Shown here: piece after piece, positions 1-46,263 of the stretch | Position numbering within the stretch: the first letter of the stretch is position 1 | Layout: the number at the start of each line of letters is the position of its first letter | DNA from: Nanobdellota archaeon | GTDB lineage: Archaea > Nanobdellota > Nanobdellia > Woesearchaeales > GW2011-AR9 | DNA length: 46,263 nt | Reading direction: 5' to 3' | Assembly (NCBI GenBank): GCA_030647325.1 | Contig: JAUSJN010000011.1 | Location: forward strand, 1 to 46,263 | Notes under the pieces: generated by a model | Database searches by the model: none | What the model was told of the DNA's origin: nothing | Seen by the model: the letters and a program-made list of their open reading frames with translations, nothing else | Program-made: the position numbers and the translations under genes

Positions 1-212
1 ACTTTTGCAGCTGAGAGAGCTGATGCAAATGCTAAAGCATAATCATCATAGACCTTTCCGCTGAACATCTTGCCGCGCTTGCCGGCAACAGACACTTCGT
101 ATTGAACAGTTCCCTCTAAATTAGAAACGCCTTCGGTGCTTGCTTGTTTAAGCAAATTTTCTTTTGCTTCTTGGGGATTTTTTCCCTTACCTTCGTATAA
201 TTTATCAACCAT
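1..212 (-). CDS. Hypothetical small protein, 3' end cut by window edge (MVDKLYEGKGKNPQEAKENLLKQASTEGVSNLEGTVQYEVSV...)
   Basis: Open frame from ATG at 212 to the window edge on the minus strand, no stop; not in the ORF track because it is truncated. Confidence 0.65.
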   Translation of the reverse strand, partial: MVDKLYEGKGKNPQEAKENLLKQASTEGVSNLEGTVQYEVSVAGKRGKMFSGKVYDDYALAFASALSAAK

Positions 213-332
213 TTTCTAAACCTCCGAATTATAGTGTTTTTGAGGAATATATTTGCTTTTAAATATTTTGTATCTCCAGCCCATATGATTCTACACAAAA
301 AGCTTATAAAACCCTTCTTTCTTCAGCCTAAT

Positions 333-533
333 ATGTTACCCTTAAGCAAGGAAGAGAAGTCAGTACTGAAGATTTTGGTAGAGAAAGAGCTCCACCATGT
401 CAAGAAAGATGATCAGGGATTTTTGATCAGCAACGCTCCTTTCCTAGGCAAGTCTGATGATCCAGACCTTCCTTTCCTGAAGAGTCTGAAGTTGTATAAA
501 AGTTTCTTAGAGCAGTTAAAACTGAAGTTGTAA
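333..533 (+). CDS. Hypothetical 66-aa protein directly upstream of prefoldin alpha
   Basis: ATG at 333 is a more plausible start than 234; tightly packed before pfdA. Confidence 0.55.
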   Translation: MLPLSKEEKSVLKILVEKELHHVKKDDQGFLISNAPFLGKSDDPDLPFLKSLKLYKSFLEQLKLKL

Positions 534-537
534 TCAT

Positions 538-945
538 ATGGCGGATGAGACTATATTTGAAGAGAAGTACAGGCAGCTCCAACAATTACAGCAGCAGGTA
601 GAACAGATAACCGAGTATGTTGAAAGGATGCAAGGACAGCAAAAAGAACTGGACGCCTCTATAGAAGCTCTTTCTGAATTGCAAAAAACAAACATAAACA
701 CCGAGATCCTTGCCCCCATCGCCAACGGCATATTCCTGAAAGCAGAATTGAAGGATAACCAGAAACTGGTGGTGAACGTAGGCGCAGAGGTCACGGTGGA
801 AAAGAATATCCCGGAAGTTCTCAGATTGTTAACAGAACAGAAAGAAAAGATCGCTGAGAACATCTCAGAAGCAGAGACCTTTTTGCAGGAATTGTATGAG
901 CAGGGTAAAAAATTATACCAACAATCAGGCGAGGCAGCAGAATAA
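538..945 (+). CDS. pfdA: Prefoldin alpha subunit
   Basis: Coiled-coil/beta-hairpin/coiled-coil pattern (LAPIANGIFLKAELKDNQKLVVNVGAEVTVEKNIPE); adjacent to ftsY as in many archaea. Confidence 0.9.
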   Translation: MADETIFEEKYRQLQQLQQQVEQITEYVERMQGQQKELDASIEALSELQKTNINTEILAPIANGIFLKAELKDNQKLVVNVGAEVTVEKNIPEVLRLLTEQKEKIAENISEAETFLQELYEQGKKLYQQSGEAAE

Positions 946-2237
946 TGTTCGGCAAACTGAAAGAAAAATTGATGCAGGCAGTATCGGCCTTTTCCAAGAA
1001 GACGGAAGAGGAGGCGGAAGTAGAAGAGAAACCGGTCGAAGTCAAGAAGCAAAAAGTTGAACCGAAACAGAAAGAGGTTACAGAGACTAAAAAGAAACCA
1101 GCAGAGAAAAAAGTAAAGAAAGGAAAAGCAAAAAAAGAGAACAAGAAGCCTGCAAAAGAAAAAAAGAAAGAAGTTGAAGTCGCCGAGCCGGAAGAAAGGA
1201 TCGAAGAAAAAACTGAGGAAGCAGCAGAAGAAAAACCGTCATTTTTCAAGAGACTTTTTACTAAAAAAGAAGAAGAGAAAGCAGAAGAAAAAGAAGCGAC
1301 GGAAGAAGCTGTAGAAAAGAGTGAAGAACCAGTAGAGGAAAAATCGGAAGAGCCTTCTGCTGAAAAAGGATTCTTCGGGAAGATCAAGACCTCTTTAACC
1401 ACCAAGAAGATCTCTGCAGAGAAGTTTGAAGAATTATTCTGGGAATTGGAATTAGCTTTATTGGAGAATAATGTTTCCGTCGAAGTGATCGAAAAGATAA
1501 AAGAAGATCTGAAAAAGGAATTAGTGGACAAGCCCTTGCCGAGAGATGTGCCGGCGAAGATCGAAGAGACCTTGAAAAAAACCCTGACGGAAATACTCAC
1601 TTTTGAAAAAATTGATCTGCTTAAAGCGGCAAAACAAAAAGAAAAACCATTAGTCATCGCTTTCTTCGGCATCAACGGAACGGGAAAGACCACTTCCATC
1701 GCTAAACTGGCGCATTACTTCCAGAAGCATAAATTATCAGTGGTGCTTGCAGCCTGCGACACCTTCAGGGCGGCAGCGATCCAGCAGCTGGAAGAACATG
1801 CCGATAAATTAGGAGTAAAGATAATCAAACAAGACTACGGTTCTGATGCGGCTGCAGTCGCTTTTGATGCGATCAAATATGCGGAGAAAAATAAGATTGA
1901 TGTGGTGTTGCTAGATACCGCAGGGAGATTGCATTCCAATACCAACCTGATGCAGGAACTAGAGAAAATCATCAGGGTGGCAAAGCCTGATCTGAAGATT
2001 TTCGTCGGTGAAAGCATCACCGGAAATGACTGCATCGAGCAGGCAAGGAAATTCAATGATCTGGTGGAGATGGATGGCGCTATTTTGACTAAAGCTGATG
2101 TGGATGAGAAAGGCGGAGCGCCCTTGTCGATCTCCTATACCATCAAGAAACCTATCTTATTTTTAGGGATGGGGCAGAAGTACGATGATCTGGAAGAGTT
2201 TGATGCTCAAGTGATCTTGAAAAGGTTGGGGTTTTGA
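945..2237 (+). CDS. ftsY: Signal recognition particle receptor FtsY (SRP GTPase)
   Basis: NG-domain motifs GINGTGKTTSIAKLA, DTFRAAAIQQLE, DTAGRLHSN, TKADVDEKGG; acidic/lysine-rich N-terminal A region. Confidence 0.95.
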   Translation: MFGKLKEKLMQAVSAFSKKTEEEAEVEEKPVEVKKQKVEPKQKEVTETKKKPAEKKVKKGKAKKENKKPAKEKKKEVEVAEPEERIEEKTEEAAEEKPSFFKRLFTKKEEEKAEEKEATEEAVEKSEEPVEEKSEEPSAEKGFFGKIKTSLTTKKISAEKFEELFWELELALLENNVSVEVIEKIKEDLKKELVDKPLPRDVPAKIEETLKKTLTEILTFEKIDLLKAAKQKEKPLVIAFFGINGTGKTTSIAKLAHYFQKHKLSVVLAACDTFRAAAIQQLEEHADKLGVKIIKQDYGSDAAAVAFDAIKYAEKNKIDVVLLDTAGRLHSNTNLMQELEKIIRVAKPDLKIFVGESITGNDCIEQARKFNDLVEMDGAILTKADVDEKGGAPLSISYTIKKPILFLGMGQKYDDLEEFDAQVILKRLGF

Positions 2238-2239
2238 TC

Positions 2240-2725
2240 ATGTCTGAAGACCACGAAAAAAAACGTCTGCAATTAGTAGTCAACAATGAACCTACTTTCC
2301 GGATCAAAACACCGATCGAACGCCTAAGGGAAGAGCACCAAGCAATTTTGGAAAAAAAAGAAGAAGGCTATAATAAGACCATAAATGATCTTCGCGATAA
2401 ACACGCCAAAGAGCTTAAAAGGCCAAAACTATTTGGAGGGTATACCAGCGGTATTGTTCTCATTGCAATTGCTACTGCTGCTGGCGTTTATGTCAGCAAA
2501 TACACTTCGAATAATCATCCAGAAGTGATCGTTGAGTTGAACAAAGATCTGAACAAAGACGGGATAGATGATGCGTTCATCCTACAGAAAGACGGATACA
2601 AGATACCAATGTACGGGGTAGAAAGCCTCATGGGGAAGCAATACTTAAGCGCCAGGAAGATGGAGCGAAGTGCAGGTAATATCATAGATTACCAAAGCAT
2701 CGAAGATAAGCTTAATAAAGAATAA
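2240..2725 (+). CDS. Hypothetical single-TM protein with EF-hand-like DLNKDGIDDAFIL motif
   Basis: ORF; TM GIVLIAIATAAGVYV; dockerin/EF-hand-like loop. Confidence 0.6.
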   Translation: MSEDHEKKRLQLVVNNEPTFRIKTPIERLREEHQAILEKKEEGYNKTINDLRDKHAKELKRPKLFGGYTSGIVLIAIATAAGVYVSKYTSNNHPEVIVELNKDLNKDGIDDAFILQKDGYKIPMYGVESLMGKQYLSARKMERSAGNIIDYQSIEDKLNKE

Positions 2726-2782
2726 TTCTAAAGATTGGATTTGTTTGACAAGATTTTTATAATAATACGCTAAAAACACTTC

Positions 2783-4060
2783 ATGACCACTTTCCATGTC
2801 CTAACTGCAGGATGTTCGACCAACCAGTCCGATGCGGAGCAGATGGCAGGATTGCTGAAACAAGCGAAATTTGAGTTGGTGGAAAAGATCGAGGATGCGG
2901 ATGTGGTGGTGTTCAATACCTGCGCCGTCAAGACGCCCAGCGAGAATCCGTTATTCACCCAACTAGACCAATTCAAAAAAGATCATCCTTACAAGATAGC
3001 GGTCATCTCCGGCTGCATCGCTCCGGCTGACAAGCAGAGATTGAAAGATTATTCTTTGATCGGCACAAAGCAGATCCACCATATCGTGCAGGTGGTGGAA
3101 GAAGCTCTGCATGATAATGTATTGCAATTGCTGAACCATGATGAGATGCCACCGCTGAATCTACCAAAAGTGCGCAAAAATCCTCTGGTGGAGATCCTGC
3201 CCATCAATCGTGGATGCCTTGATGCATATGCCGCTTTCGGCAAGGGTAAAAAAGCGCAGGGAAAGATAATCTCATATCCGGCAGCAGCGATCGTTGAAGC
3301 GGCAACAAAAGCGGTCAAAGAAGGAGTGAAAGAGATCTGGCTGACTTCACGAGATGCATTTGGTTATGGATCTGAGATAGGGACAGACTTACCGGCCTTA
3401 CTGAAGCAAGTGGTGCAGATTCCCGGAGATTTCAAGATACGCATCGACATGGGCAATCCTGGACACCTCTCCAAGATCAGCGCGAAATTGGTAGAGATAT
3501 ACAAGCATCCCAAGATATTCAAGTTTTTACATCTTCCGTTGCAGGCAGGACATGATGAGACGCTGAAAGCGATGCGTCGGAGTTATACGGTGGAAGAATA
3601 TCTGCAGGCCATCTATCTATTCAAAAGAGAGATCCCTGAGATGAATATCATAACTGATATCATGGTCGGTTATCCCACAGAAACAGACGATCATTACTGG
3701 GGAACCTTGGAAGTGGTGCGCAAAACGACACCTGATTCAATCAATATCTCCCGTTTTGGGCCAAGACCGGATATGCCAGCGACGCAGCTTCCTGGATTAC
3801 CGGAGGAAGTGGTCCAGCATCGCTGCAAAGTTTTAACAGATATATTTCATAATGCTTCTAAGATCCAGAATGAACGCTGGCTGGATTGGAAAGGAGAGAT
3901 CCTGATCGATGAAAAGGGCCGCGAGTCAGGACAATGGATGGGCCGGAATAATTCCTACAAACAGATCATTGTAGAAGGAGATTTCAAGTTAGGAGATATG
4001 TTACAGGTGCAGATCGTGAAAGCGGAAACCTTTGATCTAAGAGGAAAAGTGGTAAGTTGA
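2783..4060 (+). CDS. MiaB/CDKAL1-family tRNA methylthiotransferase homologue with degenerate radical-SAM motif
   Basis: UPF0004 cysteines (GCSTNQSD, NTCAVKTP, SGCIAPADK), radical-SAM core (FLHLPLQAGHDETLKAMRRSYTVEEY, TDIMVGYPTETDDHY) and TRAM-like C-terminus; GCLDAYAAFGKGKKAQG in place of GCLxxCxxC. Confidence 0.9.
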   Translation: MTTFHVLTAGCSTNQSDAEQMAGLLKQAKFELVEKIEDADVVVFNTCAVKTPSENPLFTQLDQFKKDHPYKIAVISGCIAPADKQRLKDYSLIGTKQIHHIVQVVEEALHDNVLQLLNHDEMPPLNLPKVRKNPLVEILPINRGCLDAYAAFGKGKKAQGKIISYPAAAIVEAATKAVKEGVKEIWLTSRDAFGYGSEIGTDLPALLKQVVQIPGDFKIRIDMGNPGHLSKISAKLVEIYKHPKIFKFLHLPLQAGHDETLKAMRRSYTVEEYLQAIYLFKREIPEMNIITDIMVGYPTETDDHYWGTLEVVRKTTPDSINISRFGPRPDMPATQLPGLPEEVVQHRCKVLTDIFHNASKIQNERWLDWKGEILIDEKGRESGQWMGRNNSYKQIIVEGDFKLGDMLQVQIVKAETFDLRGKVVS

Positions 4061-4078
4061 TCTAACAACTTAAACATT

Positions 4079-4651
4079 CTATTTTCCCATCTCTTCTTCT
4101 ATTTCTTTCATGATCTCTTCTTCCTTCATGGAAGGAAGTTTTTTTCCCTGGTATGACTGGAGTAGATTCTTGACCTGCCCGTACATATATGCGGTGTCAC
4201 CGACTAATTGGCGGGTATATCCTTCTTCCAGGGGAAATTTGTAAAAATACTTATGGATCACTCCCTTAAGAAAAAAAGGTAATGGTTTGGTTCCCCAGCG
4301 CCCTTCGTAATTAGTTAAAGACCAGGCGTCAAAAGTGATAAGAGCGTCGCCTTGCTGAAATTTTTGCTTTATTCCGGAAACTTCCTTCACCGTTTCAGTG
4401 ACATTGTCTAAGGCAAGATGAATCTTGATCATCAAGGAGATATACTGAGAGACGCTCTTCACCGGCCGTAATTCCAATTCCAATACCCTTCCGGCGGGAG
4501 TCACTAATTCTTCGCTTTTCTTTTCCAGGTAGCTATACTTTTTTTCCTGGAGCGCTTTCCTGATCACGGAAAGAAGTTCGTCAGTGCGGAAAATACCATG
4601 ATAGGTGATTTTCTTCTGATTGATGACCAGATTTTTTTCAGTCATATTCAT
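4079..4651 (-). CDS. Hypothetical protein, paralogue family A (190 aa)
   Basis: ORF; similar to 4648..5160 and 9297..9824 (ITYHGIFRTDEL, WGTKPLPFFL). Confidence 0.7.
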   Translation of the reverse strand: MNMTEKNLVINQKKITYHGIFRTDELLSVIRKALQEKKYSYLEKKSEELVTPAGRVLELELRPVKSVSQYISLMIKIHLALDNVTETVKEVSGIKQKFQQGDALITFDAWSLTNYEGRWGTKPLPFFLKGVIHKYFYKFPLEEGYTRQLVGDTAYMYGQVKNLLQSYQGKKLPSMKEEEIMKEIEEEMGK

Positions 4652-5160
4652 CTCCCATAGGCGTGGGTGAAGGAATTAAGATAGGATTTTATCTTGTAGT
4701 GGAGATCTTCCACATCCGCCCTGACCCAGGTCTCAGCTTTATGATAATGTTCTTTAAAGAAATATTTCTCAAAGAGCATGCTCAGGTACCAATACAAGGG
4801 CTTTTCGCCCCATTTGTTCTTGCGGTCGCTGATGACATAGCCGTCGAAAATCATGCGCACCGTCCCCTGGCCGGTCCTGATGACCGACTTATCCGCCTGC
4901 ACATCGACCTCTTTAAGATCAGCCACGTTTATCTTTATGGAAATGATGAGTTTGTAATAATCGCTGATATTTTTCCATGGTTCCAGGATGATATGCATCT
5001 GCTTTCCGGAGGGCGTGACAATAACCTGGTTCATCTTTTCATACCAGTCATAGCCCTTTTCGTAAAAGAAGGAAGAGACAAGGTTGTGCAGCTCATCAAA
5101 ATTGAAGAGCCCTTCATGGGTAAGTTTCAATCGATCCACAATCAGATAGCGTTCAACCAT
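4648..5160 (-). CDS. Hypothetical protein, paralogue family A (170 aa)
   Basis: ORF; LTHEGLFNFDELHNLVSSFFYEKGYDWYEK; 4-nt overlap with the downstream paralogue. Confidence 0.7.
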   Translation of the reverse strand: MVERYLIVDRLKLTHEGLFNFDELHNLVSSFFYEKGYDWYEKMNQVIVTPSGKQMHIILEPWKNISDYYKLIISIKINVADLKEVDVQADKSVIRTGQGTVRMIFDGYVISDRKNKWGEKPLYWYLSMLFEKYFFKEHYHKAETWVRADVEDLHYKIKSYLNSFTHAYGR

Positions 5161-5297
5161 ATTGATAGGATAAATTTTTAGGCTTATAAATTATTTGTCT
5201 TGAGAGAGGAATTAAAGGTCAAAATCTATCCCCTAGACCACCAAAAACTTTAATAAGCATAACAAAGTTCTAAGCGGAAGGGGTGCGTGAAAAAAGA

Positions 5298-5936
5298 ATG
5301 GTGACGGCGTTTTTAAAGAATATCTTCAAGAAATTGTCACTGAATCCTTTCAGTAAAAAGAGTCATATTAAATTAGGGTTATATGGGCCTCCCAATGGCG
5401 GTAAATCTACCTTAGCGAATAAGATCTGCCAGGATTGGTTAGGGGAAGAGATGTCTTCAGTATCTCATATCGCCCACGAGACCAGAGAGATTAAGATCAA
5501 GGAACAAGTCAATATCAAGAACAAGAAAGGCAAAGAATTGACCTTTTCTCTGGTAGATACGCCCGGTATTTCTACGAAAATTGATTATGAAGAGTTCATC
5601 AGAAAGGGATTAAAGAAAGTAGAAGCAAAGAAACGGGCGAAGGAAGCTACTAAAGGGGTCATCGATTCTATCAAATGGTTAGATGACATGGATTCTGTGG
5701 TCGTAGTCTTAGATGCGACCAAGGATCCCTATTCTCAGGTTAACATTACAATCATCGGAAACTTACAGGCGAGAAATATCCCGGTGCTTATCGCGGCCAA
5801 CAAGGTCGATTTAAAGAAATCAAGCATAGATGCGGTCAAAGCAGCCTTCCCGCAGTATAAAGTGGTAGGTATTTCCGCAAAATACGGCAAAAACATTGAT
5901 GATTTTTATGAACAGCTCTTTACTCTGGCAAATTAA
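5298..5936 (+). CDS. Era/Der-like small GTPase
   Basis: G1 GPPNGGKST, G3 DTPG, G4 NKVD, G5 SAK. Confidence 0.9.
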   Translation: MVTAFLKNIFKKLSLNPFSKKSHIKLGLYGPPNGGKSTLANKICQDWLGEEMSSVSHIAHETREIKIKEQVNIKNKKGKELTFSLVDTPGISTKIDYEEFIRKGLKKVEAKKRAKEATKGVIDSIKWLDDMDSVVVVLDATKDPYSQVNITIIGNLQARNIPVLIAANKVDLKKSSIDAVKAAFPQYKVVGISAKYGKNIDDFYEQLFTLAN

Positions 5937-6042
5937 ACGCCTCTCGCTGTGATTAAAAAATAGTAAATGTTAAAAAGGCCAAAAGTTTCCTTATAGTAGG
6001 AAATAGATGTTCAAAGTAGAATAAAAGAGGTTATACAACAGA

Positions 6043-6432
6043 ATGGTTACGTTTAAGTTTGTTCCATACTACGAAATCGAAGGTCTTTCTTCAGCTAAAA
6101 GAGTGAATAAACTGCTCAAGATCGTCAAGGAAGATAAGATCGTGATCATGGAAGGAAGACTGCGCAAGCAGGAAGAAGCAGACTTGATCGAGATAACCAT
6201 GGAAGAGATTTCTCCCAAGTTTAAGGGCATAGAATTAAGCGTCATCTATCCAGACAAGGACAAGCAGGATATCAGGCAGAAACTGAGAGGGATGATGGCC
6301 AGCACTATACTAGGCGACCGGCAAGGACTTACTATCGTAGGCCCGGCTTCAATAGTTAAGAAGATTGAGAATAATCCGGATAAGATTGAATTATTTACCC
6401 GGGAAAATCGGGCCAAGATGAGGAAGAGATAG
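6043..6432 (+). CDS. DUF2073 family protein
   Basis: Archaeal DUF2073-like sequence (MEGRLRKQEEADLIEITMEEISPKFKGIEL) directly downstream of the GTPase. Confidence 0.8.
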   Translation: MVTFKFVPYYEIEGLSSAKRVNKLLKIVKEDKIVIMEGRLRKQEEADLIEITMEEISPKFKGIELSVIYPDKDKQDIRQKLRGMMASTILGDRQGLTIVGPASIVKKIENNPDKIELFTRENRAKMRKR

Positions 6433-6493
6433 TTCTGATGTATATAGTCCTTTATAGAAACCTATAAATATAGTAAAATCTAAGAAAGTGAGC

Positions 6494-6898
6494 ATGCCAC
6501 ATCAATGTGTCCGTTGTAACACTTTCTATCCTGACGGAGCGGCAGAGATTCTGAAGGGGTGCACTTGTGGAGCAAGGTTGTTTTTCTACATCAAGAAGAA
6601 AGATGTTGAGTATGGTAAAGAATTGTTGACCAACTTAACCGAAGAAGATAAGATCAATATCGAAAAAGACGTGGCGGAAGTGTTAGAGATACGCCATCAA
6701 TCTGACGATGCACCAGTGGTATTGGATCTGGAATCCATCCGTGTGGTAAAGCCAGGCAAGTTTGAGATTGATTTAGTGCATCTATTCAAGAAAGATCCGT
6801 TAATCATCAAATTAGAGGAAGGAAAGTACATGATCGATCTTCCCCAGGCTTTTAAGAAAGCGAAGGAAGACAGCGAAGGAGAGAAGGAAAAGAGATAG
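6494..6898 (+). CDS. Zn-ribbon protein of the GTPase-DUF2073 cluster (OapC/ArvC-type)
   Basis: CVRCNTFYPDGAAEILKGCTCGARLFFYIKK zinc ribbon; conserved archaeal gene order. Confidence 0.75.
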   Translation: MPHQCVRCNTFYPDGAAEILKGCTCGARLFFYIKKKDVEYGKELLTNLTEEDKINIEKDVAEVLEIRHQSDDAPVVLDLESIRVVKPGKFEIDLVHLFKKDPLIIKLEEGKYMIDLPQAFKKAKEDSEGEKEKR

Positions 6899-6899
6899 A

Positions 6900-7415
6900 T
6901 TATAATTTACTCTTCTGCGCTTTGTCTGAGATGATCGCGCTATGCCCGGAAGGGTCTTCGATGATGATCTTCAATGGTTCTCTTCCCACTAAGACTTTGT
7001 TTAATTTCTTGATCAGGTTTTTTCCTTTGGTCTTGGCAGCAGGATCATCTTCCTCTGCATCGGCAGCGGATTGGATCATGGCCTTGACTTTTTCCAGCAA
7101 GCCTTCAACGTTGGTGATGTACCCTTCAGAAGCAGGGCCGGATTCGATGGTTATGACTCTGGGGATCTTGACCGACGCTTCGGCTGATTTGATGATCTTG
7201 ATATTAAGATCGGCATCAGAAGTGACTTCCAAAGTATATCGGCAAGGTTCCTTTTTTTCTGCCGGCTCTACATCAGCTTTGCGGTAGCCGCAGCCGGAAC
7301 AGTCCATGGACAGCACAAAGACCCGGCCAAAGAAGGGTATCTCTACCTCATCCTCACGGAGAGTAAGCTTATTTTCCCCGCAAAAGGCGCATTGCTGTCC
7401 GATTAGTTCTGCCAT
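6900..7415 (-). CDS. ZPR1 zinc-finger domain protein
   Basis: CAFCGENKLTLREDEVEIPFFGRVFVLSMDCSGCGYRKADVE and IESGPASEGYITNVEG motifs. Confidence 0.9.
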   Translation of the reverse strand: MAELIGQQCAFCGENKLTLREDEVEIPFFGRVFVLSMDCSGCGYRKADVEPAEKKEPCRYTLEVTSDADLNIKIIKSAEASVKIPRVITIESGPASEGYITNVEGLLEKVKAMIQSAADAEEDDPAAKTKGKNLIKKLNKVLVGREPLKIIIEDPSGHSAIISDKAQKSKL

Positions 7416-7533
7416 GAAATTGTAGAAAGGGAGTTGATTTAAAAATATTATGTGGAATATAAGTTATGGAGCAATACACACTATTGGAATTACCAAAACC
7501 TTAATAAATAATGCATAAAACATTTAGCCTTAT

Positions 7534-7676
7534 GCACCGGTGGTCCAACGGCTAAGACTTCGGCCTTCCAAGCCGACTATCTGGGTTCGAATGCCAGCAA
7601 TCTAGGCGAGTTGGGCGGGTTACTAGTAACCCACCGCGACGATTAGAATGTTGGAACGAAAGTCCCAGCCGGTGCA
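7534..7676 (+). tRNA. tRNA-Gly(TCC), intron-containing
   Basis: Acceptor GCACCGG/CCGGTGC plus discriminator A; anticodon arm TCGGC-CTTCCAA-GCCGA; T-arm CTGGG-TTCGAA^T-CCCAG restored after removing 7592..7662; no encoded CCA; 72-nt mature length. Confidence 0.92.
7592..7662 (+). other. tRNA intron in the T-loop (position 59/60) with bulge-helix-bulge motif
   Basis: Outer helix CTGGG:CCCAG, 3-nt bulge AGT, 4-bp helix TTCG:CGAA, 3-nt bulge AAT, then CCAGC:GTTGG; cleavage AA^T and AG^T restores loop TTCGAAT. Confidence 0.85.
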
Positions 7677-7685
7677 TTTTTCCTT

Positions 7686-8432
7686 ATGACTACCAAAAAA
7701 GATATTTTTCAGAAAATTCCTATCTTTGGCATGATTCACCTAGCAGGAAATTCTCCCATAAAAAGAGCCTTAGAAGAGATTTCTTTATTTGAAGAAGAAG
7801 GCCTGGATGGAGTAATCGTTGAGAATTATCATAGTCGCTCTGTTGTAGCAGTTATCGATACTTTAGAAGAGATTAGGAAATTAAATTTAAAGATGCTACT
7901 GGGAGTCAATATCCTGCCTAATGATTTTGAATGGGCTTTCACCTTAGCTCAAGAATACAATGCTGATTTCATCCAGTTGGATCATGTGGCAGGGATATAC
8001 GGAACTGATACGAAATTAAATCTCCCTTTCTACGATGCCTTCAGACATGAATATCCGGAAATTCTGGTGCTGGGCGGAGTCTGGCCGAAATATTATCAAC
8101 CAGTAAAAAATTCCAATCTGAAAACAGATTTACGAGAGGGAATGAAAAGAGCTGATGCCATTGTAGTGACCGGTGCGGGAACAGGACAGGAAACTCAGAT
8201 AGAAAAGATACAGCAGTTTAGAGCAATTTTAGGAGATCATCCTCTCATTGTAGGTGCTGGTCTAACTCCACAAAATGCTTACCAACAATTGAGCATTGCC
8301 GACGGAGCTATTGTAGGAAGTTACTTTAAAAAAGATAATCAGACCAACAATAAGATTGAGAGACAACGAGTCAAGGATTTTATGTCGGTAGTACAAGAAG
8401 TCAGGAAATATCGCGGCGTTCCAGAACAATAG
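7686..8432 (+). CDS. BtpA/SgcQ family TIM-barrel protein
   Basis: GMIHLAGNSP...DGVIVENYHSR...GVNILPND...VTGAGTGQET...VGAGLTPQNAYQQLSIADGAIVGSYFKKD. Confidence 0.85.
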   Translation: MTTKKDIFQKIPIFGMIHLAGNSPIKRALEEISLFEEEGLDGVIVENYHSRSVVAVIDTLEEIRKLNLKMLLGVNILPNDFEWAFTLAQEYNADFIQLDHVAGIYGTDTKLNLPFYDAFRHEYPEILVLGGVWPKYYQPVKNSNLKTDLREGMKRADAIVVTGAGTGQETQIEKIQQFRAILGDHPLIVGAGLTPQNAYQQLSIADGAIVGSYFKKDNQTNNKIERQRVKDFMSVVQEVRKYRGVPEQ

Positions 8433-8433
8433 A

Positions 8434-8763
8434 TCAAAATTCCATCCTGAACTCATTCCCATGTTTCTTGAATCCTAATTTCTCATACAAGTGATGGGCT
8501 TTTTCGTTAGAAAACCTGCTGGTGCAGATTAACTTATAACAGCCGCGTCTCTTGGCTTCTTCAATGATCGCAGCAGTTATTTTTCCGCCATGCCCTTGGC
8601 CGCGAAAGGATTCTTCTACAAAGATGTCTTCCATCAGGCCGAAAGGTTCAGTATGCAAATCATTATGAAGAAGATAGAGAAAACCTCTGCCAATCTGGCG
8701 GCCATTTTCTTCCAGGATGATTTTCACCCCAGAAGCGGAAATCTCTTTTGTCTGCAGTTGCAT
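8434..8763 (-). CDS. GNAT family N-acetyltransferase
   Basis: MEDIFVEESFRGQGHGGKITAAIIEEAKRRGC acetyl-CoA loop; HHLYEKLGFKKHG. Confidence 0.9.
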   Translation of the reverse strand: MQLQTKEISASGVKIILEENGRQIGRGFLYLLHNDLHTEPFGLMEDIFVEESFRGQGHGGKITAAIIEEAKRRGCYKLICTSRFSNEKAHHLYEKLGFKKHGNEFRMEF

Positions 8764-8795
8764 GATAAATCAAAGAAAAGAATCATTTAAGAAAC

Positions 8796-9251
8796 TTATG
8801 GTTCACACTCATCATACAAAAGTTCATCCATTGTTTCTGATCCTGCTTTAAATTTCCCAGTAGAGGTATCCAGGTGAAGTTCACCGCAATGATTGTCAGG
8901 CAGCCACTGAATTGTAGTTCGCCGTTTATTAAAATATTTAGTCATGATCCCTTCTACATATGACCTCTCGGAGAGATCAAACTTATCCTGCCTGATGCCA
9001 TTATAGAAAGACATAGAATTGCCGGTAACAAAAACTCGCAGCCTTGATAAATCCCCATAATCTTTGCTCATTTCTTCGATTTTAGGTTCAAGAGAAGTAT
9101 GAGGAAGAGCATGCATCAGGTAGCCGCTTTTCGTGACTGGATCATAGACTGCTACAGCTATGCAAGGCCCTAAACCATCAGTCCATAAACTATCTGGAGA
9201 ATGGGCTTTGGTCATTTCTCCTACCTCAACATATAGTTCTTCAGCTTCCAT
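8796..9251 (-). CDS. CheD-like receptor glutamine deamidase domain protein
   Basis: TDGLGPCIAVAVYDPVTKSGYLMHALPH: Thr-x5-Cys-x16-His spacing of CheD. Confidence 0.75.
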   Translation of the reverse strand: MEAEELYVEVGEMTKAHSPDSLWTDGLGPCIAVAVYDPVTKSGYLMHALPHTSLEPKIEEMSKDYGDLSRLRVFVTGNSMSFYNGIRQDKFDLSERSYVEGIMTKYFNKRRTTIQWLPDNHCGELHLDTSTGKFKAGSETMDELLYDECEP

Positions 9252-9296
9252 TATCTAAAATATTGCTGCTTACTTTAAAAATTGTTATGAAGAAAA

Positions 9297-9824
9297 CTAA
9301 TCTTCAGCCAAATACCCTTTGTACGGATGTTTCTTGGCCTGCATGTCAAAGTATTTTTTCATCTGGGCATGCAAGTTCCAGACGCGGTAGTAAAGCTGGT
9401 CAAAATACACTGTTTCGATAGGGTTCATGTGCGGCAGTTTCATGTACCATTTCCCTAACAACTGGGCAAACCTGCTTCCACCAAATTTTTTCTGCCAGTC
9501 GTACTCAATAGTGCTGTTGATGATTATGTATAACCTTGCTCTCATCAGCGGTTTTTTACGGCTTTCCACCGCTACATCTTTCACTTCCCACATGTGTATA
9601 GTAAAAAGAATATCGTATTTGATGAAGTCAGTCACTTTTTTAGTGAGCTGCCAGGCCATTTCCTGCTCTGCTCCTTCTGCACCGGGAACTTTATGCTTGA
9701 AAGAAGGTTCATGCCACATATAGCCGTTTCTTTTAGCCCATTCGGTCACTTCAGCGTACAAACCATCAAAATCAAACACGCCGTTATAGCGCAAGGTAAT
9801 CTGCGGCAGGTTCACTTTTCCCAT
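9297..9824 (-). CDS. Hypothetical protein, paralogue family A (175 aa)
   Basis: LRYNGVFDFDGLYAEVTEWAKRNGYMWHEP resembles 4079..4651 and 4648..5160. Confidence 0.7.
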   Translation of the reverse strand: MGKVNLPQITLRYNGVFDFDGLYAEVTEWAKRNGYMWHEPSFKHKVPGAEGAEQEMAWQLTKKVTDFIKYDILFTIHMWEVKDVAVESRKKPLMRARLYIIINSTIEYDWQKKFGGSRFAQLLGKWYMKLPHMNPIETVYFDQLYYRVWNLHAQMKKYFDMQAKKHPYKGYLAED

Positions 9825-9931
9825 ATAATAAAAGAGTCTTGGAAGGTATATAAAGATTTCTGAGAGTTTATTTTAGAGAAACAAGTCTTTATTTATGGAA
9901 GATTTAGGGATTAGATAGAAACGTAGAATGT

Positions 9932-12900
9932 CTACACAAAATACTTCCCGGTAGATATCTCAAAATACGCGCTAAACTCTTCTTCTTTCACTTTAAAAGT
10001 TCCGCTATGCTTGTACTTCCGCTGCGGTTCAGATATGACAATATCAAAGACATGCGCGCCTATCTTGAGCTGGAGTTCATTCTTCAACGAGGTCAGCGCC
10101 TTTTTCATGCCCGGAGCAGTCTTGAGATATAAAGTCACTTTGTCGGTCTTCTGCATCCCGGCCTGTTTCCGAAGTTCCTGGATATTCCTGGCCACTTCCC
10201 GGGCAAAGCCTTCTGCTTCCAATTCTTCGGTGCGTTCGGTATTCACCAGCACCACTACTTCTTTAAATTCTGACAATTGATAATTGTGCGGCGCTTCCCG
10301 TTCCAGGAAGAGCATCTCTTTAGTGATCTCTACCGCTTGCTTATCAAGAGTGAAAGAATATTTTCCATCTTTCTGCAAGTGCTTGACAATAGACTGCGGA
10401 CTGTCTAAGGCTAACTTGGCGATGATCTGCGGCGATAACTTCCCATAAGTCGGCCCTATCTTAGCATAATCCGGTCTGACTTTATACTGCAATTCTACGT
10501 TCTGTGCTCCAGCAAGCACTTCTTTGGTATTCAGCTGCGAGCATAACACGTCCTGTAATTTTGCGACAACGCCTTTTACCGCAGGATTTTCACTTATCAC
10601 TTGCACTTCCTTCACCGGCCATCTGACTCCCAGCTTGGCCTTCTCCCGGGCATGCAAGCCAGCCTGAATAATACCTTGTGCCAATAGCACCTGTTCTTCC
10701 AATTTTTTGTTTATTTTTTTCGTATTTGCTTTTGGCCAGGAGTAGTGCATGATGCTTTCTTCTTTCAATCCGAATTCATCTTTTAGATTCAGATACATCG
10801 CTTCACAGATGAACGGCGCAACAATACTGAACATCTTTATTGATTCCAGCAAAACTTGCCCGATAGTATAGACACAGGCTTCTTTTTCTTCCTTAGTGCC
10901 GGAAGAGCTTTTTTCACGGACCATCTGGATGTACGTTCTTGACAGTTCCAAAAATAATTCTTCCAAAGGGATGATAACTTCGTCCAGGCGGTATTGATCC
11001 AGCAGTTTTGTGACTTCCTGCATCACCGAATGCAGACGCGAAAAGATATATTTCTCTTCAAGAGCGAAATTATTTTCCACGGCGGAAGCTTTCAGGGAAA
11101 AAGGATTGATCTTTGTCTCTGCAGAAAGATTGAGCAGGAATTTATGGGTGTTCCAGAGTACCAGCAAGTTGCGTATCTTGGCTTTGCATTCATCCCAGGT
11201 GAAGTTGATATCTTCCCCTGCGTTAGTCTGGCACATGTAATAGCGTAAGGTATCTGCACCATGCTTGTCAATCAATTCATAGGGTGAAATGATATTCCCC
11301 AAGGACTTAGACATCTTTACACCATTAACATCGGTGACAAACCCATTCATGTAGACATTTTTGAAAGAAGGTTTGTTGAAGGCTAAAAAAGAAGCGACCA
11401 TCAGTAAGTTAAACCAGCCGCGAACTTGATCCTTGCCTTCCAGAATAAAATCAGGTGGAAAGAGCTGCTCAAACAACTTTTGATCCTGTGGATAATTCAG
11501 GCAATTCCAAGAGACTGTTCCTGCATCGATCCAGACATCCAGCACGTCAGGAATGCGCTTATACACTTTTCCACTTTTTTTGATAGTTATCTTATCAATT
11601 TCAGGAATATGCATATTAGTCACTTTCTGTCCGGAAAGTTTTTCCAACTCCTTGATACTTCCTACCACGATATAATCACCGTCATCGGCCTGCCAGATGG
11701 GGACAGCAGTTCCCCAGTAGCGCTGTTTGGTGATAGAATTGTCGCGTAGATTTTCTAACCATGATTTGAAAGCATGCTGCGCAGTCGCAGGATTCCAGTA
11801 TATTTTTTCATTAGCCGCGATCATCTTATCCTTGAGATCTTCTACTTTGAAGAACCATTGTTTGGTAGTTCGGAAAATGACTGGCTCATGACTTCGCTCG
11901 CCGTGCGGATAATCGTGGCTGTAGGATTCTTTAGCGACTAAACAACCTGCTTCATGTAACGCCTGAATAAATTTCTTATCGTCTGTTTTTGCCCTGTAAC
12001 CCGTAAATGGCCCGAAGTTGTCAAAATATCCTGATTCATTGACGCAGTTAAACGGCATTAAACCATTTCGGTAACCGACTTCATAGTCCTCAGGACCGCA
12101 GCCGGGAGCGCAATGCACTAGACCAGTACCAGCGCTGTCATCAACATATTCCTTGCTAAGGAGAATGGAAAATAATTTTGGATTTTTTTGCAGTTCTGCA
12201 GGGAGAAATTTCTGTGTCTGGAGAGGATGCAGATATTTTTTACCTTCTAAATCGGAGCCTTTGAATTTTCGTACCACTTTATGATCAGTCACCTTGGCCT
12301 TGCCGAGCACTGAACCAAGCAGATTTTCTGCGATGATCCATCTCTCGCCACCAGCAGAAACTTCAACATAAGTGAGATCAGGGTTGACCATGATAGCTAA
12401 GTTAAGAGGAATAGTCCAGGGCGTGGTAGTCCAGACCAGATAAAACTTTTTAGGATCGTCCTTGCTCTGAAATTTCAGATAAATAGAAGTGTCAGTGATC
12501 TTCTTGTATTCTAACTCATGTTTTGCCACCGCGGTCTGGGTCGCGGCATCCCAATGCATGGTCCGCAAGCCTTGATACAATCGCTCCTTCTCATCCGCCT
12601 GCTTGATCAGCCACCATTCTGCTTCCATGAATTCTTTTTTGATCGGCTGATACGGATCAGAAAAATCTAAAGTCGCTCCTAAACGCTGGAAATCCTCATC
12701 CATCTTATGCATCATCTCGATGCAGAATTTTTCACATTCCTGAGTGAATTTTTTGACACCGAATTTTTCAATCTCTTCCTTATTGTGAAGTTCTAATCTG
12801 GCCATGGTCTTCTGTTCGGTAGGAAGCCCATGCATATCGTATCCCATCCTATCCCAGACATTATATCCTTGCGAACGCTTGTAGCGCAAGACCATATCTT

Positions 12901-13084
12901 TCAGGGCCATGTTCCAGGCGTGACCCAGATGGATGTGACCGGAAGTGTACGGCGGACCCTGCAAAAAATAGAATTTCTTTCCTTTCTTGTTGTTTTTACG
13001 CAGGGAATCAATAATCTTGTTTTTCTTCCAGAATTCCAGAACCTGCGGTTCAAGCTGTTGAGGATTATAGTCCGTGAATCTCAT
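9932..13084 (-). CDS. ileS: Isoleucyl-tRNA synthetase
   Basis: PPYTSGHIHLGHAWN (HIGH), DVNGVKMSKSLGN (KMSKS), editing and anticodon-binding regions; ATG at 13084 favoured, track start is GTG at 13093. Confidence 0.97.
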   Translation of the reverse strand: MRFTDYNPQQLEPQVLEFWKKNKIIDSLRKNNKKGKKFYFLQGPPYTSGHIHLGHAWNMALKDMVLRYKRSQGYNVWDRMGYDMHGLPTEQKTMARLELHNKEEIEKFGVKKFTQECEKFCIEMMHKMDEDFQRLGATLDFSDPYQPIKKEFMEAEWWLIKQADEKERLYQGLRTMHWDAATQTAVAKHELEYKKITDTSIYLKFQSKDDPKKFYLVWTTTPWTIPLNLAIMVNPDLTYVEVSAGGERWIIAENLLGSVLGKAKVTDHKVVRKFKGSDLEGKKYLHPLQTQKFLPAELQKNPKLFSILLSKEYVDDSAGTGLVHCAPGCGPEDYEVGYRNGLMPFNCVNESGYFDNFGPFTGYRAKTDDKKFIQALHEAGCLVAKESYSHDYPHGERSHEPVIFRTTKQWFFKVEDLKDKMIAANEKIYWNPATAQHAFKSWLENLRDNSITKQRYWGTAVPIWQADDGDYIVVGSIKELEKLSGQKVTNMHIPEIDKITIKKSGKVYKRIPDVLDVWIDAGTVSWNCLNYPQDQKLFEQLFPPDFILEGKDQVRGWFNLLMVASFLAFNKPSFKNVYMNGFVTDVNGVKMSKSLGNIISPYELIDKHGADTLRYYMCQTNAGEDINFTWDECKAKIRNLLVLWNTHKFLLNLSAETKINPFSLKASAVENNFALEEKYIFSRLHSVMQEVTKLLDQYRLDEVIIPLEELFLELSRTYIQMVREKSSSGTKEEKEACVYTIGQVLLESIKMFSIVAPFICEAMYLNLKDEFGLKEESIMHYSWPKANTKKINKKLEEQVLLAQGIIQAGLHAREKAKLGVRWPVKEVQVISENPAVKGVVAKLQDVLCSQLNTKEVLAGAQNVELQYKVRPDYAKIGPTYGKLSPQIIAKLALDSPQSIVKHLQKDGKYSFTLDKQAVEITKEMLFLEREAPHNYQLSEFKEVVVLVNTERTEELEAEGFAREVARNIQELRKQAGMQKTDKVTLYLKTAPGMKKALTSLKNELQLKIGAHVFDIVISEPQRKYKHSGTFKVKEEEFSAYFEISTGKYFV

Positions 13085-13085
13085 C

Positions 13086-13168
13086 AGAGGCACGGAGAGA
13101 AGAGATATTTAAAAAATCTCCGATTTTTAACGTGCCTCTCGGCACATTTAAAAAATCTACGCTTTTAA
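13086..13168 (-). promoter_or_regulatory. ileS upstream region: tandem TATA-like direct repeats plus alternative inverted repeats
   Basis: ATTTAAAAAATCT(C/A)CG(A/C)TTTT(T)AA at 13107..13130 and 13146..13168; AGAGGCACG (13086..13094) pairs with CGTGCCTCT (13131..13139), which overlaps hairpin GTGCC-TCTC-GGCAC (13132..13145). Confidence 0.5.
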
Positions 13169-13173
13169 TTTGC

Positions 13174-13896
13174 TCAAGGCTTTAGTATAAGCACGTTCCC
13201 GCGCCCTTTCTTGACTTTTTCCACTTTTCCTTTATGTTCCAATTCAGTGACGATGAGACTTACTTTGGCTTCAGAGAGGTACATCATCTCTTTGCGCAGC
13301 TCTTTCTGGTTGATCCGGCCGTCGTGTTTTTTGATGATTTCTAAAGCCTGATCAAGATAGCCAGGCTCTTTGGCTAACTCTTCTTTATGCTGTTCCACCG
13401 TCTTATGGCTTTCCTGCTTGATCCTTTTGCGGAAGGCCCAGAGAGAACCGTACTTTTTGCGGGTGTAGATGATTCTTCCCAAAAGTACAGCAAAAATAAT
13501 CCCCGCAACGATCCACGACCATAGAGGGATGGGAGTCTCTTCAGTCTCCAGAGGAAGTTCCTGCTGGGTCTCCTGCCATAATTCGTCTTCTTCAGCAAAG
13601 TCGGGAAGAAGGAATAAGTCCATGACATACTCCCCTGCCGCAGAAAGGACTTCCACATTTTCAGTGACGGTATATTGGTTGCCTTTGGCGGTGAGGATGT
13701 ATTTGCCGGGAGGAAGGTCAAAGGAATAACTGCCGGTCTTAGCCAGATATTTTTGCTGGGGAACGGTATTGATCTCCACTAAAACATCTTTCGCTAGGTC
13801 TAATTTTTCATCGTAGATGCTTCCTTTGAGCGTTGCCGCAGAAGCTAAGGGAATCATAAGTAAAAGGAGTAAAAGTAGGGCTAATCTTTGCTTCAT
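13174..13896 (-). CDS. Membrane-anchored winged-helix protein with extracytoplasmic beta-sandwich domain
   Basis: Signal peptide, carboxypeptidase-regulatory-like repeat (LPPGKYILTAKGNQYTV), TM (WSWIVAGIIFAVLLGRIIYT), C-terminal wHTH (INQKELRKEMMYLSEAKVSLIVTELEHKGKVEKVKKGRGNVLIL). Confidence 0.8.
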   Translation of the reverse strand: MKQRLALLLLLLLMIPLASAATLKGSIYDEKLDLAKDVLVEINTVPQQKYLAKTGSYSFDLPPGKYILTAKGNQYTVTENVEVLSAAGEYVMDLFLLPDFAEEDELWQETQQELPLETEETPIPLWSWIVAGIIFAVLLGRIIYTRKKYGSLWAFRKRIKQESHKTVEQHKEELAKEPGYLDQALEIIKKHDGRINQKELRKEMMYLSEAKVSLIVTELEHKGKVEKVKKGRGNVLILKP

Positions 13897-13975
13897 AATC
13901 ATGTATACTCTAGAATTATATAAAAAGATATCGGGAAAATGCGGTTCTAACCACTATAAACCATCCTAAAGCTTG

Positions 13976-13999
13976 GTAAAGTATTTCGTAAAGTATTTC
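13976..13999. repeat. Perfect tandem repeat 2 x GTAAAGTATTTC in a divergent intergenic region
   Basis: GTAAAGTATTTCGTAAAGTATTTC, upstream of TATA-like tttaaaa and the 14067 gene. Confidence 0.7.
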
Positions 14000-14066
14000 T
14001 AAAAGCATGTTTAAAAGGAAAACTGATTCAGGATGATTCAACAACATTCAAACGGAGGTCATAACC

Positions 14067-15263
14067 ATGACATCATTAAAACAAAAATTAACCGCAATCC
14101 TGGTGTTAAGCTTGTTTATGTTAAGCGTTATCCCAGCGGGTTTAGCGAAAAATATAGTAGAATTTGAAGTAGATACAGAAGCTGAAGTCGAGTCAGATGC
14201 AGCAGATGCAGAAGTAAAGTCAGGATCAAAGACAGAAGTAGATACTGATGAGAACGATTCTGAAACAAAGAATGACTCAGAAGAAGTAAAAGAGAAAATA
14301 AAGCTTAGGACCAAAGGCGGCTTGAAGACCGCAGCCAGAGTGTCCAAAGAAGTAAAGTTTGATCTTTCCAAAGCCAGGGAAAGATTAGAAGAAGCTAAGG
14401 AACAGTATAAAGAAGCGCGAGAAAATCAGCGTGAATATCGCGAAAAAGTATTAGAATTACATAAGGTAGTGCGACGCTGCAATGATGAGAAGCAGAATTG
14501 TACCGCATTAAAAGTAGAATTACGCGTAGGAGTGAAGAATCACTTGCTCAAATCAGTACAAGTGGTGGAACGCTCTTTAGAAAAGTTGACCAAGACTATA
14601 GAAAAAATGGAAGACCTATCTGAAGAAGAGAAAGAGTTTGCTTTAGCCTTAGTCGCCGATTTAGAAGCAGAGTTAGATGTGCAGAAGGCAAAAATTGACA
14701 ACTTTACCAACGAAACTTCACAGGAAGAGATTCGCGCAGCTATCAAGGATCTGAAGGAATTAAACCAGAAAGTGCATAAGATGCAGCGGAGATTAGTAGG
14801 CTTGTTAGTGAATGCTAAGCTTCACATTTTAATTGAAAAGCAAGCTGAGCTCCATGCTGGCATGCAGGCACGTATTGATGCTGCAGCAGAAACTGGCGCA
14901 GATGTATCTGAACTGGAAGCAATTCTTGCTGAATTTGATGCAAAAGTAGTGGAGTTAGAGCAAGATTACAAAAACGCCCAAGAGAAGTGGATGGAAGCAA
15001 AAGAAGCGGTAGACTTCGACCAGTTCAATCGTGAATTGCGTGAAGCACAGCATGAAGTCAGAGAAGACTTGCAGGACATCAAACAGATCCTGCGGAAATT
15101 CGTAGCTGAATATAAGGATCTAACTGAAAATGCTGAAGAAGCTGAGAATGAAACCGAAGAGGATTCAGAAAACATCAACGAATCTACCCAGGTAGAAACT
15201 AATACCAGTGTTGAAACCAATACTACTGTAGAAGCGAACGCCAGCGCAGAAGCGACTGCATAG
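14067..15263 (+). CDS. Secreted acidic coiled-coil protein
   Basis: Signal peptide MTSLKQKLTAILVLSLFMLSVIPAGLA; long charged coiled coils; Thr/Glu-rich C-terminal tail; RBS ggaggt. Confidence 0.8.
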   Translation: MTSLKQKLTAILVLSLFMLSVIPAGLAKNIVEFEVDTEAEVESDAADAEVKSGSKTEVDTDENDSETKNDSEEVKEKIKLRTKGGLKTAARVSKEVKFDLSKARERLEEAKEQYKEARENQREYREKVLELHKVVRRCNDEKQNCTALKVELRVGVKNHLLKSVQVVERSLEKLTKTIEKMEDLSEEEKEFALALVADLEAELDVQKAKIDNFTNETSQEEIRAAIKDLKELNQKVHKMQRRLVGLLVNAKLHILIEKQAELHAGMQARIDAAAETGADVSELEAILAEFDAKVVELEQDYKNAQEKWMEAKEAVDFDQFNRELREAQHEVREDLQDIKQILRKFVAEYKDLTENAEEAENETEEDSENINESTQVETNTSVETNTTVEANASAEATA

Positions 15264-15274
15264 GGAGGAGCAAG

Positions 15275-15478
15275 ATGAAAATAGCGCGCATTTCATTGTT
15301 GCTGCTCTTGATAGCAGTTGTTGTAGCAGCTGGCTGTAAAGTTGCCCAGCCAGAAACATCACTAGACCCTTCCGAGCAAGTGGTGGACAGCGGATTACAG
15401 GAATTGGATGAGATCGATTCCTTGGCCGAAGAGACCGACTTGGGATTGGAAGAGATGGAGAAGATGGAGTTAGAATAG
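15275..15478 (+). CDS. Small lipoprotein (67 aa)
   Basis: Lipobox VVAAGC; acidic tail; 11 bp after the preceding gene with RBS gggaggag. Confidence 0.7.
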   Translation: MKIARISLLLLLIAVVVAAGCKVAQPETSLDPSEQVVDSGLQELDEIDSLAEETDLGLEEMEKMELE

Positions 15479-15524
15479 GTTTTTTATTTTTTATTTCTTT
15501 TTCTTTAATTTTTATGATAATAAC

Positions 15525-16217
15525 TTAAGCTGCTTGCTTATATTTGTCTTTTAATTTTTTCATCGCATCTTTTGCTTCTTTTTTGAAATAATTGCTAGGC
15601 AAATCAAACTTAGCTAAATCTGCTAGTGTAATCTCTCCTTTATCTTTGTATATGTCAAGGAGAAGACCGGCATGTGCCATCTCATGTATATTTCCCGCTT
15701 CAACGTGTTTGCCTACACCAACATATTTAACTATATCATCAAGATGTTTTTCATCTAAGTGGGCGTGGCGTAAAGGCAAAAGAGTCTCTCTCTGCTTTTC
15801 CATTAATTGGTCACGAAGGCCTTCATGTTTTTTCTGAGTATAGTCGCTTTTGTGTTTTCTAAGCAATCTGGTCAATTGACTCCTGGTAATTCCAACATAT
15901 TTCTGCAAAAACATATCTTCTTCAATCGTACCCTTGCCGGGAGCCTTAAGATCTTTTCCCTTCAACTCACTTAATTTTTCTACTGCTGCACTCTTATAAT
16001 GATCAATCATCTTATCAATCATACTGTCTTGTACAGCCGTATCTTCAAGCTTATCATGATCGGGAAGACCAGTACCCTTATCTTTTATGACCTCAAGAGC
16101 TTTAGAATATGCCTGAGAATGAATATCTTCAGTAGCGGCAAGTAACTGGTTTACTTTTTTTGCCCGATTATAGAATTCTTGAATATGCTTTGGTACTTCT
16201 TTTTTCTTCTCAGCCAT
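15525..16217 (-). CDS. Hypothetical protein (230 aa)
   Basis: Long ORF with archaeal codon usage, TATA-like sequence upstream. Confidence 0.65.
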   Translation of the reverse strand: MAEKKKEVPKHIQEFYNRAKKVNQLLAATEDIHSQAYSKALEVIKDKGTGLPDHDKLEDTAVQDSMIDKMIDHYKSAAVEKLSELKGKDLKAPGKGTIEEDMFLQKYVGITRSQLTRLLRKHKSDYTQKKHEGLRDQLMEKQRETLLPLRHAHLDEKHLDDIVKYVGVGKHVEAGNIHEMAHAGLLLDIYKDKGEITLADLAKFDLPSNYFKKEAKDAMKKLKDKYKQAA

Positions 16218-16360
16218 AATAGTCTAGATTAAAAACAGAATATTTAAATATTTCCCTATCAAAAGAACTGACTGAAACGTCCCACTCCCAAAAGAAATAA
16301 ATATAAGCTTTTAAAATATAGATTAAAATCTACGGGTAAAGTGTCTCAGGAGGAAATCTA

Positions 16361-18274
16361 ATGGCTAAAAAATCTAAACAATCTAAGGAAAACCAAGAAT
16401 TACAGCAAGGATTACCCTTACCACCAAATATGCCTGCTCTTCCTCCAGAAATGGAGAAAAAACTCAAAGCTATCAAGGAAAAGTTAGACAAATTCAAAGA
16501 AAAAGTTCTGGAAAAATTTGGAGATTATATCGTAGGCATCACCCTGCTGCCGCCTGAAAAGCCGCAAAAAGAAGGCGAACAGCCTAAAGAAGGAGAAGAA
16601 AAATCCAGTCACTCGGTTCGTGACCTTCCTGGAACGCAAGAGAAAAAGGAAGGTGACGAAAACAAAGTCCAGGTCATGGTCGTCGTTGACGATACCACTT
16701 CGCAGAAGATGACCAAGGATGAATTGTTCAATAAATTCTCTTCCGCCATAAAGCAATTAGCTGAAGAAGTGGATAAGGATATCACTCCCCAATGCGCTCT
16801 TTTGACTGACTTATGGCAGAACTGCTACGACGCTAAGTATGATCTGAACCGGCTTATCTCCATGAGCGCGCCTTTGCATGACACCGGAATGTTGGCGGCC
16901 ATCAAGATCGCAGAGATCCACAAGAGCATGGTCATCAAGAAGTTTGAGAAATATATCCTCAGTTATGTCCTGGCCGGCTCTTTGACGCAGGGAAAAGCTA
17001 CCCCTACCTCTGACATCGACGTATGGATCGTCATCGATGATACTGATGTCAAGAAGATGAGCAGGCTGGAGTTGAAAGATAAATTAAGAGCGATCATCAT
17101 CGGCATGGGTGCAGAAGCCGGGGAGATGACCGGGATCAAAAACAAGTTGAATATCCAAGTCTACATCCTGACTGATTTCTGGGAATCATTGAAAGAAGCA
17201 AATCCCATCATCTTCACCTTGCTGAGGGACGGAGTTCCCTTCTACGACCGCGGTATTTTCATGCCCTGGAAGCAGCTGCTGCGCATGGGCAGAATCAAGC
17301 CCAGCCGGGAAGCGATCGACTTATTCATGAACACCGGAGAGCAAAGCATCAGCCGCGTAAAAGGAAGGCTGAAAGAGATGGGCATGGAAGATACTTATTA
17401 TGCGATCTTAACTCCGTCACAGGCAGCGATCATGTTGTATGGACTTCCACCGCCCACGCCGAGAGAAACGCCTGACGTGCTGGAAGAGATCTTTGTCAAA
17501 AAGGAAAAGATGTTAGAGCCGGAGTATGTCAAAATCTTGCGCAACAATGTCGATATCCGCAAGAAGATTGAGCACGGTGATAAAAAAGAATTGAGCGGAA
17601 CAGAATTAGACAAACTCATCACCGATGCAGAAAAGTTCCTGAAACGCATCAAGGAATTATTTACCGAGATCGAAGCGAAGCACGACGAACGGAGCATCAC
17701 CCTGCTGTATGACGAAGTCATGACCATCATCAGGGATGTCTTAAAACTGGAAGGGATCGAAAAAGTCCAGGATGCGCAATTGATCAAATTTTTTGAAGAT
17801 GAATTGATCAGCACCGGAAAAGTGCCGGCGCGATATCTACGCGACCTGAATGAGATCATCGAGGCCAAGCACAAGCATGACCAGAAGAAATTAACCAAGA
17901 CCGATATAGAAAAAGCACGCAAGGGCAGTTCAGGCTTGTTTAAGTTCTTAGTCGAATACATGCAGCGCAAGCGCGGACAGGAATTGGAGCGAGCCAAAGT
18001 AAGAGTAAAGCACGGCGAGAAGTTCGGAGAAGTCACTTTGATGGACACCGTTGCGTTCGTGATCAACGACTTGGATGCCAAAGAACAGCAGATTGAAAAG
18101 GCGCCTATTCGAGCAGATGGAAGTTTAGGGCCTCTAGAGAAAAGTAATCTCGAGGAGTTCGAGAAGGAGTTAGCAAAAGCAAAATTCCCCAAGCGCGTGT
18201 TTGTGAAAGAGCCTTTGTTTGAAAGCCTGAAAGGCATCTTTGGATCTGATGTAGAAGTATTGCTGCAGTATTAA
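16361..18274 (+). CDS. Nucleotidyltransferase-fold protein with internally duplicated NT module
   Basis: LAGSLTQGKATPTSDIDVWIVIDDTD (Pol beta-type GSx(n)DxD); upstream degenerate copy VQVMVVVDDTTSQKMTKDEL; RBS aggagg. Confidence 0.8.
   Translation: MAKKSKQSKENQELQQGLPLPPNMPALPPEMEKKLKAIKEKLDKFKEKVLEKFGDYIVGITLLPPEKPQKEGEQPKEGEEKSSHSVRDLPGTQEKKEGDENKVQVMVVVDDTTSQKMTKDELFNKFSSAIKQLAEEVDKDITPQCALLTDLWQNCYDAKYDLNRLISMSAPLHDTGMLAAIKIAEIHKSMVIKKFEKYILSYVLAGSLTQGKATPTSDIDVWIVIDDTDVKKMSRLELKDKLRAIIIGMGAEAGEMTGIKNKLNIQVYILTDFWESLKEANPIIFTLLRDGVPFYDRGIFMPWKQLLRMGRIKPSREAIDLFMNTGEQSISRVKGRLKEMGMEDTYYAILTPSQAAIMLYGLPPPTPRETPDVLEEIFVKKEKMLEPEYVKILRNNVDIRKKIEHGDKKELSGTELDKLITDAEKFLKRIKELFTEIEAKHDERSITLLYDEVMTIIRDVLKLEGIEKVQDAQLIKFFEDELISTGKVPARYLRDLNEIIEAKHKHDQKKLTKTDIEKARKGSSGLFKFLVEYMQRKRGQELERAKVRVKHGEKFGEVTLMDTVAFVINDLDAKEQQIEKAPIRADGSLGPLEKSNLEEFEKELAKAKFPKRVFVKEPLFESLKGIFGSDVEVLLQY
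16617..16660. repeat. Imperfect palindrome within the NT-gene linker
   Basis: TTCGTGACCTTCCT (16617..16630) and AGGAAGGTGACGAA (16647..16660), 13 of 14 positions pair. Confidence 0.8.
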
Positions 18275-18294
18275 ATGATTTAGAGGAGGACAAA

Positions 18295-18780
18295 ATGGAA
18301 ATTCAAGAAGGACAGATCAACACAGAACGATGGTGGTATAATCGCAGTTCAAGATTATATTTTTTAAGTACAGAGAATGATCCATGTCAAGAATACCGAG
18401 GTACCCTGGTCGCAGGAGACTTTGTGAGATCAAGTTTTTTACAAGTACGGAATGGAGTGCCTTTCAAGTCAGGACTGCAGGAAGTGATCTATTTCTCATT
18501 TTCAAATATCAGAGAGGATTTATCCATAGAAAATGAGACGGTTATGTTTGATCCTTTAACAGGAGTATATCAGATTGACGCGCAAAAATGGAAACATACT
18601 GAAAAGGGCATGCGTTTTCAAGATTTAGAAGATTCTGTCGCTCCGCATATTCTGCATCACAAAGAAAGACTTTATACCGCACCTACCATGAGATCAGAAG
18701 AGCTTGATCCATTGTTCAACATTCTTGGCGAATTACAGAAGGCAAGAAAAGAAAGGAACAGGGGCATGTGGTGGTTGTAA
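18295..18780 (+). CDS. Hypothetical protein (161 aa)
   Basis: ORF with RBS (gaggagga) directly after the NT gene. Confidence 0.65.
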   Translation: MEIQEGQINTERWWYNRSSRLYFLSTENDPCQEYRGTLVAGDFVRSSFLQVRNGVPFKSGLQEVIYFSFSNIREDLSIENETVMFDPLTGVYQIDAQKWKHTEKGMRFQDLEDSVAPHILHHKERLYTAPTMRSEELDPLFNILGELQKARKERNRGMWWL

Positions 18781-18781
18781 A

Positions 18782-19108
18782 ATGAAATATAAACCTACAG
18801 TAGACAGTGGAAAAGTTACGAGATATGAATTTACAGTAGACAGTAAAGAAGTGCTGGCGCAAAAAGGAGATTTTTCTTTTGTAGTTGGGATAACCAAAGG
18901 AGTGGATCCTAACCAAGTGCGTAGCGCATTGGATCAAATATCTCCCAATATAGGTTACGCCACCTATATGAGGGTGTTAAACAATCTAGGCTGTGTGACT
19001 GACCAGAAAACCTGGGCGGAACAATTTGGCGGAAAGATACCTCCCGGATTAGAAAAATTAGTATATAGCATCCATCCTAATATACCAAGATGGCGCAATG
19101 TGGATTGA
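18782..19108 (+). CDS. Hypothetical protein (108 aa)
   Basis: ATG at 18782, one base after the upstream stop. Confidence 0.6.
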   Translation: MKYKPTVDSGKVTRYEFTVDSKEVLAQKGDFSFVVGITKGVDPNQVRSALDQISPNIGYATYMRVLNNLGCVTDQKTWAEQFGGKIPPGLEKLVYSIHPNIPRWRNVD

Positions 19109-19110
19109 AG

Positions 19111-19500
19111 ATGAATTGGGAAACATACAAAGGGAATAATCCTGCCGTTGAAGGAGGGGAAGGATTTTGGACAGATACTCCTTACAAATTGCCTTTGATA
19201 GGTCATCCCATAAAAGGTTTCTTTAATATTGAAGGAACACGTATCAATGCTATAGGCCACGTCTGGTTACCTGAACAAGAAGAGCCGGGATTTTCTTATT
19301 ATCTCTTTGACAGAAGCGGAGAAATTTACAGCCTGCACGAGACCAGAAGGATTGTCACTCATTTTCAAGAAAAAATCAAGGGGGATCTTTCTGAAAAATT
19401 GATTATCTTAGCGATGGATTTCCGAAAGAAATATCCAGAGTATCAACGATTCTTAGATCATTGCATGCATGATGTACAAAAATCAACAGAGAAAAGATAA
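19111..19500 (+). CDS. Hypothetical protein (129 aa)
   Basis: ATG at 19111 immediately after the upstream stop; alternative start 19090. Confidence 0.6.
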   Translation: MNWETYKGNNPAVEGGEGFWTDTPYKLPLIGHPIKGFFNIEGTRINAIGHVWLPEQEEPGFSYYLFDRSGEIYSLHETRRIVTHFQEKIKGDLSEKLIILAMDFRKKYPEYQRFLDHCMHDVQKSTEKR

Positions 19501-19512
19501 AAACATCCTGAT

Positions 19513-20361
19513 CTATTTTTGAATCACATAGAATAATTCATTGGGAAATTCCAGAATCGTATATTCATATCCCAATCTTTTGCACAACCATTCCATCCAG
19601 CTTCGTCGGGGAGCAGTCATCTTTTTGCCGCTCATGGTCTTAGTGGCGAAACTTACCACGATATATCTGGCCGGAATTCTCTTCAGTAATTCTTCGGTTC
19701 TTTTATGCCCTTTTCCCTGATCGATGACATCGGTCATCTTGAAGAGCAAGCAAAGGTCTGCTTTCGGCAAAGTTATAGTAAGGATGTCTGCGACCATCGC
19801 TTTTCCGGTAAAAGAAGGATTTTCTTTCTTTAGTAAAGCGAAGTACTTATTGATCGCTTCGATCTCTTCTTCGTCAATGTCATACGCATAGTAGGTGCAT
19901 CCTTTCAGTTTCAGATATGAAAAGGAAAAAGGATTGATGCCGCAGCCAAGATCAAGGATCGTTTTTGGTTTTCCGCTGATCGCAAATATCTTAGAGTATA
20001 ATGGCTCGTAGATAGGCAAGCGTTCCTGGGTAGAGGAATGAGTAGAAAGGATCTGCTGGATAAGAGCAGCTCTGGTCGCGGATGGCGCTTTCAGTAATAC
20101 CTCAACGATGCTTTTCCGTTCTTTCGCATCATCGCGGAAAAGACCGTAGACTCTTCTCAGCTGGGCGCGAACATATTTAATTACCGAAACATAGGCTTTT
20201 GATCTAGAGTTAAATTTTTCTTGCAAAGATTTCAGCAAGGCAGGTTCCTGATGAAGATATTTTATCAGGTAGCGCTCTACAAAATCATCATCGATGCTCT
20301 GCAATTCTTTTTTTTTCTTGATATCTTCAATAAGGACAGCGATTTTTCCTTTTTCTAACAT
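19513..20361 (-). CDS. Arm/FmrO-family 16S rRNA methyltransferase homologue (RmtB-like)
   Basis: STHSSTQERLPIYEPLYSKIF...TILDLGCGINPFSFSYL...DLCLLFKMTDVIDQ...YIVVSFATKTMSGKKMTAPRRSWMEWL...NELFYVIQK matches the RmtB layout (HASTKERL, DIACGLNPLAL, DLALIFKLLPLLE, MAVSFPTRSLGGRGKGM, TELIYLIKK). Confidence 0.85.
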   Translation of the reverse strand: MLEKGKIAVLIEDIKKKKELQSIDDDFVERYLIKYLHQEPALLKSLQEKFNSRSKAYVSVIKYVRAQLRRVYGLFRDDAKERKSIVEVLLKAPSATRAALIQQILSTHSSTQERLPIYEPLYSKIFAISGKPKTILDLGCGINPFSFSYLKLKGCTYYAYDIDEEEIEAINKYFALLKKENPSFTGKAMVADILTITLPKADLCLLFKMTDVIDQGKGHKRTEELLKRIPARYIVVSFATKTMSGKKMTAPRRSWMEWLCKRLGYEYTILEFPNELFYVIQK

Positions 20362-20422
20362 ACCCGAGATAAATACTCCTCGTTATAAAAAGCTTTTTAA
20401 AGCAGAAAAGAATAAGTAGGCT

Positions 20423-21076
20423 ATGGAAAAAAGCTGGAAACTGCGGTGGAAAAAAGCATGGCAGTTCTTTTGGCATAGTGATTCTTTTGCCAGCTGGGTG
20501 GCTAATGTAGTTGTAGCATTCTTAGTGATCAGGTATATTCTCTATCCTGTACTGGGAATCGTCTTGGGGACCAGTTTCCCGATCGTGGCAGTGGTCAGTG
20601 AAAGCATGGAGCATGGACTGCATGACGGAAAATTATGTGGAAATCATTATGACAATTTTAAGGGATCATTTGACAATTATTGGGAAGTATGCGGAAGCTG
20701 GTATGAAGAACAGGGGATATACAAACAGCAATTTAGAGCTTTTCCTTTTCCCAACGGTTTTGATAAAGGTGATGTTATCCTGCTTTGGAGAGCAAATAGG
20801 GATAATCTTGAAGTAGGCGATATTTTAATCTTTCAAGGAAACAGGCCGCAGCCATTGATCCATAGGGTAGTAAAGACCTGGGAAGAGAGCGGTGAGCAGT
20901 TCTATCAGACCAAAGGAGACCACAACGGCGGTATCATCACCGGCGAGGGCGGGGAAGAGCAGATCAGCGAAGAGAGGATTTATGGGCAGGGCCTGCTGCG
21001 AGTACCTTATCTAGGCTGGGTGAAGATCTTGTTTGTGGACTTAGTTAGGCCGTTAGGATGGAATATACAAAGGTAA
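20423..21076 (+). CDS. Signal peptidase I, archaeal/ER (S26B) type
   Basis: VAVVSESMEHGL (catalytic Ser), GDILIFQGNRPQPLIHRVV (catalytic His), TKGDHNGG. Confidence 0.9.
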   Translation: MEKSWKLRWKKAWQFFWHSDSFASWVANVVVAFLVIRYILYPVLGIVLGTSFPIVAVVSESMEHGLHDGKLCGNHYDNFKGSFDNYWEVCGSWYEEQGIYKQQFRAFPFPNGFDKGDVILLWRANRDNLEVGDILIFQGNRPQPLIHRVVKTWEESGEQFYQTKGDHNGGIITGEGGEEQISEERIYGQGLLRVPYLGWVKILFVDLVRPLGWNIQR

Positions 21077-21143
21077 ACTATATAAATAACCAACTGATTT
21101 CTGAATAAAATAACAAGAGCTTATACAGCTCAGGTGAAGATAT

Positions 21144-21455
21144 ATGTTCTGTCCGACATGCGGTTCAATATTGCGGCCGAAAGATAAGGCCGGAAAGAAA
21201 GTTCTTTTCTGCAGCTGCGGCTTTACGAAAGCTCCGGATGAAGAGACTACCGAGCTGAAAGAAAAGGTAAAGGGATCTAAAAAGATTGAAGTTTTAGAGC
21301 AGCTAGAGACCAATCCTAAGATCAAGACCCCTTGCCCTAAATGCGTGAATAAAATAGCGTACTTCTGGACCCAACAAACCCGAGGCGCAGACGAACCGGA
21401 AACCAGATTCTTTAAGTGCACCAAATGCAATTATACCTGGAGAGAATATTCATAA
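21144..21455 (+). CDS. tfs: Transcription factor S (RpoM/TFIIS-like)
   Basis: Two zinc ribbons; CPKCVNKIAYFWTQQTRGADEPETRFFKCTKCNYTWREYS with the DE cleavage-stimulation loop. Confidence 0.92.
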   Translation: MFCPTCGSILRPKDKAGKKVLFCSCGFTKAPDEETTELKEKVKGSKKIEVLEQLETNPKIKTPCPKCVNKIAYFWTQQTRGADEPETRFFKCTKCNYTWREYS

Positions 21456-21967
21456 TGGCCTCGCCAAAGGAAATGCTAGCCAAGATCGATAAAAGTAAAG
21501 AGTGCAAGGCCTGGAAACAAAAGCATCCCAAAGGGTATCTTTCTCATTTCTTTTGTCCCATCAGTGTTGATTGTGAATTGAAAAGTGACTGGGAAATAGG
21601 CTTCTATGATCCTGATTCAGAAAAGATGACTGTATTTGCGTGCGGTGAGAAAGTAACCGTAAAAGAGAATGAGGATGATGTTTTTAAGAAACCAGAGCAG
21701 CGGGTGGAAGAACTGGATATCGACCCAGTGAAGATTGATTTTGCCAAAGCAGTAGATGTTTTTGCCGAACGGGTGGAAGAATTATTTCCCAAAGCAGGCC
21801 GAGGGGACGGATTTGTGATCCTACAGAATTTAGACCAAAAGCCATTATGGAACCTTACGTTTATCACCAGAGATATAAAGTTCATCAACATTAAGATCAA
21901 TGCAGAAACAGGAAAGATAGATTCTCATCTGAGCATGGATATGATCGACAAAGGACAGAAATACTAA
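21455..21967 (+). CDS. Hypothetical protein, possibly PepSY-like
   Basis: ATG overlaps the tfs stop (TAATG); ORF 170 aa. Confidence 0.65.
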   Translation: MASPKEMLAKIDKSKECKAWKQKHPKGYLSHFFCPISVDCELKSDWEIGFYDPDSEKMTVFACGEKVTVKENEDDVFKKPEQRVEELDIDPVKIDFAKAVDVFAERVEELFPKAGRGDGFVILQNLDQKPLWNLTFITRDIKFINIKINAETGKIDSHLSMDMIDKGQKY

Positions 21968-22074
21968 TCTCTTTTTTTGATAGCAATTATTGAAAGAGTA
22001 TAGTTTCCATATCAACAGTCCTTATATACTTCAACGCTTTCTTTTTTTAAGATAGGTGTTTAAAAGAGAGGTAA

Positions 22075-22126
22075 CGAAGGATTACATCCTTCGGGACCTT
22101 TTTTGAGTGCAAAAGCGCTCAAAAAG
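22075..22126 (+). promoter_or_regulatory. Two consecutive hairpins in the leader of the 61-aa ORF
   Basis: CGAAGGA-TTACA-TCCTTCG (22075..22093); TTTTTTGAGTGC-AAAA-GCGCTCAAAAAG (22099..22126), directly before SD aggtga. Confidence 0.7.
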
Positions 22127-22141
22127 AGGTGATAGATTTTT

Positions 22142-22327
22142 ATGTCTAAATCTACGACTAAAAAAATTTCTTTTAAAGGACAAGCCAAGTGCAAGAAGCT
22201 AGAAGTATTTTTTCCTGAAGACATCTCACCTTTAGATGAGAAGTCAAATCACTCCGTTCCATTCCAGAAGAATGCTCCGAACAATGGTGAGGTTGGTGAC
22301 GTTCCTAGCGGAACGAAAGAAGAATAA
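22142..22327 (+). CDS. Hypothetical 61-aa protein
   Basis: RBS gaggtga upstream of ATG; C-terminal half encoded by palindrome-rich DNA. Confidence 0.5.
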   Translation: MSKSTTKKISFKGQAKCKKLEVFFPEDISPLDEKSNHSVPFQKNAPNNGEVGDVPSGTKEE

Positions 22328-22330
22328 ATC

Positions 22331-22975
22331 TTATTGATATCCGTATAATTCGTTCACTTCTTGTTGGATTTCTTTGGCGATGACTTCTATTGATTGAGAT
22401 CCGTCGATCACCACTATCTTTTCCGAAGAGCTTAATTTTTGCAGGGTAAGAAGATACTTCTCACGGACTTTCTCTTGAAAAGTAAGAGCTTCAAAATACT
22501 CCTGAGTCCGCTGTGAGTCTTTTCCCATCCTCTGTTGAGCTTTCTCCACCGGAGTATCCAGAAAAATAGTCAGGTCGGGAATCCTCATCTCCTGATGGAG
22601 TTCGATCAATTCATCTATATCCTTGCCCTGCGCAGATTGATAGGCGATAGTGGAATGCTTATATCGGTCAGAGATCACCTGCAGACCTAAACGCAGACTT
22701 GGGACGATGAGATTATCGTGATGCCATTGCCGATCTTTGATGAAAAGGCCAGCCCAATAGTCTGGATCGTTGATGATCTCTTCCCCAGGCAATAAACTAC
22801 CGTTCAGCCGACGGCGGAGTTCCTTACCATAAGGAGATAATTGGGTCGGTTCACGGGTAAGCACCGGAACATTTTTTTTAAGTTTATCAAAAAGGTATTT
22901 CACTAGCAACGGCCCCTGTGTGCTGGTGCCGGCGCCATCTATCCCTTCTAATACTATAAACTTGCCTTCGTCCAC
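22331..22975 (-). CDS. tmk: Thymidylate kinase
   Basis: FIVLEGIDGAGTSTQ P-loop, TREPTQLSPYGKELRRRL, SDRYKHSTIAYQ. Confidence 0.93.
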   Translation of the reverse strand: MDEGKFIVLEGIDGAGTSTQGPLLVKYLFDKLKKNVPVLTREPTQLSPYGKELRRRLNGSLLPGEEIINDPDYWAGLFIKDRQWHHDNLIVPSLRLGLQVISDRYKHSTIAYQSAQGKDIDELIELHQEMRIPDLTIFLDTPVEKAQQRMGKDSQRTQEYFEALTFQEKVREKYLLTLQKLSSSEKIVVIDGSQSIEVIAKEIQQEVNELYGYQ

Positions 22976-22991
22976 TCTATCACCTTACTGA

Positions 22992-23516
22992 TTATGGAAC
23001 TATCTTTTTATACGTCACAAACGAATATCCTTGCTTATCTTCCCGTTTCTTCTCTTCCCATTGCGCTAAATCTATTTTCGGGAAATAACGCATATTTTTA
23101 CCCGGCGGAACTTGCTGATCAACGTGAGTTATCTCCAAGGAAGTCGCATAGGGCATGGCCGCTTCATAGACTTGCTGCCCGCCGCCGATGAAAATCTTGG
23201 AGTAATCAATCCCACCGCTGTGGACACTTCGTTCCTGTAAAACATCAAGAGCATCTTCTAAAGAACGCGCAACGTATACTCCTTTCTCACCGAATGAAAG
23301 ATTGTTGGTAAGCACCACATTATGCCGGTTGGGGAGAGGACGGAATTTCTGTGGGATTGATTCATAGGTGACTCGCCCCATAACGACGGGATGAGGCGTG
23401 GTCAATTTTGCAAAACGTCTCATATCTTCCGGTAATCTCCAAGGGATTTTCCCTTCTATGCCGATGACATTATTCTGCGAAACTGCGGCTATCAAGATTA
23501 TTTCTGGTTGTTTCAT
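22992..23516 (-). CDS. folA: Dihydrofolate reductase
   Basis: IILIAAVSQNNVIGIEGKIPWRLPEDMRRFAKLT...VVMGRVTYESIP; RBS ggaggag upstream of ATG 23516. Confidence 0.93.
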   Translation of the reverse strand: MKQPEIILIAAVSQNNVIGIEGKIPWRLPEDMRRFAKLTTPHPVVMGRVTYESIPQKFRPLPNRHNVVLTNNLSFGEKGVYVARSLEDALDVLQERSVHSGGIDYSKIFIGGGQQVYEAAMPYATSLEITHVDQQVPPGKNMRYFPKIDLAQWEEKKREDKQGYSFVTYKKIVP

Positions 23517-23608
23517 GTTTTCTCCTCCTGTCAAAATAGGACCGGCAAAATTTGCCAGCCTAATTTTGATCACGCAAGAAATGAGATAGTTTTCTCATTT
23601 CTCCGCGT

Positions 23609-24475
23609 TTATACTGCGATCGGGAATTTGATGAAGGGATGATGTTGATAATCAATAACTTTTGTATTGGTGTACTGCCAATCAAAGATGGAACTGAAAT
23701 TTTCTGTCTTAAGAGAGGGCAAAGGATATGGTTTTCTGCTGGCCTGTTCTTCTGCGCCTTTCGCATGATTTACATAGATCTGGGTATCACTTAGGTTGCC
23801 GACCAGCGTCCCTTCTTTATATCCGGTCTCTTTTGCCAGCAGATGAAGTAAAGTAGCATAACTGGCAATATTAAATGGCAGGCCCAGCATCACATCGACT
23901 GAACGTTGATTCCAGGCAAGATGAAGTTTCCTGTCAAAAATATCCACCTGAAAACTATAATGGCAAGGCGGCAGGCCCATCTGATCCAATTGAACAGGAT
24001 TCCAAGCTGAAACGATCATCCTTCTATCATGGGGATTAGTTTTTATGGTCTTTACTAAGGTAGCAAGTTGATCGACACCTTGACCGGTGTAATCAGCATC
24101 TAAACCTTTATACTCAGCGCCGAAATGCCGCCACTGAAAGCCGTAAATAGGACCTAAGTCGCACTCCTCGGCCATCTTTCTTTTTGTTTCTGGATCCTGG
24201 CCGTAGGGAACTTTCTGCGGATTACACCATTCATTCCAGATAGGATTTTTCCGCTCATGTAACCAGCGCTTATCAGTCAAACCTTTCATAAAAAATTCTA
24301 ACTCTGAACTCACATTCTCATATTTAACTTTTTTCGTGGTCAGCAAAGGAAAGCCATCGGCCATATCATGCTCAAATTTTTCTCCAAAAATAGTCAGGGT
24401 ATCTACACCAGTACGATTCTCTTTTCGCACTCCCTTTTTGAGAACTCTCTTAACGATTTCTAAGTAAGCATCCAT
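23609..24475 (-). CDS. thyA: Thymidylate synthase
   Basis: RTGVDTLTIFG, GPIYGFQWRHFG, LPPCHYSFQ, RSVDVMLGLPFNIASYATLLHLLA. Confidence 0.95.
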   Translation of the reverse strand: MDAYLEIVKRVLKKGVRKENRTGVDTLTIFGEKFEHDMADGFPLLTTKKVKYENVSSELEFFMKGLTDKRWLHERKNPIWNEWCNPQKVPYGQDPETKRKMAEECDLGPIYGFQWRHFGAEYKGLDADYTGQGVDQLATLVKTIKTNPHDRRMIVSAWNPVQLDQMGLPPCHYSFQVDIFDRKLHLAWNQRSVDVMLGLPFNIASYATLLHLLAKETGYKEGTLVGNLSDTQIYVNHAKGAEEQASRKPYPLPSLKTENFSSIFDWQYTNTKVIDYQHHPFIKFPIAV

Positions 24476-24567
24476 CTCAAAGAGAGAAAAATAACGTCTT
24501 TAAAACCATTTAGGAGCTGGAAAATAGTAATTAAAATTCATTATCACTAGAAAGTAATTTATATTAT

Positions 24568-24686
24568 TTCCAACACTTTCTCTCCCAACCTTTTGATAAA
24601 AGGTTGATCAAAATCACTCAAGTGGGACTTCACTACGTTCAATCCCACGACTTCTTCCTATTAAATACATTCCAACACCTTCTCTC
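24568..24686 (-). repeat. 102-bp direct-repeat unit with two palindromes at the 3' end of the DUF167 gene
   Basis: TTCCAACAC(T/C)TTCTCTC at 24568..24584 and 24670..24686 (16 of 17 identical); hairpins CAACCTTTT-GAT-AAAAGGTTG (24586..24606) and GTGGGA...TCCCAC (24622..24648). Confidence 0.8.
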
Positions 24687-24894
24687 TGTTTGTTTCTCCT
24701 GATTTGATACGCACAGAAAGTTTGTATTCTTTCTTAAAAAATTTTATCAATTCCAGATTTGCTTTGTTCTTTTCAGGAGCAGCTTTGAGGTATAATTTTA
24801 GTTTCCCACTTTCTTCTATTAATTCTGTCCGGCCAGCATGAGGGATGACTTTAATCTTTAATCTACCATTCTCAAGATGCTTACTGATGTCCAT
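24661..24894 (-). CDS. DUF167 (YggU) family protein
   Basis: GRLKIKVIPHAGRTELIEESGKLKLYLKAAPEKNKANLELIKFFKKEY. Confidence 0.88.
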   Translation of the reverse strand: MDISKHLENGRLKIKVIPHAGRTELIEESGKLKLYLKAAPEKNKANLELIKFFKKEYKLSVRIKSGETNREKVLECI

Positions 24895-25738
24895 GGATAA
24901 CAGCCTTGAACACATACATGCGCAGCCAGGCCAGGAAGAAAGCAGCCACTACCACATTTAACAAGGTAGAGTAGAGAGGATAGAAGATCAGCATCTTCTT
25001 GATGGGCAGCAGGATGACTGTCGCTATCAATGCGCTCACAGTGGCAAATAAGACTAACAACAATACTTTTTTCCATTGTTTTTTGAAAGCGCTGAACCCT
25101 GCTCCGACAGAATCCCAAGCTTTATACGACTTGACAAAATTATTGTAGATAAGGAAAATGATCACCATAAATAACACTACCACATAAAACAGCGCCGCTC
25201 CGTCCACCACTAAACGTATATTTTCCATCAGATTGCTGTGAGTAAGGTAAAAGACCGGCATAAGTTTTGGTGGAATATTCAGCAACAGCATCATAACTAT
25301 CTTTACGATCAAAAGCACACCTAAGAACAGCAGGAACGGAACAAACAAGGAAAGATTGAGCAGATTCCAGCGCCAGTAATTGTTGGCAGTCACTTTTTTC
25401 CCCTGCAGATAATTCCATATCCTGGCGTGAGAGTAGGAGAATAAGAACACTGAGCCGATAAGGAGGATGACCAATCCTGCCAATGAGGTGACAAGAAACC
25501 ATTTCAATGAAGTCAGGAATGGCGCTAACTGTTCCGGGTTTAAAGAAAGCATCATCTGCTGCAGTTCAGCAGTAGTACGGCCCTGCAATAATTCTAACGA
25601 GCGCCGCTGGGTGTAGGAAGAAAACCAGATGAAGGAGAAGATGATGAGAGAGAGAGAAGCAAGGTCTATCAGGAAAGTAGCAGCAAATCTTTTTTCCAGC
25701 TTGAATGAATCAAGATAATGTTGGATGTTTTTGTTCAT
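24881..25738 (-). CDS. Multi-pass membrane protein (285 aa)
   Basis: About six hydrophobic segments; follows the large surface-protein genes; overlaps the DUF167 start. Confidence 0.75.
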   Translation of the reverse strand: MNKNIQHYLDSFKLEKRFAATFLIDLASLSLIIFSFIWFSSYTQRRSLELLQGRTTAELQQMMLSLNPEQLAPFLTSLKWFLVTSLAGLVILLIGSVFLFSYSHARIWNYLQGKKVTANNYWRWNLLNLSLFVPFLLFLGVLLIVKIVMMLLLNIPPKLMPVFYLTHSNLMENIRLVVDGAALFYVVVLFMVIIFLIYNNFVKSYKAWDSVGAGFSAFKKQWKKVLLLVLFATVSALIATVILLPIKKMLIFYPLYSTLLNVVVAAFFLAWLRMYVFKAVIHGHQ

Positions 25739-25776
25739 GGTTGTTCAATGCGCAGTGCGGTATATAATAATTTCTC

Positions 25777-28269
25777 CTACCAGTCCGTATTCCTGCTTAC
25801 TTGCCCATGGCTGACCGTAACGCTGGCCGCTTCTTGTCCGGAACGCTCCCAGTTGACTTGGCCTACCTTAGAGATAAATCCGTCAATCTCATTACCCTCA
25901 TCGTCATAGCGGTCAAAACACACTTCTCCTATCGGTTCTCTGGCATCAGCAGCCCCAAAGGTCAATGCTCCGCCGATCACGCCGCCGGCAGAACCGGCAG
26001 TCAAAGGAGGTTGATTCCAGACGATACAGGCCCGGTCATACTCTTCAGTTGAATATTTGATGATGGCATCTCGGTCTCGATCACCATTCTGTAGCTGGAT
26101 GGGTGAGGCGACATTGCCATCGGAGTTGTACATCGGGACCGCACCTGGATAGAGGAAGATATTGAATGACACCGCGACACCATTTTCATCCACTAACGGG
26201 GTAAAAGTTTCATCTTGCGGAGCTGAGACGGCCCAGGTAACTTTATAGAAATATCCTTTCAACGGCTCTTTACTATCTGGATCATTATCGCGGTCCTGAT
26301 CTGCATAACAGAAATTTTCATCTATGCATACTTGCTTACTGTCGCAGATAAATAATTCTTCCGACTCCTCATCAGGATTCTTGTGACAAAGGATCGGCGA
26401 GGTTTCCGGCGAGCGTTCCATCTGGATAGACGCAATTGTCTGGTAAGTGCCAGAAGGGGTCTTTAATATCGCTTTTCCTTCTGGTTCAAGATCCTGCCAA
26501 TGATTAAATCCTACTTCACAGATGACTGAATTCCAGATATTTTCTCCTAATAACGGAGCGAAGGCAGCATCTTGCTGAGCACGCCAATTTCTGAAAAAGT
26601 CTGTCTCTCCAAATAAGAGATTGCTGATAGCCGGATATGATTTGAGATTATTAGTTATAGCGTAGATGGATTGGATAACTCCTCGTGCCGTCGCTGAATC
26701 ACCTTGAGAGGTCGATTCAATAGCTTCAAGTTTCGGCAGTATCTCAGGTTTACTCAAGAAGTCATCTGCCTGGACGGTTGCATCTTGGTCAGGACCATCC
26801 ACCAGTTCTTTGGTCGCCCATTTTCCATTCTCATCTTTATACATAAGCGCCTTATCTCCAGTTTGAAGAGTGACTTCATACAGGCCAGTATAGCCGATCG
26901 CTTGTCCCTTATCATTTAATTTTCTTTCAGCGAAAACACTTGTCCCGTCCGTAAGCTTGGTCCCTTCCTGATTTCCAGTAAGAGGGTTAAAGTATTCTAC
27001 CTCTTCTACATTCTCTGGTTTAGCACGATCCGCTCCCGTGGTTTTATATTCATAATCCACCAGATACCGCTGCCCAGACAAGGTAGCAGTCCCTCCTGTC
27101 GGCACCACACAGCCACCTTTTGTTCCACATCCAGATACGCCATCTTTGTAATAATCAACCTTGAGGTTTTCTTCCTCTCCGGTCTTGGTGTTAGTGCGCT
27201 GCATGGTTTCTTTTTCATAGTCAACGGCAGTGAAAACATCTTCTTCTAATTTCATAAATCCTGAAGGTCCTTCTTTTCCGGGCAATTGGATGCCCTCTTC
27301 AAGGTCGCCTAAACTGTCACTAATTTTTTGGTCTTTAGGGAAATTATATGATTTTTCTCCTACTTTCACTTTCCCATCAGGAGTTTGAGTTGCCAATATC
27401 TGGCCATCTCTAGCGATGGATGTCTCCAATAAACTTCCACCCTGAGCACGTTCTACTACCTGCACCCCAAATTCTTTGTCCTCATGGACGGTTATTACTC
27501 CTCCCGCACCACGCATGACCAGTGTGCCGTCCTCTCTGGTAAAAACTTCTTTCACTTTGAGAGTTTTCGCATATTGTCCATACGTATTTTTGCCAAGTAT
27601 AGATTCAAGATTAGATTTAGCTTGGGGTTGAATTTTTGCAGCCACTTCATTCTCTTTGAACTTTTTGAATGCTGCTGCTTCTGTTGCTTTTACTCCTGTG
27701 CCGTCGGCGTTAGTAATAAAAAATTCTCCTTTATCATTCTTGTAAACAGTCCCTGATTTTTTAAATTCAGCATCGGTTTCTTTAGTCCAGGTAGGAATAT
27801 CTACAAGCTGAGGCCCCTTAGTAACAACAACGTCCCCAAGATTGACATTTTGAGCTGCTACCGGCGGAGTAAATATCTTTCCTTGTGCATATGACGACGG
27901 AGCATCCGGCAGTCTCTCTAAAATAATTAGCGTTCCTGCTGGCTGTGCAGTAATTGTCTTTGGATCCTCCTGAGATTGGAGATACAGAAATCCATCAGCA
28001 TCTTTCAGAATTAAAACTCCCCCCACCGTCATTTTACCAGTATAAGTATAGGTTGGAGTTTTTCCCGCTTCTCCCACTAACGCGCTTCGATCAAACCAGG
28101 CTCTGCCTGCACGGGCTTCCTGGCTGCCGAAGAAGAACTGCCACACTGTACATCCTAACCCGCATTCTTCAGCAACAGTTTCTTGGTTATCTGTCTCCTG
28201 CGCCAACGCGAAGATAGAACTACACAAAAGGAAGAGTACAACGACACTCACTAGTTTTGCTGCTTTCAT
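25777..28269 (-). CDS. Large secreted protein (830 aa), Cys-containing
   Basis: Signal peptide MKAAKLVSVVVLFLLCSSIFALAQ; 4-nt overlap with the upstream gene. Confidence 0.8.
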   Translation of the reverse strand: MKAAKLVSVVVLFLLCSSIFALAQETDNQETVAEECGLGCTVWQFFFGSQEARAGRAWFDRSALVGEAGKTPTYTYTGKMTVGGVLILKDADGFLYLQSQEDPKTITAQPAGTLIILERLPDAPSSYAQGKIFTPPVAAQNVNLGDVVVTKGPQLVDIPTWTKETDAEFKKSGTVYKNDKGEFFITNADGTGVKATEAAAFKKFKENEVAAKIQPQAKSNLESILGKNTYGQYAKTLKVKEVFTREDGTLVMRGAGGVITVHEDKEFGVQVVERAQGGSLLETSIARDGQILATQTPDGKVKVGEKSYNFPKDQKISDSLGDLEEGIQLPGKEGPSGFMKLEEDVFTAVDYEKETMQRTNTKTGEEENLKVDYYKDGVSGCGTKGGCVVPTGGTATLSGQRYLVDYEYKTTGADRAKPENVEEVEYFNPLTGNQEGTKLTDGTSVFAERKLNDKGQAIGYTGLYEVTLQTGDKALMYKDENGKWATKELVDGPDQDATVQADDFLSKPEILPKLEAIESTSQGDSATARGVIQSIYAITNNLKSYPAISNLLFGETDFFRNWRAQQDAAFAPLLGENIWNSVICEVGFNHWQDLEPEGKAILKTPSGTYQTIASIQMERSPETSPILCHKNPDEESEELFICDSKQVCIDENFCYADQDRDNDPDSKEPLKGYFYKVTWAVSAPQDETFTPLVDENGVAVSFNIFLYPGAVPMYNSDGNVASPIQLQNGDRDRDAIIKYSTEEYDRACIVWNQPPLTAGSAGGVIGGALTFGAADAREPIGEVCFDRYDDEGNEIDGFISKVGQVNWERSGQEAASVTVSHGQVSRNTDW

Positions 28270-31200
28270 ATCACATCCTCACCGACCGCATCACAGTAAT
28301 TCAATCCGCCATTGCTGAAATCTTCTATGACCGTAGTCAGGAAGCCAACGATATTTTCCAAGGTGTCGAAAATTTTCCAAATATAATTTGCTATCGTACA
28401 TCCCCCTGAAAGAGTACCACTAATACTGCAGGAAATACCGCAGCCGACAACGGTTAAGGTATGAGCTATGGCAAAAGGATCAGCAAATGCTCTAGCTAGC
28501 CCGCCGATCACTTGATCCCAGAACTGGGAGAAAGGAATGATGTACCACAATTCTCCGACCACATATTTACACACTAATAAGTCTTCTAATTCTTCACACA
28601 TGGCGATAGTAGCTAATCCGGAACGTACATCGTTCTCCAGACACATTATTTTACGGCATTTAATCTGCCGGAATTGGTCAAGATTCTTGATTATTCCAGG
28701 TACACATAATCCGGCAAAGGAAAGGAATAAGTTGTCTCTGATATCTCGTGCTGGGAATACTTCTTTTTCACCTAATGGATCGCCTGGCGCTTTCAGCAAT
28801 TCTACTTTATAGATCTCCAGAATAAAAGACTGCCATTCACCGTACCAGCCTAGATTCGTGCCTGGACGGCAGGATAAGACTTGAATTATCTGATCAAAAA
28901 TACTGCCTCCTTCATCAGCTGCTTTTGAACCACCAGTCATTCCAAAACAAAAAGCTACCTGCTCTGCTTTACCGCCATACGGGTTTGCCTGAAGTGCGTC
29001 ACCGGCAGATTTTGCAGTTTCAAATAACCTGACAACCCCAGTAATAATATTATAGATCTGGATCAGATAATCAGCCCATTTCAATATCTCTGCCAGTACG
29101 CCGATAATATCCCAGACAGTACTGATATCATCTCGGGCATCTTGTAATACTTGATCTAAACTTTCATCCTGCGCACCTAATTCAGAAAAGGCAAATGGTA
29201 CGATAACCGTGACTTGCTGCACTTCGGCTGCTCTTACCGCATTCTTACCTACTTGAGAAAATATCTTGAAGGTACAGAGATATTCAACTTCTTGTTTGAC
29301 AAATTGAGTCTCTTGATTCTGTCCGATCTGGAATAATTCCCGGCCATTGAAAGGTTCAAACTCAATGATCACATTCGGAGAAGGCGCATAATCACCTATA
29401 GCAGAGACACCGCCATATAATATCGCCCTGCTGATCACCGGAGCATTTACTGTTGGTTGATCGGCGTCAGCTTCTGGAATCGCGCAATTGACTAACTGGA
29501 TATCCAATGCTTTTACATCACTTACGTCAGCGCTCAGTAACATCTTAAACGGCAACCGAGTATAGGTCAATGGTGTGGTATCCAAATCAATAAATGCGCC
29601 TTCACCACCAAGAGGAGTTACTTTCTTCACTTCCCAGAAATCCGGATTTTCTTCGGTGGTCAAACCTAGTAGATCAATAGTGATAGTCGCTCCTTCCTCA
29701 CCGCTTCTAAATCTTTTGAGATTTTGAGGCTCATCTTCCGGCAAAGGCCAGCTTACTGCATCATTCCCGGCCGTGTCTTGCACCTGGACATCTACTTCAA
29801 GGCCGGATTCTGGACCGCTCTTGATAGGATCGGTCTCCAATTCACATTCCCATCGTCCTTCAGCTCTGATACAATCGTCTTCGGTAAAGATGACCCAGCC
29901 GTCTTCATCAATAAAGTCATTAGCCGGATAGGTGTTCTCGGCATCTAATAACAAGTCCTGCACATTGACTAATACGCGCACACCGCCGGCTTCAGACACG
30001 CGCACTACTAATTTAAACCGGTCATTGCTCTGGAAATAATCCTTATCGCCTACTTCAGAGACACCAAAGACTTCTATTTCCTCAACCTTAGGTCCGGTGT
30101 TATCTACTACAAATTCAGATTCAGGAGCAAGACCTTCATTGCCGACATTGTCCCGGAACCGAGACAAGCCAAGTGTTAATACTCCTTCATTGACCTCTTC
30201 ATCAACATCCCAATAGCATTCCAGAATTCCGTTCTCTTCCTCACAGGCAGTCGGTTCAGCAAGATTGCTCAATCCAAATCCAGCTAAATTTGCCCGGATA
30301 CCGTCTTTGCTTATGCCAGCGCCCTGATCTTCAGTCCGTAAAATAATCTTATTCTCTCCGCTCTTCACATAACTTTTTCCTTCAAACTGTCTGACCGTGC
30401 CGAAGAATTTGATAGTCGGCGCGGAATTGTCAACTACAAATGATGAAGACAAACTTTTTTCTGCTGCGTTGCCTTTCTCATCAGTTACTTTCACCAATAC
30501 GCTGACGGTTCCGGCAGGATTGACGTTGACATTATTCCAAGCACAATGCCAGAGGTCATCAACATCAGCATCTGCCTCACAAGCGGCTTGATCACCGTCA
30601 AGATCCGCCTGCTGAGAATACCCGGTTACGGTAGGAACGCTTTTCTCTATCACATCAACCTGTATATCGGTGGAAGAGGCAAATTGCCCGATGAATTGCC
30701 CATACTTAGTAAAGTTCAGTTCATTTCCGATGAGCGGTTTGACAAAATCAGCAAAGAATGATACCGAAGGACTGAACGAGACATGCCCTAAATTATCTTC
30801 AGCACGGACTTTTAGCCTCTTGCTGCCTTCGCCAGTCATGGTGGCTTGCAAGATCCCTTCGTATCCTGCATCACTGAGGTAACTGAAGGTCTCTGTTCCG
30901 GCAGGCAGATCAATCGTCTGCAAAACCGTTCCAGTATCGCCATCAATAATATCAATCTTCTTCAATCCTGCAGAAGGTACGCCGCTTTTTTTATCATTGA
31001 CCGTGAAATCTATCTTCACTTTTCCGTCCTGAGCTTGGCTTGCTTTTCCCGGAGAGAAGAATACCTGCGGAGCGGAACCATCTGCTTTGATCACATCACC
31101 AGAGGAAGCGGATTCAAGCTTCAAGGCTAGATTCATAAATGAATAGATGACCTGGAAAGCATATTCTCCTTCTTGGATGCCATCGGTAAGCGGGCTGATA

Positions 31201-31508
31201 TATTTACATAATACTCCCAAGGTGCTTGGTGAACAGGAAGTGAAAGAAGCTTGATTATCCCCAATCTTGATCTTGACATCTTCCGGCTTGACGCTGCTAT
31301 TGGTCCCTGCGCCAGAGATCAGCGCTTCGACCGTCCAGACATCGCCCTGCGCATCGACGTGCTGCGGAATTTCTGCTTCGCCTTGATTTTTTGTAATCTG
31401 CACTGACGCGGCAAGAGCACTGGCAGAATACACCGGCATGGTCAAGACTAGCATAACCATAAACAAGCCGACCATGCTCCAGATGCTTTTCACGTTTTGT
31501 TTTTTCAT
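28266..31508 (-). CDS. Large secreted protein (1080 aa) with Ig/cadherin-like repeats and Cys-rich C-terminal module
   Basis: Signal peptide; repeated D(N/T)(S/T)GP/SAP segments (VDNSAPTIKFFG, VDNTGPKVEEIEV); C-terminal VVGCGISCSISGTLSGGCTIANY. Confidence 0.8.
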   Translation of the reverse strand: MKKQNVKSIWSMVGLFMVMLVLTMPVYSASALAASVQITKNQGEAEIPQHVDAQGDVWTVEALISGAGTNSSVKPEDVKIKIGDNQASFTSCSPSTLGVLCKYISPLTDGIQEGEYAFQVIYSFMNLALKLESASSGDVIKADGSAPQVFFSPGKASQAQDGKVKIDFTVNDKKSGVPSAGLKKIDIIDGDTGTVLQTIDLPAGTETFSYLSDAGYEGILQATMTGEGSKRLKVRAEDNLGHVSFSPSVSFFADFVKPLIGNELNFTKYGQFIGQFASSTDIQVDVIEKSVPTVTGYSQQADLDGDQAACEADADVDDLWHCAWNNVNVNPAGTVSVLVKVTDEKGNAAEKSLSSSFVVDNSAPTIKFFGTVRQFEGKSYVKSGENKIILRTEDQGAGISKDGIRANLAGFGLSNLAEPTACEEENGILECYWDVDEEVNEGVLTLGLSRFRDNVGNEGLAPESEFVVDNTGPKVEEIEVFGVSEVGDKDYFQSNDRFKLVVRVSEAGGVRVLVNVQDLLLDAENTYPANDFIDEDGWVIFTEDDCIRAEGRWECELETDPIKSGPESGLEVDVQVQDTAGNDAVSWPLPEDEPQNLKRFRSGEEGATITIDLLGLTTEENPDFWEVKKVTPLGGEGAFIDLDTTPLTYTRLPFKMLLSADVSDVKALDIQLVNCAIPEADADQPTVNAPVISRAILYGGVSAIGDYAPSPNVIIEFEPFNGRELFQIGQNQETQFVKQEVEYLCTFKIFSQVGKNAVRAAEVQQVTVIVPFAFSELGAQDESLDQVLQDARDDISTVWDIIGVLAEILKWADYLIQIYNIITGVVRLFETAKSAGDALQANPYGGKAEQVAFCFGMTGGSKAADEGGSIFDQIIQVLSCRPGTNLGWYGEWQSFILEIYKVELLKAPGDPLGEKEVFPARDIRDNLFLSFAGLCVPGIIKNLDQFRQIKCRKIMCLENDVRSGLATIAMCEELEDLLVCKYVVGELWYIIPFSQFWDQVIGGLARAFADPFAIAHTLTVVGCGISCSISGTLSGGCTIANYIWKIFDTLENIVGFLTTVIEDFSNGGLNYCDAVGEDVI

Positions 31509-31536
31509 GATTTATTTTTAGTTTATGTATTTATCA

Positions 31537-33924
31537 TCATTCAAATAGCGGTTCTAATTGCGGCCGTAATTGCTGCGAGAGGTTTCCCAGTTCAGCCATC
31601 ACATTCAGATCTTCCAGGATGCGTACATGTTCCAGTTCCGGAACCCCTTCCAAGTTGAAGGTCAAGACATTGAAGATTATGGTATCAGTACTGTAGGCTT
31701 GTTCAGGAGTGATGGTCAGATAACTCTTGGGCTGATCCCATTGCAATCTTCCCAGCAATAATTCATCCAATACCTGCTCTTCGTAGATGAAACAGGTTTC
31801 TGGAATAGGTATGGGTAGGAACAATCCACCGGTACACCGTTCTTCTTCAGGAATAGTCAATGATGTTGAACTCGTTATCAAGGCAGTCACTTCGTACACG
31901 CCTGGAACTAATTCTAATGACGCAGTTCCATCTCCAGTTACTGTTGCAGCAGAGGAAAATTCTTCACTATATACTCCAGGAACAGTATCGGAAACACGCT
32001 TCAGCATCACTATGGCAGTCTCTTCTTCGCCAAGCGGCTTGGCAAGATTCAGGAACGACCAGCTGTGCTGTTTATCCAAAGCTTCCGGAGAATAGGTAAC
32101 CACGGGACTTCCAGACGCAGCGAATAATCCTTGGGTGAAACATTCTTTATCCTTTCCATCTTCGTCAGCGATACATTTTTCTAAACTTTTCTTGCGCACC
32201 GACATGTTCACGAATACTTTTTTGTGTAAAGGAACTACTAATTCAGGAGCGCCGGCCACTGCATAGCCGATAGTGCCGGAAGTCTCTTTGAATCTATAGG
32301 TATCGACAGGATAAAAATTAGTCAGATATTCATCTTTCACAAAGGAAGCGACTCCGCCGTATACGGCAGGATATTTGCTTTCAAAAGTACCTTGATGATT
32401 AGTGCTTCCCATAGCGCAATCGTCTTGTTCAGGGATAGAAAATCCAATCTGTACCGCTTCTAATGGTTCAAGGTTGCTACTGTCTACGACCACAGTTTTT
32501 ACTAATTGAGTGTTGCGCTTTTTAGGATCGCAGACCATGCTTTTCTGTTCCAAGGCGATGGGCGCAGGCTGCACATAGCCTTCCACGGGGACTTGGTTGT
32601 TGCGCAGATTTGCTTCCAGGGCAAAGGCAAAGGTAAATCCTCGGCCTTCCAAAGCGTTTGGATCACGCAAGGTGATCAAAACTGGATAACTGATATCATA
32701 GGTAGAATAATAACGCTGGATATCTAAGGGAATTTTTGGCAGCGGAGGCACCATAGGACCATAGAAAATGCTCGGTTCAATGTTACCGCCCTTATCATTC
32801 ATGTCAAAATAAGTATTCCAGCCGAAGTAATCAAAGTTCACTTCCATCCCTGATGCTGCATCCAAAGGCAGGATCATGTTATCATAATGTTTCTGGTAGA
32901 GATCACGCAAGTCTAGAGAGACTCCTTCTTGCTGCGGATATTCAAAACGGTAAAAGTTAGTGCTTCCTAAATAGCGCAGCAAAGGAACGCTGGAAGTCAG
33001 TAAATTTTCTGTCTTTAATTTTACATCTGACTCGGCCCAAATCACCGGTACGGGAGAGTTGAAAGTCATCTGTTCCATGGGCGGCAGGCGGTTGTAATCC
33101 ACGCCGGCATAGGCAGTCAATAGATCCAGTGCCTGCAACTCCAAGAAACTGTGATTTTTTTCTACGGCAGTAAGTTCTGCAGCAGCAGCATACATCTGTT
33201 TCAGGCGGATAGGGACAGGGACATAAAACTGGTTCATCTCGATCTCCGCATCGCCCTTACCAGCTTCCAGATCCATCTTCAGCCAGAAATTGACGCTTTG
33301 ATCAGCGACAGTCACTTTTATCTCTTTCAGATCTTCTGAACCTTCCTGCAGAGCAGGAGCATTCACCACAAACCCTTCCGCTGCAAAAGCTGCATAATCA
33401 TCAAGGCATTCAGCGATATTTTCTTCTGTAAATCTGGATAGTTGGGTTTCAATACTCAACTCGGGATCATCTACAGCATATAAAGCAGGTTTTTTAGAAG
33501 CATAGGAGATCTGCGGATTTTCATTGGGCAGGACATTGTAATACCAGTAGGGAACTTTGATCGGTTCAAGATCGACACCATCAGCATTGGTCGGATCATT
33601 GACAGAATAAGTTCCAGCCAATTCCGGATAGATGTAGCCGCCTTGCTGGCCGAGAACTAACAGGCCGCGCCTTCCTACCTGAGCTAGACAGTTTTCGGTG
33701 TATGTTTGGAGTGGCTGGAATTCCTGCGGGACGGCAGCGATGATAGGTGCGCCTGCTGCGGTCAATTCTTCTTTGGTAACCACTTTGGTGATGTAAAGGA
33801 TACCGGCGAAAGCAAATACTATGAGCACCCCGATGATGATAAAAATAGTGACCTGCCCTTGTTTAGAAGGGAGATTATACAGACTACTAAAATTACTACT
33901 AGAACTACCTCTTTTTTGCTTCAT
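31537..33924 (-). CDS. Large surface protein (795 aa) with pilin-like N-terminus
   Basis: SKQGQVTIFIIIGVLIVFAFAGILYI: polar stretch plus 20-aa hydrophobic helix. Confidence 0.8.
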   Translation of the reverse strand: MKQKRGSSSSNFSSLYNLPSKQGQVTIFIIIGVLIVFAFAGILYITKVVTKEELTAAGAPIIAAVPQEFQPLQTYTENCLAQVGRRGLLVLGQQGGYIYPELAGTYSVNDPTNADGVDLEPIKVPYWYYNVLPNENPQISYASKKPALYAVDDPELSIETQLSRFTEENIAECLDDYAAFAAEGFVVNAPALQEGSEDLKEIKVTVADQSVNFWLKMDLEAGKGDAEIEMNQFYVPVPIRLKQMYAAAAELTAVEKNHSFLELQALDLLTAYAGVDYNRLPPMEQMTFNSPVPVIWAESDVKLKTENLLTSSVPLLRYLGSTNFYRFEYPQQEGVSLDLRDLYQKHYDNMILPLDAASGMEVNFDYFGWNTYFDMNDKGGNIEPSIFYGPMVPPLPKIPLDIQRYYSTYDISYPVLITLRDPNALEGRGFTFAFALEANLRNNQVPVEGYVQPAPIALEQKSMVCDPKKRNTQLVKTVVVDSSNLEPLEAVQIGFSIPEQDDCAMGSTNHQGTFESKYPAVYGGVASFVKDEYLTNFYPVDTYRFKETSGTIGYAVAGAPELVVPLHKKVFVNMSVRKKSLEKCIADEDGKDKECFTQGLFAASGSPVVTYSPEALDKQHSWSFLNLAKPLGEEETAIVMLKRVSDTVPGVYSEEFSSAATVTGDGTASLELVPGVYEVTALITSSTSLTIPEEERCTGGLFLPIPIPETCFIYEEQVLDELLLGRLQWDQPKSYLTITPEQAYSTDTIIFNVLTFNLEGVPELEHVRILEDLNVMAELGNLSQQLRPQLEPLFE

Positions 33925-33992
33925 TCTATCAACCGTGAGTAAAGAATAATAATATATAAAGGTTACTGAGAAGCAGCCTCTAGGTTTTGAGC

Positions 33993-34487
33993 TTATTTAT
34001 TATGATAAGTTGCTACTACTTTACCATCACGGAGCTTTTCTATTTTAGAAGGATGTTCAACTGGTCTGTACTCACGTCCTACCCAATGGGAAAGGGGGTT
34101 ATGATGAAGATCTACTTCAAAACTTTTTTCATATTCTTCCTGGCCCTTGAGGATATAAGCGCGGATAGTATCTCCTGCTTCAAGATGAGGCCAGCCGTTG
34201 AAATTCAGTCTTTCCACCTGATTTTTACTTTTTACTTTTATTTCAGTTTGATACGTATGACCACCACCATATGAAGGAGAACTTCCTCCGATAACCATTT
34301 CTGAATCAGGAGTGAACGAAGTTGAACCCTGATAACCATTAACTTCCAGAACAGTACATTCTAAGCCTACAGTCAATTCTTCTTTGGTTTTTGCTCGTGC
34401 CCGCAAGTCTTGGTTTTGTTTTTCCGTTTCATGTCTGGCACTTTCAAATAGATCGTCAACGCTAACACCTTCTAATGGGTCTGTCAT
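33993..34487 (-). CDS. Hypothetical protein (164 aa)
   Basis: ORF with upstream TATA-like region; no recognised domain. Confidence 0.6.
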   Translation of the reverse strand: MTDPLEGVSVDDLFESARHETEKQNQDLRARAKTKEELTVGLECTVLEVNGYQGSTSFTPDSEMVIGGSSPSYGGGHTYQTEIKVKSKNQVERLNFNGWPHLEAGDTIRAYILKGQEEYEKSFEVDLHHNPLSHWVGREYRPVEHPSKIEKLRDGKVVATYHNK

Positions 34488-34588
34488 AATATACCTGTTT
34501 AAAAAAAAGGTTTAAATTATTTGTTGTAGTTGAGTATATACAAATGGCTTAAATTTTCGAAGAGAATTTATGTTCTTAGGCATATAAT

Positions 34589-36700
34589 CTACCGCACTTT
34601 CGCACCATCATTGACACCATGCACCCTGACTTCTTCCAGCGGTGAGATCAATTTCTTGCCGGAATAGAAAACGTGTCCAGCCTGCACAGCCATATTTATT
34701 TTTATGAATTCATCAAAAGTGATCTCCTGATGAGAATTTTCTGTCCCTTCAAAGTGCACTTCTTCTCCGGGATTCATCTTTTCCACTTCCAATAATCCGA
34801 CACGAGCGCCGTCATCGGCCGCTAGCACCATGGCTTCGCTCATCTCGCCGCGCAATTTCGCAGGCTTCATGTTGGCGACAAAGACCGCTTTTCTTCCGGT
34901 AAGATCTTCTTTGCGGAAATGTTTTTTCAGGCCGGCAACTACCTGTTTTTTCCCTAACTGACCTAAGTCAACTTTCAATAAGTACAGGCTATCAGCATTA
35001 GGATGATCTTTCACTTCCAGGATCTTTCCTACAGTCAAGCGCAACGGGAAAGTCTCCTTGCGTACGATCTCCACTTTGTTGACCAATAGGGGAACCTTCT
35101 CGACCTTTCCTTTCCATCTGAAATGGAGATCAGTAAAAGTGCGATTTTTTTCATCCAGGGCATGGAATACTTTTTTACTGAATTCAGGAAGGACAGGATT
35201 GATCAGTATGGCAAGATTCCTGGCCAGATTGACGCACCAGGATACTGCGGTTTTAGTTCCTGGATCATCTTTGTTTTTCCAGGGTTCAGTTTTCTGGAAG
35301 TAGGCATTTCCCATATCAGCGATAGTGAGAATATTCTTGATTGCGGCATGATAATCTTGGGCAAGATAATTTTTCTTTATCTTTTCTGATAAAGATACTA
35401 CTTTCTTAGTCAGCGCTTTGTTTTCCGCAGCTGCCGGCAGTTCCGCATAATTCTTTTCTGCAAAAGTTAGCGATCGATAACAGAAATTACCCAGTTTTCC
35501 CACTAGGACATTATTTATCACCGCAGCGAACTCGTCAAAGTTTAAGTCTACATCAACTACTCTGCGCTGCAAGTGGCTGGCGTAATAAAAACGCAAGGCC
35601 TCTGCGCCATACAATTTGTGGAAATCTTTAGCGGTAAAGAAAGTACCGCGGGATTTGCTCATCTTCTGGCCGTTGACAGTGATAAATCCATGTACAGTCA
35701 ATTTTGGCAGTGGAATGTCCATGGCCATCAATATGGCCGGCCAAAATAAGAAATGGAAATAAGAAATATCTTTACCGATGAAATGAGTAACTTGGCCTTT
35801 TTTCCAGTACTCTTCCCATCTGCAAGATTTATTATTTGTTTTATCCTTCATATTTTTGTTCTTACTTTTGGTATCACAGTAATTCTTGGTGGAAGAGATA
35901 TATCCGATCGGCGCATCCAGCCAGACGTAGAAGTATTTCACTTCACCGCATTCTTTCTTGCTGTTGGGAATCTCAAAACCAAAGTACGGTGCATCTCGAG
36001 AAATACACCAATCTTCTAAGCCCTTGTCCAACCACTCTTTCAGCCAGTTTTTTACTTCAGGCTGCAGATCTGCGCTCTTGGAGTTGATCCATTTTTTCAG
36101 CTTGCCAGCGAAAGCGCTTAATTTGAAAAAATAATGCGGGCTGGATTTAACATGCGGGGTAGTCCCGCAGAGCGAACATTTCGGATTCAGTAAGTCAGTA
36201 CCTTTCAAGACACTGCCGCAGCCTTCACAGACATCGCCGTATTGGTCTGCTATCCCGCATAAAGGACAGGTACCGCGCACATATCGATCAGGCAAGCTTC
36301 TCTGGCACTTCGGGCAATAGATCACATCCATGTTTTTGATGTAGATGTACTTTTTTTTCTTCAGCTCAGCAAAGAAATGCTCGGATAATTCTTTATTCTC
36401 TTTGGAATGAGTTTTATGAAAATTATCAAAAGAGATCAGAAAAGAAGCGGCATCTTCTTGATGCTCTTTCCAGTATTTGTCCACAAATTTTTCCGGCTCC
36501 ATGCCGGCTTTTTTAGCATTTATCTCTATCGGCGTACCGTGCATATCAGAAGCGCAGATATAGAGGACGTCTTTTTGTGATAACCTCAGAGAACGAGCAT
36601 AGATATCAGCCTGGATAGCTTCTAAAAGGAATCCGATGTGCAAAGGACCGTTAGCGTACGGAAGCGCAGCAGTTACAACCAGTTTATCTCCAGATTTCAT
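34589..36700 (-). CDS. metG: Methionyl-tRNA synthetase with C-terminal EMAPII/Trbp111-type domain
   Basis: ALPYANGPLHIGF, Zn-finger CPKC..CPLC..CEGC..CSLC, VNGQKMSKSRGTF, C-terminal VGKILEVKDHPNADSLYLLKVDLG. Confidence 0.96.
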   Translation of the reverse strand: MKSGDKLVVTAALPYANGPLHIGFLLEAIQADIYARSLRLSQKDVLYICASDMHGTPIEINAKKAGMEPEKFVDKYWKEHQEDAASFLISFDNFHKTHSKENKELSEHFFAELKKKKYIYIKNMDVIYCPKCQRSLPDRYVRGTCPLCGIADQYGDVCEGCGSVLKGTDLLNPKCSLCGTTPHVKSSPHYFFKLSAFAGKLKKWINSKSADLQPEVKNWLKEWLDKGLEDWCISRDAPYFGFEIPNSKKECGEVKYFYVWLDAPIGYISSTKNYCDTKSKNKNMKDKTNNKSCRWEEYWKKGQVTHFIGKDISYFHFLFWPAILMAMDIPLPKLTVHGFITVNGQKMSKSRGTFFTAKDFHKLYGAEALRFYYASHLQRRVVDVDLNFDEFAAVINNVLVGKLGNFCYRSLTFAEKNYAELPAAAENKALTKKVVSLSEKIKKNYLAQDYHAAIKNILTIADMGNAYFQKTEPWKNKDDPGTKTAVSWCVNLARNLAILINPVLPEFSKKVFHALDEKNRTFTDLHFRWKGKVEKVPLLVNKVEIVRKETFPLRLTVGKILEVKDHPNADSLYLLKVDLGQLGKKQVVAGLKKHFRKEDLTGRKAVFVANMKPAKLRGEMSEAMVLAADDGARVGLLEVEKMNPGEEVHFEGTENSHQEITFDEFIKINMAVQAGHVFYSGKKLISPLEEVRVHGVNDGAKVR

Positions 36701-36757
36701 CTTTTTTACTAAAATAAAGAAGTTATTTAAACGTTTCCAAAAGCAGAGACTTAATCA

Positions 36758-37264
36758 TCACTCGGCAACTATTTCACAGTTGCATCCTACCAGATTTCCG
36801 GATTTTTCCTCCTTACAACCATTGACCTTAGGGATGACATTATAGATCACTACCTGATCAGCCCGGTTTATTTCCGATCCATCATCCGCGTAATAACAGG
36901 AGACGGTATTACCGCTGCACTGGACTCCAACAATTTGTAAATCCTTAAACTTCCAGCTGCCTTCAAGACTCCAGAGCTGCTGGACCGCTGGTTTTAGGTT
37001 AGGTGGACAGTTTTCCATAATATTTTCCTTTCCGACTTCTATGGCGGCAGCTACTTTCGCTTCTTCATCAGACAATGCCAGCTGCTTGGTTTCAGCGATA
37101 CGCTGCTGGATAGCCTCTCCTGCTATCGCTTTTATGCTAGTGCGCTGAAGAATAAATACGGTAACCCCAAGAAGGATGATCACAGCGAAAATAGAGATTA
37201 AAAGCCAATGATGCTGAACATGTTTTTGTCCTGGTTTTTGTCGCTTGATATTTTTCTTTACCAT
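36758..37264 (-). CDS. Hypothetical single-TM protein with Cys-containing extracytoplasmic region
   Basis: N-terminal TM LLISIFAVIILLGVTVFIL; C-terminal Cys residues. Confidence 0.65.
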   Translation of the reverse strand: MVKKNIKRQKPGQKHVQHHWLLISIFAVIILLGVTVFILQRTSIKAIAGEAIQQRIAETKQLALSDEEAKVAAAIEVGKENIMENCPPNLKPAVQQLWSLEGSWKFKDLQIVGVQCSGNTVSCYYADDGSEINRADQVVIYNVIPKVNGCKEEKSGNLVGCNCEIVAE

Positions 37265-37356
37265 CTATCTCTATGTACGCCTCTTTAGATAAAAGAAAAG
37301 AAAAACAAGTATTTAATGCTTTCTTCTTTATGGTCTAGGCGGCGACTTTGTCAATC

Positions 37357-37491
37357 GAAAACCGCCCACAGCTGGTCAATAGACCAGCTGCATGTTCGCT
37401 TCACTCAGGGCGGTTTTCTCGGACCCTGCTTTTTCCGATCAAGGTGGAATCAACGATTTACCACCAGTGAATACACTGATGGAAAAAGCAG
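37357..37491. repeat. Two adjacent nested palindromic elements
   Basis: GAAAACCGCCC/GGGCGGTTTTC enclosing CAGCTGGTC-AATA-GACCAGCTG; CTGCTTTTTCC/GGAAAAAGCAG enclosing GGTGG..CCACC and CAGTG-AATA-CACTG. Confidence 0.85.
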
Positions 37492-37503
37492 ATTCTACAG
37501 TCT

Positions 37504-37935
37504 CTACTTCTCAAACTTCTTTCCTAGATTCCATTTCTGTCCTGCACCGCTCAAGAGCAAGCTTAGATTAGCCAGCAAAAGTAGTAGAACAAACTCATAT
37601 CCGCCATTGAGGATGGAAAAGCCTTTAGGCAAATGAAACACCAGCAAAGCAGTGAGCATATCAACTGCCAATAACGCAGCCGCGTATCTGGTAAAAATAC
37701 CGAGCAATAGTGCAGCACCGCCAAGAGTCTCTACTAAGGCAACTACCCAGGCGAAGAACAAGGCAGCCGGAATTCCTAAGCTGGCAAAAAAGTTTGCCGT
37801 TCCGCCTATGCCTAAAGCAGTAGGCCCTATGGCAAATAATTTACCGACACCATGGACCAAGAAAATAATTCCAACTCCTAACCGTAAACATAAAGTGCTC
37901 CACGACGCATATTTTTTAACCACGTTATCTAACAT
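37504..37935 (-). CDS. DoxX family membrane protein
   Basis: LCLRLGVGIIFLVHGVGKLF...ASLGIPAALFFAWVVALVETLGGAALLLGIFTRYAA. Confidence 0.88.
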   Translation of the reverse strand: MLDNVVKKYASWSTLCLRLGVGIIFLVHGVGKLFAIGPTALGIGGTANFFASLGIPAALFFAWVVALVETLGGAALLLGIFTRYAAALLAVDMLTALLVFHLPKGFSILNGGYEFVLLLLLANLSLLLSGAGQKWNLGKKFEK

Positions 37936-37948
37936 TTTTCATAACCTC

Positions 37949-38146
37949 CTATCCAACCATCTCAAGCTCTTCCAAAGCGGTATCCAGATGATCAGGATAT
38001 TGCGCCAATACTTCCGCATCGCTTGGTTCACTAGACGATGACTCAGAAACTTCTTGCGGTTCTGCGCACCCGGCGATAAGCAAACCTGAAAAGAGCAACA
38101 GTGCCACTACCAGGATCATTGCAATCTTCATGCACTGCGATTTCAT
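37949..38146 (-). CDS. Small lipoprotein (65 aa)
   Basis: Lipobox LLIAGC; 4-nt overlap with the upstream secreted-protein gene. Confidence 0.7.
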   Translation of the reverse strand: MKSQCMKIAMILVVALLLFSGLLIAGCAEPQEVSESSSSEPSDAEVLAQYPDHLDTALEELEMVG

Positions 38147-39414
38147 GCTTCCACTTCAGTTTTCATCATCGCTTTTTTCATCAATTCAATCCACGCTTTT
38201 CGTGCTTGCAAGATGATCGCGCGACGCTCTTCTTTGGTCGTCGCTTTATTAAACGCTAATTTTGATTCTTCCATCCTGACCACAAAGGCAGTCACTTCCT
38301 CTTCGCTCAATTTTCCTTCTTCCAGCAATTCTTCAGCTTCTTCTTCAAGGTTGTAGAGCCGGAATTTGATCAAGCCATACGCTTTCTCGCGCAGTTCTTG
38401 ATTGCAGTTTTCACGCTTTCCCGCATCTAGAGCATTGCAATTAGCTTTCTCAGTGAGAATTTCTCCCAACTTAAGCTGGCGCCTGACACAGGCAATTCTT
38501 GACGGCCCGTTAGGAAAGTCCCAGCATTCCTGCACTGCGGTATAGACCTTGAGACATTGTTCTTGGTCAACAGAATTATTTCTGGCCTTGCATTCTTCCG
38601 GGAAAAAATTTTCATATTCATCAGCTTGCTCTTCCCGCAGCTGCAGACGGCATTTCACTCTATCCGCGATATCCAGATACCCGCCGCATTTCAGTTTCTG
38701 GCCGTTCTGCTCTTGTTCTGGTATAGCAACGCTCTCTTCTCCGCTGCAATTTATTTTTGAGTAGACATAATATTGACCGACGCATCGCGGATGCGATACC
38801 TGCATAGTCTCGATTGCTGGGGATAATTCTGCCTCCAGGACAAAGGTGCCGGAGGAATTTTTGGTGATCTTAAAATCTTTAAGGTCAGAAGAGATTGAAT
38901 TTTTAGAACGCTTAAACAGGCGCGAGGAATCCTGTTGCTTGAATTGATAATCTAGATCTTCTGAAGATGTTCCTATGCCTTCCAAGACAAAGCGGGTATG
39001 TATTTTATCTTGAAGCTGTCGGCATTCCTGTAGCTGCAATTTCATCAAGGTACAACTAAAAGCCAGACCCGGACATTCAACCGTCTTATTGCCAGACTTA
39101 GGATCCTTCACTTTATACTTGCCGGCTTTGACCATCAAGGCTTCATCTGAAGTGAATTTATTGCTCCTCCAGCTGCCGGAGACTATTTTCTCATTTCCAT
39201 CCGGATCATCGATGGTAACTCCCCATACTGCTCCACTAGTGAAACTAAGGATGCCAGTGTCGCTGCATTTTAGATCAGAATAAGGAGAGATGCCTCCGCT
39301 CCCACCGCTACCTCCGCCTCCTCCACCGCCGCCACCGGCAGCGATAACTGAAACTGAAGTTAGCAGAATAAGTAAGGTAAAAAGAAGGTACAGATATTGT
39401 TTTTTTACATCCAT
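38143..39414 (-). CDS. Secreted protein with Gly-rich linker and Cys-rich/helical C-terminal region
   Basis: Signal peptide, AAGGGGGGGGGSGGSGG, multiple Cys, charged helix. Confidence 0.75.
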   Translation of the reverse strand: MDVKKQYLYLLFTLLILLTSVSVIAAGGGGGGGGGSGGSGGISPYSDLKCSDTGILSFTSGAVWGVTIDDPDGNEKIVSGSWRSNKFTSDEALMVKAGKYKVKDPKSGNKTVECPGLAFSCTLMKLQLQECRQLQDKIHTRFVLEGIGTSSEDLDYQFKQQDSSRLFKRSKNSISSDLKDFKITKNSSGTFVLEAELSPAIETMQVSHPRCVGQYYVYSKINCSGEESVAIPEQEQNGQKLKCGGYLDIADRVKCRLQLREEQADEYENFFPEECKARNNSVDQEQCLKVYTAVQECWDFPNGPSRIACVRRQLKLGEILTEKANCNALDAGKRENCNQELREKAYGLIKFRLYNLEEEAEELLEEGKLSEEEVTAFVVRMEESKLAFNKATTKEERRAIILQARKAWIELMKKAMMKTEVEA

Positions 39415-39816
39415 CTACGCTTTGGAAGATTTAATCCCTTTTAATTTTTTCGTTACCGGGATCACTTCACTGCAATGCTGGCAAGTGACTACATACGATT
39501 GGACGCCTTTGTAGTTTTTCCGCTTGTACTGGCCGACTGACTCGCCAGCTTTCTTACAATACGGGCAAGTATATTTGGCCTCTATCTGCAGACTTTCTTC
39601 GTGTTCTATTTTTTCTTCCTTATAGTGACAAGCTGGACATTCGTATTCTTCAGCTCTGGTCTTTACTTTTCCCTTCACGACCGGCTTGCCCATCTTGGCT
39701 TTCTTGCATTTGGGGCAAACTTTCCTATATACCCAGGCCGTCACTTCACCATCGCCTATAGAACGGTTGGTAAAATAGATGCATTCATCCATAGATTGGG
39801 GAATTTTTAGAGCCAT
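39415..39816 (-). CDS. Protein with tandem zinc ribbons
   Basis: CPKCKK...CPACHY and CPYCKK...CQHCSE; alternative start 39825. Confidence 0.75.
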   Translation of the reverse strand: MALKIPQSMDECIYFTNRSIGDGEVTAWVYRKVCPKCKKAKMGKPVVKGKVKTRAEEYECPACHYKEEKIEHEESLQIEAKYTCPYCKKAGESVGQYKRKNYKGVQSYVVTCQHCSEVIPVTKKLKGIKSSKA

Positions 39817-39817
39817 G

Positions 39818-40045
39818 TTAGTCACCTTCTGAGATTTTCTCTTCTAGACTACTTTCCAGACTATTTTTAATACCTTCGATGCTAAAGCCGCCTAACTGAT
39901 TATCAAATACATAGGTTAAGCCTTGAGGGGGAAAATCTTCCGTATTTGGAAAAATATCAATTACCTGACTTTGGTATTTATGACAAAATGCTTCTAGGTA
40001 TAATGAATCAGTATCTAAATACATTAAAAAATCATTAGGTCTCAT
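39818..40045 (-). CDS. Hypothetical 75-aa protein
   Basis: ORF overlapping the upstream PLP-fold gene by 4 nt. Confidence 0.5.
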   Translation of the reverse strand: MRPNDFLMYLDTDSLYLEAFCHKYQSQVIDIFPNTEDFPPQGLTYVFDNQLGGFSIEGIKNSLESSLEEKISEGD

Positions 40046-40860
40046 TGTTGTATCCGTTTTAATTCAATAGATATTGCCGGTCGGTTTAACCTGATATATC
40101 TCGGACATTCTGTCCAAGGCAGGTTATTATTTTTACAGTAATATATAATTCTTTCTTTTTGCTCATTATCTTCATATTTAACTACGATTACAAATCCAAT
40201 ATCTTTTTTATGGACGATCTCATGCTTTTTTAGATCTTCAATTATTTTTTTTCTTTTCTGGGTCAAAAAAGAGATCCTTTGCGGAAGTTCTTCCAGTTTT
40301 TGTGAGATTAATCTAAAAGACTCCTCTTCATCAAGCGCTTGGATGGAATTTTTTATCTCTTCAAACAAACCCTTATCTTTAGTAGAGATAAATCCACCTG
40401 CTTTCGCTTCCACTAATTTCCATTCTCCGAAGCTTCCTACCAGGATATCAGCATACTTTCCATCGCATAATCTAGTTCCGATAGAGCCTGAAACATCCAT
40501 GATTACCAGACAGCCATATTTTTTGCAAAGATTATATATTTCTTCCATGGGCTGTTCGGCAAAGTAGCCGCCAGGATGCTGATAGAGCAAGGCGCCGCAG
40601 GGATGTTCCTGAAGCTTCTTCTGTAGGTCCTGGATATTTATTTTTGCATCATCGCACTTGACTTCAATTACAGCCAATCCCAGTTTTTTAGAAATCTTAG
40701 GATAACTTAGCCAGCCGCCTTCTTCCGGGATGAGAACAGTCTTATCTTTAGGGATGACCGAAAGTGCGGCAGTGATGGCCGCATCTCCTCGCGTAGTGAT
40801 ATCTATGAAATCATGCCCGGTCAGTTTCTGTAGCGAGGAGATTATTTCCTGTTTGATCAT
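40042..40860 (-). CDS. Short PLP-dependent fold-type I aminotransferase-like protein
   Basis: VIMDVSGSIGT and SFGEWKLVEAKAGGFIS (candidate Schiff-base Lys); only about 272 aa. Confidence 0.65.
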   Translation of the reverse strand: MIKQEIISSLQKLTGHDFIDITTRGDAAITAALSVIPKDKTVLIPEEGGWLSYPKISKKLGLAVIEVKCDDAKINIQDLQKKLQEHPCGALLYQHPGGYFAEQPMEEIYNLCKKYGCLVIMDVSGSIGTRLCDGKYADILVGSFGEWKLVEAKAGGFISTKDKGLFEEIKNSIQALDEEESFRLISQKLEELPQRISFLTQKRKKIIEDLKKHEIVHKKDIGFVIVVKYEDNEQKERIIYYCKNNNLPWTECPRYIRLNRPAISIELKRIQQ

Positions 40861-40922
40861 AAAAGCCATAAAGAAGAAAAACAACAGTTTATTTTTAAGA
40901 ATTTGCCCAATTATCTCTTAGA

Positions 40923-42065
40923 TTATCTTTTATGACTTCTTTTCTTTCTTTTCTCGTTGACGCCAACGCCAAACTTCAGGGCTAAAACTAATTTCTGCAT
41001 CACTTTTCTTCTGGAAGCAAAACCCAGCAGATTAGATTTCTCCAGCACCGGAAGGAAGTCAAGATTCTGCTCAGATAAGGTCCGATATGCGGCATAGGCG
41101 GAGTCGCTGCTGCGCAGGGTGCTGATTTTAGATAAAGGCATAGCTAATTGCTTTAGGGAAATCACCTTTTGCATTTTTGTTGGCATGGGACTGAGATTCT
41201 TCAGGTCAAGAATTCCGGAGAAGGAGGCATTTTTGACTAGAAACAGTTCCTCATCACTATCCTTATATCTCTCCAGAAATTCTGAAAAGCGCATCGACGG
41301 TTCAAGGACGGTATGATTTTTGATCAATATCCTGGCCACAGGAATCTTACTAAGGACATCTTTCACCAGCACCTGCTCATAACTCGCTCCGGCGATGAAA
41401 TATAAGAACCCACCGAGCAGGATCAACCATAAACCTCCGCCGGAACCGCTAGTGATGCTGATGGCGCCAAACAAGATCAGGAAAATCGCAAAAGCTCTTC
41501 CGCCTAAGACCGCGATGCGGGTCGCTTTCTTCAGATCTTTATAATAAGCATTAAGCAAGGCGCGGAACGCTCTTCCGCCGTCGAGAGGATAACCCGGAAC
41601 AAGGTTGAACAAAGCAAGGATCAGGTTAAGCTGATACAAGTAAAAGGTGATAGCGGTCCAAAAGAGATCTCCATTCAAAAAATAGATGAGATAAAAGACA
41701 CCAAACAAAAGCAAGGAGAATAAAGGCCCGGCGATGGCCATGAAAAATTCCGTGCTGGGCTTAAGATCCTCATCATCGATGCTCGCTACGCCGCCAAAGA
41801 AAAACAAAGTGATGCTTTCCACTTTTACTTTTTTAGCTTTGGCGACCAAGGAATGGCTCAATTCATGGAGCAGCACGGAAACGAACAATAATATTACCGA
41901 AATTATCCCCATGATCCAATAGGTTTGGTTTTCCAGACCTGGAAAAAATTGCGGGAAAAAAGAAGAAGATAGATTCCAGGCCAGTAGGGCGAACACAAAC
42001 CACCAGGAAAAGTGCAGCTGCACGTCAATGCCAAAAATACGGAAAAGTTTAGTAGTGCCGCGCAT
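40923..42065 (-). CDS. Site-2 protease (M50) with C-terminal CBS-like domains
   Basis: LLHELSHSLVAKAKK (HExxH), NLVPGYPLDGGRAFRAL, multiple TMs. Confidence 0.92.
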   Translation of the reverse strand: MRGTTKLFRIFGIDVQLHFSWWFVFALLAWNLSSSFFPQFFPGLENQTYWIMGIISVILLFVSVLLHELSHSLVAKAKKVKVESITLFFFGGVASIDDEDLKPSTEFFMAIAGPLFSLLLFGVFYLIYFLNGDLFWTAITFYLYQLNLILALFNLVPGYPLDGGRAFRALLNAYYKDLKKATRIAVLGGRAFAIFLILFGAISITSGSGGGLWLILLGGFLYFIAGASYEQVLVKDVLSKIPVARILIKNHTVLEPSMRFSEFLERYKDSDEELFLVKNASFSGILDLKNLSPMPTKMQKVISLKQLAMPLSKISTLRSSDSAYAAYRTLSEQNLDFLPVLEKSNLLGFASRRKVMQKLVLALKFGVGVNEKRKKRSHKR

Positions 42066-42122
42066 GGGTTATGAGGGGGATAGAAGTTTAAAAGAGTTTG
42101 TTTTCATTTAGGAATAGGAAAA

Positions 42123-42800
42123 TCATTTTATCTTCTTCAAAGTCGCATTAGTGTTTTTCAATTGCTGCTGGAGACTGGATTTAAATTTTTTACGTAGAGA
42201 AACAGATGGACTTCGGTACATCTTCCGAAGCGTAGTATAGAGCTCCTTGTACTTTTCCAAAGTGAGATTCATCATTTTTCCACGGATCTCAAAAAATTGA
42301 GTCGGCATTTTACGGATGGTCAACCATAAGGCGCTTATAACAAATAATGCCAGAACAGGAACTTCCAGGTATTCAGGAACCATCATCCTCAATTCAAAGA
42401 AGGTAGTCAGTGGAAAAAGAGCAATATAAAAGAAGATGGCAAGTACCAGCCAATAGAAAGAATGGAGCGGATGGATATAACCCTGAAGATGGAATCTTGA
42501 AGCGGAATAGTCCCAGAGTTTTAATTTCAATACTCTTTCGGTGAAGATACCGCCGACATATTCTACCGCCACTAAAGCCAGAGAAGCGATGAGGATTTGT
42601 ACGACGGGGGACAAGGGTTGTAAGATTTTGAAGAGAAAAATAAGAACTAATCCACCAAAGCCATAGATCGGACAAAAAGGAGCTTTGAAATATCCCGTAT
42701 TGGACCATTTCCGTTCTGTCGCAAAATTGTAGAGCAAATCAAGAATGCCGCCTATAAAAGAGAAAATGAGAAATTCCAGGATTAAAATAGTTGCGGACAT
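42123..42800 (-). CDS. CmpB-type putative ABC-transporter membrane protein
   Basis: FKAPFCPIYGFGGLVLIF...VEYVGGIFTERVLKLKLWDYSASRFHLQGYIHPLHSFYW. Confidence 0.8.
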   Translation of the reverse strand: MSATILILEFLIFSFIGGILDLLYNFATERKWSNTGYFKAPFCPIYGFGGLVLIFLFKILQPLSPVVQILIASLALVAVEYVGGIFTERVLKLKLWDYSASRFHLQGYIHPLHSFYWLVLAIFFYIALFPLTTFFELRMMVPEYLEVPVLALFVISALWLTIRKMPTQFFEIRGKMMNLTLEKYKELYTTLRKMYRSPSVSLRKKFKSSLQQQLKNTNATLKKIK

Positions 42801-42842
42801 ATAACATTATCAAGAAAACAAATGAGACATAAAAATATATCT

Positions 42843-42936
42843 AATCTATAGTGAGGGCAATAAATATTCGAATAAATAGATTGCCCGAACTATATTAGAA
42901 AGCAAGAAAGATAAGTTCGATTATTTCTTACTTTCT
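42843..42936. repeat. Two tandem intergenic hairpins
   Basis: GGGCAAT (42855..42861)/ATTGCCC (42880..42886) with flanking CTAAT-ct-ATAGT/ACTATATTAG; AGAAAGCAAGAAA (42897..42909)/TTTCTTACTTTCT (42924..42936). Confidence 0.75.
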
Positions 42937-42972
42937 CTATATCCTTTCGCCATAGTCAGTCATTTATGATAA

Positions 42973-43350
42973 TTAACCATTAATAACAATTATGCCTTGC
43001 TCTTCTCCAGGAGCATATCCACCTTCCACATCTATTGATTTAATATTCGGATTATCAATAGTAATGGCCAATTTCTTTTCCAGTCTTTTAATTTTAACTG
43101 CCTGAGCGGTTTGCAGGAGACGGTCCCTGGTGACTGTTCCTTTCAGTGAGGGAAGGTATTTTCTTTCAACAGCGGTAGCTTGCCCGGACAAGGCCTTGGC
43201 CTGGCTGCTCTCATCGATGACTGCGTCCAAATCTTGGTCCGACAACGTATCTAACCCTGCTTCCAGTTCCTCATCAGAAACTTGGGGAGCACAGGAAACT
43301 AAGAGCATGGCCGACAAAATTACTATAACAAATAAAAATTTCCTCATCAT
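42973..43350 (-). CDS. Lipoprotein (about 125 aa)
   Basis: Lipobox MLLVSC; acidic repeat ELEAGLDTLSDQDLDAVIDE. Confidence 0.7.
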   Translation of the reverse strand: MMRKFLFVIVILSAMLLVSCAPQVSDEELEAGLDTLSDQDLDAVIDESSQAKALSGQATAVERKYLPSLKGTVTRDRLLQTAQAVKIKRLEKKLAITIDNPNIKSIDVEGGYAPGEEQGIIVING

Positions 43351-43400
43351 AAACACCTCTTTTAATGTATTTACTAAGAAAAAAAATCAACTATAAATAT

Positions 43401-44885
43401 CTATCCCTTAACGTTTCCGATCGGTTTCAGCGCAACAACAGGCCTGGTGATTCCTGCTTTATCTAATGTATCAACCACCACGTCAATATCTTTGTAGGCT
43501 GCACCGGCTTCTTCAGCCAATCCCGCCATAGTCACAGCATGGACATAAATACCTTTCTTCTCCATGTCCTGCTGTAATTTATCGCCGCGGATCTCTCGTT
43601 TCGCCTTTGCACGGCTCATAGTACGCCCAGCCCCATGCGCAGTAGAAGCAAAGGTCTCATCAGCTCCATCTGTCGCCAATAATAGATACGAACCAGTTTC
43701 CATGCTCCCGCCTAAAATGATCGGCTGCCCGATCTTGGCATATTTCTTCGGTAATTCAGAAGCTCTGGACGGCCCGAAAGCGCGAGTTGCGCCTTTACGG
43801 TGTACAAGTAATTCTTTCATCTTTCCATCCACCAGGTGTTTTTCTAATTTTGCGATATTATGGGCGACGTCATACACCAGATTCATCTCCATCTCTTCTG
43901 CGCTCTTGCCGAAGACCTGGCTGAAAACTTTTCTGATCTGATGGGTGATGACTTGGCGGTTGGCGAAGGCCATATTTGCCGCACATGCCATAGCTTTGTA
44001 ATAATCCTGCCCTTCCGGAGAATTGAACGGCGCGCAGGCCAGTTCTTTGTCCAGGATTTCGATGCCATATTTTGGCATGACTTCTAAAAATAATTTCAAG
44101 TAATCTGTGCCGATCTGATGACCAAAACCGCGGCTGCCGCAATGGACCATGATCACGATCTGTCCAGGCTTAGTGATGCCCATGATTTTGGCGGCATCTT
44201 TGTCAAAGATATTTTCTGCTTTCACTTCTTGGATCTCTAAATAGTGATTTCCTGAGCCAAGAGTTCCGAGCTGGTCGAATCCACGTTTAGTCGCTTTGTC
44301 AGAAACTTTGCTAGAATCAGCCTGAGGAATTTTTCCATGGCTTTCAATATTTTCAATATCTGACGGCCAGGCATAACCTTTTTTTAAGCACCATTGAGCT
44401 CCGTCGCGCATCACTTCTTTGAATTCTTCCTTGCTTACCTTCACAAATCCCTTACAGCCTACCCCGGCAGGAACTGCTTTGTAGAGTTCGTCAACCAGTT
44501 GATGAATTTTTGGTTTGACTTCATCGATAGTTAGATTAGTAGTCATCAAGCGCATCCCGCAGTTGATATCAAAACCTATACCGCCAGGTGAGATGACCCC
44601 GCCTTCCTTAGGATCAAAAGCAGCAACTCCGCCGATAGGAAATCCGTAGCCCCAATGACCGTCAGGCATGCAATAGGCATAGCGCTGCAGGCCAGGCAGA
44701 GTTGCGACATTAGCGATCTGATTGAAAACACCAGCGTCCATATTATCCATCAATTCCTTACTGGCAATGATTCGAGCAGGAACAAGCATCCCTTTGCGAT
44801 AGGAAACAGGGAGTTCCCAGGTAGTATCATTGATACGTTTGATTTCCTTAGGCGGTCCTGCTGGCTGTTCTTGAAAATCTTCCAT
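43401..44885 (-). CDS. rtcB: RtcB RNA-splicing ligase
   Basis: GGVISPGGIGFDINCGMRLM, VHCGSRGFGHQIGTDYL, HRKGATRAFGPSRASELP, TAHGAGRTMSRAKA; no intein seen. Confidence 0.97.
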   Translation of the reverse strand: MEDFQEQPAGPPKEIKRINDTTWELPVSYRKGMLVPARIIASKELMDNMDAGVFNQIANVATLPGLQRYAYCMPDGHWGYGFPIGGVAAFDPKEGGVISPGGIGFDINCGMRLMTTNLTIDEVKPKIHQLVDELYKAVPAGVGCKGFVKVSKEEFKEVMRDGAQWCLKKGYAWPSDIENIESHGKIPQADSSKVSDKATKRGFDQLGTLGSGNHYLEIQEVKAENIFDKDAAKIMGITKPGQIVIMVHCGSRGFGHQIGTDYLKLFLEVMPKYGIEILDKELACAPFNSPEGQDYYKAMACAANMAFANRQVITHQIRKVFSQVFGKSAEEMEMNLVYDVAHNIAKLEKHLVDGKMKELLVHRKGATRAFGPSRASELPKKYAKIGQPIILGGSMETGSYLLLATDGADETFASTAHGAGRTMSRAKAKREIRGDKLQQDMEKKGIYVHAVTMAGLAEEAGAAYKDIDVVVDTLDKAGITRPVVALKPIGNVKG

Positions 44886-44931
44886 GAGAGATACAGAATG
44901 AGAATTATTTATAAGGTTTGCTTTGTGAACT

Positions 44932-45471
44932 TCATTTCAAATACTTCTTAACCTGCTCGACCGCTTCATCAATCGTTCCATCGTTGGTGATAAAAAAATA
45001 GGGAATCGCTGCTTTTCCTGCCTGCTCATCCCAATTTTTGGTCTCTTTCAGGCGCCGTTCGATGCTATCCGGAGTATTTCCGCGCTGTTCCATCCGAGAA
45101 CGTAAAATCTCTTCTGGAGGACTGAGGATGTAAAACGGCAGCACCTTATCTGTTCCGGCGTATTTCAAGAGCAGAGGTAAAACTCTGGGGACCAGGATCA
45201 TAGTATACGTTCCTGGGTTAGTCAATGCTGTATCTACCATCTCAGATTTAGTGCCGTAACTGTTGCCGTCATATTCGTTGACCCACAGAAACGCATCCCA
45301 TGCTTTGTCATGATCAAAATCTCCATGTTCAAGATATTCATATTCTCCGGGAAGGTCGGAAGGTCGTGGCTCACGGGTAGTGGTACTGGGAACGAAAGGA
45401 AATCCTACACTTTTGGCGATAGTGCTTTTTCCTGCGCCGGAAACACCGGTAAAGGTGATTATTTTCCCCAT
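44932..45471 (-). CDS. Guanylate kinase-like P-loop protein
   Basis: GVSGAGKSTIAKS P-loop, STTTREPRPSD, SRMEQRGNTPDSIERRL. Confidence 0.8.
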   Translation of the reverse strand: MGKIITFTGVSGAGKSTIAKSVGFPFVPSTTTREPRPSDLPGEYEYLEHGDFDHDKAWDAFLWVNEYDGNSYGTKSEMVDTALTNPGTYTMILVPRVLPLLLKYAGTDKVLPFYILSPPEEILRSRMEQRGNTPDSIERRLKETKNWDEQAGKAAIPYFFITNDGTIDEAVEQVKKYLK

Positions 45472-45557
45472 AAACTACAAAATCAGCCCTGATTTTAAAA
45501 AGATTTAGAGTAAGGACTGTATAGGTCAGACCTTATACCGGCTTTGCCTTAGAAGTC

Positions 45558-45600
45558 CCTAAAAAGGCTGACTTATTAGGCAGGGACACCACTTTTTAGG
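45558..45600. repeat. 9-bp inverted repeat flanking the transposase stop codon (candidate IS end)
   Basis: CCTAAAAAG (45558..45566) and CTTTTTAGG (45592..45600). Confidence 0.45.
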
Positions 45601-46263
45601 CAGGTTTCTGGATTGTAGCCGAGTTCGTTCATTTCGTGGATTACGCAAACTATGTTGTGGCATATGACTTTGCATAAGACCTCGTTCACTTGTGCAGTCC
45701 AGCTCTTGCTTCTTACATTATCGCCGAACTTGCTTTTTATCATGAACACTGTGCTTTCTGCATTACTGCGTTGGTGGTAGTGTGTCATGAACTCATCGTT
45801 GTTCAGGCTAAAGTAGTGATACATCTTTTTCCAAATCGCTACACCCGCAGGTCTGGGAGTGCTGTTAGACTTGAATGGAATGTAGGGCGTTGCTCCTGCT
45901 TCCGCTATCAAGTTCAGGTTCTCTCTGCTAAGATATGCTTTGTCAGCAGTTATTTCTGCCATGTCAAAGTTCTCTGCTGTTTGGGCGACGAGTGCCTTTA
46001 GTTCTGGGCTATCGTTGTCAAACTCAGTTGTTACCTTAACTGAAGTTATGATGTTTGATTTTACTCCAGTCATGAAGTGGCACTTAACCCAACGCCTACT
46101 ACTTAGTTCTCTACCGTGCTTGAAACTAAACCACCTCTGAAAATTACCAGTTCCAAAGCCCGTGCTATCAATAGCAAAGTTCCTTTCCACCGTTGATAAT
46201 GGAAGGCTTGTTATCTGCACGAGTTGAGCTAATAAGGGCGTTAGTTCTTTCTTTTTGAAATAG
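45576..46263 (-). mobile_element. IS5-like DDE transposase, N-terminal part beyond the window edge
   Basis: FAIDSTGFGTG, ITADKAYLSREN, YHQRSNAESTVFMIKSKFGD (D, D, E); frame stays open to 46263. Confidence 0.85.

Follow-up and report, generated by a model that had tools for sequence, protein, structure and literature searches.

A probable pseudoenzyme among archaeal t6A methylthiotransferase homologues and the recurrent loss of cluster ligands in its Woesearchaeota family

Of the archaeal and eukaryotic e-MtaB methylthiotransferases (MJ0867, MA1153; CDKAL1), the characterised archaeal enzymes produce ms2t6A/ms2hn6A by radical-SAM chemistry, and in Methanosarcina the deletion of the archaeal enzyme was tolerated, with moderately slower growth (PMC10702137). 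The MiaB protein of Pseudomonas aeruginosa reportedly affects gene regulation in a way that does not depend on its modification of tRNA (PMC9754610), which is a precedent for a modification-independent function of a methylthiotransferase (MTTase), from a bacterium and from another subfamily than the protein described here. Because of these two reports, a release from catalysis is plausible. No described MTTase pseudoenzyme was found in the open-licence literature. A catalytically dead partner of an enzyme, kept for a non-catalytic role, is represented by QTRT2 of tRNA-guanine transglycosylase; however, QTRT2 is a paralogue with an active partner, whereas the protein considered here was the only copy found and has itself lost the catalytic site.

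The window, which is the whole analysed stretch of 46,263 nucleotides, contained an open frame of 425 amino acids at 2783-4060 on the forward strand, without an internal stop (this and all positions below are on the forward strand unless stated). The earlier note had taken it for a full-length MTTase homologue, and this was confirmed by the domain searches. The N-terminal MTTase (UPF0004) domain was matched at 2792-3049 (PF00919, E 3.6e-21, residues 4-89), the radical-SAM barrel at 3251-3712 (PF04055, residues 157-310) and the TRAM domain at 3896-4054 (PF01938, E 9.6e-9, residues 372-424). The barrel match began at residue 157, just past the motif position. The NCBIfam model of the archaeal/eukaryotic t6A37 methylthiotransferase, TIGR01578, was matched over residues 5-424 with 361.9 bits, the curated cut-off being 314.7 bits. 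By its sequence, the protein is an archaeal t6A methylthiotransferase homologue, and it shares with e-MtaB the full-length homology, the three-domain layout and the auxiliary cysteines. Unlike e-MtaB, it has no second and third radical-SAM ligand.

Alignment confirmed that the three auxiliary-cluster cysteines were retained, namely Cys11 (codon at 2813-2815), Cys47 (2921-2923) and Cys78 (3014-3016). The first radical-SAM cysteine, Cys145, was also kept (3215-3217). The segment expected to read CxxxCxxC was G144-C145-L-D-A-Y149-A-A-F152-G153, with Tyr149 (3227-3229) and Phe152 (3236-3238) at C+4 and C+7, the second and third cysteine positions in intact relatives, just as the earlier note had read it. 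The multiple alignment places a gap within the motif, by which Ala and Gly fall into the ligand columns; the ungapped reading gives Tyr and Phe. Two of the three ligands of the [4Fe-4S] SAM site of active radical SAM enzymes were thus missing, and with them the CX3CX2C motif that is a trait of the TIGR01578 family. The loop that had surrounded the cluster (residues 146-160, 3218-3262) was one codon longer than in relatives, owing to an in-frame insertion of 3 nt. Companion changes were found at positions 190, 198, 222, 294 and 331. The odd neighbouring positions that had been pointed out before were real: residue 190 was Arg instead of the Gln found in 44 of 46 intact sequences, and residue 222 was Asp instead of the Gly present in 105 of 106. 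Since the TIGR01578 cut-off was passed without the catalytic motif, the name methylthiotransferase that automatic annotation gives this protein is likely a misannotation, and tRNA-modification predictions for these archaea would therefore err.

The structure was modelled by AlphaFold2 on a 48-sequence family alignment, and the same sequence set was used for the congener G002, which has an intact cluster motif. The model of the window protein had a mean pLDDT of 90.3 and a pTM of 0.89. Its only stretch with pLDDT below 50 was residues 146-160, where disorder was predicted, whereas the G002 model had no such stretch; the means over two blocks of the loop were 76 and 66 for G002 versus 59 and 36 for the window protein. 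The best PDB fold matches of the model were MiaB structures 7mjz and 7mjv (TM 0.89). MiaB (7mjv-7mjz) and RimO (4jc0), which were the nearest solved structures by sequence, share the predicted fold at TM 0.85-0.91 but are only about 23-25% identical, and the radical-SAM cluster site was absent from the window protein. In the model, the MiaB fold is retained and the cluster site is gone. With the ligands missing and the loop predicted to be disordered, no radical-SAM [4Fe-4S] cluster would be bound and ms2t6A would not be made, while the MTTase domain, the radical-SAM barrel and the TRAM domain should still fold. Judged by sequence and model, the protein has very probably lost the capacity for methylthiolation by radical-SAM chemistry.

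Three possible causes of the change were considered within the genome itself. The source assembly comprised 0.96 Mb and was 90.4% complete. It held one UPF0004 gene, and a search for a second intact MTTase, suggested earlier, found none in the assembled genome, from which about 10% is missing; replacement by a second MTTase was rejected for the assembled part, while a copy may lie in the missing part. An unseen second copy is unlikely as a general explanation, because none was present in the near-complete genomes G018 (2 contigs), G011, G069 and G016, the copies of which are eroded. Intact radical-SAM motifs were retained in three other proteins of the same genome, a TYW1-like (CANRCTFC), an Elp3-like (CPHGKCTFC; both labels given by sequence resemblance) and a further one (CKVGKCSFC), and the loss of Fe-S assembly was rejected as the cause. 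The t6A synthase gene TsaD/Kae1 was present in the genome, and the loss of the t6A substrate was rejected as well. Hence the change is explained neither by a failing Fe-S supply nor by a missing substrate.

Further, the ligands were surveyed in the GTDB family of the window's genome, with 51 genomes and 45 usable MTTase copies, some of them cut by contig ends. All compared genomes were MAGs, and the related loci with named records came mostly from Candidatus Woesearchaeota. None of the relatives shared the CxxxYxxF motif, for which the earlier note had proposed to look in them. The congener G002 (76% identical to the window protein) had all six ligands, and G001 (75% identical) kept CxxxCxxC and had instead lost the auxiliary Cys11 and Cys47. 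At least one cluster ligand was lost in 13 of the 45 copies, the lost combination varying by lineage (e.g., CCC|SCY, S-C|CCP, RCC|CSS and NCC|CFL). A fourteenth eroded copy, that of G015, had all six cysteines in eroded surroundings with a deletion. Among 98 primary copies sampled from the rest of the order, low-scoring ones included, 97 had all six cysteines. The difference between 13/45 and 1/98 gave a Fisher p of 8e-7, with related genomes not being independent. This recurrence of catalytic-ligand loss across one archaeal family is the main point beyond the earlier note.

Confinement of the loss to this family was not absolute. In f16, another family of the order, an eroded second MTTase copy lay beside an intact one at L175 (G172), L176 (G213) and L178 (G194), and such second copies shared an insertion of the IWRSSLPELL type. 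The only MTTase copy of G228 (L167, f16) had none of the six cysteines.

The independence of the losses was assessed on a maximum-likelihood tree made without the ligand columns. Eight changes were required, of which at least six were forced by well-supported branches, with long branches making the exact placement of some eroded rows uncertain. A single clade of ligand-less copies was rejected (p-AU 1e-35), and, alongside the tree, the differing identities of the lost ligands argued for independent loss. Intact and eroded copies alike followed prefoldin-like and FtsY-like genes, which in the window occupy 538-2237, were named by resemblance and mark the ancestral MTTase locus. Because both kinds of copies occupy the same neighbourhood, erosion took place in situ in most cases; G017 was an exception, in which the ancestral place was occupied by the eroded copy and the intact one lay at a different locus. 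The spread of one ancient inactive paralogue through the family was ruled out by the tree, the AU test and the shared synteny.

To examine the constraint on eroded copies, losses were counted over the 55 positions that were conserved among 106 intact sequences, deletion gaps being scored as losses. The variance of losses over sites was 9.5, versus a mean of 2.2 and a maximum of 4.1 in shuffles, and 11 sites were never lost, versus 0.9 expected from the shuffles. K50, M223, R266 and R328 were lost most often (10/12 each), followed by V49 and C11 (9/12), and the loss-prone positions were mostly those of the motif and the active site. The sites never lost were G77, C78, S164, I170, Y195, L206, P298, E300, R347, Y392 and L419. 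Residues new to the family were retained too: T2, E121 and P123 in all 14 eroded copies and E364 in 12/12. E121 and P123 belong to the linker EMPPLNLP (residues 121-128, 3143-3166). Each of the 12 full-length eroded copies still had a recognisable TRAM domain, but the mean net charge of this C-terminal part fell from +2.3 to +0.5. The eroded copies converge in the loss of the active site and retain the fold and the family-specific residues.

Cys78, in a GC pair at the end of the strand 72-78, was kept in 14/14 eroded copies, while other auxiliary ligands were often lost. This third auxiliary cysteine may serve the structure of the protein or some other purpose.

The combination expected of a functional pseudoenzyme, catalytic residues lost and the remainder under purifying selection, is strongly indicated for the family and may hold for the window copy. 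We proposed that the window protein is probably a catalytically dead pseudoenzyme that selection has maintained for a task without catalysis, a reading that is best supported chiefly because of the family pattern. In this task it would most likely act at the t6A step as a scaffold that binds RNA or a partner. The proposal of the earlier note that this is a non-catalytic protein rather than a decaying one was favoured by the evidence, and its tRNA-binding part stands as a putative property suggested by the domain content. Because the TRAM part loses net charge in eroded copies, the binding of a protein is no less plausible than that of RNA; the same loss of charge was counted against a pure RNA-binding role. 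In this Woesearchaeota family the second role seems old, since different ligands were lost independently while the frame, the fold and linker residues and mostly the FtsY-like locus were kept. A fuller scenario was put forward tentatively, as one slightly easier to doubt than to accept: an early cluster-independent second function (E121/P123 linker, E364/N357) would have freed catalysis, and at least six lineages would have turned the enzyme into a pseudoenzyme, mostly at the original locus. If true, such recurrent conversion would imply, for a widespread Fe-S enzyme of tRNA modification, that MTTases have a role beyond methylthiolation, and the eroded copies would be natural mutants separating the two roles.

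The window copy itself was counted against the pseudoenzyme reading, since it looks early-stage: it retains V49, K50, M223, R266 and R328, and its branch omega of 0.13 was above the background of 0.038 (2ΔlnL 9.2, codon models with saturated synonymous sites). A rival reading is a young pseudogene: the genus would recently have stopped needing the methylthio group, and the gene would be drifting, its frame open only because little time had passed. The raised omega fits such a course, as does the complete absence of the MTTase gene from some family members. In addition, the otherwise intact G002 carried T188A, Q190H, I294M and A333V at conserved barrel positions, which, together with the losses in G001, suggests a genus-wide slackening of constraint. 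However, omega = 1 was rejected for the window branch (2ΔlnL 5.9), and the three congeners, 25% apart in protein sequence, had zero stops or frameshifts; the check for neutral rates or broken frames, named earlier as what would point to simple decay, thus spoke for constraint. The omegas of single congeners were 0.09 for the intact G002 and 0.08 for the window copy, and the MTTase gene had diverged to much the same extent as the FtsY-like gene beside it. Among deeply eroded relatives, the frames were open across branches of 0.6-1.8 amino-acid changes per site, the latter being the upper value for end branches, when in a neutral simulation a frame this long rarely survived 0.05-0.1 substitutions per site and almost none lasted beyond ~0.1. 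Hence the window copy displays neither the stops and frameshifts nor the omega near 1 of a decaying pseudogene, and we regard this explanation as unlikely. The window copy is under constraint; because synonymous sites are saturated, selection before and after the loss is inseparable in it, and part or all of this constraint may predate the ligand loss.

It was also considered that the protein might be another enzyme or a sulfur carrier, in which the auxiliary [4Fe-4S] cluster would bind polysulfide or SAM for non-radical chemistry and the radical cluster would be superfluous. In this copy, the auxiliary cysteines were indeed all kept, as were N14, V49 and K50 next to them. A different use of the remaining cluster, raised in the earlier note, is thus possible for the window copy but fails for relatives without auxiliary ligands: related eroded copies, G001 included, had lost these ligands instead, and barrel positions of the window copy were altered (Q190R, G222D). 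This makes such an activity quite improbable. An assembly or consensus artefact at the codon cluster, conceivable for a metagenome source, is hardly credible, because several codons and the in-frame insertion differ, which makes chance or a simple read error unlikely, the companion positions changed as well, and like losses occurred in a dozen independent assemblies.

On the reverse strand at 4079-5160, two tandem related proteins of 190 and 170 aa without a Pfam match were encoded, and many members of the family had this pair conserved next to their MTTase gene. Adjacent OapB and OapC genes (origin-associated proteins by Pfam) were located at 6043-6898 on the forward strand, and their order near the MTTase locus was conserved in relatives. 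A DDE transposase (PF01609) was encoded at the contig end, at 45576-46220 on the reverse strand.

Follow-up and report, generated by a model that had tools for sequence, protein, structure and literature searches.

An intron in the T-loop of a Woesearchaeales tRNA-Gly(TCC) gene and its relatives: a mobile family with a putative pseudoknotted core

Results

The intron-bearing tRNA-Gly(TCC) gene

The window, that is, the whole analysed stretch of 46,263 nucleotides, belongs to a Woesearchaeales genome (958 kb, 74 contigs, 90% complete; designated G000). An interrupted tRNA-Gly(TCC) gene was located on its forward strand:

7534..7591, + strand: exon 1 of tRNA-Gly(TCC) (58 nt), with the acceptor strand at 7534-7540, the anticodon TCC at 7567-7569, the T-stem 5' strand at 7581-7585 and T-loop nt 54-59 at 7586-7591
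7592..7662, + strand: T-loop intron of 71 nt at position 59/60, an A-type member of a mobile T-loop intron family
7663..7676, + strand: exon 2 of tRNA-Gly(TCC) (14 nt), with nt 60, the T-stem 3' strand at 7664-7668, the acceptor 3' strand at 7669-7675 and the discriminator A at 7676

An earlier note had proposed a tRNA-Gly(TCC) with a 59/60 T-loop intron at 7534-7676 (+), and this was borne out to the base. The removal of 7592-7662 yielded a normal tRNA, as the note had expected: ARAGORN called a 72-nt tRNA-Gly(TCC) on the intron-free sequence, and the cloverleaf was the minimum-energy fold. Automatic tools had been expected to miscall the gene, and they did. The intron-bearing gene received no call from ARAGORN in a default run and was truncated by Rfam, the RF00005 match covering 7540-7598 only (model positions 7-64, 32.4 bits). 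A search for another intact tRNA-Gly(TCC), the existence of which the note had considered, revealed no second Gly(TCC) exon in the ~90% complete genome. The Gly codon used most was GGA, with 93 uses in ten window genes. The locus is very probably a working tRNA-Gly(TCC) gene with a T-loop intron of a mobile family, predicted to be spliced by an alpha-type endonuclease and RtcB.

The decoy T-arm that had been noticed at the intron start was real but incidental, since CCAG is part of the conserved 5' end of the intron family and matches only because the T-stem of this host happens to be CTGGG. A role of the decoy as a functional switch was rejected because it depends on the T-stem of the tRNA-Gly(TCC) host only.

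Only 10 tRNAs scored above the Rfam cut-off in this genome at 90% completeness. Because genes of this kind are overlooked or cut short by standard tools, the tRNA sets of Woesearchaeales are probably under-counted. It was also observed that several tRNAs of the same genome have introns in the D-arm, the anticodon arm and the T-loop at once, e.g., Pro(GGG) at locus L157.

Splice junctions and splicing enzymes

The precursor folded with z = -4.2, none of 200 shuffles being as stable, and the 71-nt intron alone gave z = -4.06. The following elements of a bulge-helix-bulge (BHB) motif were assigned:

7581..7585, + strand: BHB outer helix, 5' strand (the T-stem), paired with 7664-7668 (CTGGG:CCCAG)
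7586..7589, + strand: BHB central helix, 5' strand TTCG in the exon T-loop, paired with CGAA at 7657-7660 (intron 3' end)
7590..7592, + strand: 5' bulge AA^T, with the cut predicted after 7591 from the intact mature tRNA
7661..7663, + strand: 3' bulge AG^T, a strict 3-nt bulge (AGT), with the cut predicted after 7662

Both the minimum-energy and the centroid structures held the BHB helices and the 3' bulge. The motif had been described as near-ideal, and the CTGGG:CCCAG and TTCG:CGAA helices and the AGT bulge were indeed present in the fold, but the 5' side was a 4x2 internal loop (AATG/AA) instead of a clean 3-nt bulge, so that the 5' site is of the relaxed type.

The junctions were then compared within a set of T-loop introns that was enlarged from 91 to 101 members (family and relatives) and, with order-level copies, to 112. 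The T-loop pairing partners across the introns were TTCG:CGAA or TTCA:TGAA, with the second strand contributed by the intron 3' end. Nucleotide 57 and intron position -6 formed a Watson-Crick pair in 77 of the 101 introns (A-T in 45, G-C in 32), compared with an expectation of 42 ± 4 and a maximum of 56 when intron ends were re-dealt in 1000 trials. The central-helix pairing exceeds chance, and the intron 3' end covaries with the host T-loop. The last two intron nucleotides were AG in 73/101 introns and nt 60 was T in 100/101; an inner helix of 3 perfect base pairs in the canonical geometry occurred in only eight of the 101, which was counted against the main explanation.

A single PF01974 endonuclease gene was found in the genome of the window. 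It encodes a single-domain alpha subunit of 204 aa, the best solved relative of which was the M. jannaschii alpha4 enzyme (1A79), matched over the full length and with no inserted loop. The PF01974 gene was present in 58 of 60 relatives, mostly one in each. Among archaeal endonucleases, the alpha4 and alpha'2 types are described as 'narrow' in specificity and the (alpha beta)2 and epsilon2 types as 'broad' (PMC6379350). The broad-specificity enzyme that the earlier note took to be implied was unsupported, as the sole PF01974 gene is closest to the narrow alpha4 enzyme; the (alpha beta)2 endonuclease characteristic of hosts of Thermoproteales-type transposed introns was not found. The association with Thermoproteales was likewise not applicable, the host being a member of Woesearchaeales with Woesearchaeota metagenome-assembled genomes (MAGs) as its closest named relatives. 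The ligase gene was encoded within the window:

43401..44885, - strand: RtcB, the expected tRNA-splicing ligase (PF01139, E=1.3e-172)

With the genes for both the endonuclease and RtcB present, cleavage and ligation at 7591/7663 are predicted from the sequence. The occurrence of a relaxed 5' site together with an alpha4-type enzyme, a type described as narrow (PMC6379350), was likewise counted against the main explanation given above.

The putative pseudoknotted core

Inside the intron, three further helices were assigned:

7593..7607, + strand: pseudoknot helix P1, GCC 7593-7595 with GGC 7605-7607, the loop 7596-7604 being AGCAATCTA
7601..7647, + strand: pseudoknot helix P3, TCTA 7601-7604 of the P1 loop with TAGA 7644-7647
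7614..7635, + strand: P2 hairpin, GGC-GGGTTAC / GTAACCC-ACC

A common core of this layout is apparent in most T-loop introns: P1 starts from the intron 5' end (GCM...KGCR), the P1 loop pairs near the 3' end to form P3, and P2 lies in between. Covariation supports a putative H-type pseudoknot (P1 and P3) plus the P2 hairpin. P1 covaried across the family as C-G, A-T and T-A, with the variants GCC:GGC, GCA:TGC, GTA:TAC and GCT:AGC, and a longer variant, CAAATG:CATTTG, was readable in L111. In an alignment of 40 sequences (A3), 92.4% of the cells were paired, against 33-43% in slid versions; double-sided changes were found in 108 cells versus 30 in shuffles. Both P1 and P3 exceeded all 500 re-deals in each of two subgroups, the 8- and 9-nt P1 loop types, which were assessed separately. 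Among 24 introns with less than 60% identity to each other, the pseudoknot was found at p<=0.05 against simple shuffles in 12, the pseudoknot statistics in general being inflated by relatedness, although the slid alignments and this diverse set do not depend on relatedness alone. Several of these divergent introns, including Gly(TCC) introns of distant genera, did not reach this level, and the lack of the pseudoknot in the T-loop introns of L039, L026 and L160 was counted against the main explanation.

The 5' strand of P1 overlaps the nucleotides needed for the BHB inner helix, which was counted against the main explanation as well; because of this overlap, P1 and the inner helix may be alternatives. 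A K-turn (L7Ae site) in the A-type core was rejected, as the GA/GA motif was lost in L072, L076 and L080.

Extent and hosts of the intron family

At least 112 distinct T-loop introns were collected from many tRNA isotypes, with up to 11 per genome. When the precursor was used as a blastn query, the intron was found at several places per related genome with an identity of up to 94%, and the loci in relatives had it in other tRNAs at the identical 59/60 site. The covariance model R1 gave matches in 26 of 49 family genomes. The model R2, built from 40 sequences with the intron of the window left out, recovered that intron at E=9.4e-7 and matched 39 of 353 Woesearchaeales genomes, 15 of which lay beyond the family, with no match in a 371-genome phylum sample outside Woesearchaeales. 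Scanning 84,980 species with an intron-core pattern retrieved 34 loci, all in groundwater MAGs of Woesearchaeota/Nanoarchaeota. Two core patterns had no match in viral contigs (IMG/VR), and a viral origin of the core was rejected on that account.

Hosts without further introns, in which the isotype was plain, included Gly(TCC), Gly(CCC), Val, Leu, Ala, Met, His, Thr, Ser and Asp tRNAs. Within the genome of the window itself, Gly(TCC) and Val(TAC) tRNAs were hosts of T-loop introns, and inspection of the sequences by eye pointed to Ala(GGC), Pro(GGG) and Arg(TCT) as further hosts. Many sister genomes had no family copies.

It was considered whether the pseudoknot is a functional RNA (a guide, a regulator or a protein-binding RNA) released by splicing, the tRNA gene being a mere host, comparable to the box C/D guide in tRNA-Trp introns. 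The pseudoknot and parts of the sequence are conserved order-wide while the host tRNA varies, as such a role would lead one to expect, but the high copy numbers within genomes, along with the lack of copies in many sister genomes, are better explained by a selfish element than by an essential RNA. No known Rfam family was recognised, even at E<=5: eight family loci gave nothing meaningful, and a known ncRNA was rejected. A functional RNA was therefore regarded as improbable.

Three side observations were made. The T-loop intron of tRNA-Gly(TCC) at L040 (G040) was ~14 nt long, near the minimum for forming the central helix. The T-loop of tRNA-Gln(CTG) at L079 (G001) contained the core with no resolvable 3' junction; this copy may have decayed or been rearranged. 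A second family of elements (AGAAGAGGTTTAGCTTAGAAAATCC...) was seen in L027, L036, L041 and L044, once as a T-loop intron of Gly(TCC) and otherwise near tRNA-Gly or other genes.

Movement between tRNA genes

Of 83 introns, 71 had their closest relative in a different tRNA and eight had it in the same tRNA. In G024 and G067, introns 95% and 96% identical were found in unrelated tRNAs, the host exons of which were 55% and 63% similar, respectively; near-identical introns in unrelated tRNAs are a mark of transposed archaeal tRNA introns. The 59/60 site of Gly(TCC) was empty in G001, G006, G012, G021, G034 and G053. Even within one genus, the content of the Gly(TCC) T-loop varied: G000 carried an A-type intron there, G002 had a different one and G001 had none. 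Elsewhere in that genus, the A-type intron occupied the Gln and Gly(GCC) tRNAs of G001 and, in G002, the Leu(TAG) tRNA. As the closest relatives lie in different tRNAs and orthologous tRNAs differ in occupancy, it was concluded that the introns move.

These data bear on an alternative explanation, in which an ordinary relaxed-BHB intron is inherited vertically and the introns resemble each other through common BHB constraint only. Such constraint is real, and Gly(TCC) T-loop introns in the distant genera G019, G040, G049 and G052 would allow an early interruption of this gene. Introns of different tRNAs and different genomes are, however, up to 94% identical over 82 nt, which goes beyond a few BHB positions, and the decoupled similarities of introns and exons, together with the distribution in other tRNAs and within the genus, contradict vertical inheritance. 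We consider it highly improbable.

Gene conversion between T-arms through the GGTTCRA...YGAAAGTCC ends and the core, with no insertion into empty sites, was also weighed. Every copy has homologous flanks, the Gly(TCC) genes of G000 and G002 differ in a way that would fit the replacement of one intron by another, and the intron 5' half is more conserved than the 3' half. This reading is rather unlikely, though: the T-stem and acceptor are host-specific up to the junction, occupancy varies with some orthologues empty at the site, and copies outside T-loops, flanked by direct repeats, require true insertion.

Copies outside T-loops

At least eight copies of the core were found outside T-loops with flanking direct repeats of 18-44 bp. 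Repeats of this kind, which would indicate target duplication, were absent at T-loop copies: the similarity of the intron 3' end to the upstream exon averaged 4.59 and that of re-dealt ends 4.53, and T-loop introns as insertions with a hidden target duplication were rejected.

Seven antisense copies adjoined tRNA genes (L002:88-240 on G000:C34, L276, L279, L244, L275, L031 and L270). An intact tRNA was recognised in six of the seven; the copies mostly sat directly after the tRNA and were typically followed by 18-27 bp in which a portion of the tRNA 3' region was repeated, e.g., GTTCAAATCCCTCTAAGGGCTTT in L276. Other copies lay at gene ends or in intergenic regions (L227, L228, L253 and L075 on G000:C35) with direct repeats of ~24-44 bp, that of L075 being identified by eye only. 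Most copies outside T-loops started at GCM or at most 6 nt away, and an A-rich stretch ended several. The core thus behaves like a mobile element, given that its copies outside T-loops are flanked by direct repeats and are often antisense at tRNA 3' ends.

In two loci, L268 and L280 (G069 and G004), the core apparently interrupted the anticodon loop of tRNA-Ala(TGC) as an intron. In G011, two core subtypes formed inverted pairs (L167, L224, L225 and L226), which lay within a larger element that has inverted repeats of ~35 bp (GTAATACTTCAGC...).

One possibility is that the core is a non-autonomous element, either mobile DNA or a retro-element, with insertion sites in tRNA genes or close to them. 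T-loop residents would survive as they are spliceable, and the position of other copies at tRNA 3' T-runs hints at target-primed reverse transcription with the excised intron as template. The direct repeats, the antisense copies beside mostly intact tRNA genes and the recurrent start point favour this reading, and A-rich 3' ends beside T-runs would suit target-primed reverse transcription. On the other side, no reverse transcriptase (PF00078) was found in G000, G001, G004, G014 or G019, which carry many copies; the domain occurred in 6 of 15 carrier genomes and in 11 of 34 others, and retro-insertion by a resident reverse transcriptase was rejected for want of association. T-loop copies have no target duplication, no autonomous partner was found, and the viral contigs gave no match. 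We rate this possibility only slightly below an even chance.

Discussion

It was tentatively proposed that a selfish DPANN element enters the universal T-loop precisely, that its own 3' end completes the splicing signal, and that alpha4-type machinery neutralises the insertion; the same core would insert elsewhere, antisense at tRNA 3' ends or at gene ends, with long target duplications, and would possibly move via the excised RNA. We consider this reading less likely than not. In the main explanation, held to be very probable, the BHB is assembled from three parts: the host T-stem, the T-loop TTCR with the intron YGAA, and an intron-internal structure. The host T-stem, of any sequence, would serve as the outer helix, and the near-universal TTCR with the YGAA of the intron 3' end as the central helix. 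The only endonuclease of the genome, of the alpha type, would release the intron by cutting behind nt 59 and in front of nt 60, and the exons would be ligated by RtcB. The T-loop would then act as a landing pad for the intron family: nearly every tRNA offers the exon half of the motif, so that an intron with a YGAA 3' end could occupy almost any T-loop, which would explain the spread among isotypes.

The mechanism of archaeal tRNA intron gain has been stated to be unknown (PMC4090602). The family described here offers recent intron gains, all at the same position, for which sister genomes provide both donors and unoccupied sites; the question thereby becomes testable. The correlation of non-canonical introns with (alpha beta)2 or epsilon2 endonucleases is also broken, because these genomes appear to encode an alpha4-like enzyme only. 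If true, the reading as a selfish T-loop element would make the family a tRNA counterpart of spliceosomal 'introners'.

Comparison with known systems

Large-scale transposition of tRNA introns has been described for Thermoproteales (Fujishima et al. 2010, as related in PMC4033280 and PMC4090602). As far as these accounts go, the features in common are similar introns in diverse tRNAs, non-canonical positions and a BHB at the junction. The introns studied here differ in the Woesearchaeales host, the single alpha-type endonuclease gene and the one preferred site (59/60). Neither a conserved pseudoknot nor direct-repeat copies outside tRNA introns were found to be reported for Thermoproteales introns in the open-access papers searched. 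Archaeal introns at 59/60 (PMC4090602) and permuted tRNAs joined at 59/60 (PMC3218864) are known, and those of Thermofilum pendens and Cyanidioschyzon share the same T-loop junction (PMC3218864, PMC4090602). In contrast to them, the present family consists of cis introns with a conserved core in many isotypes.

The archaeal tRNA-Trp intron carries a box C/D guide and is likewise a structured intron in a pre-tRNA. Unlike it, the family has no Rfam match, many host tRNAs and a putative pseudoknot in place of C/D boxes.

Archaeal rRNA group I introns are known, including those of Woesearchaeota (PMC6125680). The arrangement of P1 and P3 with P2 inserted shows the topology of the P3/P7/P8 pseudoknot, and CUA:UAG is in common; the family introns, however, lack P4-P6, are far too short and have a BHB. 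A group I relic was rejected, as there is no room for P4-P6 and the eight family loci had no Rfam match.

Among open-access texts, to which the search was confined, no paper on tRNA introns of such a kind in Woesearchaeota or DPANN was found. The family combines transposition of BHB tRNA introns with a pseudoknotted core, a single favoured universal site and element-like relatives, in a lineage whose endonuclease is alpha4-like.
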